Positions 1 to 64,000 of a DNA stretch of 64,000 nucleotides are shown piece after piece. The notes below the pieces were generated by a model. It had not been told where the DNA came from. It searched no databases and saw only the letters and a list, made by a program, of their open reading frames with translations. Within the stretch, counting starts at the first letter, position 1. Each line of letters begins with the position of its first letter. The DNA is from Haloarcula pelagica (GTDB lineage Archaea > Halobacteriota > Halobacteria > Halobacteriales > Haloarculaceae), in the NCBI RefSeq assembly GCF_030127105.1, contig NZ_CP126161.1, positions 3,348,001 to 3,412,000 on the forward strand, read 5' to 3'. The position numbers and the translations under genes were made by a program.

Positions 1-486
1 GTCACCCACGATCAGGAGGAGGCCCTGTCGATCAGCGACCGGGTGGCGATCATGAACGACGGGACCGTCGAACAGATCGGCGACCCGACGACGGTGTTCG
101 AGAACCCCGAGAGCCGGTTCGTCGCGAGTTTCCTCGGCCAGGCGAGTTTCCTCTCGGCGCAGGTCACGACCAGCGGCGTCGAGACGAGCCTGGGGACGTT
201 CCCGACCGAGCGACTGAACGGCTCCGTCGGGGCCTACACGGGGGCGACGGTAGACGTGCTCGTCCGGCCCGACGACCTCCGCGCGACGCCGACCAACGAG
301 GGCACCGCCGACGGCGCAGTCGTCCATCGCCAGTACAACGGTCCGTCGTTCGTCTACCGGGTCGAACTCCACAGCGGCGACGTGGTCCACTGTATGCACA
401 ACCACGTCGAGACGTTCGAGGCGGGGGAGCCGGTCGAGGTGGATCTCGTCGCCGACCACGAACTGGCGTGGTATCCGGTCGAATGA
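1..486 (+). CDS. ABC transporter ATP-binding protein, C-terminal part (partial)
   Basis: Only the last 161 codons are in the window; the frame is open from base 1. The first residues (VTHDQEEALSISDR) are the H-loop region that ends an ABC nucleotide-binding domain, so Walker A, the signature and Walker B lie upstream of the window. The rest forms a TOBE-type regulatory domain with the usual 'VLVRPDDLRA' strand. 'FLGQASFL' directly after the ATPase domain resembles FbpC-type (iron/thiamine) importers more than sugar importers; that subgroup call is a guess. Its stop overlaps the next start as ATGA, so the two genes are probably co-transcribed. Confidence 0.85.
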   Translation, partial: VTHDQEEALSISDRVAIMNDGTVEQIGDPTTVFENPESRFVASFLGQASFLSAQVTTSGVETSLGTFPTERLNGSVGAYTGATVDVLVRPDDLRATPTNEGTADGAVVHRQYNGPSFVYRVELHSGDVVHCMHNHVETFEAGEPVEVDLVADHELAWYPVE

Positions 487-2498
487 GACGACTGCGACGA
501 CCGGGGGTCCAGGCCGCCGTCGTCGCGTTGCTGGGCGGGCTGGTCGTCTTCGCGCTCGCACACGTCGTTTTCCCGTATCACACGAGCAACCACGACGAGG
601 GAGTCTACCTCCAGCAGGCCGCGATGTTGCTGGAGGGGCGACTGTTCCTCCGTCCGCCCGTCGAAGACGTGTTCCGCCCGTGGTTCTTCGTCGAGAGCCC
701 ACGGGGCCTGTACGCGAAGTACACGCCGGTCCCGGCCGCGATGTTCGCCGTCGGGAAACTGCTCGGGGGGTATCGCGTGGCGCTCGGGCTCGTGGCCACG
801 GGTACCCTCGCGGGGCTGTACCACACCACTCGTGAGGCGTTCGACGCGCGGACCGGCGTCGTCGCGAGCGTCCTGTTGCTCGCGTCGCCGCTGTTCCTGG
901 TCAACGCTGCGGTGTTTCTCTCCTACGTCCCGGCGACGTTCTGGAACCTCGCGTTCGCCGCGAGCTACCTCCGTGCCGACCGGACGGGGAGCCGCCCGCT
1001 CGCCGCGCTGGCGGGTGCCTGTGCCGGGATCGCCTTCTTCACCCGACCGTACACCGCGGTGCTGTTCGCGACGCCGTTTATCTGTCACGCCCTCTGGTCG
1101 TGCCGGCGGCTCCGCCGGGCGCCCCTCGAACGGGTCGGTCTCACCGCCGTCTTCGGCACCGCCGGCGTCCTGCTGGCGCTGGGGTACAACACCCTCACCA
1201 CGGGCGACCCGCTGGTCTTTCCGTACCAGGCGTTCGCCCCCAACGACGGGCTCGGCTTCGGGCGACGGTCGATCTTAGCGTACTCGCGGGAGTTCACCCC
1301 CGCACTCTCCGTGCGGGCCAACGGGGAACTCCTCCGGAAACTCGCCACGCAGTGGCTGGTCGCCGGGCCGCTCGGGACCGTCGCCGCGGCGGTGGGGGTG
1401 GCCGTCACGCGCCGCCGTGGGTTCGACAGTCGGCAGGCGGCGCTCGCGGGGGTGTTCCTGACCGTCCCGCTGGGGAACCTCTACTTCTGGGGGACGGTCA
1501 ACATGCTCGGCACCATCTCGGACCCGACCGACGGGCTCGTGCGCTTCCTGGGCCCGTTCTACCACGTCGACGTGCTCGTCCCCGCCGCCGCGTTCGGTGC
1601 CGTCGGGAGCCTGTGGGTCGCCCGTGGGCTCCGGACGGCGGTCGAGGACCGGGTTCGGCCCCGGCGGGTCCGGCCCGTCCTCCTCGTAGTCGCGCTCGTC
1701 TGTGCGACGGTCGGGGGTGGTGTCGCCGTGACGGCCGCCGCCGAGCCGGTTCGGGACAACTACGTCGTCACCGAGCAGTACGACCGGGCGTACGAACCCT
1801 TCGAGGAACGGGATCTCTCGGACGCTGTCGTCTTCCTCCCGACGCCGTACGGCGATTGGCTGCACCACCCGTTCCAGTACCTCCGCAACGACCCCGGCTT
1901 CGACGGTGACACGGTGTACGCGATGGGCGACAGGCAGTTCGCGGTGGTCGACAACTACCCCGACCGGCGGTACTACCGCTACGACTACCGGGACGAGTGG
2001 GCCCCCTACCGCGGCCAGTCCGTCGACCCGCGGATACAGCGGGTCCGCCTCGCCGAGGGCAAAGCGGTAACCACCGGTCTCGAGGCCGTGGCCCCGGCGC
2101 CGGCACGTCTCACGTCCGTCCGACTCACCAACGGGGACCGGGAAGCCACGGCCACGGTCAACGGGACGGACCCGCTCTTGCTACGGTTGGTGACCGACGC
2201 CGAGACGACGCGGCTCCGAGGAGTCGAATCGAACGAGACTCTCTCGGTACCGACGCCGGACGCCGGCACTGTCACGCTCGTCGCGTTCGTGGATTACGGC
2301 GCGGGCTCGGGGTACAACTATCGGGTAGAACTTCCCGTCGACCAGCGCGGGGAGGTGGTACGAACCCTCACGCCCCGGGTGGAGGTCTGCTGGACTGACG
2401 GAGAGTGCGAGGTGCCGGCCGCACACGTTCCGGGCAGCTACCAGTACGACATCGACCTGGACGTGACGGTGAACGCGACCGGAGAGAGCCGGGCCTGA
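483..2498 (+). CDS. multi-pass membrane protein, GT-C glycosyltransferase-like
   Basis: 671 aa. A hydrophobic helix (residues 9-30) is followed by an outside loop with 'NHDEGVYLQQA' (D38, E39), the acidic pair typical of the first loop of GT-C/ArnT/PMT-type lipid-linked sugar transferases. About ten hydrophobic segments run to residue ~415, then a soluble beta-rich C-terminal domain of ~250 residues probably faces outside. I chose ATG 483, which overlaps the upstream stop (ATGA), over an in-frame GTG at 468. The GT2 gene converges from the other side (51 bp gap), so the two could act in cell-surface glycosylation; acceptor and donor are unknown. Confidence 0.75.
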   Translation: MRRLRRPGVQAAVVALLGGLVVFALAHVVFPYHTSNHDEGVYLQQAAMLLEGRLFLRPPVEDVFRPWFFVESPRGLYAKYTPVPAAMFAVGKLLGGYRVALGLVATGTLAGLYHTTREAFDARTGVVASVLLLASPLFLVNAAVFLSYVPATFWNLAFAASYLRADRTGSRPLAALAGACAGIAFFTRPYTAVLFATPFICHALWSCRRLRRAPLERVGLTAVFGTAGVLLALGYNTLTTGDPLVFPYQAFAPNDGLGFGRRSILAYSREFTPALSVRANGELLRKLATQWLVAGPLGTVAAAVGVAVTRRRGFDSRQAALAGVFLTVPLGNLYFWGTVNMLGTISDPTDGLVRFLGPFYHVDVLVPAAAFGAVGSLWVARGLRTAVEDRVRPRRVRPVLLVVALVCATVGGGVAVTAAAEPVRDNYVVTEQYDRAYEPFEERDLSDAVVFLPTPYGDWLHHPFQYLRNDPGFDGDTVYAMGDRQFAVVDNYPDRRYYRYDYRDEWAPYRGQSVDPRIQRVRLAEGKAVTTGLEAVAPAPARLTSVRLTNGDREATATVNGTDPLLLRLVTDAETTRLRGVESNETLSVPTPDAGTVTLVAFVDYGAGSGYNYRVELPVDQRGEVVRTLTPRVEVCWTDGECEVPAAHVPGSYQYDIDLDVTVNATGESRA

Positions 2499-2549
2499 CG
2501 GCTCGGCCCCACGCCGACACCGTCGCGGGGAGGAACGGCTTTCGGGGTC

Positions 2550-3260
2550 CTACCGGAACCGCTCTTCGAGGGCGACCTTCACGATGGATTTCGCGATCTC
2601 GGCGCCGCCGGAGAAGGGGTCGAGCTTCGTCTCGCCCTTCCGCTCGTCGTACTCGATGGGCCGTTCTCGCACGTCGTAGTCACGCATCAGCGGCCGAATC
2701 AACAGCTCGGCCGAGAGCCCCGTGTTCTCCGTCCAGCGGATCTTCTGGACGACCTCGCGGCGGTAGGCTCGCATCCCCGTCGTCGTGTCGTGTGCCCGCT
2801 CGCCCATCAGGACACTCGCCAGCAGGGCGAACAGCTCGTTCCCGACCTTGTTCATCCCCGGCATCTCCTCGGCGCCGTAGTAGAGCCGATCGCCACTGAC
2901 CACGTCGGCTCCGTCGTTGATCTCGTCGAGGAAGTCCGGGAGCCGTTCCATCGGGTACGTGTCGTCACAGTCGGTCGTGACCACGACCGGCCGGTCGGGC
3001 GTCAGGATCGCCTCCCGGACGGCGACGCCGTACCCCTGTGGCTCCTGTTCGACGACCGTCGCGCCGTGGTCGCGTGCGATCTCCGGCGTCCGGTCGCTGG
3101 AGCCGTCGACGCAGACGACCTCGGCGGCGCCGTCGGTCACGTCCTCGATATCCGAAAGGACCGTTCCGATCGCCTCTGCCTCGTTGTACGTCCCCATCAC
3201 GACAGCCAGGTCGTCGAACGTGTACTCCCCCGACTCCGTTCGGTAGTGCTGTTGACTCAT
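2550..3260 (-). CDS. family 2 glycosyltransferase (dolichyl-phosphate sugar synthase type)
   Basis: 236 aa, a single GT-A domain. The nucleotide-sugar binding start 'VVMGTYNEAEAIG' (about residues 20-32) and the acidic metal/nucleotide motif 'TTDCDDTYPME' are clear, as is the later 'TTGMRAYRREV' segment of DPM1/AglD-like enzymes. It lacks the C-terminal membrane helices of larger homologues, so it probably acts on a dolichol-phosphate acceptor from the cytoplasmic face. The ATG at 3260 is preceded by GAGGT almost without a spacer. The sugar transferred cannot be told from the sequence. Confidence 0.85.
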   Translation of the reverse strand: MSQQHYRTESGEYTFDDLAVVMGTYNEAEAIGTVLSDIEDVTDGAAEVVCVDGSSDRTPEIARDHGATVVEQEPQGYGVAVREAILTPDRPVVVTTDCDDTYPMERLPDFLDEINDGADVVSGDRLYYGAEEMPGMNKVGNELFALLASVLMGERAHDTTTGMRAYRREVVQKIRWTENTGLSAELLIRPLMRDYDVRERPIEYDERKGETKLDPFSGGAEIAKSIVKVALEERFR

Positions 3261-3311
3261 TACCTCGGCGTGGGTGCTATGTCGACTTGAGTGTTTAGGT
3301 TCGCCGAAAAT

Positions 3312-4085
3312 CTAGTCAACGAAACGACTGGAACTCGGGGGAGTCGCGTCGGCCCACACCCGCTCGAAGAGGCCCTGTCCCCATCGGATCGCGGTGTCGG
3401 CTTCGGAGACGAGCGTCGCCCGCGCCCACTGCCCGTCCCGCTCGGGCAACGTCAGGATGGTCCAGTCGGTCGAGACGCCCAGTGCGAACGGCGCGTCGGC
3501 GATCCGGACGGTGGTCGCCTCCCACGAGGACCGCGGGTGTTGTTCGGGGCTCGGCCCCTCGGCCAGATCGCTACTCACGACGAGCCGTGCGTCCTCGTGG
3601 TCGGGCATGGCTTCGCCGTAGGCCTCGTGGTAGACCGGCGAGACGATGTCACAGGCCTCGACGGCGTCGATCCGGCTGGCAACCTGTCTGACCTGCCTGT
3701 TGAGGTCCGACTCGCGGGCCCGCAGGATCTCGTAGTCACCGAGTTCCGGGAGCCGACAGCGGTACGCGTGCGGGAGGACTCTCGTGTCGTGAGTGTTCCA
3801 GTAGGTGTCATCGTCGGCCAGCAACCGCTCCGTATCGCGCACCCGGCCGACCGCGTCCGCGACGAGCTGCCCGCCACCGGTCAGGCTCCATCCCTCCTGA
3901 CGGGCTTCGACGAGGCCCCGGGTCTCCAGGTTCGACAGGGCGTCGTACACCGCGGACTCACTGGCCTCCAGCGAATCGAGTAACTCGTCTGTCGTCTTCG
4001 GCGTCCCGTCGAGCGCGCGGACGAGGTCCTCGCGGACCGACGACGTACAGACGTACCGTACCGGCCGCCGCTCGGACGCAGTCAC
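3312..4085 (-). CDS. winged-helix regulator with FilR1-type (DUF1724) domain
   Basis: 257 aa. The N-terminus (residues ~12-75) is a winged helix-turn-helix: 'TTDELLDSLEASESAVYDAL' then 'NLETRGLVEA'. The rest matches in layout the haloarchaeal and methanogen regulators with a FilR1-type sensor domain. It starts with GTG at 4085; a TATA-like 'TGATATG' lies about 30 bp upstream, consistent with a leaderless transcript. Targets are unknown; it sits downstream of the TrmB-like gene across a 287-bp gap and may serve neighbouring sugar genes or act elsewhere. Confidence 0.75.
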   Translation of the reverse strand: MTASERRPVRYVCTSSVREDLVRALDGTPKTTDELLDSLEASESAVYDALSNLETRGLVEARQEGWSLTGGGQLVADAVGRVRDTERLLADDDTYWNTHDTRVLPHAYRCRLPELGDYEILRARESDLNRQVRQVASRIDAVEACDIVSPVYHEAYGEAMPDHEDARLVVSSDLAEGPSPEQHPRSSWEATTVRIADAPFALGVSTDWTILTLPERDGQWARATLVSEADTAIRWGQGLFERVWADATPPSSSRFVD

Positions 4086-4182
4086 AGTGTCTCTTAGGTC
4101 ACTTTCTGGCTACATATCACTTTCCACTCAGTTCGGAATCGTTCACGACCGGCCGATCGTTCCTCGCTGAGATAGTGTGGGA

Positions 4183-4198
4183 TTTTTTACCCATCGGG
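4183..4198. repeat. copy 1 of intergenic 16-mer TTTTTTACCC(A/G)TCGGG
   Basis: TTTTTTACCCATCGGG here and TTTTTTACCCGTCGGG at 8322-8337 differ at one base. Both lie in non-coding DNA of the sugar island, about 100 and 150 bp upstream of minus-strand starts. On neither strand does a hairpin precede the T-run, so this does not look like a simple terminator. Role unknown. Confidence 0.5.
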
Positions 4199-4320
4199 AC
4201 ACAGTGACAGTTGCTGTCCGGACCCACCCCTGGTCCCTGCTGTTAGCGCAGTTGCGGCGTGGGCTCCGACAGCGTGACATCCCACACGCCGCCGCTGACT
4301 GGGGCTCTCCCAGGCCCCCG

Positions 4321-4344
4321 TCGTGGGCTCCCCACCCCCCACGA
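4321..4344 (-). terminator. candidate hairpin after TrmB-like gene
   Basis: TCGTGGG ... CCCACGA, a perfect 7-bp inverted repeat with a 10-nt loop, starts about 29 nt beyond the stop of the TrmB-like gene (minus strand). There is no T-run after it, so termination is only one possible reading. Confidence 0.35.
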
Positions 4345-4372
4345 TATCTTTCGACGACCGATAGCCACTCCG

Positions 4373-5425
4373 CTACTTTGCGGGTGGTTCGTCGCGCCCG
4401 ATCCGGATCTCGTAGGCTTCGATGTCCTCGTAGGCCGCCACCTGTCCGCCCACGTCGACCGGCCCGTCGGCCGTCTCGACCACGAGCGTCGCGATCTCCC
4501 TGTTCGGGCCGAACGACGCTTCGGCCACGCGCCCACTGATGACCCAGTTGTCGCCCGTCTCGACATCCCGCCCCTCGATCGTGGCGTAGAACTCCCCCTT
4601 CATCGATGTCAGGTCCGAGATCGCCCGCCGGATCGTGCCGTACCGCCGCGGGAACGGGATGTCGCTGTCGTCGGTCGCGATGAGTTCGCCGGTCGTCCAC
4701 AACACCGTGTTGAGGAACCCGGAGACGAGAAAACCCAGCTCCGAGCGGTTGAAGACCACTCCGTAGCGGTCCGTGTTCCCGCTGATACTCTCCCGAGTCG
4801 CGTACATCGAGTAGTTCCCGTCGGCGACTGCGACGACCGGCGTCGTGACCCCACGCCGACCCATGGCCGTCGTCGCGACCGACGCGTAGTCGAACTCCTG
4901 GGGGTCCGGTGCCTGGTCTGCCGGCGAGATGAGGACCTCCGTCGCGACGCCCGCCTCGCGTTTGGCTGCCAGCTGGTCCTCGAAGCGACCGAGCAGCGAC
5001 GGCGTCAGCGACAGGAGGAGCTCGTACTCGGCCGCCTCGATGATGTCCTCTAGATATCGCAGGATCGTCGGCCGGGACTTCACGAGCGAGACGGCTTCCG
5101 GCTCCCGTGCCGGTGCGGTGTACCGATCGGCCAGATCGGCGACGAGCGTGTCGAGGGACTCCTGAATATCACCGAAGGCCTCCCGGGGATCGATCGCCCG
5201 GACTTTCATCGGCCGGGACTCCTCGAGCTCGACGAGGCCGACATCGCTCAGACTCCGCGCGGTGTCGTACACCCGTGGCTGCGGAATATCGGTGTGTTCG
5301 GCGATCTCCGAAGCCGTCAGCTCGCCGTGTTCGAGCACGCAGACGTAGGCAGCCATCTCGTACTCGCCCAGATCGAACCGTGTGATAACACGTTCGAGCG
5401 CGGCTTCGAGACTATCGTCGGGCAT
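4373..5425 (-). CDS. TrmB-like sugar-responsive transcriptional regulator (copy 1)
   Basis: 350 aa, close to the usual TrmB length. The N-terminal winged helix (residues ~20-75, 'GELTASEIAEHTDIPQPRVY') is followed by a short helical linker and a C-terminal effector domain like the sugar-binding domain of Thermococcus TrmB ('RPTILRYLEDIIEAAEYELL', then a beta-rich tail from ~260). It lies 42 bp downstream of an ABC ATPase gene on the same strand, so it is probably the last gene of that unit and senses its substrate. It is a distant paralogue of the regulator at 15890-16966. Confidence 0.85.
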   Translation of the reverse strand: MPDDSLEAALERVITRFDLGEYEMAAYVCVLEHGELTASEIAEHTDIPQPRVYDTARSLSDVGLVELEESRPMKVRAIDPREAFGDIQESLDTLVADLADRYTAPAREPEAVSLVKSRPTILRYLEDIIEAAEYELLLSLTPSLLGRFEDQLAAKREAGVATEVLISPADQAPDPQEFDYASVATTAMGRRGVTTPVVAVADGNYSMYATRESISGNTDRYGVVFNRSELGFLVSGFLNTVLWTTGELIATDDSDIPFPRRYGTIRRAISDLTSMKGEFYATIEGRDVETGDNWVISGRVAEASFGPNREIATLVVETADGPVDVGGQVAAYEDIEAYEIRIGRDEPPAK

Positions 5426-5467
5426 ATTCGGGCGTTCGCCGGAGGGCTACAAAGAAGTTCTCCCCTG

Positions 5468-6610
5468 CTACTGAATCCGGGGAGACTCTGCCTCGTCGAG
5501 GGTGCGGTTCCGGAGTGCCTCCCCGCTGGACCGGTCGAAGACGTGGATCGCGTTTTCCGGGAACCCGACAGCGACTCGCTGGCCGGCGTCGACGCTTTTC
5601 ATCCCGTCGATGACCGCTTTGAACGTCCCGTCTTCCGGCTCGTTCCCGTCGAAGACGAGGTGGACGACGTTCTCGTCGCCTTTCGGCTCGACAACGTCGA
5701 CCTCCGCGTGATAGTCGGTGTCCGCTTCGACAGCGGATTTGACGACGACATCCTCGGGCCGGATACCCAGTTGCAGGTCCGTAGCGTCCCCCAGTTCCGC
5801 CGCCGTCGAATCCGAGAGCGGATACTCGAAGTCGTCGGCGACCAGGACCGAGCCGCGGCGCTCGACATCGAAGAAGTTCATCGAGGGTTCGCCGATGAAC
5901 CCCGCGACGAACAGGTTGTTCGGCTGGTGGTAACACTCCAGTGGAGTCCCACACTGCTGGAGGACACCCTCGTCGAGTATCGCGATCCGATCCGACATCG
6001 TCATCGCCTCGACCTGGTCGTGGGTGACGTACACCGTGGTCGTGTCGAGGTTGTCCTGGATGTGCTGGAGTTCGGTGCGCATCTCCGCACGGAGCTTCGC
6101 GTCTAAGTTCGCCAGGGGCTCGTCCATCAGGAACACTTCGGGTTCACGGACGATCGCCCGGCCCAGGGCGACACGCTGTTGTTGCCCGCCGGACAGCTCC
6201 GAGGGCGCCCGGTTGATGAGATCGTCGATCCCCAGCAGTTCGGCGGTCTCCTTGACGCGCCGACTGATCTCGTCGTCGGCCATGTCGGTCGACTCCTCCA
6301 GTCCGAACGCCATGTTTTGCTTGACGCTCATGTGTGGATACAGCGCGTAGGACTGGAACACCATCGCGATGTCCCGGTCCGTCGCCGGGATGTCGTTCAG
6401 TACCAGATCGCCCAGGCGGATCTCCCCGTCCGTGATGTCTTCCAGCCCGGCGATCATCCGGAGCGTCGTCGATTTCCCACAGCCCGAGGGGCCGACCAGT
6501 ACCAGAAACTCGCCGTCGCCGATGTCGATCGAGACATCGTCGACAGCGATGATCTGCTCGCCGTCGTCGTCGAATATCTTCGTTACCTTGTCGAGTGTCA
6601 AACGTGCCAT
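5468..6610 (-). CDS. sugar ABC transporter ATP-binding protein, MalK/UgpC type (copy 1)
   Basis: 380 aa, complete. Walker A GPSGCGKST (40-48), Q-loop in 'MVFQSYALYPHM', signature LSGGQQQRV (139-147), Walker B FLMDEP (160-165), the H-loop 'VYVTHDQVEAM', then MalK-type regulatory domains (TOBE/OB folds) to the end. It hydrolyses ATP on the cytoplasmic side of an importer. It sits between a binding-protein gene and a TrmB-like gene, but no permease genes lie with it; it may serve the permeases at 12053-14030 or ones outside the window. A clear Shine-Dalgarno sits five bases before the ATG. Confidence 0.92.
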   Translation of the reverse strand: MARLTLDKVTKIFDDDGEQIIAVDDVSIDIGDGEFLVLVGPSGCGKSTTLRMIAGLEDITDGEIRLGDLVLNDIPATDRDIAMVFQSYALYPHMSVKQNMAFGLEESTDMADDEISRRVKETAELLGIDDLINRAPSELSGGQQQRVALGRAIVREPEVFLMDEPLANLDAKLRAEMRTELQHIQDNLDTTTVYVTHDQVEAMTMSDRIAILDEGVLQQCGTPLECYHQPNNLFVAGFIGEPSMNFFDVERRGSVLVADDFEYPLSDSTAAELGDATDLQLGIRPEDVVVKSAVEADTDYHAEVDVVEPKGDENVVHLVFDGNEPEDGTFKAVIDGMKSVDAGQRVAVGFPENAIHVFDRSSGEALRNRTLDEAESPRIQ

Positions 6611-6615
6611 CGGTT

Positions 6616-6621
6616 ACCTCC
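6616..6621 (-). promoter_or_regulatory. Shine-Dalgarno GGAGGT for ABC ATPase copy 1
   Basis: Minus strand reads GGGGAGGTAACCG-ATG, giving GGAGGT five bases before the start at 6610. Many genes in this window look leaderless, so a strong ribosome site suggests a leadered or internal-cistron message. Confidence 0.65.
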
Positions 6622-6736
6622 CCATTTATCGTACCGCGTATTTGATAGTTCTGCTGTGTCTCGGGCTCTCCCGAGCGTAGTCGTCTACAAGGCTCCCTGG
6701 ACACCGTATAATGCTACCGCTCTCCGATCGAGCGAT

Positions 6737-6742
6737 AAAAAA
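6737..6742 (-). terminator. T6 tract after binding-protein gene (copy 1)
   Basis: Reading the minus strand, TTTTTT follows the stop of the 6762-8174 gene by about 20 nt. Haloarchaeal termination often uses plain T-tracts. It suggests the binding-protein message ends here, at least in part, before the ATPase gene. Confidence 0.5.
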
Positions 6743-6761
6743 TCCGGTGAACGTAGAGCCG

Positions 6762-8174
6762 TTACTGGCTCCAGGCGTTGACCATCTGGTTGATGACCTC
6801 TTCGTTCGAGGCCCCGCTGATGAACGAGGAGATGGCCGAACTGGCGCCCGAGGCGACTTCGGGCGGTGCGGCCAGGCCGTGTGCCAGCGAGCGCGGCTGG
6901 GCGTCGCTGTTCTGGAAGTCCTCGATCTGGTCCGCCGAGAAGTCGTTGAACGGCTCGGTCGAGGCGTCACCACGCGGCGGGATGGCACCCTTGCCGGGGC
7001 AGAAGATCTCTTGTGCCTCGGTCGTCCCGACGAAGCGGCACCACAGCGTCGTCGCCTGGGGCGACGGGTTGTCGATCGGGTACGGGAACGAGTCCATGTT
7101 CAGCGAGTAGTTGCCCGACGTACCGGGGTACGGGATGTAGTCCCAGTCCTCGCCGTAGTTGAACCCGTCAGTGCCGACGTAGGTCCCTGCTGCCCAGTCA
7201 CCCTGGTGGATGAAGCCGGCGTTGCCGTTGATGATCTCGGAGTTACCCTCGGTCCAGGAGATGGATCCGGCATCGCTCGGGTAGAACTCACTGTAGTCGC
7301 GGACGATGTCGAGCGCCTGTGCGAGCGAGTCGCGGTTGGCCTCGATCTGGCCCTCTTCGAAGGTCTGGGCGTAGGTGTCGGCGTCGGTGACACCGAGGTA
7401 CACCGTCGCGAACAGCTGAATGGTCGACCACGGCGCGTTGGTCTGGTGAGCCATTCCCGTGTAGCCGGCCTCCGAGACGGCCTGGAGCGCGTCGGTGACA
7501 TCCGACGGCGAACTCAGGCTGGAGGGGTCGACGCCCGCGTCCTCGATGACGCTGACGTTGTAGAACAGGTTGTTGATCCGGTGGATGTTGAGCGGCACCG
7601 TCACGTAGTTCCCGGCCGGCTGTGCCGCGGCCTGGGGACCCGAGAGGTACCCGTCTTTCATGTTGTTCTGGTTCCAGACGGACTCCTCGATGTCCTTGAG
7701 CAGGTTGGCGTCGGTAAACGGCGTCAGCGCCGCACCGGGCCAGTTCTGCCAGGTACTCGGGTGGTTCCCGTTCTGGATCCGTGTCCGGATGTTCGACTGG
7801 AGGTTCTGCCCGGCACCGCCGGCGATGAGGTTGTCGTCGAAGTCGACGTACGGGTACTCCTCAGTGAAGGCGTCCATTACCGACTGGATGGCCTCCAGAC
7901 CGTCACCCTCGCCCCACCAGTGGGCGACTTCCAGCGCGTTCGTCTGTGTTTGCTCGTCCTCGCCGGAGCCACCGTCCCCGGAGCCACCGTCGCTCCCGGA
8001 ACCGCCGTCGCTTCCGGAGCCACCGTCCCCAGAGCCACCGTCGCTCCCGGAACCGCCGTCGCCACCGGAGCCACCGTCGCCGCCACAGCCAGCCAGTGAT
8101 GCGGCGCCAGCAGCACCCGCGATGCGAAGAGCGTTCCGTCTCGAAATCCGCTTGTCAGAGTTGTCGTCAGTCAT
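6762..8174 (-). CDS. sugar ABC transporter substrate-binding lipoprotein (glucose-type, copy 1)
   Basis: 470 aa. The start 'SRRNALRIAGAAGAASLAGC' is a Tat signal with a lipobox, so the mature protein is exported folded and anchored by its Cys. A glycine-serine-aspartate tether of ~40 residues follows, then a family-1 solute-binding fold ('ALEVAHWWGEGDGLEAIQSV', 'GGAGQNLQSNIRTRIQNGNH') that resembles bacterial glucose-binding proteins (GtsA-like). The glucose dehydrogenase gene lies upstream on the same strand. TATA-like TATTAAG is at about 8216-8222. Glucose as the ligand is inferred from family resemblance and context only. Confidence 0.88.
   Translation of the reverse strand: MTDDNSDKRISRRNALRIAGAAGAASLAGCGGDGGSGGDGGSGSDGGSGDGGSGSDGGSGSDGGSGDGGSGEDEQTQTNALEVAHWWGEGDGLEAIQSVMDAFTEEYPYVDFDDNLIAGGAGQNLQSNIRTRIQNGNHPSTWQNWPGAALTPFTDANLLKDIEESVWNQNNMKDGYLSGPQAAAQPAGNYVTVPLNIHRINNLFYNVSVIEDAGVDPSSLSSPSDVTDALQAVSEAGYTGMAHQTNAPWSTIQLFATVYLGVTDADTYAQTFEEGQIEANRDSLAQALDIVRDYSEFYPSDAGSISWTEGNSEIINGNAGFIHQGDWAAGTYVGTDGFNYGEDWDYIPYPGTSGNYSLNMDSFPYPIDNPSPQATTLWCRFVGTTEAQEIFCPGKGAIPPRGDASTEPFNDFSADQIEDFQNSDAQPRSLAHGLAAPPEVASGASSAISSFISGASNEEVINQMVNAWSQ
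7962..8084 (-). repeat. tandem repeats coding a Gly/Ser/Asp tether
   Basis: Imperfect tandem units of 12-18 bp code for repeated DGGSG blocks directly after the lipobox Cys of the copy-1 binding protein. It is a flexible membrane tether typical of haloarchaeal lipoproteins and a likely site of length change by slippage. Confidence 0.75.
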
Positions 8175-8185
8175 GGTTGCACCAA

Positions 8186-8210
8186 TACCTCACGATTTCA
8201 TATTGAGGTA
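8186..8210. promoter_or_regulatory. inverted repeat TACCTC-N13-GAGGTA in the leader of binding protein copy 1
   Basis: Perfect 6-bp arms lie between the TATA-like element (about 8216-8222) and the start at 8174. It could be an operator overlapping the transcription start or a small leader hairpin. The only support is symmetry and position. Confidence 0.4.
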
Positions 8211-8321
8211 CCGCACTTAATACTTCTGTATGACAACAGCACCTCTTTTACCTACGGAAATCACTGCCAAAAACCGACGCCGTCTGTCGGTTACAACTCT
8301 TATTCGTTGTTGAAATAATCG

Positions 8322-8337
8322 TTTTTTACCCGTCGGG
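8322..8337. repeat. copy 2 of intergenic 16-mer TTTTTTACCC(A/G)TCGGG
   Basis: TTTTTTACCCGTCGGG, one base different from the copy at 4183-4198. It lies in the 242-bp gap between glucose dehydrogenase and the copy-1 binding protein, about 150 bp upstream of the latter's start. Confidence 0.5.
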
Positions 8338-8368
8338 GAATCGGGGCTGAATTGCTAATATCGAGTTC

Positions 8369-8373
8369 AAAAA
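8369..8373 (-). terminator. T5 tract after glucose dehydrogenase
   Basis: Minus strand reads GGGTTTTTGAAC about 44 nt past the gdh stop. A short T-tract in otherwise GC-rich DNA; a plausible but weak haloarchaeal terminator. Confidence 0.4.
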
Positions 8374-8416
8374 CCCGAAATGAATCCGCTCGAACTGTCG
8401 GTACGCTGGCGCGCGC

Positions 8417-9481
8417 TTACAGCGTATCGAACTCGACGACCGCTTTGATCTGGTCGTCGCCGTTCTCGAAGGCCGGTGCCACGTCCGTCGGGTCCGCGAC
8501 CGTCGTGATGAGGTCGTCGAGGAGCCACTTCGGGGCCTCGGACAGCGTCTCGACCGCGTACTCGAAGTGCTTGATGTGGGAGTTGACCGTTCCGATGAGA
8601 CACTTGTTGTGCAGGACGATCTCGTTGTGGAGTGCCCCGCCGTCGATCTCGAAGTCCCACGGTTCGGGGATGCCAAGCAGCGCACCGACGCCGTTGGGCG
8701 CGAGCGCCTGGACGGTCTGGACGGAGTGGGGGGCGAACCCGGTCGCTTCGTAGACGTAGTCGACCGACTCGTGGTCCGCCGGGATCTCGTCGACGGGCGT
8801 CTCCCGGGAGTCGATGTAGGTCGAGCCGAGTTCGTCGATGATGTCGACTGTCGGGTCCGGCCGGTCGCGTCGCCCGACACAGTAGGTCCGATCGAACTTC
8901 TGTTGGAGCATCCACAGTGTGAGCAGCCCCAGCGACCCGTTTCCGAGCACACAGGCCGATTCGGGGCGCCACTCGAACGGTTCCCGCGTCGCGAAGGCGT
9001 GTTCGTTGGCCTTCTCGGTAATCGAGATCGGTTCGATGAACAGGCCGTATTCGGCCAGTTCCTCGGGAACCGGGACCAGAAAGTCCGCCGGTGAGGTGAA
9101 GTATTCGGCCATGAAGCCGTGTTCACCGACGATTCCGCGCTCGAAGTACTCGCCTTCGGGTGCCATATCCGGTTCCCCACGCCGGAAGTACTCGTTGGTC
9201 TCGCCGTCGGGCTTGCGCCGCACGGTCGGGACGACGACCTGTCCTTCGTCAAGTCCCGTTCCGTTTGGCTCTTCGACGACGCCGACCGCTTCGTGACCCA
9301 GTACCATGTGGTCTTCGCCTTCCGGATAGCCGCCGTGGGCGCCGCCGATGACTTCGTGATCCGTACCGTCGACACCGACCCGCAGCGTCCGGACGAGTGC
9401 CTCGCCCGGCCCGGGTGTCGGTCGATCCTTTTCGAGCAGTTCGGGGCCGTCCCCGTCCCGTCTCACACCGATTGCCTTCAT
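8417..9481 (-). CDS. gdh: glucose 1-dehydrogenase, haloarchaeal zinc-dependent MDR type
   Basis: 354 aa. It oxidises glucose to gluconolactone with NAD(P), the first step of the semi-phosphorylative Entner-Doudoroff pathway. The zinc-site residues match the Haloferax mediterranei enzyme: D38 (in place of the usual Cys), H63-E64 in 'LGHEA', and an acidic ligand in 'LFIEPISITEKA'. The nucleotide-binding turn is 'VLGNGSLGLL'. TATA-like GATTAAG (minus strand CTTAATC) at 9509-9515 is ~28 bp before the ATG, so it likely has its own leaderless promoter. It lies between the two sugar ABC modules. Confidence 0.93.
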   Translation of the reverse strand: MKAIGVRRDGDGPELLEKDRPTPGPGEALVRTLRVGVDGTDHEVIGGAHGGYPEGEDHMVLGHEAVGVVEEPNGTGLDEGQVVVPTVRRKPDGETNEYFRRGEPDMAPEGEYFERGIVGEHGFMAEYFTSPADFLVPVPEELAEYGLFIEPISITEKANEHAFATREPFEWRPESACVLGNGSLGLLTLWMLQQKFDRTYCVGRRDRPDPTVDIIDELGSTYIDSRETPVDEIPADHESVDYVYEATGFAPHSVQTVQALAPNGVGALLGIPEPWDFEIDGGALHNEIVLHNKCLIGTVNSHIKHFEYAVETLSEAPKWLLDDLITTVADPTDVAPAFENGDDQIKAVVEFDTL

Positions 9482-9532
9482 AATACACCGAATTGTGACA
9501 GCAAGGGGGATTAAGTCTTTCTTCAGCGCTGT

Positions 9533-10603
9533 CTACTCGATCCTGACGGCTTCGCCAGCCTCGCTGGAGCGGTAGATGCCGTCGATGACTTTCTGGACGG
9601 CCAGGGCCTCGTCGACGGTGTTTCGCTCGGGTGCCTCCCCCGCTGCGACGGCCTCGACGAACCGTACCGTCTCGTCGACGTGGGCCTCTGACGCCTGTGT
9701 CTCGACATCGGTCGTTCGATGGTGGTTGCCCCCACGGTCGCTGGTCTCGTACAGCGTCAACTCGCCCGAAGCCAGATCGAGGCCGGCGCCGGCCTCGTCG
9801 CCGCGGACGTAGTACTGCTGACTGCTGGGTCGGTTGCTCGCCCAGGCGACCTCCAGGGAGATCGTCGTCCCGTCCGCACAGCGGATGAGCGCGCTGACGG
9901 AGTCGTCGACATCGAAGTCGCTTGCACCCTGGTCCTCGCCCCACATCTGGACGTAGGAGTAGCCGTCGTCGGTGCCGAAGTTCGCCCGCGTGACCCCGGA
10001 GACCTCGACGACTTCGGGGTAGCCCGCCAGATACAGCGCCAGGTCGAGCGCGTGGACGCCGATGTCGATGAGCGAACCACCGCCCGACACCGATTTTCGC
10101 GTGAACCACGAGCCACGAGCGGGGATCCCCCGCCGGCGGATGTAGTCTGCTTCGACGTGTGTCACCGCGCCGAGTTCGCCCTGCTCGCGGTACTCGTCGA
10201 GCACCTCCACTGGCTTGGCGAACCGGTTGTGGAATCCGACCATACAGAACCCTTCGGCGTCGTGGGCGGTCTCGGCGATTCGGGTCGCGCTCTCTAGGGT
10301 GTGAGCCAGCGGTTTCTCCACGAGTACGTCCAGCCCGGCTTCGAGGGCGTCGACGACGTACTCCTCGTGGAACCGGTTCGGTGTCGTCACGAGAACCGCG
10401 TCGACCTCGTCGAGTATCTCCTCGTGGTCCTCGTAGACTGTCACGTCGTACGTCTCGGCGAATGCCGCCCGGGCGTCCGGGTCGACATCGACGCCGGCGA
10501 CGAGCGTCTCTTCGAGACCGCTCGCGTCGAGCGCCTCACAGTGAATCCGCGCGATGTTTCCGAGACCGACGATTCCAAGTCGAACTGAAGACGGGTCACT
10601 CAT
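9533..10603 (-). CDS. Gfo/Idh/MocA-family NAD(P)-dependent oxidoreductase
   Basis: 356 aa. The Rossmann start 'RLGIVGLGNIARIHCEAL' and 'VEKPLAHTLESA' (the EKP motif) define the family, followed by the C-terminal alpha/beta domain with 'GGSLIDIGVHALDLALYLAG'. I start at ATG 10603 (MSDPSSVRLG), because a longer open frame to 10726 would add a basic, unrelated tail. It lies 49 bp downstream of a small membrane protein gene in the ABC operon. Such enzymes oxidise or reduce sugar or inositol ring positions; the substrate is unknown but presumably a sugar brought in by this transporter. Confidence 0.88.
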   Translation of the reverse strand: MSDPSSVRLGIVGLGNIARIHCEALDASGLEETLVAGVDVDPDARAAFAETYDVTVYEDHEEILDEVDAVLVTTPNRFHEEYVVDALEAGLDVLVEKPLAHTLESATRIAETAHDAEGFCMVGFHNRFAKPVEVLDEYREQGELGAVTHVEADYIRRRGIPARGSWFTRKSVSGGGSLIDIGVHALDLALYLAGYPEVVEVSGVTRANFGTDDGYSYVQMWGEDQGASDFDVDDSVSALIRCADGTTISLEVAWASNRPSSQQYYVRGDEAGAGLDLASGELTLYETSDRGGNHHRTTDVETQASEAHVDETVRFVEAVAAGEAPERNTVDEALAVQKVIDGIYRSSEAGEAVRIE

Positions 10604-10652
10604 AGGTCTAAATGTGGTTTGTGTGGACCGAGAGACGAGGAAAGGCTTCGGG

Positions 10653-10847
10653 TCAGTACAGCTGCTGTTCCCGCTCCTCTCGCTCTTCTTCGCGTTGCTG
10701 TTTCGCTTTCTGCCGGCGACGGCCACGCCTGTACTTGATGATGCCCGGGATGATCGTGTTCTTCAGGTCCAGGCCGAACGACACGATGCCGTACGCCCAG
10801 AAGAAAAACAGGACCACCATCAGGCTCCACCAAAGCGTTCCAGGCAT
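10653..10847 (-). CDS. small single-pass membrane protein in the sugar ABC operon
   Basis: 64 aa. One hydrophobic segment (residues ~5-25, 'LWWSLMVVLFFFWAYGIV') is followed by a cytoplasmic-type tail very rich in Arg, Lys and Glu (~40-60). It starts 6 bp after the ATPase stop, so it is surely part of the ABC operon. I recognise no family. Location and charge suggest an accessory subunit of the importer, or a protein that recruits the ATPase or the following oxidoreductase; this is inference. Confidence 0.7.
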   Translation of the reverse strand: MPGTLWWSLMVVLFFFWAYGIVSFGLDLKNTIIPGIIKYRRGRRRQKAKQQREEEREEREQQLY

Positions 10848-10853
10848 GGTTTC

Positions 10854-12050
10854 TCAGTCGTCGGATTCCGCTTCGCTGCCGGCGGTCGGTCCACCGGCGC
10901 CGATCGGTTCGAGTTTGTGGACGATCGCTTCGCCCGACGCGGAGTCGAACAGGTGGATGTTCCGTCGGTCGATGACGACCTGGACTTCTTCGTCCTCCTC
11001 GATGTCCGAATCCGGTTCGATGCTCATGAGCAACTGGTCGTCGGTGGTCTGCTCCTGGTCCATCGAGGTCTCGCCCTCACCGAGCAGGAGGTAGGCGAAT
11101 ATCTCGTCGCCCATCGGCTCCAGGATGTCCGTCTGTGTTCGGATCGTCCCCGAGGGATCCGGGACCTCGCTTTTCTCGTGGGCCGGGTAGATGTCTTCCG
11201 GGCGAATCCCGAGTGTCAGTTCGTCGCCGACACCGACGCCAGAGACCGTCTTGGGGTCGAACTCCAGCGAGAAGTTCGGCGTCTCCAGTGCGTTCTCCGA
11301 GACCGTCGCCGAGATGAAGTTCATCGACGGCGAGCCGATGAACCCGGCCACGAACAGGTTATCCGGTTCGTTGTAACAGGTCAGCGGCGGGTCGATCTGC
11401 TGGAGACTCCCGCTGTTGAGGACCGCGATACGGTCCGAGAGGGTCATCGCCTCCTCCTGGTCGTGGGTGACGTAGATGATCGTGGTGTCCAGTTCCTTGT
11501 GCAGGCGCTGGAGTTCCGTCCGCATGTGGACTTTCAGCTTCGCGTCGAGGTTCGCCAGTGGCTCGTCCATCAGGAACACGTCCGGTTCGCGGACGATCGC
11601 GCGTGCGATCGCGACGCGCTGGCGCTGCCCGCCGGACATCTCCTCGGGCATCCGCCCGAGCATCCCCTCTAGCTGGACGATGTCGGCCGCGCGCTCGACG
11701 CGGCGGTCGATCTCTTCCTGCGGGTAGTCCCGCAGTCGCAGCCCGAAGCTGATGTTGTCGTAGACATCCATGTGGGGGAACAGTGCGATGTTCTGGAACA
11801 CCATCGCGATGCCCCGATCCTTCGGCGGGAGGTTCGTCACCTCACGGTCGCCGATGAACACCTTCCCCTCGCTGGGAATCGTCAGCCCGGCGATGGTCTC
11901 CATCGTCGTCGACTTCCCACAACCGGAGGGACCGACGAAGCAGATGAACTCGCCGTGGTCGATGTCCAGATTCATGTCGTCGACCGCGGTGACCACTTCA
12001 CCCTGGTCGTCGTAGCGTTTCGTCACGTGTTCGAGTTGTACTCGTGCCAT
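10854..12050 (-). CDS. sugar ABC transporter ATP-binding protein, MalK/UgpC type (copy 2)
   Basis: 398 aa. Walker A GPSGCGKST (40-48), Q-loop 'MVFQNIALFPHM', signature MSGGQRQRV (138-146), Walker B FLMDEP (159-164), H-loop 'IYVTHDQEEAM', then MalK regulatory OB folds. It lies 2 bp after the MalG-like permease gene and is the energy subunit of this complete importer. Compared with copy 1 (5468-6610) the catalytic core is alike but the C-terminal third differs and carries an extra acidic insertion ('SIEPDSDIEEDEEVQV'), which suggests a different regulatory input. Confidence 0.93.
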   Translation of the reverse strand: MARVQLEHVTKRYDDQGEVVTAVDDMNLDIDHGEFICFVGPSGCGKSTTMETIAGLTIPSEGKVFIGDREVTNLPPKDRGIAMVFQNIALFPHMDVYDNISFGLRLRDYPQEEIDRRVERAADIVQLEGMLGRMPEEMSGGQRQRVAIARAIVREPDVFLMDEPLANLDAKLKVHMRTELQRLHKELDTTIIYVTHDQEEAMTLSDRIAVLNSGSLQQIDPPLTCYNEPDNLFVAGFIGSPSMNFISATVSENALETPNFSLEFDPKTVSGVGVGDELTLGIRPEDIYPAHEKSEVPDPSGTIRTQTDILEPMGDEIFAYLLLGEGETSMDQEQTTDDQLLMSIEPDSDIEEDEEVQVVIDRRNIHLFDSASGEAIVHKLEPIGAGGPTAGSEAESDD

Positions 12051-12052
12051 TG

Positions 12053-13039
12053 TTACTCCTTGAGTGCTCCCGAGGTCAGTCCGCTGACGATTCGTTCCTG
12101 TGCGACGACCACGAGGATCACGACGGGGAGGACCCCGACGATACTTGCGGCCGCCATGAGGTTATACTGCGTGGTGTACTGGGTCTGGTAGCTGAGGATC
12201 CCGCCGACGATCGGTGACCACTTCGCCGCCTCCGGAGAGGTGGCCATGATCGAACTGAAGAAGTACTCGTTGTACACGGCGATGAAGGTCAGCACGGACG
12301 CCGTCGCCACACCGGGCGCCGACAGCGGCATGATGACCCGGAACAGCGCACCCAGCCGCGTCGTCCCTTCCACGCGTGCCGCGTCCTCCAACCCGTCGGG
12401 GATCTGCCCGTAGAAGGTCGTGAGGATGAAGATCGACAGCGGCATGAACAGCGCGCTGAAGGGCAGGATCATCGATCCCGGCGTGTTCAGCAACCTCGGG
12501 GGTGTGAACAGCGGAATCTGGGTAAACGGCACCAGCAGCGGTTCGTTACCCGCGAACGCCTTGAACAGCGGGATGACGAACGCTGCCGGCGGGAAGTAAC
12601 TGATCGCCAGGATGCCGAGCATCAGGAGCGCACGACCCGGGAACCGGAGTCGACCGAAGACGTACCCCGCGAGGCTCGCGACGACCAGCACGATGATCGT
12701 CGTCGTGACTGCCAGCGCGAAACTGTTCAGCATGTACAGGTGGAACGGCACCTGCTCGAAGACCGTGATGAACGCTTCTGGGTTGAACCCTTTCGGCGTA
12801 GGGAGCGGGACTGTGAACCCGCCAAGCTGTGGCAGGAAGCTCCCCTGGAGCAGGCGACCCTCCGGCGTGACCGCCAGGACGGCGAGCCAGTAGAAGGGGA
12901 ACAGCGTCGTCACGAGGAAAAACACCATCGCGACGTAGAACAGGGCCTTGTAGAGGCCTTCGGGGTTGGCCATCGTCCGCTGGGCCCACCCACTGATCCC
13001 GCCTTTCGCTTCCTCGCTGTCGCCAGTTGCCGTTGCCAT
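12053..13039 (-). CDS. sugar ABC transporter permease, MalG type
   Basis: 328 aa, about six membrane helices. The inner-loop EAA motif reads 'DAARVEGTTRLGALFRVIMP', the docking site for the MalK-type ATPase. It has the N-terminal soluble stretch and first helix 'ALFYVAMVFFLVTTLFPFYW' typical of MalG. It starts 1 bp after the MalF-type gene and ends 2 bp before the ATPase, so the three are one transcription unit. Confidence 0.92.
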   Translation of the reverse strand: MATATGDSEEAKGGISGWAQRTMANPEGLYKALFYVAMVFFLVTTLFPFYWLAVLAVTPEGRLLQGSFLPQLGGFTVPLPTPKGFNPEAFITVFEQVPFHLYMLNSFALAVTTTIIVLVVASLAGYVFGRLRFPGRALLMLGILAISYFPPAAFVIPLFKAFAGNEPLLVPFTQIPLFTPPRLLNTPGSMILPFSALFMPLSIFILTTFYGQIPDGLEDAARVEGTTRLGALFRVIMPLSAPGVATASVLTFIAVYNEYFFSSIMATSPEAAKWSPIVGGILSYQTQYTTQYNLMAAASIVGVLPVVILVVVAQERIVSGLTSGALKE

Positions 13040-13040
13040 G

Positions 13041-14030
13041 TTAGATCGCGTCCTCCCCTTGCCACAGGATGATAACCATCACCACTGCGCCGATGATCGC
13101 CGCAGTGACGAAGGCGATCGCGGCCGAGACCCCCTCGCGCGTCGTGAAGGTCGCGACGACCATACACGACAGCGACGGGACGACCGTACAACTCGACACT
13201 GTGTCGATGATCCCGTACACCCGCATCGCCTGCACCGAGCGGAACAGCACGGCGATCCCGATCGTGGGCAGGATCAGCGGGAACGTGATGTACTTGAACT
13301 GCTGCCACTTCGTCGCGCCCGAGACCTTCGCCACGTCGTAGAGGCCGCGGTCGATGCTCTGGAGCCCCGCCAGTATCAGCAGGGCCATGAACGCCGATGT
13401 CTTCCAGATGTCGGCGACGATGATGATGAACACCGAACTCGCGGTGTCGTTGAGCGTGTTCGTCCCCGCCAGGATTCCGAGATCCGCGAGGACCGGTGTC
13501 ACGAACCCGATGTTCGAGTTGAACATCAGGAAGAAGATCATCCCCTGGATGACGACCGGGACGGCCCACGGGATGATGATGGCCGCACGGACCCATCGGC
13601 GTCCGTAGAAGTCCTGGTCGAGGATGAGTGCCTGCCCCAATCCGATGAGCGTCTCGAAGAGGACGCTCACGACTGCGAAGATCACCGTGACGATGAGTGC
13701 GCTATTGAGCAGGCCCGCCAGCGTGAACTCGGTCGGGATGAACGTCGTCCCGCCCGGGAGGTAGCGGTTCAGTCCTCCGGCGAACAGGTCGACGTAGTTC
13801 CCGACTCCGACGAAGTTCGTCGTAGAGAAGTCCGCCGAGAGACGGAACAGCGACAGTTCGAACGTCCTGAGCAGTGGGTACAGCGCGACGACCCCCAACA
13901 GGACGAACACCGGAAGCAGCAACAGGTACGCGTACTGCGTGTCGCTCAGGTTCTCCATCCAGCGCATCACCTGCACTAGCGCACCGGACCGTCGAGACTC
14001 ACGCCCCGCGTCGGCAGTATCAGTGCTCAT
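13041..14030 (-). CDS. sugar ABC transporter permease, MalF type
   Basis: 329 aa, about six membrane helices. The EAA-type loop reads 'GLYDVAKVSGATKWQQFKYI'. It forms a heterodimer with the MalG-type protein encoded 1 bp downstream. The ATG at 14030 is preceded by AGGAGGG about 10 nt upstream, and a TATA-like 'CTTTAAA' sits near 14082-14089, so the permease genes may have an internal promoter besides read-through from the binding-protein gene 73 bp upstream. Confidence 0.92.
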   Translation of the reverse strand: MSTDTADAGRESRRSGALVQVMRWMENLSDTQYAYLLLLPVFVLLGVVALYPLLRTFELSLFRLSADFSTTNFVGVGNYVDLFAGGLNRYLPGGTTFIPTEFTLAGLLNSALIVTVIFAVVSVLFETLIGLGQALILDQDFYGRRWVRAAIIIPWAVPVVIQGMIFFLMFNSNIGFVTPVLADLGILAGTNTLNDTASSVFIIIVADIWKTSAFMALLILAGLQSIDRGLYDVAKVSGATKWQQFKYITFPLILPTIGIAVLFRSVQAMRVYGIIDTVSSCTVVPSLSCMVVATFTTREGVSAAIAFVTAAIIGAVVMVIILWQGEDAI

Positions 14031-14103
14031 CTCCGTGTATCCCTCCTATGGGTCACCATAATCAATAATAAGGTAGTATTGGTTTAAAGCTAGGCGAGGG
14101 TCG

Positions 14104-15672
14104 TTAGTTCGACTCGGTCTCGGCGAGGCTCTGCTGTAGCGTGTCCATCGCCGACTGCGAGTCCGTCTCCTGCCCGACCGCGCGGTTGGCCTGCTGTGCG
14201 ATGTTGCTCTGCTGGTTGCTCCAGACGGCCGTGACCGGGCGAGCCATCGTGTTGTTCCCGGCGACGCGCAGCGTGTCCATGTAGCGGCCGACCGGCTCCT
14301 GCTCGCGAGCCGCGTCGGAGGCGAACAGCTCGGGCTTCGGCGGCAGCCAGCCCCAGATGTCCAGCATGTCCAGGTTGAACGAGTCCTGCATGATCGCGTC
14401 GTAGATCGCCAGCTGGGCTTCCTCCTTGTCGCTGTTGGGGTTTGCGGTCAGGTGCCAGCCACCGAGCGCCGAGGTCGTCCCACCGGTGCCGGGCTGTGCG
14501 GCCTCGGACTCGGGGACCGCGTAGGGAATCGGCATCGTGCCCAGGTCCTCGCCGAACGGCTCCGGATCGGAGTCGCTCTCGGCAGGGTCGGCGCCGCTGA
14601 TCGAGATCGCGTACGGCCAGTTGCGGTGGAAGACCGCGTTCCCCGACGCGAACGGTGCACGCGAGGTCTCCTCTGTCCAGCCGAGGATCTCCTGTGGCGT
14701 GAAGCCGCCACCGTAGTCGGAGAACTCGCCGCCGAACTCCTCGTCGTGGACGAACTTCCGCATCATGTTGAGCGACTGGACCGTCTCGGGCTCGTTGACC
14801 GTGATCGGCCGGTCGCCGACGGGGCCAAAGAGGTTGTCCCGGCCGCCGAAGTAGGCGCCGCCCCACGAGGACATGACCTCGTTGAACGTACAGCAGGCGG
14901 TCCCGACGTAGATGTCCCACTGGGTCGTGAAGCCGTAGTCGACGCCGGAGTTCTCCTGCACGTCGGCCGCGATGTTGGACCACTCCTGCCAGGTCATCGG
15001 CTCGGTCGCCCAGTTGTTCGACTCGGGGCTGTAGCCGGCCTCCTCGACGAGGTCTTTGCGGTAGAGCATCGTCGGGAAGTCCGGGAACATCGGGACGCCG
15101 AACAGGTCGCCGCTGGACGGGTCGCGTGCCGTCGCGGTGAACGCGCTGAAGTAGTCCGACTCGACCGTCGACAGCATGTCGTCGCTGAAGAAGTCGGCGC
15201 TCAGGTTCTTGATGAGGCCACGCTGGATGAAGATGTTCGTCCAGCCGTTGTCCATCAGGAACAGGTCCGGGGAGGTCTCACCGGCGCTCAGCAGTCGGTT
15301 GTAGTTGGCGCGTGCCGCGCCAGTGTCCTGGTCCCGCGGGACGAAACTGATCTCGATGTTGTCCGGGACGCCGGCGTCGCGGAAGGCCTGCCGGACTTCC
15401 TCTTCGGCGTTCTGGAGGATGACCGGATCGAACCCGATCTCGACCGTCGTCGAGCCGCCGCCGTTTCCGCCGCCGCTTCCGGAACTGCCGCCGTCGCCAC
15501 CGGAGCCACCGTCACCGCCAGAGCCGCCGTCGCCGCCCGAACCACCGGAACCGCCATCGCTCGCACAGCCCGCCAATCCTGCGACGACACCGGTTGCCCC
15601 AGCCGCCTGGACGAACCGCCGCCGCGAAACACCGTGCTTTCCACTGTCACCTGTCGTGCCGTTGTCCGACAT
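14104..15672 (-). CDS. sugar ABC transporter substrate-binding lipoprotein (copy 2)
   Basis: 522 aa. The Tat signal and lipobox 'SRRRFVQAAGATGVVAGLAGC' are followed by a Gly/Ser/Asp tether and a family-1 solute-binding fold ('ETSPDLFLMDNGWTNIFIQR', later 'WPYAISISGAD'), as in maltose/trehalose/oligosaccharide receptors. It heads the operon binding protein - MalF - MalG - ATPase - small membrane protein - oxidoreductase. Minus-strand TATA-like CTTTAAG is at 15701-15707, ~30 bp before the ATG (near-leaderless), and an ACCAC-GGGT-GTTGT site lies ~15 bp further upstream. It is larger than copy 1 and only distantly similar. Confidence 0.92.
   Translation of the reverse strand: MSDNGTTGDSGKHGVSRRRFVQAAGATGVVAGLAGCASDGGSGGSGGDGGSGGDGGSGGDGGSSGSGGGNGGGSTTVEIGFDPVILQNAEEEVRQAFRDAGVPDNIEISFVPRDQDTGAARANYNRLLSAGETSPDLFLMDNGWTNIFIQRGLIKNLSADFFSDDMLSTVESDYFSAFTATARDPSSGDLFGVPMFPDFPTMLYRKDLVEEAGYSPESNNWATEPMTWQEWSNIAADVQENSGVDYGFTTQWDIYVGTACCTFNEVMSSWGGAYFGGRDNLFGPVGDRPITVNEPETVQSLNMMRKFVHDEEFGGEFSDYGGGFTPQEILGWTEETSRAPFASGNAVFHRNWPYAISISGADPAESDSDPEPFGEDLGTMPIPYAVPESEAAQPGTGGTTSALGGWHLTANPNSDKEEAQLAIYDAIMQDSFNLDMLDIWGWLPPKPELFASDAAREQEPVGRYMDTLRVAGNNTMARPVTAVWSNQQSNIAQQANRAVGQETDSQSAMDTLQQSLAETESN
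15452..15560 (-). repeat. tandem repeats coding a Gly/Ser tether
   Basis: Imperfect 9-15 bp tandem units code for GGDGGSG blocks between the lipobox Cys and the binding fold of the copy-2 binding protein, parallel to the repeat at 7962-8084. Confidence 0.7.
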
Positions 15673-15721
15673 GTCTATCGTGATTCTTACTGGGTTAGCA
15701 CTTAAAGGTTATCCATAATTA

Positions 15722-15735
15722 ACCACGGGTGTTGT
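15722..15735. promoter_or_regulatory. regulator site A: ACCAC-GGGT-GTTGT
   Basis: One mismatch from the inverted repeat ACAAC-N4-GTTGT that recurs at 18010, 19232 and 21712. It sits about 25 bp upstream of the TATA-like element of the binding-protein/permease operon, a position that in haloarchaea often goes with activation. Candidate binders are GfcR (19314) or the TrmB-like regulator next door (15890). Confidence 0.6.
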
Positions 15736-15803
15736 TAATAGACTGTGAGCTGGCCGTCAAACATGAATATTTCTGATAAATTCGGCTCGTTCCAAACTAT
15801 CGC

Positions 15804-15882
15804 TATATAAGCACTCGGATATGCAAAACGCTCGTTTGTGATAGCCGATTCTTCAAACGCGTAAACTGTGGGACTGTTTTTT
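15804..15882 (+). ncRNA. possible short transcript opposite the TrmB-like 3' end
   Basis: Between the TrmB-like stop and the binding-protein promoter, the plus strand has a perfect TATATA (15804-15809) and, 68 bp on, a T6 run (15877-15882), spanning a likely RNA of ~45 nt just outside and facing the TrmB-like 3' end. The TATATA is symmetric and could instead act on the minus strand. There is no coding potential. Very tentative. Confidence 0.2.
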
Positions 15883-15889
15883 CGCGCCG

Positions 15890-16966
15890 TTACTCGTACT
15901 GGATGTCGGTGACTGTGATGTTCGTCGCCTCGATCTCTTCGAGCACGGCGCCCCAGCCACCGACTTCGTACGTTCGATCGCCCGCGACGACGGTCGCGGC
16001 GACACGGCCGGCCAGTTGCGCCAGGGGCACCGGTTCGACCCGACCCATGTTCTTGCCGGTGTAGTCGACTTCGGTCATGACGCCGGTGATCTCGACGGAT
16101 TCGTTGGTCTGGGTCCGATAGCCCGAGACGACGACTTCGATCCGGGCGCCCTCGTCCAGCAGCGGTTCGATATCCCGGACCGCGTGGCGGAGATCGACGT
16201 ACGTCGTCGGCGTCTCGGGTGTCCGACTCGTGTACAGGGTGTCCCAGATCTCCCAGAGACAGGTCAGGAAAAACCAGTGGAACACGTACGTGTGTGTGCG
16301 ATCGTTGACCAGGACGCCGTAGTTGCTGATCGAGTGTCGGTGCGGGGCGAAACACGTCCAGGTCCGATCGACCAACACCAGAAACGGCGCGGGGATCGAC
16401 CGGTGGCGCGCCTCGGTGCAGACGCCCTCCAGTTCGTCGTGTGTCGGGATCTCCGCGTCCGGTTTGGTGCAGATGCTGAGCTTGATGTCGATGCCGCGGG
16501 CTCTCGCCTCCCTGAGCGTCGGTTGCAGCTCGTAGAACTGTTCGGTGTTGACCCCCATCTGGATCTGGTTCTCCGCCCCCTCGATGAGCTCACGCGCCCG
16601 GTTGATGACGGTCTCGAACCGTTTGACGATGCTGACCTCGTGGTCGCTGATCTCCGGTTGGTCCCACCGTTCCTCGATCGTCTCGGCCGCGTCGAGATAC
16701 TTGTTCGAGCGCGACCGCAGGTCTTCGAGCACGCCTTTCGGGTCTCTGGCACGGGCTGTCAGGCTGTCCTGCTGGAACGTCTCTATGTACCCTTTCGATT
16801 CCAGATCCCGGAGCACGTCGTAGATCCGCGGGTCCGGGACATCACACGATTCCGCCACATCTGTCGCGGACGCCGTCCCCAACTCCAGTAAGGCGACGTA
16901 CGCTTCTGCCTGATACGGGGAGAGTCCGGCGTCCTCCAACACGTCGGTTAGTTCGTCGTCGTTCAT
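15890..16966 (-). CDS. TrmB-like sugar-responsive transcriptional regulator (copy 2)
   Basis: 358 aa. N-terminal winged helix (residues ~10-70, 'LGTASATDVAESCDVPDPRI' then 'VLRDLESKGYIE'), helical linker, and a TrmB effector domain ('FETVINRARELIEGAENQIQ'; beta-rich end with 'GVMTEVDYTGKNMGRVEPV'). It lies 42 bp after the aldo/keto reductase gene on the same strand and 217 bp before the ABC operon it probably controls. TrmB proteins bind sugars or sugar phosphates and release or engage DNA in response. There is no ACAAC-type site directly before it; it likely shares the reductase promoter, which has one. Confidence 0.85.
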   Translation of the reverse strand: MNDDELTDVLEDAGLSPYQAEAYVALLELGTASATDVAESCDVPDPRIYDVLRDLESKGYIETFQQDSLTARARDPKGVLEDLRSRSNKYLDAAETIEERWDQPEISDHEVSIVKRFETVINRARELIEGAENQIQMGVNTEQFYELQPTLREARARGIDIKLSICTKPDAEIPTHDELEGVCTEARHRSIPAPFLVLVDRTWTCFAPHRHSISNYGVLVNDRTHTYVFHWFFLTCLWEIWDTLYTSRTPETPTTYVDLRHAVRDIEPLLDEGARIEVVVSGYRTQTNESVEITGVMTEVDYTGKNMGRVEPVPLAQLAGRVAATVVAGDRTYEVGGWGAVLEEIEATNITVTDIQYE

Positions 16967-17008
16967 CGGTGTCTCATGTGCATAGGGCGTTCGAACCGTG
17001 GGTCGGTT

Positions 17009-17998
17009 TCAATCTTTACCTTTCGCGGGCCACTGTGGGTGTTTCGGTTCCTCGATCCGGGCACACTCCACCTCGCTCAGCGACAGGTCGACCGCAGCGA
17101 CGTTCTCTTCTAAATGCTCGACCGTCCGCGGTCCGATGATCGGCGCGTCGACGACCGGCTGTTCGAGCAGCCAGGCGAGACTCACCTGTGCGGGCGTCAC
17201 GTCGTGGTCCGCCGCGATCGCCCGTATCGCGTCGAGCACCGCCCAGTTCTCCTCTGTGAACCGGTCGGCGGTGTACTCGTCGTCGGTCGCACGCCCCGCT
17301 GTCGGCTCGTCGCCGCGTTCGTACTTGCCGGCCAGGAACCCGCCGCCGAGTGGCGACCAGGGGATCACGCCGATGTCCTCGCTCTCACAGACCGGCAACA
17401 GGTTCGCCTCCTCGTGTCGGTCGACGGCGTTGTACTCGGGCTGCATACAGACGAACCGCTCGTAGTCCTCGATGTCCGCGGTGTACAGGGCCTTCTGGAA
17501 CTGCCAGTTAGCCATCGTACTGGCGCCGATGTAGCGGACGTACCCCTCGTCGACGAGATGTGTGAGCGCCGTCAGGGTCTCTTCGATGGGGGTGTCCTCG
17601 TCCCAGCGGTGGATCTGATAGAGATCGATATAGTCGACGCCGAGTCGGTCCAGGCTGGCGTGACACTGATCGATGACGTGTTTCTTCGACAGGCCACCGC
17701 CGTTCGGCCCGTCGTGCATGTCGAAAAAGACCTTCGTCGCGACGACCATCTCGTCACGGCGGTACGAGTCGAGCACCGAGCCGACGATCTCCTCGCTCTC
17801 GCCGGCCGAGTACGCGTTGGCCGTATCGATAAAGTTGATACCCAGATCCAGCGCCCGCCGGAGCAAGGCCCGGCTCTCCTCGGCGTCGGCCATCATCCAG
17901 GGCTCGCTACTGCCGAAGTTCATCGTCCCCAGACAGAGTTCCGACACCTCCAGCCCTGTCGAGCCGAGCGTCGTGTACTGCATCTCCGAATCCGGCAT
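17009..17998 (-). CDS. aldo/keto reductase
   Basis: 329 aa TIM-barrel oxidoreductase. The catalytic tetrad is visible: D58 and Y63 in 'FIDTANAY', K89 in 'VVATKV', H130 in 'DLYQIHRWDE'. The start is taken as ATG 17998 (MPDSEMQY); ATG 17983 is possible. TATA-like TTAAAAAG (plus-strand reading) lies at 18023-18030, so transcription would start a few bases before the ATG. The perfect site ACAAC-ACCT-GTTGT lies between TATA and start, as expected for repression. It probably reduces or oxidises a sugar or sugar-derived aldehyde; the substrate is unknown. Confidence 0.88.
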   Translation of the reverse strand: MPDSEMQYTTLGSTGLEVSELCLGTMNFGSSEPWMMADAEESRALLRRALDLGINFIDTANAYSAGESEEIVGSVLDSYRRDEMVVATKVFFDMHDGPNGGGLSKKHVIDQCHASLDRLGVDYIDLYQIHRWDEDTPIEETLTALTHLVDEGYVRYIGASTMANWQFQKALYTADIEDYERFVCMQPEYNAVDRHEEANLLPVCESEDIGVIPWSPLGGGFLAGKYERGDEPTAGRATDDEYTADRFTEENWAVLDAIRAIAADHDVTPAQVSLAWLLEQPVVDAPIIGPRTVEHLEENVAAVDLSLSEVECARIEEPKHPQWPAKGKD

Positions 17999-18009
17999 GC
18001 CAGTATGTA

Positions 18010-18023
18010 ACAACACCTGTTGT
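18010..18023. promoter_or_regulatory. regulator site B: ACAAC-ACCT-GTTGT
   Basis: Perfect inverted repeat with 4-bp spacer; symmetry extends to AACAAC...GTTGTT. It lies directly downstream of the TATA-like element of the aldo/keto reductase promoter and 12 bp from its start codon. Binding here would block transcription. Confidence 0.65.
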
Positions 18024-18098
18024 TAAAAAGTTTGGTGAGTGTACTACTAGATGGTTGCGTGGGGAGATTGATAAGGCCCGTGTTGTAAGGGAGGGACG

Positions 18099-18968
18099 AT
18101 GGCCGATCCCGATTCGTTACGCGCAGAGACACACACCGGTGAGAACAGATGTTGGCCCTGTACGATCGTCAACCTCGCACTCCTCGGAGTGCTAACACTC
18201 TTTCTGGCGGTTCGGAAACGGCGGCTGGTGGCGGCCGGCGTGGCAACGCTCGGCGTGGGTGTGATCTATCTCCGGGGATATCTCGTCCCGTACACGCCCG
18301 CGTTCGCCCCGCGACTCGTCGCTGCCTCGCCGCTTCCCGACGAGTGGTTCCACGACGACTACGGGACGCCGGAGTACGCGGAGTCCGAGGACACGACGGA
18401 CGACTCGGCCGACGAACAGTCCGTCGATCCCGAGGACGACACCTCGCTCGCGGACGGCGTCGACCTCGACGGTGAGACGGTGATGCGGGAACTCGCCGAA
18501 GCGGGCGTGCTGGACGCGGACGGGGAGATGCTGTTCCTCGCCGACGACATCGAGAGCGAGTGGCACGAACGCATGGACGATCTGTCGACGCTCCCGCTGG
18601 ATTCACTCGCAGCCGAAGTCGGCGAGACGTTCCCCCACGTCGAGCACGCCGAGGGGCTCCACACGGACGGTCGGGACTGGGTCGTCGTCGGCGAAGAGAA
18701 CGGAAGTCTCGTCGCGAAACCGGTCGTCGTCGCCGAACTCGCCGCCTACCGCGCGCTGTCGGCCAGCGTCGACGACCAACAGGTGCGGACCGCCGCTGCC
18801 GAGACGTTCCGGATGTTCCTCGAAGACTGTCCGGCATGTGGGACCGCGCTCGCAGAGTCGACGGAGGTCGGCTGCTGTGGCGGCTACACGAACCCCCGCG
18901 AGTCACCCGACGAGACGCTCGTCTGTCCGTCCTGTAAACAGCGGGTGTACCGGTTCCCGACCGAGTGA
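18099..18968 (+). CDS. haloarchaeal membrane protein with C-terminal zinc ribbon, unknown function
   Basis: 289 aa. Two hydrophobic helices near the N-terminus (about 22-38 and 44-60), an acidic low-complexity stretch (~90-125), a mixed soluble domain, and a C-terminal Cys cluster 'CPACGTAL...CCGGYTN...CPSCKQRVYRF' that fits a zinc ribbon. A GGAGGG ribosome site precedes ATG 18099. It is divergent from the aldo/keto reductase; only a half-site GTGTTGT (~18079-18085) of the local motif lies before it. I do not recognise a function. Confidence 0.75.
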   Translation: MADPDSLRAETHTGENRCWPCTIVNLALLGVLTLFLAVRKRRLVAAGVATLGVGVIYLRGYLVPYTPAFAPRLVAASPLPDEWFHDDYGTPEYAESEDTTDDSADEQSVDPEDDTSLADGVDLDGETVMRELAEAGVLDADGEMLFLADDIESEWHERMDDLSTLPLDSLAAEVGETFPHVEHAEGLHTDGRDWVVVGEENGSLVAKPVVVAELAAYRALSASVDDQQVRTAAAETFRMFLEDCPACGTALAESTEVGCCGGYTNPRESPDETLVCPSCKQRVYRFPTE

Positions 18969-19019
18969 CCGCGGTCGGCACTCGGGAACGAACCGAACGG
19001 AGTGCGGGAGAGGTCCCGC

Positions 19020-19035
19020 CGGCCGAAATCGGCCG
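19020..19035 (+). terminator. candidate hairpin CGGCCG-AAAT-CGGCCG
   Basis: A perfect 6-bp stem with a 4-nt loop 51 nt after the stop of the zinc-ribbon membrane protein, followed by TATT. It could end that transcript. Weak evidence, since haloarchaeal terminators rarely need hairpins. Confidence 0.35.
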
Positions 19036-19231
19036 TATTGGTGACAACCATGCGCGACGGCCTGGCAGATCCGTCACGATACGTCGGTCGATGGCTGGCC
19101 GGGTGTGCGACAGTTGGTGGGGGGAGAGTCCTGGCATGTGGGGATGACGATGGCACGTCGCCGGACTCGTCGGGGTCAGCAGTGCCGCCCGGGTCACGGG
19201 CGACGGGACACGACCCAGCCACTCAATTCTA

Positions 19232-19245
19232 ACAACGGGTGTTGT
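19232..19245. promoter_or_regulatory. regulator site C: ACAAC-GGGT-GTTGT
   Basis: Perfect inverted repeat about 47 bp upstream of the gfcR TATA-like element and 69 bp before its ATG. Suggests autoregulation of gfcR or control by a TrmB-like neighbour. Confidence 0.6.
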
Positions 19246-19313
19246 AAATAGTTTGTGGCGATGGGTTAGCCGATAGCACATGCTATTAAACCCTCCCACA
19301 CGGAGGTGGGCGT

Positions 19314-19955
19314 ATGAAGAACACGGACGACCTGATCGCGAGCGCGGCCGACCTCGCGGAGCGGGGCCTCTCGAAGGGGGAGATCGCAGACGAACTCAAC
19401 GTCTCGCGCGAGACAGCGAGCTGGCTGGTCGAGCGCAGTGGAACGGGGGCACAGCCGTCGGAAGCGCCCTCGGGCGGCCCACACGACATCCACGTCGACT
19501 GGTCCGCGCTGGGACGGGACTCCTCGCGGCTCTACCACGCCGGTGCCGCCATGGCGGACCTCGCGTCCAAACAGGGCCAGGATGTCGACCTGACCATCGG
19601 CATCGAGAAGGCCGGCGCACCCCTCGCGACAACCGTCGCCCACGAACTCGACACGGACCTGGGAACGTACGCGCCGACCAAACACCAGTGGGACGACGAC
19701 GACAGCGAGACGGCGGACGGCTCGTTCTCGCGGAACTTCGCCGAGATCCGCAACCGGGACTGCTACATCGTCGACGACACGATCACGAGCGGGAAGACGA
19801 TGTCCGAGACGATCAACGCCATCCGCCAGCAGGGCGGCAACCCGGTCGCCTGTGTCGTCCTGGCCGACAAGCGTGGGGTCGAGGACATCCAGGGTGTCCC
19901 GGTCTACTCCCTGTTGCAGGTCATCCGCGTCGGCAGCGAGGACGGGGACGAGTAA
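19314..19955 (+). CDS. gfcR: GfcR-type regulator: HTH plus phosphoribosyltransferase-like domain
   Basis: 213 aa. An N-terminal helix-turn-helix (residues ~16-40, 'GLSKGEIADELNVSRETASW') is joined to a PRTase fold with the PRPP loop 'CYIVDDTITSGKT' (150-162). This is the 'orotate phosphoribosyltransferase-like' PyrE2 family, shown in Haloferax volcanii to be GfcR, an activator of glucose and fructose catabolism genes. It is set in a sugar cluster with gdh and sugar importers. TATA-like at 19283-19290 implies a leaderless start at 19314. Its stop abuts the stop of the convergent GH13 gene with no gap. Confidence 0.9.
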   Translation: MKNTDDLIASAADLAERGLSKGEIADELNVSRETASWLVERSGTGAQPSEAPSGGPHDIHVDWSALGRDSSRLYHAGAAMADLASKQGQDVDLTIGIEKAGAPLATTVAHELDTDLGTYAPTKHQWDDDDSETADGSFSRNFAEIRNRDCYIVDDTITSGKTMSETINAIRQQGGNPVACVVLADKRGVEDIQGVPVYSLLQVIRVGSEDGDE

Positions 19956-21689
19956 TCAGCCCAGGTCGTACACACAGGCTTCGTAGGGACTGAGTGTCAG
20001 GTCGGCAGGGGTCGGTGGCGTCTCCCCGTAGTTCGAGATCAACAGCGACGCGTCGTCGACCGACACCACGTCGGGCACCGTGAAGGGGACGCGCTCGCTC
20101 GACCAGTTCAGGACGACGAGGAGCCGCTTCTCGCCGAGCGTCCGCCGATAGACGTATAGGTTCGGGTCGTCGGGAAGCAACAGTTCGTACTCGCCGTAGA
20201 CGAGCGCGTCGGTGTCGGCTCTGAGTTCCAGCAGCTCCCGGTAGTGCGCCCAGACCGATCCCGGGTCCCGGCGGGCGCTGTCGACGTTGATCTCGGTGTA
20301 GTTGTCGGTGACGCCGATCCAGGGGTCGCCGTCGGTGAAGCCGGCGTGATCGCTGTCGTCCCACTGGACCGGTGTCCGCGCGTTGTCCCGCGACCGGGCG
20401 TTGACCAGCTCGCGAAACGCCTCGTAGGGTTCGTCCCGTTCGGCCATCAGCGCCGAGACGTGATTGATCGTGTCCGGGTCGCGGGTCTCGGCCAGGGACG
20501 CGAAGTCCGCGTTGGTCATCCCGATCTCGTCGCCCTGGTAGACGTGTGGGGTACCACGGAGCGTCAACAGGAAGGTGGCGAGCAGTTTCGCCGACTCCTC
20601 GCGGTACTCGCCGTCGTCCCCGAAGCGGGAGACGATCCGCGCCTGATCGTGATTCCCCAGGTACAGGGCGTTCCAGGCCTCGCCCTGGAGCTCCCGCTGC
20701 CACTTCGAGACGACGGCCTTCAGGTCCGTGAGCGCCCACTCGCTGCGGTCCCAGCGGCCGTCGGCGCCGTAGTCCAGTGACATGTGTTCGAACTGGAAGG
20801 TCATGTCCAGGCCGTCCGCGGAGTAGCTCGCCGCCTGGTCGGGATCGATCCCCGGCATCTCCCCGATGGTCATGGCGTCGTACTCCGAGAGGACTTCCGC
20901 GGACAGTTCCCGGCAGTACTCGTGGATCCGTGGCCCGTTGAGGAACTGATCGGTGCCGACCCAGTCGTAGTCGGTGCTGCCGTCGGGGTACCCTTCGGGC
21001 TTCGAGAGATGGTTGACCACGTCCAGCCGGAAACCGTCGATCCCCTTCTCCAGCCACCAGCGCAACATCTCGTAGATCGCCTCCCTGACATCGGGGTTCG
21101 CCCAGTTCAGGTCCGGCTGTTTCGTGTGATACGTGTGGAGGTAGTACGCCTCGGTCCGGTCGTCCCACTCCCAGGCCGAGCCACCCATGAACGACTCCCA
21201 GTTGTTCGGCGGGACGCGGTCGGGCGGCCCAGGACTGTCTGTCCCGTCGGTGGGACTCTCGGCTTCGCTCACCGCCTGGCCGGGGTGCCAGTGATACCAG
21301 TCCCGCTTGGAATCGTCGGCCGAGGAGCGCGAGGCCTGGAACCAGTCGTGTTCGTCGCTGGTGTGGTTGACGACCTGGTCCATGACGAGTCTGATGTCCC
21401 GGTCGTGGAGTGTGTCACGCAGGTCCTCCCAGTCGGCCATCGTGCCGAACAGGCTGTCGATCGCCCGGTAGTCGCTGACATCGTAGCCCATGTCCGCCTG
21501 TGGCGACTCGTAGACGGGACAGAGCCACACCACGTCGACGCCCAGTTCGTCCAGGTAGTCGACGCGTTCGGCGACCCCCTGGAGGTCGCCCACGCCGTCG
21601 CCTGTCGTATCCAGAAAGCTGCGGGGATAGATCTGGTAGACGACTGCCTCTTTCCACCACGTCCGGTCGGTCTCGGTCTGTGTTGTCAT
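19956..21689 (-). CDS. GH13 alpha-glucosidase, oligo-1,6-glucosidase type (copy 1)
   Basis: 577 aa. Conserved GH13 regions: I 'DQVVNH' (104-109), II 'GFRLDVVNH' with nucleophile D223, III 'TIGEMPG' with acid/base E277, IV 'YLGNHDQ' with D348, and region V 'QPDLNW'. QPDLN and Val directly after the nucleophile are seen in alpha-1,6-acting enzymes (oligo-1,6-glucosidase/isomaltase), whereas maltases usually have Thr or Ala there. There is no signal peptide, so it acts in the cytoplasm on imported oligosaccharides. Regulator site D is 23 bp before its ATG. It is a paralogue of the enzyme at 22395-24110. Confidence 0.93.
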   Translation of the reverse strand: MTTQTETDRTWWKEAVVYQIYPRSFLDTTGDGVGDLQGVAERVDYLDELGVDVVWLCPVYESPQADMGYDVSDYRAIDSLFGTMADWEDLRDTLHDRDIRLVMDQVVNHTSDEHDWFQASRSSADDSKRDWYHWHPGQAVSEAESPTDGTDSPGPPDRVPPNNWESFMGGSAWEWDDRTEAYYLHTYHTKQPDLNWANPDVREAIYEMLRWWLEKGIDGFRLDVVNHLSKPEGYPDGSTDYDWVGTDQFLNGPRIHEYCRELSAEVLSEYDAMTIGEMPGIDPDQAASYSADGLDMTFQFEHMSLDYGADGRWDRSEWALTDLKAVVSKWQRELQGEAWNALYLGNHDQARIVSRFGDDGEYREESAKLLATFLLTLRGTPHVYQGDEIGMTNADFASLAETRDPDTINHVSALMAERDEPYEAFRELVNARSRDNARTPVQWDDSDHAGFTDGDPWIGVTDNYTEINVDSARRDPGSVWAHYRELLELRADTDALVYGEYELLLPDDPNLYVYRRTLGEKRLLVVLNWSSERVPFTVPDVVSVDDASLLISNYGETPPTPADLTLSPYEACVYDLG

Positions 21690-21711
21690 GCGTCGTCACG
21701 CCTGATGAGTT

Positions 21712-21725
21712 ACAACAGGTGTTGT
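21712..21725. promoter_or_regulatory. regulator site D: ACAAC-AGGT-GTTGT
   Basis: Perfect inverted repeat 23 bp before the start of the first GH13 gene, within an extended near-palindrome (TACAAC...GTTGTG). No clear TATA on either side, so activation or repression cannot be told from position. Confidence 0.6.
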
Positions 21726-21879
21726 GAACAACTATCCCGGATAACTCTCAAAAAGATTGTGTCAGTTCGGTAGCGGATGGCCGTCGTCCTGCGGTCACCC
21801 GACCGTGGGTCCGGACCGGCATCGGTCGGCTCGTAGAACGCTCTGTGGCGCACCAACCCGTGTGTTCGTTCAGGTCCCT

Positions 21880-22287
21880 TCAGGAGGTCCGGTGCTCTCC
21901 GGAGACGGCGTGGACTCCCAGTACGCGCCAGCAGTTCCCCCGGGCGACGACCCGTTCCACCTCGACGGTGACGACGGCCCCTTCCGGGAGCGAGTTGATC
22001 AGTTCCCGCAGGACGGGGGACGCATACTCGACGATCTGGCACGTCGAATCGGTGTCGTCGGCGACGGCGACGGTCGAGTCGCTGCCGTCGGGCTGGTTGG
22101 TGATCGTGACCCGCACAGAGCGTCGTTCACTCTCGTCTACCTCGCGGTCCGGCGAGGAACGCGACTCTGCCGACGACTGTGAGCCGGCCCCACCCGCCAG
22201 CCGCCCGGTATCGCCCTCGGTGTCGCCCTCTGCCGAGCGTGTCTGGTTCCCCTCTGACCGTGCTGTCGGTCCGGCTGATCGTGCCAT
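21880..22287 (-). CDS. small conserved-type haloarchaeal protein, unknown function
   Basis: 135 aa. The first ~55 residues are disordered and rich in Ser, Gly, Glu. The rest is a compact alpha/beta segment ('VRVTITNQPDGSDSTVAVAD', then 'YASPVLRELINSLPEGAVVT', 'VEVERVVARGNCWRVLGV') with very high third-position GC, arguing for a real protein. It lies between the two GH13 genes on the same strand. TATA-like 'TTGTATAA' at about 22318-22326 and a perfect 15-bp palindrome just upstream suggest its own regulated promoter. No function can be assigned. Confidence 0.65.
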   Translation of the reverse strand: MARSAGPTARSEGNQTRSAEGDTEGDTGRLAGGAGSQSSAESRSSPDREVDESERRSVRVTITNQPDGSDSTVAVADDTDSTCQIVEYASPVLRELINSLPEGAVVTVEVERVVARGNCWRVLGVHAVSGEHRTS

Positions 22288-22342
22288 CGTTCGTAACCCG
22301 ACTCGTCCGGAGCCACTTCGTTATACAATCCCTGCAGCCGTG

Positions 22343-22357
22343 GTAGGACCGTCCTAC
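22343..22357. promoter_or_regulatory. palindrome GTAGGAC-C-GTCCTAC
   Basis: Perfect 7-bp arms with a 1-bp centre, about 17 bp upstream of the TATA-like element of the 21880-22287 gene. Looks like a dimeric regulator's operator. It is unrelated to the ACAAC motif. Confidence 0.5.
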
Positions 22358-22394
22358 TCTCGGCAACGATGGAAAAAGCGTGACCGCTGGAACG

Positions 22395-24110
22395 CTATCG
22401 ATCGGCCGACACGTCGAAGACGCTGGCCTCGAACGGCGCCAGCGTGAGCGACGGCAGGGCCGTGGCGGGGTCGTCGTAGTTCGAGACGAGCAGTCGTCCG
22501 TCCGTCTCGCCCAACTCGACCGTCCGGGCCTCGTCACTGAAGTTCAGCACGACGAGGACGCGCTCGCCCTCCAGCGACTGCGTGAACGCGAAGACGTGTT
22601 CGTGGTCCGGCAGGCACATCTCGAACTCCCCGTAGACGAACACGTCCCGCTCGTGGCGGAGGTCGATGAGCCGCTGGTAGTGCTCGAAGACGGAGTCCTC
22701 GGCGGCCCGGTCGTCGGCGACGTTGATCTCGGTGTGGTTGTCGTTGACCTTGAGCCAGGGGTCGCCGTCGGTGAAGCCGGCGTGGTCGCTGTCGTCCCAC
22801 TGGACCGGCGTCCGCGCGTTGTCCCGTGACCGGGCGTTGACGAACCCGCGCAGTTCCTGGTAGTCCTCGAAGTCGTGTTCCGCAAGCAGCAGTTCGACGT
22901 GGTTGATCGTGTCCACGTCGACGACCTCCTCTAAGCTCTCCCAGTCGACGTTTGTCATCCCGATCTCGTCGCCCTGGTAGATGTAGGGGGTGCCACGGAG
23001 CGTCAGCAGGAAGGTCGCGAGCAGTTTCGCCGACTCCTCGCGGTACTCGCCGTCGTTCCCGAAGCGGGAGACGATGCGGGGCTGGTCGTGGTTGCCCAGA
23101 TAGTTGCTGTTCCAGCCGTCTTCGGCGAGGCCGGTCTGCCACCGCTCGACGTACGCTTTCAGGTCGCGCAGCCCCCACGCCTCGTAGCCGTCGTGTGGGT
23201 CCCACCGGCCGCCGTCGTAGTCGAGGTTCATGTGCTCGAAGGTGAACACCATCCCGAGGCCGTCGCCGTCCTCGCCGGTGTACTGTTTGGCCTGTTCGAC
23301 ATCGACGCCGGGCATCTCGCCGACGGTCATCACGTCGTAGTCGGACAGCACCTCGTCGTCCATCTCCTGGAGGAACTCGTGGACCCGCGGGCCGTTCATG
23401 AAGTGTTCGACCCCTGTCTGCCAGTCACCCTCCTCGCCGTTCGGGAGACCCTGGGTCTTCGAGATGAGGTTGACCACGTCCATGCGGAAGCCGTCGACGC
23501 CACGGTCGAGCCACCACCGCATCATCTCGTAGACATCCTCGCGGACCTGTGGGTTCTCCCAGTTGAGGTCGGGCTGTTTCTCGTCGAAGAGGTGCAGGTA
23601 GTACTGCTCGCGCTCGTCGTCCCAGGACCACGTGTCGCCGCCGAAGAAGGACTCCCAGTTGTTCGGCGGGCCGCCGTCGTCGGCGGGGTCGTGCCAGTGG
23701 TAGTAGTCCTCGTAGCCGTCCTCGCGGCGCCGGGACTGCTCGAACCAGTCGTGTTCGTCGCTGGTGTGGTTGACGACCAGGTCCATCACGAGTTTGATGT
23801 CCCGATCGTGGAGTTCGTCGCGCAGTTCCTCCCAGTCGCTCATGTCGCCAAAGCGGTCGTCGATCGACCGGTAGTCGCTGATGTCGTAGCCGTTGTCGGC
23901 GTGTGGCGACTCGTAGACCGGCGAGAGCCACACCACGTCGACGCCCAGCGCGTCTAGATGGTCGACCCGCTCGATGATCCCCTGGAGGTCACCGACGCCG
24001 TCGCCGTCGCTGTCGTTGAAACTCTTGGGATAGATCTGGTAGACGACCGCTTCCTTCCACCAGGTCCGGTCTTCGCCCGTTCGATCGAGGAGCTGTGCGC
24101 TTGTGTTCAT
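22395..24110 (-). CDS. GH13 alpha-glucosidase, oligo-1,6-glucosidase type (copy 2)
   Basis: 571 aa. Region I 'DLVVNH', region II 'GFRMDVVNL' with nucleophile D211, 'TVGEMPG' with acid/base E265, 'YLGNHDQ' with D342, and 'QPDLNW'. As in copy 1, Val follows the nucleophile, pointing to alpha-1,6 linkages. It is highly similar to copy 1 through the barrel but lacks its Ser/Pro-rich loop (copy 1 residues ~140-162). Cytoplasmic. A TATA-like 'CCCTTTTA' about 30 bp upstream implies a near-leaderless message. No ACAAC site precedes it, so regulation differs from copy 1. Confidence 0.93.
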   Translation of the reverse strand: MNTSAQLLDRTGEDRTWWKEAVVYQIYPKSFNDSDGDGVGDLQGIIERVDHLDALGVDVVWLSPVYESPHADNGYDISDYRSIDDRFGDMSDWEELRDELHDRDIKLVMDLVVNHTSDEHDWFEQSRRREDGYEDYYHWHDPADDGGPPNNWESFFGGDTWSWDDEREQYYLHLFDEKQPDLNWENPQVREDVYEMMRWWLDRGVDGFRMDVVNLISKTQGLPNGEEGDWQTGVEHFMNGPRVHEFLQEMDDEVLSDYDVMTVGEMPGVDVEQAKQYTGEDGDGLGMVFTFEHMNLDYDGGRWDPHDGYEAWGLRDLKAYVERWQTGLAEDGWNSNYLGNHDQPRIVSRFGNDGEYREESAKLLATFLLTLRGTPYIYQGDEIGMTNVDWESLEEVVDVDTINHVELLLAEHDFEDYQELRGFVNARSRDNARTPVQWDDSDHAGFTDGDPWLKVNDNHTEINVADDRAAEDSVFEHYQRLIDLRHERDVFVYGEFEMCLPDHEHVFAFTQSLEGERVLVVLNFSDEARTVELGETDGRLLVSNYDDPATALPSLTLAPFEASVFDVSADR

Positions 24111-24306
24111 AGTACTGATCGTTGAACGGTGAAACGTAAAAGGGTATCGCAGATGATATGTTTTGGACTATTCGAACAAACGATTCATTCGGGGCCGCTG
24201 CTGTCCGGTGATTAGCCGACGGGGAGCGGGTCTATCTGTCGACGGGTAAGTCGTTGCTAATTGTTCATGTAAAATAACTGCCAGCGGTGGTCCCTCACAG
24301 GATCTA

Positions 24307-25389
24307 TCAGCGGTCGAGCACGTCGTGGCGCGGCAGTTCGAGACCGTTCCCCACCGCGTCGACGGTCCGCGTCGGCCACTCGCCGGTCGTCGACAGCGTC
24401 TCCACACCGTCGTCGGTGACCAGGTGCGTGTCCTCGCTCTTTGCCCCCTGGACGGTCGGGTTCCAGGCGTACCCCTGCGGGAGGACGACCGGGGCGTCGC
24501 TCGACGGCGTGGCGATCCACTCCCGGCCAGCGAAGCCGGCGGCGCCGCCCTGGTGGTGGTTGCGCCACTCGCCGTCCCAGCCGACGGCGTCGTAGGCGTC
24601 CCGGATCGCGTCGAAGACATCGGCCGCCGTACCGCCCTCGCGGCCCACCTCGCGCGTGGCGGCCAGCGCCGTCGCCTCGACGCGCATCGCGGCCTCGGTT
24701 CGCTCGCCGAGCCAGTCCGGCGCGTCGAACGCGACCGTCCGGGTACAGCTCGTGTGCAGTCCCGCCCGCGAGGCGGTCACCGACAGCAGGGCGTACCCGC
24801 CCAGCGGTTCGTCTTTCGGCGTGTAGTGGCGGTACGACTGGGCGCGCTCGCCGCCGCCGACGAGGACGACCGGCGTGGCGATCCCCCCCGCTTCGAGTTC
24901 CCGCCGGAGGGCGGCGGTCACGTCCAGTTCGGTGTCGTCGGGCTCGATACTGCGGCCGACGGACTCGACCGCGCCGGCCACGTCGGCGCCCAGCGCACGG
25001 TAGGTGTCGATCTGGTCGTCGGTCAGTGGCTGCCGGAGCGCCGCCGCGTCGACACTGTCGAACCCCTCGACCGCGAAGTCGGCTGCCGCCGGTGTCGGGC
25101 TGACCGATTCGACGACCTCCGCCAGCCCGCGGGCGTGCCAGTCGAAGGTCTCGATGGGGGTCCCGTCGGCCAGTTCCTCGTCGCGCAGGCGGGGCGCCTC
25201 GATGTTGTCCGTGACGACCTGGATCTCGTCGCCGTCGTAGCCGGCCGCGGCGACGCCAACGTCGCCGCCCCGGTCGACCACGTTGTCCCCGCCCCCGGTC
25301 AGCCACGCGAAGGAGTTCGGCCGCGCGAACCAGACCGCTTCCAGCCCCTCGTCGTCGAGATACGCGTCCAGTCGGTCGGTGAGTGACAT
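24307..25389 (-). CDS. M24 (aminopeptidase P/creatinase) fold protein with degenerate metal site
   Basis: 360 aa. An N-terminal creatinase-like domain (1-~125) and a pita-bread C-terminal domain (~125-360). M24 metallopeptidases bind two metals with Asp, Asp, His, Glu, Glu. Here the first two positions are S203 ('LLSVTASRAGLHTSCTRTV') and C215; His is present (H279), the first Glu is N310 ('GYAWNPTVQG'), and the last Glu remains (E319 in 'SEDTHLV'). Three of five ligands are gone, so it is unlikely to be a metal-dependent aminopeptidase. Creatinase shows that the fold can work without metal. Function unknown. Confidence 0.82.
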   Translation of the reverse strand: MSLTDRLDAYLDDEGLEAVWFARPNSFAWLTGGGDNVVDRGGDVGVAAAGYDGDEIQVVTDNIEAPRLRDEELADGTPIETFDWHARGLAEVVESVSPTPAAADFAVEGFDSVDAAALRQPLTDDQIDTYRALGADVAGAVESVGRSIEPDDTELDVTAALRRELEAGGIATPVVLVGGGERAQSYRHYTPKDEPLGGYALLSVTASRAGLHTSCTRTVAFDAPDWLGERTEAAMRVEATALAATREVGREGGTAADVFDAIRDAYDAVGWDGEWRNHHQGGAAGFAGREWIATPSSDAPVVLPQGYAWNPTVQGAKSEDTHLVTDDGVETLSTTGEWPTRTVDAVGNGLELPRHDVLDR

Positions 25390-25431
25390 ACCACCGCTAT
25401 CAGAAAGGGCGCTAATAAAGACCCGCGTCGG

Positions 25432-26151
25432 TTACAGCTCGAAGCTCTCGTCGCCCTCCAGGACGACGACTTCGGTGTTGCTGCCGGCCGCCTTGACCTC
25501 CTTGACGAAGTCCTCCGTCTCGATCTCGATGGGCGGGAACGTGTCGTAGTGCATCGGGAACGCGTAGTCGAGGTCCAGCCAGTCGACGGCGATGGCGGCC
25601 TGCATCGGCCCCATGGTGAAGTGGTCGCCGACCGGGAGCGCGGCGGCGTCGGGTTCGAGGTACGGCCCGATGACCTCGCGCATCTCGGTCATCAGCCCGG
25701 TGTCACCGGCGTGGTAGAACGTCGTCGACTCCTCGTCGCTGACCTGTGTGGGCTTCGTGTCCGAGATGACGAAGCCGGCTGGCATCCCGCCACTGGCCCC
25801 GTAGCCGGTTTCGAGGCCGTTGGTGTGGTCGGCCCGGTGCATCGTCACGAAGGCGTCACCGATCTCGACGGTTCCGCCGAGGTTCATCCCCATGCCGCCG
25901 ACGGCGTCGAACTCGCCGTAGGTGTCCTGACAGTAGCCGACGACCTCCGGGGTGGCGACGAGCGTGGTCCCCTCGTAACGGTCCACGTCGCCGATGTGGT
26001 CGGCGTGCCCGTGTGTCAACAGGACGTAGTCGGGGTCCAGTTCCTCGGGGTCCGTGTCCGTCTTGGGGTTGTCGAAGAACGGATCGATGAGCAGGTCCGT
26101 CTCGTCTACCGTCACGTGCCAGGTCGAGTGGCCGTACCAGGTCAGTTCCAT
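25432..26151 (-). CDS. metal-dependent hydrolase, MBL fold (UPF0173/YtkL type)
   Basis: 239 aa metallo-beta-lactamase fold. The zinc motif HxHxDH is '[10 protein letters not shown]' (H47, H49, D51, H52), with 'YHAGDTGLM' later in the chain and an N-terminal 'WYGHSTW' typical of the UPF0173 family. The substrate is unknown. It is 42 bp upstream of the M24-like gene on the same strand, and probably co-transcribed with it. Confidence 0.88.
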
Positions 26152-26255
26152 AGACGGGCGTCCGTACTCCTGGCTGGCACTTAAGGATGTACCGCAACCA
26201 CGTGGGGAGCAGCCGGCACCGGTGGGTTCTTCGCCCAGGCGAGAGACGTTCCGAC

Positions 26256-27341
26256 ATGGAGTTCGATTCGCCGTCTCGTAGGAAGTTTCTCGGGGCGCTG
26301 GGGGCTGTGGCGGCCGGTGTCGCCGGCTGTCAGTCCCCGGGAAGCACGGACCCCGACCCGGAGCTCGGTTCCGGGGGAACGAACGCTCAGTCGACCCCGG
26401 CCGGCGGGAACGCCGTCACCGAGGCTTACCGGGCGGCCGCCGACGCGGTCGCCTCGATCAGGGTGTCCGCCGACGGCCGAGGATCACAGGGCAGCGGGTT
26501 CCTCATCGACGACCGGCACCTGGTCACCAACGAGCACGTCGTCGCCGGCGGGACAGCCTACCACGCCCGGTTCCAGGACACCGGCTGGCGGGAAGTCTCG
26601 CTGATCGGGGCAGATGTCTACAGCGACCTCGCGGTCCTCCGGATCGACGAGCCACCGGCCGGGACCGCCCCGCTGTCGTTCGTCGACGGCGACCCACCGG
26701 TCGGGACCCAGGTGGTCGCCATCGGCAACCCGTTCGGGCTCGCCGGGTCGGTCTCGGCCGGGATCGTCAGCGGCGTCGACCGGACCTTAGAGAGCGCGAA
26801 CAACTTCTCGATCGCCGACACAGTCCAGACCGACGCCGCGGTCAACCCCGGCAACAGCGGCGGGCCGCTGGTCACGCTCGACGGTGACGTGGTCGGCGTC
26901 ATCAGCGCCGGCGGCGGCGACAACGTCGCCTTCGCCGTCTCGGCCGCGCTGACACAGCGGGTCGTCCCGGCGCTCGTCGACGGCGGCGAGTACGACCATT
27001 CGTACATGGGCGTCGTCCTCCAGGACGTGACACCCAGGCTCGCCGCGGCCGGTTCCATCGACCCCGCGGCGGGGGTCTACATCGACCGGGTCGTCCAGGG
27101 CGGTCCCTCCGACGGCGTGTTACAGGGGAGCGACCGGCGTGTCGTGGAGTCCGGCGTCGAGGTCGGCGTCGGCGGCGACGTGATCAGGCGGCTGAACGGG
27201 ACCCGAACACCGACCCGGCAGGCGCTGTCGACCTTTCTGGCTCTGGAGACGAGTCCCGGCGACACGATCGATGTCACGCTCGACCGGGACGGCCAGCGGC
27301 GGACGGTCCAGTTGCCGCTCGGTACCCGGCCCGACCCCTGA
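26256..27341 (+). CDS. HtrA/Deg-like S1C serine protease, Tat lipoprotein
   Basis: 361 aa. The Tat signal with lipobox '[19 protein letters not shown]' anchors it outside the cell membrane. The trypsin-like domain has H94 ('TNEHVV'), D124 ('YSDLAVLRI') and S201 ('NPGNSGGP'). A single PDZ-like domain follows (~245-355). It degrades or refolds damaged exported proteins. Start chosen at ATG 26256 because the signal begins there; a longer frame from 26187 is basic and unlikely. A haloarchaeal Tat-exported protease folds in the cytoplasm, so it must be kept inactive before export. Confidence 0.92.
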
Positions 27342-27360
27342 CGGCGGTCGCAACGCTTAC

Positions 27361-27375
27361 TACAACTCGGTTGTA
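27361..27375. promoter_or_regulatory. palindrome TACAAC-TCG-GTTGTA before the symporter operon
   Basis: Perfect 6-bp arms with a 3-bp centre, ending 14 bp before the first start of the operon (27390). The arms match the ACAAC/GTTGT arms of the sugar motif but the spacer is 3, not 4, so a different or related regulator may bind. Position next to the start suggests repression. Confidence 0.5.
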
Positions 27376-27389
27376 TCACTAGTGAATAC

Positions 27390-27605
27390 ATGCGAGACAA
27401 CCGACTACACACCGTTCTGTGGGCCGCGTTTTGCGGTCTGTTCGCCGTCTTCGCCGGCGCAGTGGCGCTCCCGGTTCGCCCGCTCGTGGGCGTCCTGCCG
27501 GCGTGGGCTGTCGTCATCGGAAGCGCGATCGTGACGATGGCAGCGGTCGCGGCGGCCGTCGCGCGGGCGGGGTGGCCGGCACGACCGGGTGAGTCACCCC
27601 GATGA
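27390..27605 (+). CDS. small two-helix membrane protein ahead of the sodium symporter
   Basis: 71 aa with two hydrophobic helices (about 8-30 and 35-60). Small membrane proteins of this size (DUF3311-like) are often encoded directly before SSS-family symporters and may be accessory subunits. The stop overlaps the symporter start (ATGA at 27602). I cannot confirm the family by eye. Confidence 0.7.
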   Translation: MRDNRLHTVLWAAFCGLFAVFAGAVALPVRPLVGVLPAWAVVIGSAIVTMAAVAAAVARAGWPARPGESPR

Positions 27606-29065
27606 GTGCCGTCGCGCTCGCGCTGATGGGCGCTTACCTCCTCGTGACGCTGGGTATCGGCGTCTACGGCTACCGGCGGACGGGCACCTCGCCACACGAG
27701 TACTTCCTCGCCGGCGGCTCGCTCGGGCGGCTCGTCTTCCCGTTGACGATGTTCGCGACCCTGATGAGCGCCTTCGTGTTCCTCGGCAGCGCTGGCTTCG
27801 GCTACCGGCACGGGCTGGGGTGGCTGGCGCTGCTCGGTGTCGAGGCACTGGCGGTCGTCCCGCTGGCGGTGGTCGGCCTGCGGGCGTTCCGGCTCTCGCG
27901 TCGGGAGGGGTACGTCACGCCGACCGAGATGCTCGGTGATCTCCTCGGCAGCGACGCGGTGAAACTGCTCGTCGTCGCCGTCCAGTTCGCCTGGGCGATC
28001 CCCTACGTGGCGATCCAGGCGATGGGCGGGGGGATCATCTTCCGGACGATCTCCGGCGGCAGCGTCTCCTTTACTGCCGGCGCGGCGGTCGTTACCGTCG
28101 TCACCGCCGTCTACCTCGGCCTGGGCGGTCTCCGGAGTGTCGCCTGGTCGGACGCCCTCCAGGGCCTGACCGTCGTCGTCTTGCTCGTGGCGGCGCTCGT
28201 CTTCGTCGTCCCCGCAGTCGAACCCCTCGCGCTCACTCGACGGGTCGCCGCCGAGACCGACCGCTTCACACAGGTCGGACAGGCCGGTCTCTTCACCCCG
28301 CGGGTGTGGCTCTCCTTCCTGCTGATGAACACGATGGCGGTCGTCGCCTACCCGCAGTTGTTCCAGCGCTTCTTCGCGGCCACCGACGAGCGATCCTTCC
28401 GCGCGCTGCTGGCGTGGTGGCCCGTGATGGTGTTGCTCGCGGCAGTCGTCCCGACGCTGCTCGGCGTCTGGGGCGGGACAGTCCTCCCCGGGCTGGAGAC
28501 GCCGGATCAGGTCGTCCCGGCGCTCCTGCAGGCGTACACGCCGTCGGTCGTCGTCGGCGTCGTCATGGGCGGGGCGCTCGCGGCGATGATGAGCACGGCC
28601 GACTCGCTCGTGTTGACGCTGTCCTCGCTCGTGACCCGCGACATCTATCACGACCACGTGGCCGGCCCCGCATCCGACGACCGGACAGAGGTGTGGGTGA
28701 GCCGTGGCGTCGCCGTCGCGTTGCTGGCCGGCGGGTTCGGCCTGGCTCACGCCGCGACCGGGCGCGTTCCCGGAGTCGCCGCCGTCGGGACAATCGTCGA
28801 TCTCTCGGTGTACTTCATCCAGGGTAACGCCCTGCTGTTGCCGGTGTTCCTGGCGGCGCTGTACTGGCGGGGAGCGACGGCAGCGGGCGCCGTCGCCGCC
28901 GTCGTCGCCGGCCAGGGGTACTTCCTGGGGGCGACCTTCGCCGGCCTGCCGACCTTTCGTTTCCTCCCCTTCGTCCCCGCGCTGGCCGTGACGGTGCTGG
29001 CGCTGGGTGTCGGATCGCTACTGACCGACCGAACGCCGACTGTCCGCTCGGAGCCGGACGCATGA
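27602..29065 (+). CDS. sodium:solute symporter (SSS family)
   Basis: 487 aa, about 13 membrane helices. SSS features include the start 'YRRTGTSPHEYFLAGGSLGR', 'AWSDALQGLTVVVLLVAALV', and the conserved helix 'GGALAAMMSTADSLVLTLSS'. It uses the sodium gradient to import a solute, perhaps a carboxylate, amino acid or pantothenate-like compound. Overlaps at both ends (ATGA with the small membrane protein and with the LuxE-like gene) show a tight operon, so the imported compound is probably the substrate of the two enzymes that follow. Confidence 0.9.
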   Translation: MSAVALALMGAYLLVTLGIGVYGYRRTGTSPHEYFLAGGSLGRLVFPLTMFATLMSAFVFLGSAGFGYRHGLGWLALLGVEALAVVPLAVVGLRAFRLSRREGYVTPTEMLGDLLGSDAVKLLVVAVQFAWAIPYVAIQAMGGGIIFRTISGGSVSFTAGAAVVTVVTAVYLGLGGLRSVAWSDALQGLTVVVLLVAALVFVVPAVEPLALTRRVAAETDRFTQVGQAGLFTPRVWLSFLLMNTMAVVAYPQLFQRFFAATDERSFRALLAWWPVMVLLAAVVPTLLGVWGGTVLPGLETPDQVVPALLQAYTPSVVVGVVMGGALAAMMSTADSLVLTLSSLVTRDIYHDHVAGPASDDRTEVWVSRGVAVALLAGGFGLAHAATGRVPGVAAVGTIVDLSVYFIQGNALLLPVFLAALYWRGATAAGAVAAVVAGQGYFLGATFAGLPTFRFLPFVPALAVTVLALGVGSLLTDRTPTVRSEPDA

Positions 29066-30117
29066 ACCCGTACGCTCCCATCGAGATAGACCGAGACGCG
29101 TGGACCCGCCGCGTCGTCGAGACGCACTTCGACCCCGACACCGGGACGCCCTACTGGCTGGAGTGGGCGGCCGAACGGGGCCTCGACGTACGGGCGGCCG
29201 TCGACGGCTTCGACGACATCGAGCGCGTCTTCGGCTCGTTCGACGAGGACGTGCTCCGATCGCTCCCCGTCGAGCGGTTCCACCCGCAGTCGCTGTCGGG
29301 TCCCCGTCGCGTCTACGAGACCGGCGGGACGACCGGCGAGCCAAAACGGGTCGTGATGGCCGACTACTGGCGAAAGCAGGCCGCGTGGGCCGACCGGGTC
29401 CTGCCCGACGCGTTCCCGCGGGGGAACCTCCTGATGCTCGGCCCGCCCGGCGGCGCGAACAACGCCGGCGCGTTCGTCGAACACCTGGCCGACCGCTGGG
29501 ACGCGCTGCCCTTCTTCGTCAACATGGACCCCCGCTGGGCGAAACGGCTCGCGGACGAGCCCCGTCGGTTCGACGAGTACGTCGCCCACCTCGTCGAGCA
29601 GGCACAGCGCGTCGTCTCGACACAGGACGTGACGGTGCTGTTCACGACCGCGCAGCTGCTCGAACGACCCGCCGTGCGGGAGCTCGTCGCCGATTCGGGC
29701 ATCGACGCGGTGTATCACGGCGGGACGGCACTGGACTCCGACACACACCGGGTGTTCCGCGAGGAGTGGTACGCCGACGTGGCCGTCGCCGGCGAGTACG
29801 GTAACACGCTGATGGGCGTCGCACAGGAGGCCCCGCCGCAGCTCCGCGAGCCGGCGGCCCGGGCGTACAGCCTCGATTACGTCCCCTGCGAGCCGTACTT
29901 CGTCCCGGAAGTCGTCGACGACGGGGACACCGTCTCCTACGGCGAGCGCGGCCGTGTCCGGCTGACCGTCCTCAGCGAGGAGTTGTTCGTCCCGGGCCTC
30001 ACCGAGCGCGACAGTGCGGTGCGCGTCCGCGGCGAGGCCCCGCTGGAGTGGGACTGGCTCCGGGACCCGGGGACCGCCGAGGCGGCGACCGACCGGACGA
30101 CCGACGGCGTCTACTGA
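29062..30117 (+). CDS. LuxE/PaaK-like adenylate-forming acyl-activating enzyme
   Basis: 351 aa, smaller than a standard acyl-CoA synthetase. The phosphate-binding loop is 'ETGGTTGEPKRV' (86-97), and 'AGEYGNTLMG' (~255) fits the adenine/acyl-AMP region of LuxE/PaaK-type enzymes. LuxE activates a fatty acid with ATP and passes the acyl group on. It overlaps the symporter stop (ATGA) and the next start (TGATG), and the next gene is LuxC-like, which supports a LuxE-like role. Acyl substrate and acceptor are unknown. It could instead be a short phenylacetate-CoA ligase-type enzyme. Confidence 0.75.
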   Translation: MNPYAPIEIDRDAWTRRVVETHFDPDTGTPYWLEWAAERGLDVRAAVDGFDDIERVFGSFDEDVLRSLPVERFHPQSLSGPRRVYETGGTTGEPKRVVMADYWRKQAAWADRVLPDAFPRGNLLMLGPPGGANNAGAFVEHLADRWDALPFFVNMDPRWAKRLADEPRRFDEYVAHLVEQAQRVVSTQDVTVLFTTAQLLERPAVRELVADSGIDAVYHGGTALDSDTHRVFREEWYADVAVAGEYGNTLMGVAQEAPPQLREPAARAYSLDYVPCEPYFVPEVVDDGDTVSYGERGRVRLTVLSEELFVPGLTERDSAVRVRGEAPLEWDWLRDPGTAEAATDRTTDGVY

Positions 30118-31499
30118 TGACCGACCCGACGCTCCCGCTCGTCTCCGGTGGCGAGCGCGAGACGCGGCGGACGCGGACGCTGACCGGTATCGGCGGCGAC
30201 CTGAGGACGGTCGCACAGGCCCCGCGAGTCCGGGTCCACGACGCGGTCGAGACCGCCCGGGAGTCGGGCTTCGACGCGCTCGGGACGACGCCGGTCCGGG
30301 AACTGCTCGACCGGCTGGCCGACGCCGGTCGCCGGTTCGCCGGCCACGGGCCGCCCGACGATCTGGCCCCGGTCGCGGACTACGCGGAGCGGGTCGCCCG
30401 GGCGAGCGGCCTCCCGGTCGGCTGGGTGCGGACGAGCGTCCACTGGCTCGCTCGCGGCCTGCGCCACGCCGCCGAGGGCCTCCGAGCGCAGTCGCCGACC
30501 GGGGACCTCGGGGTGTACGACGATCCTGCATACGTCCGCGAGCGGGACGTGGGGCTGGCGTTCGCGCCCCGGATTCGCGTACTTGGCGGCGTCATGCCGG
30601 CCAACGACCCGGCGGTGTACGCCTGGCCGGCCCTCGCCGTGGCGATGAAGCTCCCGGTCGTCCTCCGGCCGTCCCGGCGGGACCCGTTCACCGCCGTTCG
30701 CCTCGCCCGGGCGCTGCTGGCCGCAGGCGTCCCCGAGTCGGCCGTCCACGTCCTGCCGGGCGACCGCTCGGTCGGCGAGACGGTCACCGCGCGGTCCGAC
30801 CACGCGCTCGTGTTCGGCGGCAGCGACGTGACGGCACGGTACCGCGACGACCCGACCGTCGAGACGTACGGTCCGGGCCGGTCGGTCGCCGTCCTCGCTC
30901 GCCAGCCCACCGACCGGGAACTGGACACCCTCGCCCGCGGGATCACGCGGGCCGGTGGCCGGACCTGTTTCAACCTCACCCGGATCGTCGCAGTCGAGGA
31001 CTGTGACGCCGACACACTCGCGGCTGCCCTCGCCGAGCGTGTCGTCGCCGCGACGGACGGCCCGGCCACCGACCCCGCGACCGATGTCCCGTCGTTCCCC
31101 GACCCCGACCGGGCGCGACGGATCGACGAGCTAGCTGAGGGGGCGGGCCAGGACGTGACCGCAGTGCTTCGATCGGGTCCCCGCCTCCGTGAGCACGGCG
31201 ACCACACGCGCCTCGGCCCGACCGTCGTCCGGAGCGACGAGTTCGTCGAGGAACTCCCCTTCCAGTTCGCCGGCGTCACGGAACGGTCGCAGTCGTCGCC
31301 GACGGAACTACTCCGGGCGCTCGACAGTGCGTATCTGGGTGTCGCCGTCGGCGACGACTACGAGGCGGCGATGGCCCGCTCGCCACGCGTCCGGAAGGTC
31401 TACGGGGGCGGCTACCCGGCGACTGTCGACCTCCGAGAGACTCACGAGACGTTCCTGGCCGAGTTCTGCTACGAGACCACCACGTACGACCCATCCTGA
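30117..31499 (+). CDS. LuxC-like acyl-CoA reductase / aldehyde dehydrogenase-fold protein
   Basis: 460 aa. The layout fits LuxC-type acyl-CoA reductases: helical N-terminal part, Rossmann region with 'VLGGVMPANDPA' and 'MKLPVVLRPSRRDPF', 'DHALVFGGSDVT', the putative catalytic Cys C284 in 'GGRTCFNLTRI', and a C-terminal 'KVYGGGYPATVDL'. LuxC reduces an activated acyl group to an aldehyde with NADPH through an acyl-Cys intermediate. The ATG overlaps the LuxE-like stop (TGATG), so the two are translationally coupled. No luciferase (luxAB) is nearby, so light emission is not implied. Confidence 0.75.
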   Translation: MTDPTLPLVSGGERETRRTRTLTGIGGDLRTVAQAPRVRVHDAVETARESGFDALGTTPVRELLDRLADAGRRFAGHGPPDDLAPVADYAERVARASGLPVGWVRTSVHWLARGLRHAAEGLRAQSPTGDLGVYDDPAYVRERDVGLAFAPRIRVLGGVMPANDPAVYAWPALAVAMKLPVVLRPSRRDPFTAVRLARALLAAGVPESAVHVLPGDRSVGETVTARSDHALVFGGSDVTARYRDDPTVETYGPGRSVAVLARQPTDRELDTLARGITRAGGRTCFNLTRIVAVEDCDADTLAAALAERVVAATDGPATDPATDVPSFPDPDRARRIDELAEGAGQDVTAVLRSGPRLREHGDHTRLGPTVVRSDEFVEELPFQFAGVTERSQSSPTELLRALDSAYLGVAVGDDYEAAMARSPRVRKVYGGGYPATVDLRETHETFLAEFCYETTTYDPS

Positions 31500-31552
31500 C
31501 GCTGCCGGCCGTGGTCGGTGGGGCGATGCAGTCGGCTAGCGAGCGACACCGC

Positions 31553-32065
31553 TCAGTTCAGCACGACGAACCGGTAGTTCAACAGGACCGCGAAGCTCAC
31601 CCACAGGAAGTACGGGACGAGCAGCCCGCCGGCCCGGCGATCGATCCGCCAGAACGTCCAGAGTGTCGGCACCAGCACGAGCCACAGGCCCGCGACGACG
31701 GCGAGGGCGACGGTGAGGTCCTGGGCCGAGAAGAACGTCGGCGTCCACGCGACGTTGACGGCCATCTGGGCGACGAACAGCCGGAGCGCGACGACCCCCC
31801 GAGTCGTCGTCCGGGCGTCCCGCCAGACGACGTACAGCGCGACTCCCATGAGCGTGAACAACAGCGGCCAGACCACGCCGAACACCCACGGCGGCGGGTA
31901 GATCGCGGGCTTGGCGAGCGACTGAAACCACGCCGTGTTCGGCCCGCCGAGTACTGCCGGCAGCGCGCCGACGACGTTGACGAGGACGACGGCCACGACG
32001 GCGCCCGGGAGGTCGCCTCTGTCGAGTGTCGGCCGCCGCCGACCGGTTTCGTCGTGGTCGCTCAT
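31553..32065 (-). CDS. tspO: TspO/MBR-family membrane protein
   Basis: 170 aa, five membrane helices. The signature 'WFQSLAKPAIYPPPWVFGVV' (46-65) and 'VNVAWTPTFF' are those of TspO tryptophan-rich sensory proteins, which bind porphyrins and affect tetrapyrrole and oxygen/light responses. Start taken at ATG 32065; a longer frame to 32248 overlaps the SDR gene and is basic. It is on the minus strand, 40 bp after the SDR gene, and convergent with the LuxC-like gene. Confidence 0.9.
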   Translation of the reverse strand: MSDHDETGRRRPTLDRGDLPGAVVAVVLVNVVGALPAVLGGPNTAWFQSLAKPAIYPPPWVFGVVWPLLFTLMGVALYVVWRDARTTTRGVVALRLFVAQMAVNVAWTPTFFSAQDLTVALAVVAGLWLVLVPTLWTFWRIDRRAGGLLVPYFLWVSFAVLLNYRFVVLN

Positions 32066-32105
32066 GCCCGTGGTAGGTGACGGGTCCGGATAGATGTCCC
32101 GTTCG

Positions 32106-32876
32106 TCAGTCCAGCGCCATGCCGCCGTCGACGCGGAGCACTTCGCCGGTGACGAACTCGTGGGTGAGCAGGAACCGGACGGCGCTCGCCACCTCCGCCG
32201 GCTGGGCGGCGTAGCGGTCCAACAGCGTGTCGACCGTCTCGTGGCCACGGAACCGCCGCTCCTCCAGGGACTCGACGATGGCGTCGTTCATCGGTGTCTC
32301 GACCGGTCCCGGCGCGACGACGTTCGCCCGCACGCCCTCGGGACCGAGTTCGCGAGCCAGCCCTCTGACGTACCCCTCCAGCCCGCTCTTGGACGCGGCG
32401 TAGGCCGTGTCGACCGTTCCCAGGGTCGCCGCGACGCTGGAGACGGCGACGACTGCCCCGCCCTCGCCGGCCCCGGTGTCGGTCCCCGTCTGCAGCCGCT
32501 CGACGGCCGGTCTGAGGACGTTCGCGGCGCCGGCGACGTTGACCGCCAGGTGTCGGTCCAGGTCGGTCGCCGTCTGCTGGTCGACCGCACTGGAGTCGGT
32601 GTAGCCGGCACAGGTGACGACCGCGCCCAGCGGCCCGAGTTCGGCCCCGGCACCGACGAGGTCGGCGGCTGCGGACTCGTCGGTCACGTCGGCCTCGACG
32701 GCGCGAGCGATCACGCCGTGGGATTCGGCACGCTCGACGGCGGTCGTCGCGCTCTCCTCGTCCGTGTGATAGCCGACCGCCACGTCCGCGCCGGCGCGGG
32801 CGAGGGCCGCGACGACCGCCCGCCCGATCGGTCCCGACCCCCCGGAGACGACCGCGGCGCTGTCTGTCAGGTCCAT
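32106..32876 (-). CDS. short-chain dehydrogenase/reductase (FabG-like)
   Basis: 256 aa. Nucleotide-binding 'SGGSGPIGRA' (11-20), structural N113 in 'AVNVAG', catalytic S146/S147, Y159 and K163 ('AYAASKSG'), and a C-terminal 'EVLRVDGGMALD' typical of FabG-like enzymes. It probably reduces a beta-keto or ring carbonyl with NADPH. Substrate not predictable. It lies just downstream of the Gins51 gene (37 bp), possibly by read-through. Confidence 0.9.
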   Translation of the reverse strand: MDLTDSAAVVSGGSGPIGRAVVAALARAGADVAVGYHTDEESATTAVERAESHGVIARAVEADVTDESAAADLVGAGAELGPLGAVVTCAGYTDSSAVDQQTATDLDRHLAVNVAGAANVLRPAVERLQTGTDTGAGEGGAVVAVSSVAATLGTVDTAYAASKSGLEGYVRGLARELGPEGVRANVVAPGPVETPMNDAIVESLEERRFRGHETVDTLLDRYAAQPAEVASAVRFLLTHEFVTGEVLRVDGGMALD

Positions 32877-32913
32877 AGCGGTCGTCGGGAACGGCCGGAC
32901 AAAGCGGTTGCGT

Positions 32914-33852
32914 TCACTCCAGCGGTTCGGCCGCGTCCTGCTCGACGAGGGGGTCGGCGTTGTCGGCCGGCAGCGTCACCACGTCGTCGGCCGAGAGGTC
33001 GTACTCGCGCTGGTCGACGCCGAGTATCTCGCCCACGTCGGCCGTGATCCGGACCGTCCGGCGGTCGACGGTCGTCTCGCCGCCGTCCGGTTCCGGCCGC
33101 GGGTCGGCCGTGGAGTGGGCGGCCGATTCGCCCCGCGGGTCCGACTCCGACGGCGGGGACTGCTCGGGTGGCTCGTCGTCCGCGACGACTGCGGCCTCGT
33201 GTGCCGGCCGGTCGGTGCCGTCGTCGGTCCCCGAGGCGGCGTCGGGACCGTCGTCGGACCGGCCCGAATCACCGCCCATCAGGTCCGCCGCGTCGACGCT
33301 CGGCTCTGGTGTCTGTTCGGAACTGGGCTCGTCCGGCTCCGCGGTCCCCGTCTCCCGATCCGCCGTCGGCGACCGCTGTTCGGTCCCGCCCGTCGATTCC
33401 GCACTCGCGTCGGCGCTCCCGGTGTCCGGGCTGGACTGTTGCCCGTCGACGGCCCCGGTGGGGGCCTCGCCGGCGATGACATCCAGCACGTGCTGGCGGT
33501 TGTCCTCGATCGCCGTCACGAGCGTCTCGAACAGGCCCCGTTCCTCCTGTGTCAGTCCGCCGTCCTCGGTAGGCATGTCCGCCGCCGCCAGCGAGGCCAT
33601 CTTGACGATCTTCCCGACACGGCGCTCGTAGATCGCCTCGACGGTCTGTTCGGCGGTCTTGATGTCGTCGGTGAGGCGGTTGACCTCCGGGGCGTCGAAT
33701 GGGTCCTCGGCGCGTTCGGCCGCGCGCTCGCGCTCCTCCCGGAGCTGGTTGACGAACTGGCCAGCCTCCTCGTAGAACGTGGGGCGCAGCTGCTGGAGCT
33801 GGTCCGTCTGGCGCTCCCGGGACTGCACCGACTGGAGTTCGTCGAGGTTCAT
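32914..33852 (-). CDS. GINS complex subunit Gins51 (haloarchaeal)
   Basis: 312 aa. N-terminal helical GINS A domain (1-~110, 'MNLDELQSVQSRERQTDQLQ', 'RRVGKIVKMASLAA'), a long acidic Ser/Glu/Asp-rich linker (~115-255) and a short C-terminal B domain (~256-312, 'RTVRITADVGEILGVDQREY'). GINS links MCM and Cdc45/RecJ at the replication fork and contacts primase. The start overlaps the priS stop (ATGA), the conserved archaeal priS-gins arrangement, which strongly supports the call. Only one GINS type is typical of haloarchaea, acting as a homotetramer. Confidence 0.88.
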   Translation of the reverse strand: MNLDELQSVQSRERQTDQLQQLRPTFYEEAGQFVNQLREERERAAERAEDPFDAPEVNRLTDDIKTAEQTVEAIYERRVGKIVKMASLAAADMPTEDGGLTQEERGLFETLVTAIEDNRQHVLDVIAGEAPTGAVDGQQSSPDTGSADASAESTGGTEQRSPTADRETGTAEPDEPSSEQTPEPSVDAADLMGGDSGRSDDGPDAASGTDDGTDRPAHEAAVVADDEPPEQSPPSESDPRGESAAHSTADPRPEPDGGETTVDRRTVRITADVGEILGVDQREYDLSADDVVTLPADNADPLVEQDAAEPLE

Positions 33853-35027
33853 TCCTGGCTTTTCTCGGCTCTGCCGCGGGCCATCAGGAAGACGCCCACG
33901 GCCTCTGGTACCGTTACCTCTCTTTCCTCCAGTGTAAAAGTATCGCCGTCGAGCTCGACCCGGCCGCCGTCTGTCACTTCGACGGTGATCTCGTGGCCGC
34001 GGAACGTCTCGGGCACCGCATCGACCAGCGGATCGAAGGCGTCGATCTCGTCGCGGTCGATCCGTCTGACCGCCAGTCCGCTCCCGCCGTGGAGCGATCC
34101 CGGGAGTCTGATCAGCCGGTTGGTGTCCGTCGTCACCGGTTCGTCGATCGGCGCGTTGTCGGCCGCGACGGCCTCGTGGACGACGAGTTTCGCCAGTTGG
34201 AACACCGCCGGGTGGACATCGATGTTGCCGGCTTCGAGTTCCTCGTAGTTGTTCCGGGCCGCGGTGAGGGCGGCCTCGGCTTTCCCCTCGCCGATCCGGT
34301 CGTACTCCCGGAGCCGTGCGACGGCCTCGCTTTCCTCCATCGCGAGCACCTCGTCGAACAGCGAGAGGAGGTGTCGGTGGGCGCGGGCGCTCCACCCGCC
34401 GCTGGTGTCGAGCAGCCGTTTCTGTGCCGGACTGGACCGCCCGGCGGTCCCCGCGACGGCCTCGGCCGAGACGAGTTCGTCGAACTCCAGTCCGATCCCG
34501 CGGACGTAGTCGACGATCTCGCGGCGAGCGTTCCGTTCCAGTGGCTTGACACCCTCGTCGCGGACGTGGACGTGGTAGCCCCGCCCGCCCGAGAAGACGA
34601 CTGTCAGATCCTCGAAACCGAAGTCGTCTTCGAGGAAGTCGAGCAACCTGAGTAAGGCGTCCTTACACTTCGCGAGCATCTCGGCGTAGCTGTCCTCGCC
34701 GAGCGTGACCGACGGCAGGTGGTCGGCGTCCAGGTCGAAGACGAGGTCGGACGAGCGCCACCCTTTCGCGCTCATCTGGGAGGCGCTTGGGTCGTCGTAC
34801 CGACCGGCCGAGAAGTAGACGTGTCGGGGGCGGTCGCGTCCGAGGAACCCCTCGATGTCACCCAGGTCAAGCAGCGACTCGTGGCGGATCATCGTCTCCC
34901 CCGGACCCTCCGTCCACGGGATGTACCCCCACTCGCGCTCGTTCGCGGCCGGCGGCGGCGTCACCGACGCCTGTCGGTAGTGGTCGCCAAAGCGGCCTCT
35001 GAGATAGGTACGGGTCCGCCCTTCCAT
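33849..35027 (-). CDS. priS: DNA primase small (catalytic) subunit PriS
   Basis: 392 aa, normal length. The catalytic aspartates are in 'DLVFDLDADHLP' (D98, D100), and 'VFSGGRGYHVHVRDEGV' is the second active-site block. It makes RNA primers with PriL for replication. Zinc-binding and helical regions fill the middle. It overlaps Gins51 by 4 bp downstream, forming a replication operon. Confidence 0.95.
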   Translation of the reverse strand: MEGRTRTYLRGRFGDHYRQASVTPPPAANEREWGYIPWTEGPGETMIRHESLLDLGDIEGFLGRDRPRHVYFSAGRYDDPSASQMSAKGWRSSDLVFDLDADHLPSVTLGEDSYAEMLAKCKDALLRLLDFLEDDFGFEDLTVVFSGGRGYHVHVRDEGVKPLERNARREIVDYVRGIGLEFDELVSAEAVAGTAGRSSPAQKRLLDTSGGWSARAHRHLLSLFDEVLAMEESEAVARLREYDRIGEGKAEAALTAARNNYEELEAGNIDVHPAVFQLAKLVVHEAVAADNAPIDEPVTTDTNRLIRLPGSLHGGSGLAVRRIDRDEIDAFDPLVDAVPETFRGHEITVEVTDGGRVELDGDTFTLEEREVTVPEAVGVFLMARGRAEKSQE

Positions 35028-35066
35028 CGGCTACCGGGTTGGGGTGGTCGACTCAAAAGGGTTCCC

Positions 35067-35546
35067 TTACCTGCGCAGTAGGTTCGTCAGTTTCTCCGTA
35101 ATGGAGTCCTCGCCGAGTTTCAGGTAGTAGGCGTCGCCGCCGTCCTCGTAGTAGTCGTCGATCCGGCGTCGGACCTCGAAGCCGATGTGCGTGTAGAACT
35201 CGATGGCCTCCCGGTTGGTCGTTCGGGCGTGACAGGTCACACTCCCGTAGTCCTCGGCCACGCGGGCGACCAGGCGCTTCCCGAACCCGTGGCCACGGTA
35301 GTCGCTGTCGACGGCCAGAAAGAGGATGTAACCGTCGCGTCGGACCGACGCGAACCCGACCAGTCGGTCCTCAGAGCGGTCGATGTAGAGGTAGACCCGG
35401 GACCGCCGGTAGGCGTTCTGGAAGAAGCCCCGCCGCTGTCTGAGGACCCCCTCGGACTCGCGGATCGACTCCTTGAGGCGCCAGGCTGCACCGACGTAGT
35501 CGTCGTCCCCTCTGTCGACGACCTGTGTTTCGACGTTGACGCTCAC
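35067..35546 (-). CDS. GNAT-family N-acetyltransferase
   Basis: 159 aa. The acetyl-CoA loop 'DSDYRGHGFGKRLVARV' with R/Q-x-x-G-x-G/A and the final 'NREAIEFYTHIGFEVRRRI' are typical GNAT motifs. Start assigned to GTG 35546 (reads MSVNVETQVV), because a TATA-like 'TTATATT' (35572-35578) sits ~28 bp upstream; GTG 35552 is possible. Substrate unknown. Confidence 0.82.
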   Translation of the reverse strand: MSVNVETQVVDRGDDDYVGAAWRLKESIRESEGVLRQRRGFFQNAYRRSRVYLYIDRSEDRLVGFASVRRDGYILFLAVDSDYRGHGFGKRLVARVAEDYGSVTCHARTTNREAIEFYTHIGFEVRRRIDDYYEDGGDAYYLKLGEDSITEKLTNLLRR

Positions 35547-35678
35547 TGCCACGTCTATAGCAGTGGGGCGAATATAATTCCACCGACGGCGCCGAATACC
35601 GGGGATCTCAGTCGCGTACACGGTCACGCAGTTTTCGCGGTCAGACAGGGTTAGGTGTCTTCGGCCCGTGGGTTGGGT

Positions 35679-36776
35679 ATGTCCGTTGTGCTGTCTACCG
35701 GTGGTCTCGGCCTGCCGGGGCTGTGGGCGGCGCTCGCCCGGCGACCGCTGGCCCACGTCGACTACGTCACCGACGGTCCCGGGGCCGCGATCGACGCCGT
35801 CCAGTTCGCCCTCGAAGTACTCTCGAACCCGTTCAACGCAGCCGTACTCGCGGTGTCGGCCCTCGCTGTGGCCGGCGGGGCGGCGGCGTACCTCTGGGTG
35901 CGACCGACGATCACCGACATCGTCATCCTCCGGGAGAAACTCGCGGGCTACACCGACCTCGTCCCGTGGATGATCCGCCTGAGCGTCGGGCTTCCGCTCG
36001 TCGGGGCGGGCTTTCAGGGGTATCTGTTCGCGCCCACGATCACTTTCGACACGGCCGCGAACCCTCTGGTCAGGCTCCTGTTTATCGGGCTCGGCTTTTT
36101 CATCCTGTTCGGGCTGGCGACCCGCATCGTCTCCGCTATCGGGCTCGGAACGTACGTCTCTGCGCTGTTTCTCGATCCTGGGGTCGTCCTCGCGCTAGAG
36201 TACGTGCCCGCCTTCGTCGCGCTACTGATCCTGGGGGGCGGACGGCCCAGTGCCGACGACATGCTCCAGGCCGTCGCCAGTACCGAGGGAACCTACTACG
36301 GGCGCGTCGACCCGGTCCATCTCCTCAAGGGGTTCCTCGACCGGCGCACCCAACCGTACCGCCGGTTCGTCCCGACGATCGTCCGGGTCGGCATGGGCCT
36401 GTCGTTCATCTATCTCGGGTTGATCCAGAAGCTCGCCCAGCCGGGCAGCGGCCTGCTCGTGGTCGAGAAGTACGATCTGACCGCGGTCGTCCCGGTCGAC
36501 CCGGGGCTGTGGGTGCTCGGTGCCGGACTGACCGAGATCGCGGTCGGCGTGGCGCTGATCGTCGGGCTGTTCACGCGCGGGGCCGCCGCCGCGTCGTTCG
36601 TCCTCTTTACGACCACGCTGTTCGGGCTTCCGGACGACCCGGTACTGGCACACGTCGCGTTGTTCGGCCTCGCTTCGGCGATCTTCACGATGGGGGCCGG
36701 ACCGCTCTCGCTGGACTACGCGATCGGACGCCCCGCCGAGGAACCCGACGAGAGCGCGGGCCTCGCGGCCGACTGA
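35679..36776 (+). CDS. DoxX-like multi-pass membrane protein
   Basis: 365 aa. About nine hydrophobic helices. The second half ('RVGMGLSFIYLGLIQKLAQP', 'EIAVGVALIVGLFTRGAA') looks like the DoxX/DoxD family of membrane redox proteins, and the first half looks like a duplicated copy ('IRLSVGLPLVGAGFQGYL', 'FGLATRIVSAIGLGTYVS'). Start ATG 35679 fits better than TTG/GTG further upstream. It converges on the pilin gene with a 1-bp gap. Partner and reaction unknown. Confidence 0.78.
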   Translation: MSVVLSTGGLGLPGLWAALARRPLAHVDYVTDGPGAAIDAVQFALEVLSNPFNAAVLAVSALAVAGGAAAYLWVRPTITDIVILREKLAGYTDLVPWMIRLSVGLPLVGAGFQGYLFAPTITFDTAANPLVRLLFIGLGFFILFGLATRIVSAIGLGTYVSALFLDPGVVLALEYVPAFVALLILGGGRPSADDMLQAVASTEGTYYGRVDPVHLLKGFLDRRTQPYRRFVPTIVRVGMGLSFIYLGLIQKLAQPGSGLLVVEKYDLTAVVPVDPGLWVLGAGLTEIAVGVALIVGLFTRGAAAASFVLFTTTLFGLPDDPVLAHVALFGLASAIFTMGAGPLSLDYAIGRPAEEPDESAGLAAD

Positions 36777-36777
36777 G

Positions 36778-37209
36778 TCAGCCGCCCGACCACTCGTCGA
36801 GTTGCGTCCGGTTCCCGCTCGTGTTGTAGTAGATCGTGACTGTGTCCTGCTGGGCCACGCCGGCGCCGTAGGCGTTGCCCGAACTCAACTGCGCGATGTC
36901 ACCCGGACCGACCAGCGCCGACTCGTTCGTGTTCGCTACTTCCGCCCAGGTGACCGTGTTCTGTGGCCCTTCGAGTTCGAGCGTGCCGGCCTCGAACTCG
37001 TCGCCCTGGCTGTGGGTGATCAACAGGAGGCTGCTGTCGCCGACGTAGTCGAACGTGAAGTTCGCCTGCGGGCCGGCGTCGGCCTGGGTGTCGAACACCA
37101 GCACGCTCAGCCCGACCGTCGCCGTCATCACGATGGTCATCCCGACGAGCACTGCGACGCCGATCGATTCGGACATCCCGACCGAGTCGCGCCAGAACTG
37201 GCCTCCCAT
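36778..37209 (-). CDS. archaeal type IV pilin-like protein (Pilin_N domain)
   Basis: 143 aa. A short charged start, then 'SESIGVAVLVGMTIVMTATV', the N-terminal hydrophobic helix of archaeal type IV pilins (PibD-processed class III signal), then a beta-rich extracellular domain with Asn-X-Thr/Ser sites. It could be a minor adhesion pilin. ATG 37209 fits a TATA-like at 37241-37247; ATG 37176 is an alternative. It is divergent from the eIF2B-like gene. Confidence 0.8.
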   Translation of the reverse strand: MGGQFWRDSVGMSESIGVAVLVGMTIVMTATVGLSVLVFDTQADAGPQANFTFDYVGDSSLLLITHSQGDEFEAGTLELEGPQNTVTWAEVANTNESALVGPGDIAQLSSGNAYGAGVAQQDTVTIYYNTSGNRTQLDEWSGG

Positions 37210-37240
37210 TGGTGGTTGTCGGCCACGTACGCGAGCCCGC

Positions 37241-37276
37241 CTAAAGACCCTTCGGCCCAGGGGGAAGACACATATC
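37241..37276. promoter_or_regulatory. divergent TATA-like elements for pilin and eIF2B-like genes
   Basis: CTAAAGA (minus TCTTTAG) at 37241-37247 serves the pilin start at 37209, and ACATATC at 37270-37276 serves the start at 37299. Each is 23-32 bp from its ATG, so both messages should be nearly leaderless. Confidence 0.5.
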
Positions 37277-37298
37277 GGTCCGGGACACAGCCCTCAAC

Positions 37299-38150
37299 AT
37301 GATAGACGAGACCGTCGAGCAGATCGAGGAGATGCAGACCCACAGCTCATCGGTCGTCGCCGTCAAGGCCGCCGAGGCGCTGCAGACGCTCACCGAGCGG
37401 GACTATCCCACCGTCGACGAGTATCTCCGGGCGCTCGAACGGAACAGTAGCGCACTCCGTCGTGCCAACCCCTCCCACGCGTCGCTGTACACGACCCAGC
37501 GACGGATCGTCCAGGAGGTGACCGAGGCGGACCCGGGCGATGTCGAGACAGCGAAAGAACTGACCCGGTCGGCCGTCGACGCCGTCGTCCGAGATGTCGA
37601 GACGGCAAAGGAGGAAGCCGCCGCGCGGGCGGCCGACCTCATCGTCGACCACGACGTATTGTTCACCCACGAGTACTCCTCAACGGTCCTGGACGCCATC
37701 GACAGGGCGCTGGCCGATGGGGCGTCCTTCGAGGTGTACGTCACCGAGTCCAGACCGCGCTACATCGGCCGGAAGGCGGCCCGGAAACTCGCCGACCGTG
37801 ACGGCGTCGACGTGACGCTCATCGTCGACAGCGCCGCCGGCCACTACCTCCCGGAGGCCGACCGCGTGCTCGTCGGGATGGACTGTATCGTCGAGGGGAC
37901 GCTGTACAACCGGGTCGGGACCTACCCCATCGCGGCGACGGCCGCCGACGTGGGTGTCCCGGTCACCGTCGTCGGGGCGGCCGCAAAGTTCGCCGAGGGG
38001 GCCTTCGCCTTCGAGAACGATTTCCGGTCCCCGACCGAAGTGATGCGGGAGCCTGCAGAAGGGTTCACCGTCGCCAACCCGGCCTACGACGCGACGCCGA
38101 CGCGATTGCTCGATTCGGTCGTCACCGACGAGGGCGTCACCGAGTACTGA
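37299..38150 (+). CDS. eIF2B-alpha/ribose-1,5-bisphosphate isomerase-like protein
   Basis: 283 aa, helical N-terminal domain and Rossmann-like C-terminal domain of the eIF2B-alpha/MtnA/R15P-isomerase family. The catalytic Asp of the isomerases is kept (D195 in 'LVGMDCIVEGTLYNRVGT'), but where isomerases have Cys in a T-x-C-x-S type loop this protein has 'FTHEYSSTV' (E125-Y126). Either chemistry differs or it is a non-isomerase relative. In haloarchaea a ribose-1,5-bisphosphate role in nucleoside breakdown is the usual proposal. Confidence 0.8.
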   Translation: MIDETVEQIEEMQTHSSSVVAVKAAEALQTLTERDYPTVDEYLRALERNSSALRRANPSHASLYTTQRRIVQEVTEADPGDVETAKELTRSAVDAVVRDVETAKEEAAARAADLIVDHDVLFTHEYSSTVLDAIDRALADGASFEVYVTESRPRYIGRKAARKLADRDGVDVTLIVDSAAGHYLPEADRVLVGMDCIVEGTLYNRVGTYPIAATAADVGVPVTVVGAAAKFAEGAFAFENDFRSPTEVMREPAEGFTVANPAYDATPTRLLDSVVTDEGVTEY

Positions 38151-38152
38151 AC

Positions 38153-38347
38153 TTACCGGTCTGTCACGACAGCGTCACAGACCGGGCAGTAGCGCCGCTC
38201 GCGGTCCTCGTCCCGGCGGAGCAGCCAGTCGCCACCCACCGGACTCTCGTGCCCGCACTCGGCACAGAACAGCACGCCTTTCTGGCGAGCCTGGGACGGA
38301 CCCCCGGACTGTGCCCGGTCGAGCGAGTAGGTATCGGTGGCAGTCAT
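38153..38347 (-). CDS. small zinc-ribbon protein, haloarchaeal
   Basis: 64 aa. Two CxxC knuckles, 'CAECGHE' (C28, C31) and 'CPVCDAV' (C54, C57), form a single zinc ribbon. ATG 38347 is chosen over GTG 38350 because of a TATA-like 'GTATTTC' ~30 bp upstream. Function unknown; such proteins may bind nucleic acid or be partner modules. It ends 2 bp from the stop of the convergent eIF2B-like gene. Confidence 0.75.
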   Translation of the reverse strand: MTATDTYSLDRAQSGGPSQARQKGVLFCAECGHESPVGGDWLLRRDEDRERRYCPVCDAVVTDR

Positions 38348-38460
38348 CACTGTAACACAGTTCCTCTACCGGGAAATACCTGTTGGGGAATTGTTTGATT
38401 ATTCAGTCACGTCTGGCCCGAACGTTTAGTAACGACCCTGATAAACCAACATGCATAGTC

Positions 38461-39195
38461 TTACATGTACATTCTATCGTCGGGCATCACGTCTTCCTCC
38501 GCCGCGTCCAGTCGCTCGGCCAGCGCCTGATAGTGGGCCTCGACGTTCGCGGCGAACGCCTCCAACGGCCCGGTGTCGGTATCGAGATCGTGGGCGGCGG
38601 CCAGCGCGTCGAGCAGGCGCAGTGCCGCTGGGGCGTCGGGTGCTTGCGCGTGAACGGGCGTGGTGAAGACGCCTACGTCGAGCGGGTCCCGTTCGATCCC
38701 GCGGTCGAGCAGTTCGGCCGGCAGACCGTCCAGAAAACCGTTCCCCATCGGTCGGATGTCGGTCCCGTCGAGGAACGACGCTCTGTACCCCTCGGTCGCG
38801 ATGTAGAACGGAACGTGGTCGTCCGGGCCGTGTGCCATCGGGACACCCGACAGCACCGCCACTGTCTCGGTCTCGGCCGTGTGACAGAGCGCCTCGATCG
38901 CGTCGGCGACGCCAGCGGCCGCGTCGACGGTCACCATCCGCTCGCCGACGACCACGCCGAACGACCGCTCGTCGTCGACGTACAGCCGAGTGTGGTGTCG
39001 CGGCACGCCGTCCCGGAACGGTGTGATCGGCGGCGGCCCGCCACCGGTCAGGTAGCCTACCTGCTCCATCGGACGCTGATCGGTGAGGTAGTCGACGGCG
39101 GTCAGCCCGGCCAACCCGTACGCCGAGACACCGACGACGAGCGTATCGACCGATTCGACAGATTCACCGAGTTCGAACCGCGGAGTCTCAGCCAT
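38461..39195 (-). CDS. PAC2-family protein (proteasome assembly chaperone-like)
   Basis: 244 aa. Start 'DTLVVGVSAYGLAGLTAVDYL' and 'VAVLSGVPMAHG' match the PAC2 fold found in archaeal and eukaryotic proteasome chaperone-like proteins. The C-terminus is helical and acidic. Archaeal PAC2 proteins are thought to assist 20S assembly or to act as carboxylate-amine ligase-like scaffolds; role here inferred from family only. It is divergent from the MscS gene. Confidence 0.85.
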   Translation of the reverse strand: MAETPRFELGESVESVDTLVVGVSAYGLAGLTAVDYLTDQRPMEQVGYLTGGGPPPITPFRDGVPRHHTRLYVDDERSFGVVVGERMVTVDAAAGVADAIEALCHTAETETVAVLSGVPMAHGPDDHVPFYIATEGYRASFLDGTDIRPMGNGFLDGLPAELLDRGIERDPLDVGVFTTPVHAQAPDAPAALRLLDALAAAHDLDTDTGPLEAFAANVEAHYQALAERLDAAEEDVMPDDRMYM

Positions 39196-39272
39196 ACCGT
39201 CCCCTCAGTGGGCGCGTGCTAATCAATTACGGAGGGGGAACGTTTTTCTCGGGTGGTCGTACACAGATAGAT

Positions 39273-40265
39273 ATGGCCGCTGTCCCGTTGTTACAGGCGA
39301 CGCCGACCCCCGATCCGTCGGCCACGACGTTTGGCGGCCTGCTCCCGGTCCCGATCCCGCTGTGGCTCGGCCAGATCCTCCAGACGCTCGTGGTGCTGGC
39401 CGGGGCGTATCTCGCCTCGCGGTTGGTCGTGCAACTCCTGGGCCGCCGGGTCGCACAGCGATTCAAACGGCCGAGTCTGACCCGGACGGTGCTCCGTAGC
39501 ATCCGCGTGAGCGTCTTCCTGCTCGCCCTGCTCTCGATTATGAACATCTGGGGGCTCAACATCGGCGAGATCGGGCTCTCTGTCGCCGTGTTCTCGGCGG
39601 TCATCGGTGTCATCGTCGCGCCGATCGTCGGGAGTTTCGTCTCCGGCGTGTTCCTGCTCGCGGACCAGCCCTACGAGATCGGCGACATGGTCGAACTCTC
39701 GGACGCGGACCAGCGGGGGTTCGTCGAGGACATCACGCTTCGACACACGAAGATATTCACTCTCGACAACACGTTCCTGGTCATCCCCAACGGTTCGATG
39801 CGGGAACGGGACGTGGTGAACTACTCCGCCGAGGACTCACGGACGCGACTCTCGCTGGACGTGCTGGTCACCTACGAGAGCGACATCGACGAGGCGCGCC
39901 GGCTCGTCGAGGAGGCCGCACGCGAGGTCGACAACGTCATCGGCGGCGGGCCGAACATCCGGATCGGCTCGGCCCGGTACCCGTCCGCGCCGACGGCGTA
40001 CATCAACACCTTCGGCGACCACGGCGTCCTCCTGACGCTTCGGTACTGGGTCACCGAACCGTACAAACTGCTCGCGGCCCGCTCGAAGGTCCAGACGAAC
40101 GTCTGGGCTCGGCTGGACGACGCCGACGTGGAGATCGCCTACCCCCACTCACATCTGTACTTCGACGACACGAGCGGTCAGCTCCAGGTTTCGATGGACG
40201 GGCAGGCGGAACAACCGCCCGATCCGGCTCAGTTCTCCGAGGACGCCGAGTACCGCGAGGGCTGA
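39273..40265 (+). CDS. MscS-family mechanosensitive ion channel
   Basis: 330 aa. Three or four helices, the pore-lining helix region 'LSVAVFSAVIGVIVAPIVGS', then the beta domain 'ADQPYEIGDMVELSDADQRG' and 'IPNGSMRERDVVNYS' diagnostic of MscS. It releases solutes during hypo-osmotic shock, important for a halophile. ATG 39273 lies ~28 bp after a T-rich TATA-like element. Its last 37 bp overlap the end of the convergent Usp gene. Confidence 0.92.
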   Translation: MAAVPLLQATPTPDPSATTFGGLLPVPIPLWLGQILQTLVVLAGAYLASRLVVQLLGRRVAQRFKRPSLTRTVLRSIRVSVFLLALLSIMNIWGLNIGEIGLSVAVFSAVIGVIVAPIVGSFVSGVFLLADQPYEIGDMVELSDADQRGFVEDITLRHTKIFTLDNTFLVIPNGSMRERDVVNYSAEDSRTRLSLDVLVTYESDIDEARRLVEEAAREVDNVIGGGPNIRIGSARYPSAPTAYINTFGDHGVLLTLRYWVTEPYKLLAARSKVQTNVWARLDDADVEIAYPHSHLYFDDTSGQLQVSMDGQAEQPPDPAQFSEDAEYREG

Positions 40266-40669
40266 CTGTCGGGGCTGACGGTGACGATGTCACAGTCCAG
40301 TTCCTCCCGCAGGAACTGCTCGATGTTCGGATCGTCGACCAGCCGACGGATCATCTGGCGCCAGCGGCCGACCTGCTTGTCACCGATCACGACCACGTCG
40401 GCCTCCTGGGCCGCCACCTCGTCTAAGATCGTCTCCTCGACGAGCATCCCCGAGCGGACGACGTAGCGCGTCCGGGGGAGGTGACCGAACTCCTCTTCGA
40501 CGGTGGCTTTGAGTGCCGACCGCGAGACGGTCTGTCCGTTCTGATAGAGGTTGACGTGCAACACCGTGAGCGCGGCGTCGGTGGATTCGGCGATCCGGAT
40601 GGCTTCCGCGAGAGTGGCCCGCGAGTTCGCCGAGAGGGGATACCGGACCGGAACGACGACCTGTTTCAT
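40229..40669 (-). CDS. UspA-like universal stress protein
   Basis: 146 aa. Start 'QVVVPVRYPLSANSRATLAEA' and 'EADVVVIGDKQVGRWRQM' fit a Usp alpha/beta fold. The end lacks a clean G-2x-G-9x-G(S/T) ATP loop ('GDKQVGRWRQMIRRL...'), so it may be a non-ATP-binding Usp. Overlaps the MscS 3' end by 37 bp on the opposite strand. Confidence 0.8.
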   Translation of the reverse strand: MKQVVVPVRYPLSANSRATLAEAIRIAESTDAALTVLHVNLYQNGQTVSRSALKATVEEEFGHLPRTRYVVRSGMLVEETILDEVAAQEADVVVIGDKQVGRWRQMIRRLVDDPNIEQFLREELDCDIVTVSPDSQPSRYSASSEN

Positions 40670-40701
40670 TGCTCGCAGATTCGACTGCCGGGGTTAAATC
40701 C

Positions 40702-42062
40702 CTAGCGGCGTAGGACCCGCCCTTCGACGGACGGGTCGATACCGACTTCCCTGGCGTACGCCGCCAGCACCTCGTACTGAAGCCGTCCGGTTTCGACGCG
40801 ATGGGACTCGGTCAACACCGGGAACTCCATGGGCGAGGTGAGCAAGTAATCCGTCGTCGCCAGGGTGTACGTCCGGTCGTCCTCGACCGGGGAGCCGTCG
40901 ACGCTGAGCCGCTCCACGCGGCGCTTCTCGCGGTTCCAGACGACCTCGACGCCGCTGAGATGGGCGTGCCACCAGGCCGAATCACCGTAGTCGACGACCT
41001 GGCCGCTGGCCTGCCGGCACAGTCGCCGGAGTTCCGCGCCGGTGAGGCGGGCGACGACGACCGGTTCCTCGAACGGGACGACCGAGACGAGGTCGGCGAC
41101 CGTCACGGCCCCCGACAGCGGCGTCTCGTCGGTTCTGACCCCGCCGGCGTTCTGCAGGCCGATGTCCGCGCCCGTCTGCCAGCGATAGGCGTCCGCGACG
41201 AGGTTCCCGATCCGGCTCTCGCCGCCTTTGGTCGCCTGCCGGGACCGCGAGATCGGGTCCTCGACGTGGGCGACCGTCTCGGTCAGTCCGGACCGGGCGA
41301 GTCGCCCCTCGATGGCGCGGGCGACCGACTCGTCGTAGGCAGCCATCTCCTCGACCGTGCGGAACGCGGCAGCCGGCTCCGCCCCGTCGAGATCGACTTC
41401 GACCACGGTGTGCCCGTTCGACCCGGGCCGGGCCAGCAGCGTCCCGTCGACGTGTGTGATCCGCTGCTCGTGGACGTGGCCCCCGAGGATCACGTCCACG
41501 TCGCACTGGCTGGCGAGGTCGTCGTCGCCCCGACCGAGATGCGAGAGGACGACGACCCGCTCGGCGCCACGCGAACGCAGCGCCCCGGCGGCGTCTGCGA
41601 CGGCCGACACCGGGTCGGTGACCGAGAGGGCGCCGCTCCGGGACTCGTCGCCTCGGCGTCGGGGGTGGTGACGCCGACGAAGCCGACCCGCGTCCCGTCG
41701 ACGGTCCGGAGCGCCCAGGGTTCGGTCTCGTCCGCGGCGAAGCGGTTCCCATCCTCGCGGACGTTGGCCGTGAGCCACGTCTGTGGCGTCTTCCCGACGA
41801 TCGCCCTGGTCGCGTCGACGCCGTGATCGAAGTCGTGGTTCCCGAAGGTCTCGAAGGCCGGGTCGACCGCGCCGAACAGCTCAACTGACTGCTGTCCGTC
41901 GGTCACGAGCGAGAGGACACCCGGACCGGTGTTGTCGCCGGTCCCGACCAGCAGCGAGTCGGGGCCGTCGAGCGCGTTCAGCGCACCGGCCAGGCGGGCC
42001 AGGCGATCCGGGTCGTCGTAGGCGTTTTCCACGTCGGAGTAGTGGAGGAGCCGCGGACTCAT
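40702..42062 (-). pseudogene. 5'-nucleotidase/UshA-like metallophosphatase, frameshifted
   Basis: The N-terminal half (from ATG 42062: 'LLHYSDVENAYDD', 'VGTGDNTGPGV', 'FGNHDFDHG') and the C-terminal half ('VVVLSHLG', 'VILGGHVHEQR', 'GNLVADAYRWQTGADIGLQN') are adjacent but in different frames. The switch lies near 41620-41650, between 'GVTTPDAEATSPG' and 'GALSVTDPVSAV', and equals one missing base. Joined, they give ~453 aa with metallophosphatase plus 5'-nucleotidase C-terminal domains. Both halves keep high third-position GC and motifs, so it is either a recent mutation or a sequencing error. No signal peptide seen. Confidence 0.8.
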
Positions 42063-42133
42063 CGTCGGAGGGAGGGGGCCGAGGCGGATAGCCGTTCCGC
42101 AGTCGTTTAGCCGCTGGCGCGCCATCGGTCGGT

Positions 42134-42373
42134 ATGGAACAGCGAACAGGACCGGACGGCGAGACGTTGTTCATCGACCGCGAGGACGGCGATATCGGTA
42201 CGAAAGCACCGTTTTACGTCGTCTATCTGGACGCCGACCGCGAGCGCCGCTGGGGCTTTTTCTGTGGCAACTGCGAGACGTTCAACAACGCGATGGACTC
42301 GATGGGACGCATCCAGTGCAACGACTGTAGCAACCTCCGCAAGGCAGAAGAGTGGGACGCGGCCCACGAGTAG
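42134..42373 (+). CDS. small zinc-binding protein, DUF5816-like
   Basis: 79 aa. 'CGNCETFNNAMDSMGRIQCNDC' region carries two CxxC pairs (C44/C47 and C62/C65), likely one zinc. The sequence style ('FYVVYLDADRERRWGFFCGNC') matches a widespread haloarchaeal family of unknown function. TATA-like 'GTTTAGC' ~25 bp upstream indicates a leaderless start. Confidence 0.78.
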   Translation: MEQRTGPDGETLFIDREDGDIGTKAPFYVVYLDADRERRWGFFCGNCETFNNAMDSMGRIQCNDCSNLRKAEEWDAAHE

Positions 42374-42392
42374 CGGCGGCGTGAGCGGGCCG

Positions 42393-43289
42393 TCAGACCG
42401 ACTGCAGCGCCGTCGCCTCCGGCGCTTCGAACAACTCCGCGACCGCCGCCGAGGCGTCGGTCCGTTCGCTGGCGTTCTCTAACAGGACCGTCTCGCTGGG
42501 GAACAGCCGTTCGCCCAGTTCCAGCCCGTGGTCCCGCGCCGTCGAACCGGTCACGGTCAGATAGACGCCGATCCCGGTGGCGGCGATGTCGGCTTCCTCC
42601 TCGACGCCGCCCTCGGGGTAGGTGAAGCTGATCCCGTCGAGCGCCGCCGTCCCCAGCACTGCTTCGACCAGGCGCTCGTACCGCGGGGAGATACACAGCG
42701 CACCCTCGTAGCCGGTGACGAACTCGCGGTCGAGGGCGCCGTCCTGGCTGTCGATGACCTCGGGCGTCGCCAACAGCGTGTGATAGACGGTATCGCCCAG
42801 TCCGGTTACCACCCGCACGTCGGTGTCCAGCGGATCGATGCGGTCGTTGATCTCCCCGATACTCGTCAGCGGGTCGTCACGCAACTGGACGACCTCTTCG
42901 AGGACGAGGTCGGCGCTATCGAACCCGAGCGCGAACTCGTGGGTCCGCAGCGCCCGGAACGGTTCCTCCCGACCGACGAGCTGGACATCGCCCGCCGCTG
43001 TCGGGACGGTAACGCTGTCGAAGACGATCCGGCGGGGCATCCCGTCGCGGTCGTCCCGGAGCATCGAGAACTCCGGTTCGGTCCGGTCGGTCAGTGTCGA
43101 GTACGACGAGAGCCGGTCGTAGACGTTCCGGTCGGCCGACTGGTTGCCCTTGGTGACGGCCTTCTCGTAGCGCAGCGTCGAGATGATGTCGTCCGCCAGT
43201 TCGGTCGTCCCGGTCCGGGCGGCGAGCCGTTCGAGGACCGCTTCGAGAGGCCGCCCCTTGCGTGGAACGGCCACTCTAGTCGTCGTCAT
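42393..43289 (-). CDS. HisG-like protein (divergent), unknown function
   Basis: 298 aa. The start 'TRVAVPRKGRPLEAVLERLA' and the middle ('EFALGFDSADLVLEEVVQLR') recall the two periplasmic-binding-type lobes of ATP phosphoribosyltransferase HisG, but the usual PRPP loop is not evident. It could be a ligand-binding relative rather than a histidine enzyme. It follows the coiled-coil protein gene by 39 bp on the same strand. The assignment is by eye and weak. Confidence 0.6.
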   Translation of the reverse strand: MTTTRVAVPRKGRPLEAVLERLAARTGTTELADDIISTLRYEKAVTKGNQSADRNVYDRLSSYSTLTDRTEPEFSMLRDDRDGMPRRIVFDSVTVPTAAGDVQLVGREEPFRALRTHEFALGFDSADLVLEEVVQLRDDPLTSIGEINDRIDPLDTDVRVVTGLGDTVYHTLLATPEVIDSQDGALDREFVTGYEGALCISPRYERLVEAVLGTAALDGISFTYPEGGVEEEADIAATGIGVYLTVTGSTARDHGLELGERLFPSETVLLENASERTDASAAVAELFEAPEATALQSV

Positions 43290-43328
43290 TGGGGAAAGCC
43301 ACGACAGGGATCGGTAAAACGAGTTCGG

Positions 43329-44555
43329 TTAGTTGCCGCCGATGACCGACGAGAGTTGCTCGCGCCACTCGTTGAGTTCGACGATCTCCGATTCGAGGTC
43401 CGAGAGGCGCTCGTCGAGCTCGCCGTCGCCCATCTCCTCGCGCACCTGTTCGATCTCGGACTGCAGATCGGAGAGCTGCTCGTCGAGTTCGTCGACCTGG
43501 GTGTCGAACTCGTCGACATCGTCCTCGACGGTTCGGAGGCTGTTGCCGATGGAGTTGACCTCCGACTCCACCTCGTCGACCTCGTCTTCGACCTGGGACA
43601 CCTCGCCTTCGAGGCGCTCGACCCCCGAGTTCGCCGTCTGTGCGGTCGAGCGGGCGCTCTCGATGTCGGACTCGAAGGAGTTCAGCTCCGTCTCGAACGC
43701 GTCGAGGCGCTGGCTGAACTCCTCGATCATCTCGTCGCCGGTGCCGTTCTCGTCGAGGAACGTTTCGAGCGCGTCCGTGTAGGCGCGCAGATCCGCGATA
43801 TCCCCCTGTAGGCGCTCGATCTTCGCCTGCGTGGCCCCGTTCGAACTGCCGGCCCCGTCGTCCTCCGAGACCGCGTCGATCGCCCGCTTGAGGAGTTTCA
43901 CGTCGTCGGGCGAGACGTTGCTGTTGCGGATCTCGTCTGCCATCGCGGCGACGACGGTCCCCTCGCCGACCTCCCCGTTCGTCGCTGCGTCGCCGCCCTC
44001 GGAGTCCCCCGAGTCGGCCGCGTCGTCGGTTTCGGGCGTGTCGGGGCTATTCGGGTCTTTCAGATCGAGCGTCTCGATGTCCTCGTCCTCATCCTCCTCT
44101 TCGAGCCCCGGCACGCTGTCTGCGTCGCCGGCGATGACATCCTTGACGGCGTCGTCGCCGCTGCCCACGAGGTCTTCCTCGTCCTCGTCCAGGGGCGGGT
44201 CAACGGTGTCGATCTCTGGTTCGGTGAGGAACTTCTCGACATCGTCGGTCCCGGTCGCGCGGATCCCGTACACGGTCGTGTACTCGGAGTCGGCCTGGAC
44301 TTCCTTCTCGAAGGCGATGCGGTCCTCGTTGATATCCCAGTATTCGCTCCCGTATTCGGGATGAAAGCCCAGATCCTCGACGGCGACATCCTCCGGTACC
44401 GTGTCTACCAGTCGCAGCGTCACCGGCTCGGAGCGCTTCGACGCCACGTTGAACGCGATCGCCGGGACGGGGAACTCGTCGGCTTCGAACCGCTTGGTGA
44501 CGATCACCCCGTCCGAACTGACCGTGACTTCTTCGTATGTTTGTGCATCACTCAT
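43329..44555 (-). CDS. acidic coiled-coil protein with N-terminal beta domain, unknown function
   Basis: 408 aa. Residues 1-~110 form a beta-rich domain ('SSDGVIVTKRFEADEFPVPA'), ~115-235 are extremely acidic linkers, and ~240-400 have long heptad-repeat coiled coil ('EVDEVESEVNSIGNSLRTVE', 'LDEQLSDLQSEIEQVREEMG'). No membrane segment. Could be a structural or scaffold protein, e.g. in cell shape, DNA organisation or signalling; not recognised. TATA-like 'TATTTAATA' ~25 bp upstream gives a leaderless start. Confidence 0.8.
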   Translation of the reverse strand: MSDAQTYEEVTVSSDGVIVTKRFEADEFPVPAIAFNVASKRSEPVTLRLVDTVPEDVAVEDLGFHPEYGSEYWDINEDRIAFEKEVQADSEYTTVYGIRATGTDDVEKFLTEPEIDTVDPPLDEDEEDLVGSGDDAVKDVIAGDADSVPGLEEEDEDEDIETLDLKDPNSPDTPETDDAADSGDSEGGDAATNGEVGEGTVVAAMADEIRNSNVSPDDVKLLKRAIDAVSEDDGAGSSNGATQAKIERLQGDIADLRAYTDALETFLDENGTGDEMIEEFSQRLDAFETELNSFESDIESARSTAQTANSGVERLEGEVSQVEDEVDEVESEVNSIGNSLRTVEDDVDEFDTQVDELDEQLSDLQSEIEQVREEMGDGELDERLSDLESEIVELNEWREQLSSVIGGN

Positions 44556-44634
44556 GTATGGTAGTCCGTAACCCTACAGTATTAAATATGCATTGTATAG
44601 TTAATACGACATTACTGCGCCGATCAGCAGCCCC

Positions 44635-45465
44635 CTACAGATCGACTCGGTCGCCGATCTTCGCGACGGTCAGCGAGTCGGGGTAGGCGAAACTGCTGGC
44701 GTGGTTGTGCAGGACCGTCGGCTCGGTCGTCATCCCTTTCCACATGTCCCAGTGGCTCGGCAACAGCGTGTCCAACTGGAGTTCGTTGGCCGCCTGGACG
44801 ATCATGTTCTCGTCGTTGTACCACTGCGTGCGGACCGGCTCGCCGGTCTCCTTGTCGTCGATGTTCCCGATGGCACCGAACGCCAGGACGCCCAGATCGA
44901 TATCGTAGGCTTCCCCTACGGGGGCGAACTCACCGGGTCTGGCGTCGCCGCCGTGGAAGAAGGTGCCCGACTCGTGTTCGAAGACGTACGAGACGGGATG
45001 TTCGGCGTCGGGGTCGTTTGCCGGCTCGACGTGGACGGTGAGGTCGCCGATCTCGACCGTGTCGCCCTCCGTGACCTCGTGGAGCTGGTCGTCGGTGACC
45101 GACCAGTTCTTCGTCCAGCCCTCCTCGCGGATCACGTCGTGGCCGCTGTCGGTCGTGTAGTAGTCCGCACCCGTGCCCGCGAGGATCGGCGCCTGGGAGG
45201 GGCCGTGGACGTGGTCGACGTGCTCGTGGGTCCCGAGCACCGCGTCGGCTTCGATGACATCTTCGGGGTTGAACGGCACCGGGACCATCCGGACGGTCCG
45301 TGGCGGGTCCCCGATCCCGAGATACGGGTCGATAAACACCGTCGTGTCGCCGCTGGACTTGAGGATGAAGCCGTTACAGCCCAGATACCAGATCGCCAGT
45401 CCGTCGGGGTCGGCGGCCTCTACCTCGCGCAGGAGCCAGTCGTCCCAGTCAGAATCGACCGTCAT
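44635..45465 (-). CDS. MBL-fold metallo-hydrolase, UlaG-like
   Basis: 276 aa. The zinc motif 'THEHVDHVHG' gives H80, H82, D84, H85, and 'TTVFIDPYLG' and 'FFHGGDARPGEFAPVGEAYD' are typical of UlaG-like (L-ascorbate-6-phosphate lactonase) proteins. Haloarchaea carry it without ascorbate genes, so the natural substrate (a lactone or phosphodiester) is open. Confidence 0.88.
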   Translation of the reverse strand: MTVDSDWDDWLLREVEAADPDGLAIWYLGCNGFILKSSGDTTVFIDPYLGIGDPPRTVRMVPVPFNPEDVIEADAVLGTHEHVDHVHGPSQAPILAGTGADYYTTDSGHDVIREEGWTKNWSVTDDQLHEVTEGDTVEIGDLTVHVEPANDPDAEHPVSYVFEHESGTFFHGGDARPGEFAPVGEAYDIDLGVLAFGAIGNIDDKETGEPVRTQWYNDENMIVQAANELQLDTLLPSHWDMWKGMTTEPTVLHNHASSFAYPDSLTVAKIGDRVDL

Positions 45466-45508
45466 ACCGCTCTCTGCGCGGGGCTGTGGTTAAATCGTTA
45501 CGGGTCGG

Positions 45509-46822
45509 TCAGTCGGCGACCCGCTCGATCCGGTCGTCGCCGCGCTCGACATCCGCGACCGGCGGGAGCGATCGGAGCGAGCCCGAACGGAGGATGTACG
45601 CCGTCCCGAGGAAGTTCGCCACGCCCAGTGCAACCAGGATCGCGACCGGGCCGACGACGGCCGCGACGGCACCGCCGACCAGTGATCCGAACGGGGTGGC
45701 GATGCCCTCAAGCGTCGTCATCGAACTGGTCACGCGGCCGATCATCTCCTCCGGGACGACCGTCTGGATCAGCGTGTCGAACAGGACGCTGTTGCCCCCG
45801 GAGTAGACGATCGCCAGCGCGAAGCACGCGACGATCGCGGGCGTCCACGTCGAGACGGCCGCACCGATCCAGGCCACCCCGGTCAGCACCGTCCCGCCGA
45901 TCATCAGGTAGCCGTAGGGGACGCCGTCGAGTTTCGCCGAGAGGACCGAGCCCACCACAGCGCCGGCGGCAAGTCCCGACAGCAAGACGCCGTAGAGCCC
46001 GGAGCCGCCACGCAGCGCGGCGTAGGCCGGCAGGATCGCCAGCATCGCACCGGCGACGAAACTGACGAGGATACGAGGGACGATGATCGGGAGGAACGCC
46101 GTCCCGCGGAGGTACGAGAGGCCGTCACGGAAGTCGCCGACGTAGCCGCGGGTCCGCTCGCGGACGGTCTCCGGCGCTGTCTCCCCGTCGACCGCAGTCC
46201 CGTCGTCGGGAGTCCCCCCGTCCGTGGCGTCAGTGTGTGACTCCCGGTCCGGGAGCGAGAGCCCGGCGAACAGGACGATCGCGACCGCGAAGGTCACCGC
46301 GTCGACGAGCAACGCCCCGACGGCGCCCACCGCCGCTAGACCGACCAACACGCCGCCGACGGCGTTGAAGGTCATGTTGACGCCCTCGTGGGCCGTGTTG
46401 AAGACGGAGTTGGCGGTCGAGAGCTGTTCCGTTTCGACCGCGCGAGGGAGCGCCGACGACTGTGCCGGGTAGGTGACCTGGTTGACCAGCGCCGCCAGCG
46501 GGATGACGACGAGGACCACCTCCACCGAGAGGACGCCGAGCCAGTCGGCGACGGGGATCGTCGACACGAGCAGGGCCTGGATGGCCTGCGTCGAGACGAG
46601 CAACGTCCGGACCCGCAGGTCGTCGACCAGCGGGCCAACGAGGAACTGGAACATACCGGGAAGCATCACGAGAAACGACGCGATACCGGTGTAGACGGTC
46701 GAGCCGCCCAGATCGTGGACCAGCCACAGGGCGGCGACGTAGTAGATGCTGTCCCCCGCGTTCGTCACGAGGCGGCCGGCCAGCAGACGGAGGAAGGTCC
46801 GGTTCCGGAGGAGGGGGTGCAC
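45509..46822 (-). CDS. MFS transporter (enterobactin exporter EntS/MFS_3 type)
   Basis: 437 aa, about 12 helices. N-terminal 'NRTFLRLLAGRLVTNAGDSI' and 'FLVMLPGMFQFLVGPLVDDL' are the MFS_3-type start and motif A. A hydrophilic acidic loop (~200-225) separates the two halves. It probably exports a small molecule. GTG start at 46822 with GGAGGT just upstream; no better ATG in frame. Confidence 0.88.
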   Translation of the reverse strand: MHPLLRNRTFLRLLAGRLVTNAGDSIYYVAALWLVHDLGGSTVYTGIASFLVMLPGMFQFLVGPLVDDLRVRTLLVSTQAIQALLVSTIPVADWLGVLSVEVVLVVIPLAALVNQVTYPAQSSALPRAVETEQLSTANSVFNTAHEGVNMTFNAVGGVLVGLAAVGAVGALLVDAVTFAVAIVLFAGLSLPDRESHTDATDGGTPDDGTAVDGETAPETVRERTRGYVGDFRDGLSYLRGTAFLPIIVPRILVSFVAGAMLAILPAYAALRGGSGLYGVLLSGLAAGAVVGSVLSAKLDGVPYGYLMIGGTVLTGVAWIGAAVSTWTPAIVACFALAIVYSGGNSVLFDTLIQTVVPEEMIGRVTSSMTTLEGIATPFGSLVGGAVAAVVGPVAILVALGVANFLGTAYILRSGSLRSLPPVADVERGDDRIERVAD

Positions 46823-46846
46823 GCACCTCCATCTCTCACGGCCGTC

Positions 46847-46852
46847 AAAAAA
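46847..46852 (-). terminator. T6 tract after FAD/Fe-S dehydrogenase
   Basis: Minus-strand TTTTTT lies 36 nt after the dehydrogenase stop and 25 nt before the MFS start. It fits a haloarchaeal T-tract terminator separating the two. Confidence 0.5.
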
Positions 46853-46887
46853 TGGTGAGGTTTTACACTACAGCTCGACGGACGATC

Positions 46888-49800
46888 TCAGGCGACCGCG
46901 TCGGCCAGGCGCTCGATCGGGTGGGGCGGTTCCTCGTCGTCACCCAGCGGCCGATCGGCGAGTTGGGTCCGACAGGACGCACCGGGTGCGACGACGGTGT
47001 CGCCGTAGCTCTCGGCGGTCTGCTCGTAGAGGATGCCGGCGATAGCTTTGCTCATCGAGTAGTGTTCGGCCTCGTAGCCGAAACTGCCGGCCATGCCACA
47101 ACAGCCCGAATCGAGCGGGTCGACCTCGTAGCCGGCCCGCCGGAGGACGCCGACGGCGTGGTGGTCTTTCTTCGTCGCCTTCTGGTGGCAGTGTCCGTGG
47201 TAGCTCAACGACTCCTCGGGGGCCGACCAGTCGACGCCTGCGTCGAGCGCGAACCGGTCGAGGTACTCACAGACGCCGAAGCTGCTGGCTGCGACCGCCG
47301 TCGCCGCGTCGTCGTCGTGGCCCAGCAGGTCCAGGTAATCGGACTGGAACATCACGGCGTCGGAGGGTTCGACGACGACCACGTCCCACCCGGCTTCGAC
47401 GCGGTCGGCGAGGGCGTCGACGTTCGTCCGCGCCCGTTCGCGGGAGGTGTCGAGAAAGCCCTTGGAATGGACCGCCCGGCCCGAGGCGGTCACGTCCTCG
47501 GGCACCGCGACGTGGACGCCGGCGGCCTCCAGTACCTCGACGGCCGCTCGCAGCACCTCGGGGTGGCTGTAGTTGTTGTAGGTGTCGGGGAACAACAGTG
47601 CACGCCGCTCGGCCTCGGCGGCCGGAACCGCTGGCTCGCGGCCGGCCCACCAGTCCTCGAAGGACTCCCGCCGGAACGTCGGCAGGTCCCGCTCGCGGGC
47701 GATACCCAGGGCCTTCTCGGCCACCAGATCGCTGCCCGGGAGCCGCTGGGCCCAGTTCGAGAGCGGGGCCAGCGCGCTGCCGACCTTCGAGAGCGTCTCG
47801 ACGTTGGCAAAGACCTTGTCCCGGAGGCTAGCGCCGTGTTCCTGGTGGTGGGCGTGTTCGACTTCGGCTTTCAGCTTCGCCATGTCGACCTCGCTCGGGC
47901 AGTCTTTCGCACAGCCCTTGCAGCCGATACAGAGGTCCATCACCTCCGAGACGAACTCGTCGTCGGTCGGGTCGTCGGGCAGGTCCCCGCTCATGGCCGA
48001 GCGGAGCATGTTCGCCCGGCCGCGAGTCGCGGTCACCTCCTCGTCGGCGGCCCGGTAGGTCGGACACATCACGCCGCCGGTCGTCTCCTGGGGACCCCGA
48101 CAGCCGCCACAGCCGTGACAGAGTTCGACCATCCCCTGCATCCCGTTCTCGGTGTCCCAGTCCAGTGCCGGGTCGAAGCCCGACTCGAACTCGTACTCCG
48201 GCGAGAACCGGAGGTTCTCGGTCATGTCGACCGTACGGGCCCGCGGGGGTGCCTCACCGGCCTCGACCGTCTCCTCGTCGACGCCGACGACCTGCCCGGG
48301 GTTGAGCAGCCAGTCGGGGTCGAACGCGGTCTTGAGGGACTGGAACACCGACCAGACGTGGTCGCCGTAGAGCTTGTGGTTCCACTGCGTCCGGGCGCGC
48401 CCGTCGCCGTGCTCGCCCGAGACCGATCCACCGTACTCCCGGACGAGGTCGGTCGCACCGTCGGCGATGGCTTCCATCTGCTCGACGCCCTCGACGGTCT
48501 TCGTGTTCACGAGCGGGCGGATGTGCAGACAGCCAGGGCCGGCGTGGGCGTAGAACGAGGCGAAGGTGCCTTCATCCTCCAGGAGGTCCTGGAAGTCGCT
48601 GACGTACTCCGGGAGGTTCTCCGGCGGGACCGCCGTGTCCTCGATGAAGCTGATGTGTTTGGCGTCGCTGGTCCGGCCCAGCAGGATCGGCAGCCCGGAC
48701 TTGCGGAGCTTCCAGAACCGCTCGCGCTCGGCGTCGTCGTGGGCCTCGCGGCCGTGGAAGGCCCGAACCGGCGCAGCGGTCAACGCCTCGGCACCCTCCT
48801 GTGGGACGCCTACAGTGGAGACACCGCCCACGCGGTCGGCGAGCAGGTCCGCGACTTTCTGCTTGCCGGCGGCCGTGCTGTCGGCGTAGAACTCCACCAG
48901 GAGCACCGCGCCGGTCCCCGCCGGGACGATGTCGTCGACGAGGTCGCCGAACTCCCCGGTGTCGCCCGCCAGTTCCAGCAACACGTCGTCGAGTACCTCG
49001 ACGGCGGCGGGGTCGTGTTCGAGGATCGGCGCCACGTCCTCCATCGCGGTCACGAGGTCTTCGAACGCCAGCAGGGCCAGCGACTTCGTCTCCGGGATCG
49101 GCTCCAGCGAGACGGTCGCCTCGGTGACGATCGCCAGCGTCCCCTCGCTGCCGGCCAGCAGCCGCGCCACATTGACGGTATCCGGCTCGCCGTACTCGCC
49201 CTCGACTTCTGCGATCAGGCGGTCGAGGTTGTACCCCGAGACGTTGCGTTTCAGATCGGGGAAGGCGGCGTCGATCTCCTCGCGCTCCGTGTCGAGAATC
49301 CGGACCAGTTCGGCGTAGATCCGCGCTTCGAGGTCGCCGTCCGGGTCGGCGGCCGCCCGGAGTTCGTCGACGGTCGCCTCGCCGAACGTGGTCACCGTCC
49401 CGTCCGCGAGGACGACCTCACAGGCCTCGACGTAGGCGTCGGTCTTGCCGTACTGCAGCGAGTGTGCGCCGGTCGAGTTGTTCCCGATGGCCCCGCCCAG
49501 CGCGGACTTGTCCCCCCAGGCGGGATCGGGGGCGAACTTCAGATCGTGTGCGGCGAGTTCGGCGTTCAGGTCGCCAAGCGTCGTCCCGACCTCCGCGACG
49601 GCCCGCCGCTCGTCCGGATCGACCGCGACCAGATCGTCCATGTGTCGCGTGAAATCCAGGACGACGGCTTCGTTGACGGCCTGGCCGGCCAGGCTCGTCC
49701 CACCACCCCGCGGGAGCACTGGGATCTCCCGCTGTGCGCAGTAGGAGACGACCGCGGCCACGTCGTCGGTCGACCGGGGGTAGACCACCCCGACCGGTGT

Positions 49801-49989
49801 CATCTCGTAGGCGCTTGCGTCGGTCGCGTACAGTTCCCGGGAGTAGTCGTCGAACCGAACCGTCCCCTCGATGCGCTCGGCGAGGTCCGCGACGAGCGCC
49901 GGCCGGGCGACGCTGTCGGACTGGTGGTCGTAGTCGGCCCGTTCGTCGCTGGCCGGCTCGCCGCGTGGCCCCTGCTCGGTTGCGCCCAT
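46888..49989 (-). CDS. fused FAD-binding and Fe-S dehydrogenase (D-lactate/glycolate dehydrogenase type)
   Basis: 1033 aa. N-terminal FAD-binding PCMH domain with 'VLPRGGGTSLAGQAV' (~91-105), FAD oxidase C-terminal domain, then two Cys clusters ('CHGCGGCRGP' ~623 and 'CIGCKGCAKDCPSE' ~683) for 4Fe-4S clusters, and GlpC/GlcF-type CCG repeats ('DSGCCGMAGSFG'). It combines GlcD and GlcF in one chain and would oxidise a D-2-hydroxy acid such as D-lactate, passing electrons to the membrane quinone pool. Start at ATG 49989; longer frames add a low-complexity tail. The antisense strand is also open over this length but is a GC artefact. Confidence 0.9.
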   Translation of the reverse strand: MGATEQGPRGEPASDERADYDHQSDSVARPALVADLAERIEGTVRFDDYSRELYATDASAYEMTPVGVVYPRSTDDVAAVVSYCAQREIPVLPRGGGTSLAGQAVNEAVVLDFTRHMDDLVAVDPDERRAVAEVGTTLGDLNAELAAHDLKFAPDPAWGDKSALGGAIGNNSTGAHSLQYGKTDAYVEACEVVLADGTVTTFGEATVDELRAAADPDGDLEARIYAELVRILDTEREEIDAAFPDLKRNVSGYNLDRLIAEVEGEYGEPDTVNVARLLAGSEGTLAIVTEATVSLEPIPETKSLALLAFEDLVTAMEDVAPILEHDPAAVEVLDDVLLELAGDTGEFGDLVDDIVPAGTGAVLLVEFYADSTAAGKQKVADLLADRVGGVSTVGVPQEGAEALTAAPVRAFHGREAHDDAERERFWKLRKSGLPILLGRTSDAKHISFIEDTAVPPENLPEYVSDFQDLLEDEGTFASFYAHAGPGCLHIRPLVNTKTVEGVEQMEAIADGATDLVREYGGSVSGEHGDGRARTQWNHKLYGDHVWSVFQSLKTAFDPDWLLNPGQVVGVDEETVEAGEAPPRARTVDMTENLRFSPEYEFESGFDPALDWDTENGMQGMVELCHGCGGCRGPQETTGGVMCPTYRAADEEVTATRGRANMLRSAMSGDLPDDPTDDEFVSEVMDLCIGCKGCAKDCPSEVDMAKLKAEVEHAHHQEHGASLRDKVFANVETLSKVGSALAPLSNWAQRLPGSDLVAEKALGIARERDLPTFRRESFEDWWAGREPAVPAAEAERRALLFPDTYNNYSHPEVLRAAVEVLEAAGVHVAVPEDVTASGRAVHSKGFLDTSRERARTNVDALADRVEAGWDVVVVEPSDAVMFQSDYLDLLGHDDDAATAVAASSFGVCEYLDRFALDAGVDWSAPEESLSYHGHCHQKATKKDHHAVGVLRRAGYEVDPLDSGCCGMAGSFGYEAEHYSMSKAIAGILYEQTAESYGDTVVAPGASCRTQLADRPLGDDEEPPHPIERLADAVA

Positions 49990-50032
49990 GCCCGGGCCTT
50001 CGGACGGGACGACGTTATTCTGTCGGCTACCG

Positions 50033-50167
50033 TTACTGGATGTAGGAGGGGTCCTCGTCGTCGCAGTTGGACTCGTGCTGGCGGGCGTCGTCCTGGTCGT
50101 CGAACATGAGGCCACAGGACTCACACTCGTACCAGGTCATCCCGTCCCGTTCGGTAGCGACTACCAT
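50033..50167 (-). CDS. 44-residue zinc-finger microprotein (haloarchaeal DUF7128-like)
   Basis: Codes for 44 aa. 'TWYECESCGLMFDDQDDARQ' then 'HESNC' gives C15, C18, H31 and C35, a C2HC zinc finger like the treble-clef/C2H2-type fold. Ends with TAA at 50033. It is highly acidic and in haloarchaeal style, and sits between the dehydrogenase and halorhodopsin on the same strand. Short genes like this are often missed. Function unknown; nucleic-acid or protein binding is likely. Confidence 0.8.
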   Translation of the reverse strand: MVVATERDGMTWYECESCGLMFDDQDDARQHESNCDDEDPSYIQ

Positions 50168-50248
50168 ACGTGCACCTCCGAGAGCCTGGCGTATATCATT
50201 TTCCCGTGACAGGACGGTGGGGGACCGCGATGGACGGGACCGGCGGCG

Positions 50249-51085
50249 TCAGTCGTCGGCGGGTGCCGCGTCGGTGCCGGTGCCCCGCCGCGTCGAGGCG
50301 ACGGTCCGTTCGTTCGCGGCGACCCACCGCAACAGGAGGAAGGCGAACACGTACTTCGCGAGGATGTCGAGCGCGGAGTAGCCCCAGGAGGTGAGTCCGA
50401 CCGACTGGACGACCGCGAGGCCCTCGACGCCGAGCGCCCAGATGATCGGGTAGCCCAGCCACAGCACGACCGTCAGCACCCGGAGGGTCCCGAAGATCTC
50501 GTCGGTACCGGCCGCCTCTGCGGCCGCCGACCACTCGACCAGGAGGGCGTACAGCACGACGACGAAGAACGTACAGCTGACGACGTAGAACAGCCAGCGG
50601 AACAGGTACGAGGACGTGACCAGCGCCGCGGCGAGACCGGTCACACACATCCCGATGTCGGCGGCGATGACCGTAAAGAGGCTGCTCCGATCCACGTCGG
50701 CCAGCAGTCCCAGCGCGAGCAGGATCATCGGCGTCGAGAGCGCCCAGGTGAGATACCGACCCCACTGGCTCATGACCTCCTGGCCGGCCAGCGCGTGTCC
50801 GGCCGGCATCTCGATGAATCCGACCGTCAGCCCGGAGGCCAGTCCCAGGTAACTAGAGATCGATACCAGCGGGATCAGCAGCGTCGCCCCCCAGATGAAG
50901 CGCGCGCGGTCGCTGGTGACTCCCCGACCCATGTACACGAACAGGAGGATCGACAGCCCCGCGAGGGCGATGTTGACCCACAGCGACGAACTCAGTAACG
51001 CGTCGTTCTGTATCTGTGAGAACGCGTCCGTCTGTGTCGCCTGTAACAGGATTGTGCTCACGCCGATTGTGGTTAGCGGTAGCAT
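50249..51085 (-). CDS. hop: halorhodopsin, light-driven inward chloride pump
   Basis: 278 aa with seven helices. The retinal Lys is K244 ('ALDILAKYVF') with counter-ion D240. Helix C reads 'GRYLTWALSTPMILLALG': R110, T113 (bacteriorhodopsin D85), S117, A124 (D96), the TSA motif of chloride pumps. Proton pumps and sensory rhodopsins have Asp at the first position. No bat, brp or crt genes lie in the window. TATA-like GATAAAC (minus GTTTATC) at 51112-51118 gives a near-leaderless start. It faces the sulfur-redox operon across 269 bp. Confidence 0.95.
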   Translation of the reverse strand: MLPLTTIGVSTILLQATQTDAFSQIQNDALLSSSLWVNIALAGLSILLFVYMGRGVTSDRARFIWGATLLIPLVSISSYLGLASGLTVGFIEMPAGHALAGQEVMSQWGRYLTWALSTPMILLALGLLADVDRSSLFTVIAADIGMCVTGLAAALVTSSYLFRWLFYVVSCTFFVVVLYALLVEWSAAAEAAGTDEIFGTLRVLTVVLWLGYPIIWALGVEGLAVVQSVGLTSWGYSALDILAKYVFAFLLLRWVAANERTVASTRRGTGTDAAPADD

Positions 51086-51354
51086 ACGACTACTAATTCA
51101 GGCGGCGAACAGATAAACGCAGAATCTAACTGGTATCACTTACCCCCAGAACTCCGGTTGATCGATCGCCCGTGAGGAGTCGGAGAGCGGTTCATTGTCG
51201 AGTGTCGACAGAGTCCGTTCGTCTCTGTCGACGGTGCCTGTTCCCGGCCGACGCCAGCCCTGGGGTCCGACAGGGCAGAGAGTTACTATTCTATAGTATT
51301 GGGAATAGCCTACACTATTATACCGCCCGACTACCTACGACCATACGAGTGTCC
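51086..51354. promoter_or_regulatory. divergent regulatory region between halorhodopsin and the TusA operon
   Basis: It holds the hop TATA-like element (51112-51118), the perfect palindrome TACTAT-TCT-ATAGTA (51284-51298), a second overlapping inverted repeat CTATTC...GAATAG, and a TATA-like 'ATTATACC' (~51317-51324) for tusA. The long AT-rich patch near 51281-51325 stands out from its GC-rich surroundings. Confidence 0.5.
51284..51298. promoter_or_regulatory. palindrome TACTAT-TCT-ATAGTA
   Basis: Perfect 6-bp arms about 20 bp upstream of the TATA-like element of the tusA operon, a typical place for an activator or a redox/sulfur sensor. No known binder can be named from sequence. Confidence 0.5.
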
Positions 51355-51603
51355 ATGACTACCGAACAGACCAACGCCGAGGCAGACCAGATCGTCGACG
51401 CCCGCGGTTCCACCTGTCCAGGCCCACTGATGGACCTCATCGGCGCGCTCCGTGGGGTCGATGCCGGTGCGGTCGTCGCCCTGTTGAGCGACAACGAGAA
51501 CTCGACGACCGAGGTTCAAGAGTGGGCCGACGAGGCTGGAAACGAGGTGACGGACATCGTCGACGAAGGAACCCACTACCGGATTCACGTGGAGAAACGA
51601 TGA
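51355..51603 (+). CDS. TusA-family sulfur carrier protein
   Basis: 82 aa. 'DARGSTCPGPLMDLIGAL' holds the CPxP motif with C21, the persulfide-carrying Cys of TusA/SirA/YeeD proteins. It shuttles sulfane sulfur between enzymes. It overlaps the flavoprotein start (ATGA at 51600), so the two are coupled. TATA-like element ~30-38 bp upstream. Confidence 0.9.
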   Translation: MTTEQTNAEADQIVDARGSTCPGPLMDLIGALRGVDAGAVVALLSDNENSTTEVQEWADEAGNEVTDIVDEGTHYRIHVEKR

Positions 51604-52745
51604 CCGAACACATCGCCATCGTCGGCGGCGGGACCGGCGGAACGGTGCTAGCGAACACCCTCGCGGAGAAACTCGGAACGGAACTCGACACCGGGGCCGT
51701 CCGGATCACCCTGTTCAACGACGGGCCGGACCACGTCTACAAGCCGGTGTGGCTCTACGTCGCGTTCGGCCAGCGGGAGCCCGCAGACGGCCGCCGACCG
51801 CTCCGCGAAGTCGTCGACGACCGGGTCGACATCCGGCAGGACTACGTCCTCGATGTCGACCACGGGCGCCGGGAGCTCGAACTCCAAACGGTCGTCGATC
51901 CGGTCGCGTACGACAAGCTCGTCGTCGCGACGGGAGCGAAACTCGCCCCAGAGCAGGTGCCGGGACTCGCCGAGGGAGCCCATCACTTCTACGGCGAGGA
52001 CGGTGCCCAGGCTCTCAGAGACGAGTTGCTCACGATGGAGGGGGGCCACGTCGTGCTGAGCGTCGTCGGAACCCCGCACATGTGCCCGGCGGCGCCGTTG
52101 GAGTTCACGTTCATGCTCGACGACTGGCTCCGTGAACGGGACCGCCGCGACGAGTTCGAGATCACCTACACGTATCCGATCATGCGCGTCCACGGGAACG
52201 AACAGATCGCGGCGTGGGCCGAACCGCGACTCGAAGCGCGCAACGTCGCCGTCGAGACGATGTTCAACGCCGAGGCGGTCGACCCGGACGCGGGCGCCAT
52301 CACCGCGATGGAGGGGACGACGCTCGACTACGACCTCCTCGTCGCCATCCCGCCCCACACCGGAAGTGACTTCGTCGAATCGGCCGGCCTCGGGGACGGC
52401 GGCTGGGTCGATGTCGACAGGCACACGCTCGAAGCGACCGGCTTCGAAGACAGCTACGCAATCGGCGACGCCGCACAGACTGGTGTCCCGAAGGCCGGGA
52501 GCGCCGCCCACTACCAGGCCAACGTCGTCGCCCAGCGTCTCGCTAGCGAGGTCAGAGACCGGCCCGCGACCGCGGTCTACGACGGCAAGACCCTCTGTTT
52601 CATCGAGACCGGGATGGACGACGCGACCTTCGTGGAGTTCGACTACGAGACGCCGCCGAGCCCCGGGGAACCGACCCGCGCCCTGCACTGGTCGAAACTC
52701 GCGTACAACGAGTCGTACTGGCTGACTGCACGGGGGTTGCTCTGA
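51600..52745 (+). CDS. sulfide:quinone oxidoreductase-like FAD flavoprotein
   Basis: 381 aa. The FAD motif 'IAIVGGGTGGTVLANTL' opens the chain, with 'VVATGAKLAPEQVPGLAEGA' and 'SYAIGDAAQTGVPKAG' later. C162 in 'HMCPAAPLEF' and C333 in 'KTLCFIETG' lie where SQRs have their redox-active Cys pair. Such enzymes oxidise sulfide or persulfide and reduce quinone at the membrane. TusA upstream and DUF1641 downstream strengthen the sulfur-redox call. Confidence 0.88.
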   Translation: MTEHIAIVGGGTGGTVLANTLAEKLGTELDTGAVRITLFNDGPDHVYKPVWLYVAFGQREPADGRRPLREVVDDRVDIRQDYVLDVDHGRRELELQTVVDPVAYDKLVVATGAKLAPEQVPGLAEGAHHFYGEDGAQALRDELLTMEGGHVVLSVVGTPHMCPAAPLEFTFMLDDWLRERDRRDEFEITYTYPIMRVHGNEQIAAWAEPRLEARNVAVETMFNAEAVDPDAGAITAMEGTTLDYDLLVAIPPHTGSDFVESAGLGDGGWVDVDRHTLEATGFEDSYAIGDAAQTGVPKAGSAAHYQANVVAQRLASEVRDRPATAVYDGKTLCFIETGMDDATFVEFDYETPPSPGEPTRALHWSKLAYNESYWLTARGLL

Positions 52746-52746
52746 G

Positions 52747-53367
52747 ATGACCGAACAGCAGCCCTCGCCCGACGGTGTGCCGGACGACCTGGCCGCCGCT
52801 ATCGAGGAGAACCCGGCGGCCTTTGCCATGTTCGTCCGGAACCTCGAGACGGTCAACGAGTTGCTCGAAGTCGCAGACCTCGGAGCCGCGGCGCTGGACG
52901 ACGAGATGGTCGCGGCGCTGTCCCGGACCGGCGAGCGCGTTGCGGCGTCCGCCGACGCAGCCGCGACCGACGGGACCGTTGACCTCGCAACCGCCGTCGG
53001 CGAGAACGGTGAAACCCTCGGTGACGCCGTCGAGGCGCTCGCTCGCCTCCAGCGCAGCGGTGCACTCGACGACGTTGTCGAGCTCGCCGAACTCGCGTCG
53101 CTGGTGACGGCCGCTCTGGACGACGAGATGGTGACATCGCTGGCCGGGACCGGCGGGTCGCTGGGCGAACTCGCGGACTCCGCCGCCGCGGACGACACCC
53201 GAACCGCGCTTCAGAGGCTCCTCGCGGCGCTCGGTGACGCCCACAGGAACGGGCCGGTCGACCGGTCGGACATCTGGAGTGGGTTCCGGAACGGTGAGTT
53301 CTTCGCCGCCATCGGTTACGTGCTCTCGATCCTCCGCTCGCTCGGACGTGCGGTCACGGACCGATGA
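52747..53367 (+). CDS. DUF1641-domain protein of the sulfur-redox operon
   Basis: 206 aa, mostly helical, with repeated segments ('LVTAALDDEMVTSLAGTGGS' resembles 'AALDDEMVAALSRTGERVAA'), as in DUF1641 proteins that accompany SQR-like flavoproteins and formate-dehydrogenase-like complexes. It starts 1 bp after the flavoprotein stop. Its probable job is as a partner or assembly subunit; no catalytic residues seen. Confidence 0.82.
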   Translation: MTEQQPSPDGVPDDLAAAIEENPAAFAMFVRNLETVNELLEVADLGAAALDDEMVAALSRTGERVAASADAAATDGTVDLATAVGENGETLGDAVEALARLQRSGALDDVVELAELASLVTAALDDEMVTSLAGTGGSLGELADSAAADDTRTALQRLLAALGDAHRNGPVDRSDIWSGFRNGEFFAAIGYVLSILRSLGRAVTDR

Positions 53368-53530
53368 CGAGCCAGCCGCTTTGACCGGCGGGACCTGCCA
53401 TCCTGGCGGGGCAGTCCGGTACGGTCGGGCTGTTGCCTATCGCTGTCGACGATAGAGCGGTAGCCAGCCCGCTGGACGGCGAGGGGCGACGACATCGGTC
53501 GGCCGTTCACGGCTGCGGTGAGAGCGAGTA

Positions 53531-53755
53531 CTACCGCGTGTCGACCGAACAGGTGTCGACACCCAGCACGGAGTACAGCCCGCAGAACCCCGTGATTCCT
53601 GTGACGAGGAGTATCAGTGACGCGATACCGAACACGGGTGCGAGGATCGCCGGAAGCGCAACGACGCTCCCGAGTACACCGAGCGACAGCAGTCCAGCCA
53701 CCGCGCCAGTGAGCACTCGAACCGTCTTGTCCGCCGAACCGACGTTTCGTGCCAT
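53531..53755 (-). CDS. YgaP-like DUF2892 small membrane protein
   Basis: 74 aa. Start 'MARNVGSADKTVRVLTGAVA' followed by two hydrophobic helices, the layout of DUF2892 proteins (membrane part of YgaP, usually linked to rhodanese and sulfur trafficking). A Cys-containing end 'GFCGLYSVLGVDTC' is conserved in the family. TATA-like 'ATTTATTA' ~27 bp upstream gives a leaderless start. It converges on the TusA-SQR-DUF1641 operon, which fits a shared sulfur role. Confidence 0.82.
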   Translation of the reverse strand: MARNVGSADKTVRVLTGAVAGLLSLGVLGSVVALPAILAPVFGIASLILLVTGITGFCGLYSVLGVDTCSVDTR

Positions 53756-53895
53756 ACGTGGCGTGTCGGCCGCGATGGTAATAAATCTTGTATTGTGCAC
53801 TACTCCCAAAACATACTCTGTCCGGGGCCACGGATGTCGGTCTGTCTGCCGACACAACGGGAACGCTGAAGAACCTCGACCGGCTACGGAGCGGC

Positions 53896-56007
53896 ATGAA
53901 CGGGTCCCCGGACGGCGGTATCGAACTCACGGTGGAGGGAGCGAACAAGCGCGACGCCGGGCGCGGCATCGCGCGACTCCCCGAGTCCGTGCGAAGCAGG
54001 CTCGGCGTGCTGAGCGGTGACCCCGTCATCGTCGAGGGCACGAAGATGACCGTGGTGAAGGTGTGGCCGGCCGACGACAGCGGTCAGTTCGTCCGGGTCG
54101 ACTCGGACACCCGGGCCAACGCCGGCGTCAACATCGGTGACACCGTCACCGTCCGACAGGGCTCGGTGACGGAAGCGGTCGACATCACCGTACAGCCGGC
54201 CGACCCCCTCCCCGGCACCGAGGAGTACGAGCACACCGTCCGCTCGCGGCTGGTCGACCGGATGGTCCAGGCCGGCGAGCGGGTCCACGTCGACGGCCTC
54301 GGCACCTTCCTCGTCCGGTCGACGACGCCCGACGAGTCCGTCCGGGTCACCGACCGGACGACCGTCACAGTCCTCCCGCGGACGAACGACGGCGGCGGGG
54401 CCGGGAGTCCCGACCAGACGGACTCGGCCCCCTCCTCCCAGGCCGAGACCGACACCGGCGTCAGCTACGAGGACATCGGTGGCCTCGACGACGAACTCGA
54501 CCGTATCCGCGAGATGATCGAGATGCCCCTCTCCGAACCGGAGCAGTTCCGCCGGCTGGGCATCGACCCGCCGAAGGGCGTCCTGTTACACGGCCCGCCC
54601 GGCACCGGGAAGACGCTGATCGCCCGCGCGGTCGCCAACGAGGTCGACGCCTACTTCGACACCATCTCCGGCCCGGAGATCGTCTCGAAGTACAAAGGCG
54701 AGAGCGAGGAACGGCTTCGGGAGGCGTTCGACCGCGCGACCGCGAACGCCCCGTCGATCCTGTTCGTCGACGAGATCGACTCCATCGCCGGCTCCCGCGA
54801 CGAGGACGCCGACATGGAGAACCGCGTCGTCGCGCAACTACTGACGCTGATGGACGGGCTCGAAGACCGCGGCCGCGTGGTCGTCATCGGCGCGACGAAC
54901 CGCGTCGACGCCGTCGATCCGGCGCTGCGCCGCGGCGGCCGGTTCGACCGCGAGATCGAGATCGGCGTCCCGGACGAGCCCGGTCGCCGCGAGATCCTGG
55001 ATGTCCACACCCGCGGGATGCCCATGGCCGAGGATGTCGACCTCGACCGGGTGGCCGCACAGACACACGGGTTCGTCGGCGCCGACCTGGCCTCGCTGAC
55101 GACAGAGGCGGCGATGGCGGCGCTGCGCCGGGAACACGACGATCCGGACGTGACCGGCCCCGACTTCGACACCGCGATGGCGACGGTCGAACCCAGCGCG
55201 ATGCGGGAGTACGTCGCGGAGTCCCCGACGGTGACCTTCGAAGACGTGGGTGGCCTCGACGAGGTCAAACAGACGCTCACCGAGGCCATCGAGTGGCCGC
55301 TGTCCTACGGCGAGTTGTTCGCGGCGACCAACACCGACCCGCCCAGCGGCATCCTGCTCTATGGCCCGCCCGGGACCGGGAAGACGCTGCTGGCCCGTGC
55401 GGTCGCCGGCGAGAGCGGCGTCAACTTCATCCACGTCGCCGGCCCGGAGATCATGGACCGCTACGTCGGCGAGAGCGAGGAAGCCGTCAGGGAACTGTTC
55501 GAGCGCGCCCGCCAGACCGCGCCCAGCATCATCTTCCTGGACGAGATCGACGCCATCGCCAGCCACCGCGGCGACGGCAACGAGGTGACCGAACGGGTCG
55601 TCTCCCAACTGCTCGCCGAACTCGACGGGATCACCGAGAACCCTAACGTCGTCGTCCTCGCGGCGACGAACCGTCGTGACATGATCGACGACGCGCTCTT
55701 GCGCCCGGGCCGACTCGAACAGCACGTCGAGGTCCCCAACCCCGATCAGGCCGCCCGCGAGGAGATCCTCGCGGTCCACGCCGCCGACAAGCCCCTCGCC
55801 GCGGACATCTCGTTGCCGGACATCGCGAGCGAGACGCCCGATTTCTCGGGTGCCGAACTAGAGGCGGTCGTCCGCGAGGCGTCGATGCTGGCGATCCGCG
55901 AGACCGCCGCGGAACTGGGGCCCGAGGAGGCCACCGAACGGGCCGACGAGGTCGAGATCACCGCCGACCACTTCCAGCGGGCACTCGACCGCGAGCGGGA
56001 ACGCTGA
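53896..56007 (+). CDS. CDC48/VCP-type AAA+ ATPase
   Basis: 703 aa. N-terminal CDC48 double-psi barrel and second domain (1-~165), a short linker, then two AAA+ rings: D1 with Walker A GPPGTGKT (233-240) and Walker B 'LFVDEID', and D2 with Walker A (490-497) and 'IFLDEID'. Pore loops and arginine-finger regions ('[15 protein letters not shown]', '[15 protein letters not shown]') are present. A hexameric unfoldase that feeds the proteasome or remodels complexes. ATG 53896 fits the normal CDC48 start; a longer frame from 53788 is unlike the family. Confidence 0.95.
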
Positions 56008-56080
56008 GCCGACCGGCAGCCCACCGTTCGTGGGGCGTGTTGACGCATCCCTTTTGCCCGTGGCACACTAACTAGGTGCT

Positions 56081-57613
56081 ATGACAGGTCAGTCAGACAG
56101 CGAGTTACACCACTACGTCGGCGGCGAGTGGGTACCGAGCGATGCGGGGGAGACCTTCGAGACGGTCAACCCGGCCACCGGCGACACCGTGGCGACGGTC
56201 CACCGGGGATCGGCGTCGGAGATCGACCGGGCGGTGACCGCCGCCCGCGAGGCCGCCGCCGACTGGCGCGCCCTGTCGTACATCGACCGGGCGGCGTTCC
56301 TCTGGGAGATCTACCACGAACTCCGCGAACGGACCGGCGAACTCGGTGCGATGGTCTCCCGGGAGTGTGGTAAGGAGATCAGCGAGGGGCGAGCGGACGT
56401 GGTCGAGGCCGCCCACATGGTCGAACTGGCCGCGGGCAACGCTCGCCACCCCCACGGCGACGTGGTCCCCTCCGAGGTCGCCAGCAAGGACTCGTACATG
56501 CGCCGGCGCCCGCGGGGGGTCGTCGGCTGTATCACCCCGTGGAACTTCCCGGTCGCCATCCCGTTCTGGCACATGGCGACCGCGCTGGTCGAGGGCAACA
56601 CGGTCGTCTGGAAGCCCGCCGAACAGACGCCCTACTGCGCCCAGATCGTCGCGGAGATGTTCGACGACACCTCGATCCCCGATGGCGTCTTCAACCTCGT
56701 GCAGGGCTACGGCGACGCCGGCAACGCCGTCGTCGAGGACGACCGCGTCGACACCGTCCTGTTCACCGGGAGCGCACAGGTCGGCCACAGCATCGACGAG
56801 GCCATCGGTGGCCGGCCGGGCCGGAACGCCTGCTGTGAGATGGGCGGCAAGAACGCCATCGTCGTCACCGAACACGCCGATCTGGACATCGCCGTCCACT
56901 CGGCGGTGATGTCCAGTTTCAAGACGACCGGCCAGCGGTGTGTCTCCAGCGAGCGCCTGTTCGTCCACACCGACGTGTACGATGCGTTCAGGGAACGGTT
57001 CGTCGACCTGGCCGAGCGCGTGACCGTCGGCGATCCGCTGGAGGAGGAGACGTTCATGGGACCGCTCGTCGACCGCGAGCAGGTCGAGAAGTTCGGCCGC
57101 TTCAACGACATGGTTCGGAACGCCGAGGCGACGGTGCTCGTCGACCGCGAGGACCTCTCGGCCGAGGAACTCCCCGCGGGTCACGAGGCGGGTTTCTGGG
57201 TCGGCCCGTTCGTCTACGAGGTCTCGCCCGACACCGACCTCTCGGCGTACCACCAGGAGGTGTTCGGCCCGCACGTCGCCCTGGTCGAGTACGAGGGCGA
57301 CATCGAGCGGGCGGTCGCGCTCCAGAACGACACCGACTACGGCCTCGCAGGCGCCGTCGTCTCGGAGGACTACCGGCAACTGCACTACTACCGCGACCAC
57401 GCCGAGGTCGGCCTGGCCTACGCGAACCTCCCGTGTATCGGCGCGGAAGTGCAGTTGCCCTTCGGCGGCGTCAAGCGGTCCGGAAGCGGGCCGCCCCACG
57501 GCCGCGAGGTCATCGACGCCGTCACCGAACGGACGGCGTGGACGCTCAACAACTCGAAAGAGATTCGGATGGCACAGGGACTCTCGGCCGACATCGCCAC
57601 TGACGAGGAGTGA
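56081..57613 (+). CDS. NAD(P)-dependent aldehyde dehydrogenase
   Basis: 510 aa. Catalytic C287 in 'TTGQRCVSSERL', general-base region 'CCEMGGKNAIVV', and cofactor segment 'ITPWNFPVAIPFWHMATALV'. The end 'LPFGGVKRSGSGPPHGREVI' is typical. The closest style is semialdehyde dehydrogenases of class 7 or alpha-ketoglutarate semialdehyde type; the substrate cannot be fixed from sequence. It has its own promoter and lies 73 bp after CDC48. Confidence 0.9.
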   Translation: MTGQSDSELHHYVGGEWVPSDAGETFETVNPATGDTVATVHRGSASEIDRAVTAAREAAADWRALSYIDRAAFLWEIYHELRERTGELGAMVSRECGKEISEGRADVVEAAHMVELAAGNARHPHGDVVPSEVASKDSYMRRRPRGVVGCITPWNFPVAIPFWHMATALVEGNTVVWKPAEQTPYCAQIVAEMFDDTSIPDGVFNLVQGYGDAGNAVVEDDRVDTVLFTGSAQVGHSIDEAIGGRPGRNACCEMGGKNAIVVTEHADLDIAVHSAVMSSFKTTGQRCVSSERLFVHTDVYDAFRERFVDLAERVTVGDPLEEETFMGPLVDREQVEKFGRFNDMVRNAEATVLVDREDLSAEELPAGHEAGFWVGPFVYEVSPDTDLSAYHQEVFGPHVALVEYEGDIERAVALQNDTDYGLAGAVVSEDYRQLHYYRDHAEVGLAYANLPCIGAEVQLPFGGVKRSGSGPPHGREVIDAVTERTAWTLNNSKEIRMAQGLSADIATDEE

Positions 57614-57745
57614 GAGAAAGGCTGTCCGGACAGCCTTCGGCGGACGAGCGACGCCGGGTGGCCGAGCAGCGAGACGGGCTGTGTTGTTGCCGGGTGCGAC
57701 GTGAAAAGCGTCTCACCGGCGTCAACACGTATTCGACCGAGGGTC

Positions 57746-57751
57746 AAAAAA
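57746..57751 (-). terminator. T6 tract after DUF4349 lipoprotein gene
   Basis: Minus-strand GGCCTTTTTTGACCC about 32 nt past the stop of the DUF4349 gene. A T-tract in GC-rich DNA; likely terminator. Confidence 0.5.
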
Positions 57752-57782
57752 GGCCCGGTGTCTGGCCTCCGCGGCCGCCGGC

Positions 57783-58841
57783 TCAGCGTTCGGACTCGTC
57801 GTCGCTCGCCTGGTCGGTCTTCTTGTCCTCCTCGGTCTCCGCTGTTCCACTCTCGTCGCTTTGCTCGGTCGTCTCCGCGTCCGCCGACTCACTGTCGGCC
57901 GTGTCCGTCGCGGGGGAGTCGGTGCGTCTCCCGATCAGCGGGAGCGAGCGCCCGCGCAACAGCCGACGGAGGCCCAGTGCGGGCACCGCGGCGACGGCGA
58001 GCCAGGGCAGCGCCCCGGCGACGGTGACCAGCGAGGCCTGCGCGAAGACGACCACGTCTTCGACGGAGCCGACGAAGACGGCGACGAGTGACTGCTCGTG
58101 GTACTGGGTCCGGATCTGGTCGATCCCCGGTTCGGGTTCCTGGAGTTCGATCCGGATCGTCGAGTACGCGACCTGTCGCTCCAGGGAACGCTGTTGTGCC
58201 TCCAGGCGTTCGATCTCCATTTGCACCTCCGAGAGTTGCTCCTCGATCCGGAGCAGTTCCTCGGTACTGTTTGCCTCGTCGTAGAAGTCACGGAGCCGGT
58301 CCCGGCGGCTGCGGAGGTTCTCCAGTCGCGCCTCCAGGTCGACAAGCTGGTCGGTCACGTCTTCGGTCGTCGTCTCTTCCGAGAGGACGGTCCCCTGGTC
58401 GGCCGCGAGAGCCTGGGTCTCCCCGTAGGTATCGCTGGGGACGCGGACGACGATGTGACCGGTCACCCACGTCTCGTTGCCCGATCGGTGGAGGCGCTGG
58501 TCCGACCCGCCGACGAACCCGCCACGCTCGCGCACGCGGTCGGCGATGGTCGAGCGCGCCGCCGAGAAGTTGTCGACTTCGACGACCATCGAGCCGGTCT
58601 TGATGATCGCCCGCTGGCCGGCGTCCGGGACGCCGTCGCCGGGTCCGCCGCCACCGTCGCCGGCTTGGCTCGCCCCGTCGCCGCCGCCACCGTCGCCCGA
58701 TGCTCCGCTTGCCGCCTGTTGGCTGGCACTGAGGTCCGCGCTCTCGCCGCCGTCGCCGCCACCGCCCTGTGGGGCGACACCGGTACATCCAGCCAACAGG
58801 AGACAGGCCGCTACCGCCAGGATCGTTATCCTCCGTGACAT
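57783..58841 (-). CDS. DUF4349 lipoprotein with one C-terminal membrane helix
   Basis: 352 aa. Sec lipoprotein signal 'ILAVAACLLLAGCTGV' (Cys ~19), Gly/Asp/Ser-rich tether (~25-75), a DUF4349 domain ('RAIIKTGSMVVEVDNFSAAR', 'VTDQLVDLEARLENLRSRRD'), a coiled-coil (~165-225), a membrane helix (~255-290) and an acidic Ser/Thr/Glu cytoplasmic tail. Unlike the sugar-binding proteins it uses Sec, not Tat, since no twin Arg precedes the helix ('SRRITILA' is too short and close). Function unknown; envelope-related. Confidence 0.85.
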   Translation of the reverse strand: MSRRITILAVAACLLLAGCTGVAPQGGGGDGGESADLSASQQAASGASGDGGGGDGASQAGDGGGGPGDGVPDAGQRAIIKTGSMVVEVDNFSAARSTIADRVRERGGFVGGSDQRLHRSGNETWVTGHIVVRVPSDTYGETQALAADQGTVLSEETTTEDVTDQLVDLEARLENLRSRRDRLRDFYDEANSTEELLRIEEQLSEVQMEIERLEAQQRSLERQVAYSTIRIELQEPEPGIDQIRTQYHEQSLVAVFVGSVEDVVVFAQASLVTVAGALPWLAVAAVPALGLRRLLRGRSLPLIGRRTDSPATDTADSESADAETTEQSDESGTAETEEDKKTDQASDDESER

Positions 58842-58920
58842 GACGTGTTACTCTGGTCGCGAACGGGGGTTAATAACGGCGAACGCTCAAAACGGTTTTT
58901 CTGTGAAAGAGCGGCTGTAG

Positions 58921-59739
58921 CTATCCCCAGTCGTCCCGCCGGTCCGCCAGGGCCGGGAACTCCCCGCGGACTCGCTCGACACGGGCCGGATCGAGGTCCG
59001 CGGTCACGAGCGCCGGTTCGTCCGATGAACTGGCGAGTGTCGTCCCCCACGGATCGTACACCGTCGACCGGCCAAGCAGTTCGGCGTCATCGAAGCTCCC
59101 GACGCCGTTCGCGGCGGCCACGTACAGCTGATTCTCGACGGCTCTCGCTTCCCCGAACAGCTCCCAGTGCTCGACTCGGGGGTACGGCCAGGCGCTCGGG
59201 ACACAGACCAGCGTCGCCCCCTCGTCGACGAGCCGGCGGTACAGTTCCGGAAACCGCAGGTCGTAACAGGTCGTCGTCCCGATCGTGAAGCCGCCGAACT
59301 CGACGGTCGTGACGCGTTCGCCGGGTTCCAGCAGCGACGACTCCGCGGAGTCGTAGCCAAAGAGGTGGTGTTTCCGGTAGACGCCACGCTGGACGCCGTC
59401 CGGCCCGAGAAACACCGACGTGTTCGCCAGTCCCGACTCCCGGGGTACGTCGATCCCGTCCGCGGCGCTGGCTTCGAGGTCTTCGACGATACTCCCGGCC
59501 AGCACTGCCGTGTCGGTCTCCCGTGCCGTGTCCGCGAGCCGGCCGATCGTCTCGCCCGCGAGGCTCTCGGCGTCGCGGGCGTACAGGTCGAACGCGAAGT
59601 AGCCGACGGTGAACAGCTCCGGGAGGACGACCAGGTCGGCCCCGTCGGCCGACGCCCGCTCGATCGCGTCGACGGCCCGATCGAGGTTCCGGCCGACGGC
59701 GCCGGGGTCGATCGACAGCTGGGCCAACGCGATCCTCAT
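58921..59739 (-). CDS. nitrilase-superfamily carbon-nitrogen hydrolase
   Basis: 272 aa. The Glu-Lys-Cys triad is E41 ('VVLPELF'), K123 ('YRKHHLFG') and C158 ('TTTCYDLRFPELYR'). It resembles omega-amidase/Nit2-like and deaminated-glutathione amidase-like members. It hydrolyses a C-N bond of a small amide. Start ATG 59739 overlaps the stop of the SRPBCC gene (ATGA). Substrate unknown. Confidence 0.9.
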   Translation of the reverse strand: MRIALAQLSIDPGAVGRNLDRAVDAIERASADGADLVVLPELFTVGYFAFDLYARDAESLAGETIGRLADTARETDTAVLAGSIVEDLEASAADGIDVPRESGLANTSVFLGPDGVQRGVYRKHHLFGYDSAESSLLEPGERVTTVEFGGFTIGTTTCYDLRFPELYRRLVDEGATLVCVPSAWPYPRVEHWELFGEARAVENQLYVAAANGVGSFDDAELLGRSTVYDPWGTTLASSSDEPALVTADLDPARVERVRGEFPALADRRDDWG

Positions 59740-60167
59740 GCTTCCATCCCGAGGTCCTCGCGCAGCGCTGCCTCCAGATTGTCGATCTCGCCGCCGAGGT
59801 TGCGCTTGAAGAAGCGTTCGACGCCCGGGAAACGGCCGTCGACGACGAAGCGGTTGTGCAGTGCCGTCCCGCCGTCGTCGGTCGGCTCCAGTTCGTGTTC
59901 GCCTTGGACGCGCATCACCTTCGACTTCCCCACGAACCGGACGTATTCGGGCGGGCGCCGCTCGACATCCTCCGTGTCGACCGTGACTGTCTTGTCGATG
60001 ACGGGGATGGGAAGCCGCAGGAACCACGTCGAGGTCCCGTCACCGCGGTCCTCCCAGTCGGTGACGACGCTGATCGAACGGGCACGTTTCTCCGGGTCGG
60101 CGATGAACTCCCAGACGCGTTCGGGGGGCGCCGACACTCTGATGGTTTGCTCGACCCGGACGGTCAT
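59736..60167 (-). CDS. SRPBCC (START/polyketide-cyclase-like) protein
   Basis: 143 aa. 'VRVEQTIRVSAPPERVWEFI' opens a helix-grip fold that binds hydrophobic ligands, as in CoxG/Bet v1 relatives. The C-terminal helix is 'RFFKRNLGGEIDNLEAALRE'. Overlaps the nitrilase start (ATGA), so the pair is translated together; a shared substrate is possible. Function not known. Confidence 0.85.
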   Translation of the reverse strand: MTVRVEQTIRVSAPPERVWEFIADPEKRARSISVVTDWEDRGDGTSTWFLRLPIPVIDKTVTVDTEDVERRPPEYVRFVGKSKVMRVQGEHELEPTDDGGTALHNRFVVDGRFPGVERFFKRNLGGEIDNLEAALREDLGMEA

Positions 60168-60205
60168 ACCAGAAGCTGCGGCCTACTCCCGAATGAATCC
60201 ACCGA

Positions 60206-60430
60206 CTAACTGGTGGTTACGCGCCAGGTCGTCGACCGGGCTCGACCCCACTTCTCGATGTCGACCTCGTCGGCCTCCTCCGCGAGCCGCGGGAGCCGCG
60301 CACCGACCTGTTTGGCGGAGAGACCGATCGACTCAGCGATGTTCTTGGCGCGGAAGTAGCTCTCACCCCGCGAGACGCTGTCTCGGAGGTGTTCGAGGAT
60401 GCGTCGGTCCTCTTCGCTGAAATCGGTCAT
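60206..60430 (-). CDS. small winged-helix protein (haloarchaeal DUF7123-like)
   Basis: 74 aa. 'EDRRILEHLRDSVSRGESYF' then 'AKNIAESIGLSAKQVGARLP' is a winged helix, and the end 'WGRARSTTWRVT' a wing. Start at ATG 60430, with TATA-like 'GTTAAAT' ~25 bp upstream. No effector domain, so it may be a constitutive DNA-binding protein. Confidence 0.78.
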   Translation of the reverse strand: MTDFSEEDRRILEHLRDSVSRGESYFRAKNIAESIGLSAKQVGARLPRLAEEADEVDIEKWGRARSTTWRVTTS

Positions 60431-60498
60431 ACCCACACTACGTGACGAATCGATTTAACGATTCCTTTCCACGTATCAGCTACGAGAACAGCCCCTCG

Positions 60499-60729
60499 TC
60501 AGCCGTCGAAGACGTGGACCGCGACGATCGCCAGTCCGGCGGCGACGATCGCGACGCCGAATGCGACGCCGCTGGAGACCTGAAGCCCGGTCGCTTCGAG
60601 CCCCTGTGCGGTCCGTGTGGCGTAGGTATATCCGTTGACTGTCGTCAGCAGTGCGGCACCGACCGCGACGAGCCCGAACACCAGTCCGAGCCCGAGTCCC
60701 ATGTCGGTTTCTGCGTCCGTTGAGGCCAT
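60499..60729 (-). CDS. small two-helix membrane protein, unknown
   Basis: 76 aa with two hydrophobic helices ('LGLVFGLVAVGAALLTTVNG' and 'VAFGVAIVAAGLAIVAVHVF'). ATG 60729 is preceded by 'AACTAAGT' ~27 bp upstream; a GTG/ATG further up at 60753 is less likely. A haloarchaeal family of unknown role. Confidence 0.7.
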   Translation of the reverse strand: MASTDAETDMGLGLGLVFGLVAVGAALLTTVNGYTYATRTAQGLEATGLQVSSGVAFGVAIVAAGLAIVAVHVFDG

Positions 60730-60811
60730 ATCGGTCCATTCGCCGTCGGCCACTTAGTTCATTCGGGGCGGGCCACAGGACATATACATCCCGCTGTGAG
60801 AGGAGAGGGTA

Positions 60812-61996
60812 ATGGGACGGATACGTCAGGTCGGTGTCGTGGGTGGTGTGTTGGTTGCGCTGCTCGCAGCCGGGGTGCTCACGGGCGTACTCGGTGCACC
60901 GTCGGTCACCGCCGTCGAAAACCGATTTGCGGGGGTCTCCGAGGAACGGACGACGATCGAGACGGACCTCGTCGTCTCGAACCCGAACCCGATCGGCGTC
61001 CAACTGGGCGGGGTCTCGGTCGACTACACCGTCCGGATGAACACGGTGCCGATCGCATCGGGCGGCCGCGAAGGATTGCAACTGTCGTCGGGCGAATCGA
61101 CGCTTGGATTCACCACGGAGATGGACAACGAACAGATCCCCGCGTGGTGGCATACGCACGTCGAGAACGGCGAGCGGACACAGGTCGAGATCGACGCCGA
61201 TGTCCGGTCCTCGACACTGGGTCGCTCCCTCTCGGTCACCCAGGGGAGATCCATCGAGACGGATATCATCGGCCAGTTCAACAGCACAGAAACCCGCCCC
61301 GTGGACGCGAACGCCCCGCTGGTCTCCGATCCGGTGCTGTACATCAACGAGACGCGTGGGGCCTGGGATCGCCCGAACCTGACCCGCCAGCGGACACCCA
61401 TGGAGCTCGCGTTTACGGTCCACAATCCGAAGCCGATTCCCTACACCGTCTCGCGGATCGGCTACACCGTCTCGATGAACGATGTCGAGGTCGGGGCGGG
61501 CGAGACGACCGCTGGCGCCGTCATCAGCCCCGGCGAGACCGAGACCATCGACGCCCGGGCGGCGATCGAGAACGACAACCTCGACGACTGGTGGGTCACG
61601 CACCTCCAGCGAAATCAGCGGACACAGCTCCGGATCGACTTCTATCTCGTCGTCGAGGGCGGCGGGACACAGCTTCGAATCCCGCTGGACCCGGTCGACT
61701 ACGAGAAGACGATCGAGACGGACATCTTCGGCAACAAAGACCAGTACCCGACCGGAACCGGATCGAGCGGGTCGGACAAGAGCGCGGTGAGCGAACCGAC
61801 GGCCACGCCGACGACGACACCCGACGACGGAGTCCTCGACACCGCGACCGCATCGGGCACCGATAGCGACGGAGGGGACACGGTGCTCGGGACCGACGGG
61901 GCGGCCACCTCGACGCCGACTGCTACGGCGACGAGGTCAGACGACGACCAGCAGCCAACCGAGACGCCGACTGACGACGGCCTTCTCGCGCTCTAA
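60812..61996 (+). CDS. tandem LEA14/WHy-domain membrane-anchored protein
   Basis: 394 aa. One N-terminal membrane helix (~5-28) is an uncleaved anchor or signal. Two copies of an LEA14-like/WHy domain follow ('ETDLVVSNPNPIGVQLGGVS' and 'ELAFTVHNPKPIPYTVSRIG'), each ~130 residues, then a Ser/Thr/Pro/Asp-rich tail (~320-394) that is probably extracellular and may be glycosylated. LEA14-like domains bind and protect partners under stress; the role here is unproven. Confidence 0.82.
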   Translation: MGRIRQVGVVGGVLVALLAAGVLTGVLGAPSVTAVENRFAGVSEERTTIETDLVVSNPNPIGVQLGGVSVDYTVRMNTVPIASGGREGLQLSSGESTLGFTTEMDNEQIPAWWHTHVENGERTQVEIDADVRSSTLGRSLSVTQGRSIETDIIGQFNSTETRPVDANAPLVSDPVLYINETRGAWDRPNLTRQRTPMELAFTVHNPKPIPYTVSRIGYTVSMNDVEVGAGETTAGAVISPGETETIDARAAIENDNLDDWWVTHLQRNQRTQLRIDFYLVVEGGGTQLRIPLDPVDYEKTIETDIFGNKDQYPTGTGSSGSDKSAVSEPTATPTTTPDDGVLDTATASGTDSDGGDTVLGTDGAATSTPTATATRSDDDQQPTETPTDDGLLAL

Positions 61997-62075
61997 CTGG
62001 TAGTCCCGGGGGCGTCCAGACGAACGGTGGACGTGTCACTGCTGTCGTGCGCAGGCGGTTACCGTCCGGATTCGC

Positions 62076-62717
62076 CTACTCGGTAATCCCGGTGGCTGCC
62101 GGCTCCGACCGATCGGGAAACTCGCGTTCGGTATGGAGCGCGTAGCCGATGGCGAGGAACGAAAGCGCCTGCCCCGCACCCAGGACGAACGGCGCCCAGA
62201 TCGGCGTCGTAGACCCCAGCGTCGCCACGCGAACGATGTTCACGACGAACAGCACGGCCGGCGCTAGCAACAGGAAGCCGACGTGTCGCGGGATGACCTC
62301 GGTCCGGAGAGCAGCGAGCGAACACGTCGAAAACCCGACGACGATGCCGACAAGCAGCGGGAGTTGCAGCGCTGTGAACCACTCCGGGAGGTCGTCGACG
62401 ACAGCGACGAGGACGATGGAATTCCCGACCGTCGCACTGACGGCGCCAGCGAAGCCCAGGACTGCCAAGCCGAGGGCGGCGAGCGAGAGCTTTCGGTTCG
62501 CGGTCGCGATCCGTCCGGAGAGGCCGATCAGCCCGAGGAAGGCGACGGCCCAGCCGGCGGGACCGACCACGTTCTGGACACTCTCTGTGTCCATGGCCGT
62601 GAACGCGAACGCACCCCAGCCTACTGCGAAGACGACGAACAATCCGCCCGCGACGAGGAACGCCGACGGACTTCGTCTTTCCAGCACTCCGGGGTCACGA
62701 GTGCCACTTGCTGTCAT
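62076..62717 (-). CDS. membrane protein, six helices, unknown function
   Basis: 213 aa with about six hydrophobic helices ('AFLVAGGLFVVFAVGWGAFA', 'AGWAVAFLGLIGLSGRIATA', 'LQLPLLVGIVVGFSTCSLAA'). ATG 62717 has a TATA-like 'ATTATACC' ~25 bp upstream. Family not recognised; it converges on the LEA14-like gene. Confidence 0.75.
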   Translation of the reverse strand: MTASGTRDPGVLERRSPSAFLVAGGLFVVFAVGWGAFAFTAMDTESVQNVVGPAGWAVAFLGLIGLSGRIATANRKLSLAALGLAVLGFAGAVSATVGNSIVLVAVVDDLPEWFTALQLPLLVGIVVGFSTCSLAALRTEVIPRHVGFLLLAPAVLFVVNIVRVATLGSTTPIWAPFVLGAGQALSFLAIGYALHTEREFPDRSEPAATGITE

Positions 62718-62793
62718 ACGTCTGATTGAAGCAGTTCGGGTATAATAGTATGGGTCGTCCGATCGACGAGGAGAGACGTGTTGGCGGGCGCTC

Positions 62794-63828
62794 TCACTCG
62801 ATGGTCGTGTGTTCGGACTCCTCGTTGAGCGCGAGGTTCGTCGCGATCTCAGCGTTCCGGACGGCGTACTCGGCGGTCTGGCGGAGGCTGACCAGGACTT
62901 CGCGGATCTGGAGCAGCGACTCGTTGTCCATCTCCGGCAGGTCGTCGAGGATCTCGTGTTCCCGGTCGCCGATCTTGGCGTACTCCTCGCGGACCTCGAT
63001 CGCCGTGTCGTAGTTGCGTTCGACGGCGGCCTGGACGGCAAGTTCGCTGATCTCGTTGACCTTGTCGGTGAACTCACGGATGCGCCGCATCGTCGAGGAC
63101 TCGACGTTCAGCGAGTGGTCGGTCGCCTCCAGCGCGATCTCGGCGATGTCTTCGGCGTTGTCGGCGGTCAGTTCCAGGTTCTTCGCGATCGACCGGTAGC
63201 CGATCAGCGGGAACCCGTCCTCCAGCCCGATCGCCCGGGCGAGGTTCGGGTTCTGGTAGGCGGTGAAGATGAGCCGCAACAGGAGGACGAAGATCTTGTT
63301 CGCCTGGCGCTCGCGGTTCAGCGCCCGCTGAGCGAGGTCCGGGTTCCCGTGGGCCAGTGACTTGACCGCCTCGTTGCGCATAGTCGAACCGGTCGACTCC
63401 AGCCGTTCCAGGAGGTTATCGAGCGTGAAGTCCTCCGGATCGACGGAACACCGGATCGCGATCCGGTCGGGCGTCTCCTCGATCACGCCCAGCCCCATCA
63501 ACTGCGTCTCGGCGTTGTAGACGGCGTTGATGTGTGCCGAATCGAGCGTGCTGCCCTCCGGCGCTTCGACGTGGATGATCCGCCGGCCCAGGACGTACTG
63601 TGCGACGATCGCCCGCTCGACCGCGTCGGCGTTGAGGTTCTCGGCGTGGATCGTCGCCTGTGATTCCTCGGACTGGACGGACTCAGGCAACACGGTCAGC
63701 GTGCCTTTGCCGCCCATCCGTAGCGACACCTCGTCGCCCTTCTCGACGTTGTGCTTGGACGCCCACTCCGCGGGAAGCGTCATGGCGAGCGTCGACGGCC
63801 CCAACCGCTGGACTTTCCGCGTTTCCAT
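62794..63828 (-). CDS. AbrB/SpoVT-like plus PhoU-domain regulator
   Basis: 344 aa. N-terminal swapped-hairpin AbrB-type DNA-binding domain ('METRKVQRLGPSTLAMTLPA', 'WASKHNVEKGDEVSLRM'), then a helical PhoU domain with E/D-x-x-x-D metal motifs ('NAEDIAEIALEATD', 'KIGDREHEILDDL'). It probably represses or signals phosphate uptake, combining PhoU sensing with direct DNA binding. TATA-like CTTAATC (+) at 63854-63860, ~26 bp before ATG 63828. No pst genes are visible in the window. Confidence 0.9.
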   Translation of the reverse strand: METRKVQRLGPSTLAMTLPAEWASKHNVEKGDEVSLRMGGKGTLTVLPESVQSEESQATIHAENLNADAVERAIVAQYVLGRRIIHVEAPEGSTLDSAHINAVYNAETQLMGLGVIEETPDRIAIRCSVDPEDFTLDNLLERLESTGSTMRNEAVKSLAHGNPDLAQRALNRERQANKIFVLLLRLIFTAYQNPNLARAIGLEDGFPLIGYRSIAKNLELTADNAEDIAEIALEATDHSLNVESSTMRRIREFTDKVNEISELAVQAAVERNYDTAIEVREEYAKIGDREHEILDDLPEMDNESLLQIREVLVSLRQTAEYAVRNAEIATNLALNEESEHTTIE

Positions 63829-63932
63829 ATGTCCTTTGTTGATTGCCAGTCGCCTTAATCTTGACTATACACCCACTTATTCCGAACGGAAAATACAATC
63901 ACCGAGAACGAGTCCGGGACAGTACACGTTCG

Positions 63933-64000
63933 TCAGCCGACAACCTCGACGAGGCGCTGTTCGTACCGGCCGACCCGGACGCGGAGCCAGCCCGCGAGCG
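63933..64000 (-). CDS. C-terminal end of an unidentified protein (partial)
   Basis: The frame is open from the window edge to TGA at 63933-63935 and ends '...GWLRVRVGRYEQRLVEVVG'. It has the high third-position GC of real genes. Only 21 residues are present, too few to name a family. It lies upstream of the AbrB-PhoU gene on the same strand. Confidence 0.45.
   Translation of the reverse strand, partial: LAGWLRVRVGRYEQRLVEVVG

Follow-up and report, generated by a model that had tools for sequence, protein, structure and literature searches.

A candidate five-gene haloarchaeal module for the uptake and reduction of a carboxylic acid

Four overlapping genes in Haloarcula pelagica, encoding a small membrane protein, a sodium symporter, an acid-adenylating enzyme and a putative reductase, raise the question of which acid such a unit might take in and what it would make of it. 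The preliminary description of this DNA likened the two enzymes to LuxE and LuxC and proposed that a carboxylate is taken up, activated and reduced to an aldehyde. We examined the genes within the 64,000-nucleotide stretch that contains them (hereafter the window) and compared them with their relatives in other genomes. Uptake, activation and reduction to an aldehyde remain the best reading, and the enzyme pair travels together, but the fatty-acid Lux identity did not hold. We consider it probable that the locus is a horizontally acquired module of five genes, by which an imported carboxylic acid is reduced to an aldehyde and then to an alcohol.

Layout of the unit

The four genes described previously lie on the forward strand between 27390 and 31499 and overlap at junctions that read, in order, ATGA, ATGA and TGATG, as had been reported. 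The four ORFs have no internal stops, and their GC content by codon position follows the norm of the region. The two loops named in the earlier account, one of them bearing a Cys, are likewise present in the enzymes to which they were assigned. That account overlooked a fifth conserved gene, which encodes an SDR oxidoreductase on the opposite strand; the four genes are real, but incomplete as a unit. The features of the region are as follows.

27390..27605, + strand: small membrane protein, 71 aa, with two hydrophobic stretches; probable symporter accessory subunit
27602..29065, + strand: SSS sodium:solute symporter, PanF-like, 487 aa (PF00474, 6.7e-36)
29062..30117, + strand: predicted EhpF-family acid-adenylating enzyme of the ANL fold, 351 aa, carrying ETGGTTGEPKR
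30117..31499, + strand: putative ALDH-fold acyl-reductase of the type that neighbours EhpF, 460 aa (PF00171, 2.5e-18), carrying GGRTCFN
31553..32065, - strand: TspO/MBR protein (PF03073, 1.9e-40), a resident gene probably outside the unit
32106..32876, - strand: SDR oxidoreductase, the fifth member and a candidate aldehyde-to-alcohol reductase, convergent to the ALDH gene

A perfect inverted repeat, TACAAC-TCG-GTTGTA, is found at window positions 27361-27375, approximately 15-29 bases upstream of the first gene. We rejected an operator role for this palindrome, which is imperfect already in the nearest copy of the unit.

The best NCBIfam model for the symporter is PanF, with a score of 172 bits against a cut-off of 328, and its assignment as the PanF pantothenate symporter (TIGR02119) was accordingly rejected; to our knowledge, the substrates of SSS transporters cannot be read from sequence. 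The small membrane protein matched no Pfam family. A homologue occupies the same position in all nine of the other haloarchaeal loci considered below, and from its sequence and placement the protein is a probable accessory subunit of the symporter. We also tried to identify it with DUF3311, which precedes the symporter in operons of PVC bacteria, and rejected this assignment (hhalign probability 2.7%).

The enzyme pair and its known relatives

A phmmer search of the PDB matched the adenylating enzyme to the EhpF structures 3l2k and 3hgu at 6e-37, over residues 11-343 of 351 and with about 31% identity. The AlphaFold model of the protein (mean pLDDT 86) has EhpF as its top structural match (TM 0.75-0.78), followed by PaaK and other aryl-acid adenylases that are about 75-85 residues longer. 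The C-terminal ANL domain is the part of such enzymes that performs CoA transfer. The greater length of the PaaK-type neighbours, taken with the full-length match to EhpF, argues that the window enzyme is an EhpF-family protein, predicted to have the ANL fold but to lack the CoA-thioester-forming C-terminal domain.

EhpF itself comes from the D-alanylgriseoluteic acid phenazine cluster of Pantoea agglomerans. It shares its fold, and the lack of the ANL C-terminal domain, with the window enzyme, and it is encoded directly before the ALDH EhpG, just as the window pair is adjacent and belongs to the same families; identity across the two pairs is about 31% for the adenylating enzymes and 25% for the reductases. 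The remainder of the archaeal unit differs from the Ehp cluster, in that there are no phz genes, a symporter replaces the exporter, and the SDR is of another kind. At 25% identity, the window SDR was rejected as an orthologue of EhpK.

The reductase model (pLDDT 88) has an ALDH fold. Every relative that we examined retains the catalytic Cys, which is Cys284 in the window protein, along with the Glu that binds the cofactor. At the position of the general-base Glu, for which an ordinary ALDH encoded elsewhere in the window (56081-57613) served as the alignment reference, the haloarchaeal reductases carry Tyr and the bacterial relatives examined carry His, as does a divergent haloarchaeal copy (L024). 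The window protein thus retains the Cys of a hydrolytic ALDH, but its Glu has been replaced. Acylating aldehyde dehydrogenases also lack this Glu, and one of them has His in its place (PMC4762007). Because the Cys is kept and the Glu lost as in those enzymes, the residues fit the reduction of activated acids over the oxidation of aldehydes.

The same residues bear on the direction of the pathway. We regard it as quite improbable that the unit is catabolic, with the SDR and the ALDH oxidising an alcohol or aldehyde and leaving the adenylating enzyme only to handle the product acid. Gene order alone does not give the direction, and genes for an amine oxidase, a dehalogenase and an IclR protein are found close to the Halalkalicoccus copy, as might be expected of a catabolic unit; however, the lost general base speaks against hydrolytic oxidation, and where no CoA-forming domain is present, spending ATP on a product acid would be a waste.

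As to the proposed Lux identity, an HMM search of the kind that the preliminary description had called for gave no match at E<=10 between the window proteins and PF04443 (LuxE), or between the 30117-31499 protein and PF05893 (LuxC), so that neither enzyme is placed in a Lux family; the first is closest to EhpF by both sequence and structure, and the second matches PF00171 instead. PF05893 is itself weakly specific, because its sole match in the same genome at E<=0.001 is the ordinary ALDH at 56081-57613 (+). Structural prediction, also called for, put EhpF first among the matches of the adenylating enzyme and gave an ALDH fold for the reductase. The absence of Lux matches, named in the preliminary description as part of what would refute it, counts against the Lux identity. 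It does not make these enzymes ordinary, since the ligase lacks its C-terminal domain and the ALDH its Glu base.

What the pair has in common with LuxE and LuxC is the overall chemistry, from acyl adenylate to Cys-bound acyl group to aldehyde; the window unit otherwise differs from the bioluminescence system in having neither a luciferase nor an acyl-transferase. This shared logic of an adenylating enzyme with a Cys-dependent reductase, and the score of 22.5 bits (barely above the cut-off) of the divergent L024 reductase to PF05893, are what would favour a pair that makes fatty aldehydes destined for a lipid or a surface molecule. Given the missing profile matches of the window proteins, the low specificity of PF05893, and best matches that are EhpF and the aryl-acid adenylases, we consider such fatty-acid reduction very improbable.

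Carboxylic acid reduction by an adenylating enzyme and a reductase is known in other forms as well. In CARs, A, PCP and R are fused into one protein, the reductase domain of which is of the SDR type; CARs resemble the proposed pathway in their ATP- and NADPH-dependent reduction of an acid to an aldehyde, but the window pair consists of two separate ORFs, without a carrier domain and with an ALDH-fold reductase. A closer likeness is offered by GriC and GriD of the grixazone pathway of Streptomyces griseus, which are described as a separate AMP-binding protein and reductase that together form a carboxylic acid reductase for 3-amino-4-hydroxybenzoate, yielding the aldehyde (PMC10179220, citing Suzuki 2007). 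The window pair has this layout: an adenylating enzyme adjacent to an ALDH-fold reductase, with no carrier domain. The likeness to GriC/GriD is one of description, and the two systems differ in that GriC/GriD serve an aryl antibiotic pathway with an endogenous substrate, whereas the window unit is linked to a symporter. We know of no dedicated uptake transporter for GriC/GriD. The closest pairs that have been characterised, EhpF with its neighbour and, as described there, GriC/GriD, work on aryl carboxylates.

Distribution and origin of the unit

Among 391 Halobacteria genomes, the EhpF-like gene is present at 63% identity or more in nine, from four genera; one additional genome, G301, carries a relative at 31%. 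The symporter at E<=1e-90 is found in exactly the nine unit-bearing genomes, all of which also have the SDR with an identity of at least 59%. With a Halomarina plasmid, these genomes provide ten loci, and all ten contain the five-gene set in the same order; the copy in Halalkalicoccus is also plasmid-borne. The conservation across haloarchaea that had been proposed as a check is therefore borne out, and an order kept in nine loci besides the window places the arrangement far beyond chance.

In every haloarchaeal copy, the SDR gene points towards the ALDH gene as its convergent neighbour; in the window, the TspO gene stands between the two. The window SDR is 57-60% identical to the linked copies (85% in one congener) but at most 40% identical to its best paralogues in the same genome, and two further relatives at 50% (G072 and G187) lie in unrelated contexts. 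It belongs to a FabG-like group that is diverse in function.

The flanks of the unit (a serine protease gene at 26187, a gene at about 33000 and the primase gene at 33849) are present without the five genes in six congeners. From this empty site, the simplest explanation is that the unit, including the SDR, was gained here horizontally. TspO lies beside the protease in two of these six congeners and is not found between the ALDH and SDR genes of the other unit-bearing lineages; it is probably a resident gene outside the unit.

Among bacteria, the phenazine clusters of Pantoea, E. coli and Burkholderia have a related ALDH gene immediately after that of the EhpF homologue, and the pair is also present in a Streptomyces cluster. 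EhpF copies on Streptomyces plasmids adjoin either PABA-type and isochorismate genes or genes for polyketide synthases and, more generally, bacterial plasmid copies with a readable context have genes for chorismate, aryl-acid biosynthesis or polyketides next to them.

A scan of species genomes for EhpF-like relatives yielded at least 582 matches. The best 80 of these are 34-41% identical to the window enzyme and come mostly from Verrucomicrobia, Planctomycetes and Acidobacteria. An ALDH gene is present in at least 64 of these 80 loci, with a symporter in at least 33-34, an iron alcohol dehydrogenase in at least 35 and BamB-like propeller proteins in at least 52; the counts derive from mechanical ORF calls on often short contigs and are lower bounds. 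Example operons (L107, L069 and L089, from the set L031-L110) contain genes for BamB-like propellers, DUF3311, an SSS symporter, the EhpF-like enzyme, the ALDH and the iron alcohol dehydrogenase, together with a further propeller and, in some, a HemN-like radical SAM protein and a small protein. The profile of the small protein has a weak best match (E=0.005) to 2nwi, which we take to be a chorismate-lyase-like protein.

These operons thus share the core pair with the window, and often a symporter and an alcohol dehydrogenase as well, but they use an iron alcohol dehydrogenase instead of an SDR and include the additional propeller, HemN-like and chorismate-lyase-like genes. Their symporter, too, seems to have been recruited separately: the haloarchaeal symporter is 35% identical to an SSS paralogue from its own genome versus 24-31% to the PVC symporters. 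With the paralogue the nearer relative, a symporter may have joined the enzyme pair more than once, and such repeated recruitment would be an independent argument that uptake belongs to the function. A quick tree placed the haloarchaeal sequences in a single group with full support and those of PVC bacteria and Acidobacteria in another, with the exact joins uncertain because of long branches.

Proposed pathway, substrate and purpose

We propose that the SSS symporter and its small partner would import a carboxylate together with Na+, a role that we find fairly likely. From its family, the EhpF-like enzyme would then use ATP to form the acyl adenylate, which is probably handed on without CoA because the ANL C-terminal domain is absent. 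The ALDH-fold partner, which family and residues suggest is a reductase, would take the acyl group on its Cys and, using NAD(P)H, convert it to the aldehyde; the loss of the Glu base makes this protein ill-suited to act as a normal aldehyde oxidase. That the pair converts an acid to an aldehyde is, in our judgement, highly likely. Finally, the SDR would reduce the aldehyde to an alcohol, filling the place of the iron alcohol dehydrogenase of PVC bacteria; this is the least certain step, towards which we lean only slightly.

For the substrate, the relationship to EhpF, the aryl-acid adenylases among the structural neighbours and the chorismate-related contexts in bacteria favour an aryl acid, which we think rather likely. 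Since sequence and structure both point to EhpF, an aryl acid is a likelier substrate than a fatty acid. The haloarchaeal units themselves showed no gene for making or degrading aromatic compounds. The substrate could instead be a short or polar aliphatic carboxylate (for example pantothenate-like, sugar-derived or sulfonated), whose reduction would serve assimilation or provide an electron sink. The nearest matches of the symporter are PanF-type and solute transporters, and the PVC iron alcohol dehydrogenases match lactaldehyde and sulfoacetaldehyde reductases, among others; yet all of these transporter and dehydrogenase matches fall below their curated cut-offs, and the bacterial plasmid copies of EhpF adjoin chorismate, aryl-acid or polyketide genes. 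We therefore judge an aliphatic substrate unlikely.

The enzymology proposed here could also serve another purpose, natural-product tailoring, in which the aldehyde or alcohol is built into a secreted metabolite for which the symporter only scavenges a precursor. The characterised relatives named above do come from antibiotic or pigment pathways, and the cluster that holds the divergent L024 pair also has glycosyltransferase, lysine-hydroxylase-like and AMP-binding genes. Against this, the haloarchaeal loci compared have no further biosynthetic gene conserved alongside the five, and we treat tailoring as a minority possibility deserving some weight.

The kind of two-protein reductase that we propose is already known, mainly from bacterial antibiotic pathways, and the part that seems new is the transporter-linked mobile unit in haloarchaea. 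In keeping with the preliminary description, we found no account of such a five-gene unit in the open-licence literature searched. More tentatively, and at somewhat less than an even chance, the haloarchaeal units (PanF-like symporter and SDR) and the PVC and Acidobacteria operons (another SSS symporter and an iron alcohol dehydrogenase) may be separate assemblies of one undescribed, transport-coupled acid-to-alcohol pathway around a CoA-independent two-protein aryl-acid reductase. If so, the two-protein carboxylic acid reductase would move from antibiotic biosynthesis to an apparent general uptake metabolism, with a scope of archaea and hundreds of uncharacterised PVC and Acidobacteria genomes. 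Annotations that the two enzymes probably carry (hypothetical, generic AMP-binding, aldehyde dehydrogenase) would be corrected, and a salt-tolerant enzyme pair that would work without a carrier protein could serve aldehyde production. The widespread PVC and Acidobacteria operon may prove more interesting than the haloarchaeal unit.

Two outlying loci are recorded here. A lone EhpF-like gene (G616:C151, L126, 2312-3328) comes from an archaeal MAG that is low in GC, belongs to another lineage and may be contaminated; the gene is beside apparent branched-chain amino-acid ABC transporter genes and has no partner on its short contig. The divergent EhpF/ALDH pair of L024 (G301:C7:48000-67000) is from a congener, and its neighbours encode an ABC transporter, a glycosyltransferase, asparagine-synthase-like and lysine-hydroxylase-like proteins, an FkbM methyltransferase and AMP-binding proteins. 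The region looks like a haloarchaeal natural-product cluster, possibly for a peptide, and includes an ORF (14624-14980) of 118 residues with about twelve FDSSYD repeats and the C-terminal sequence KKVLKQAC.
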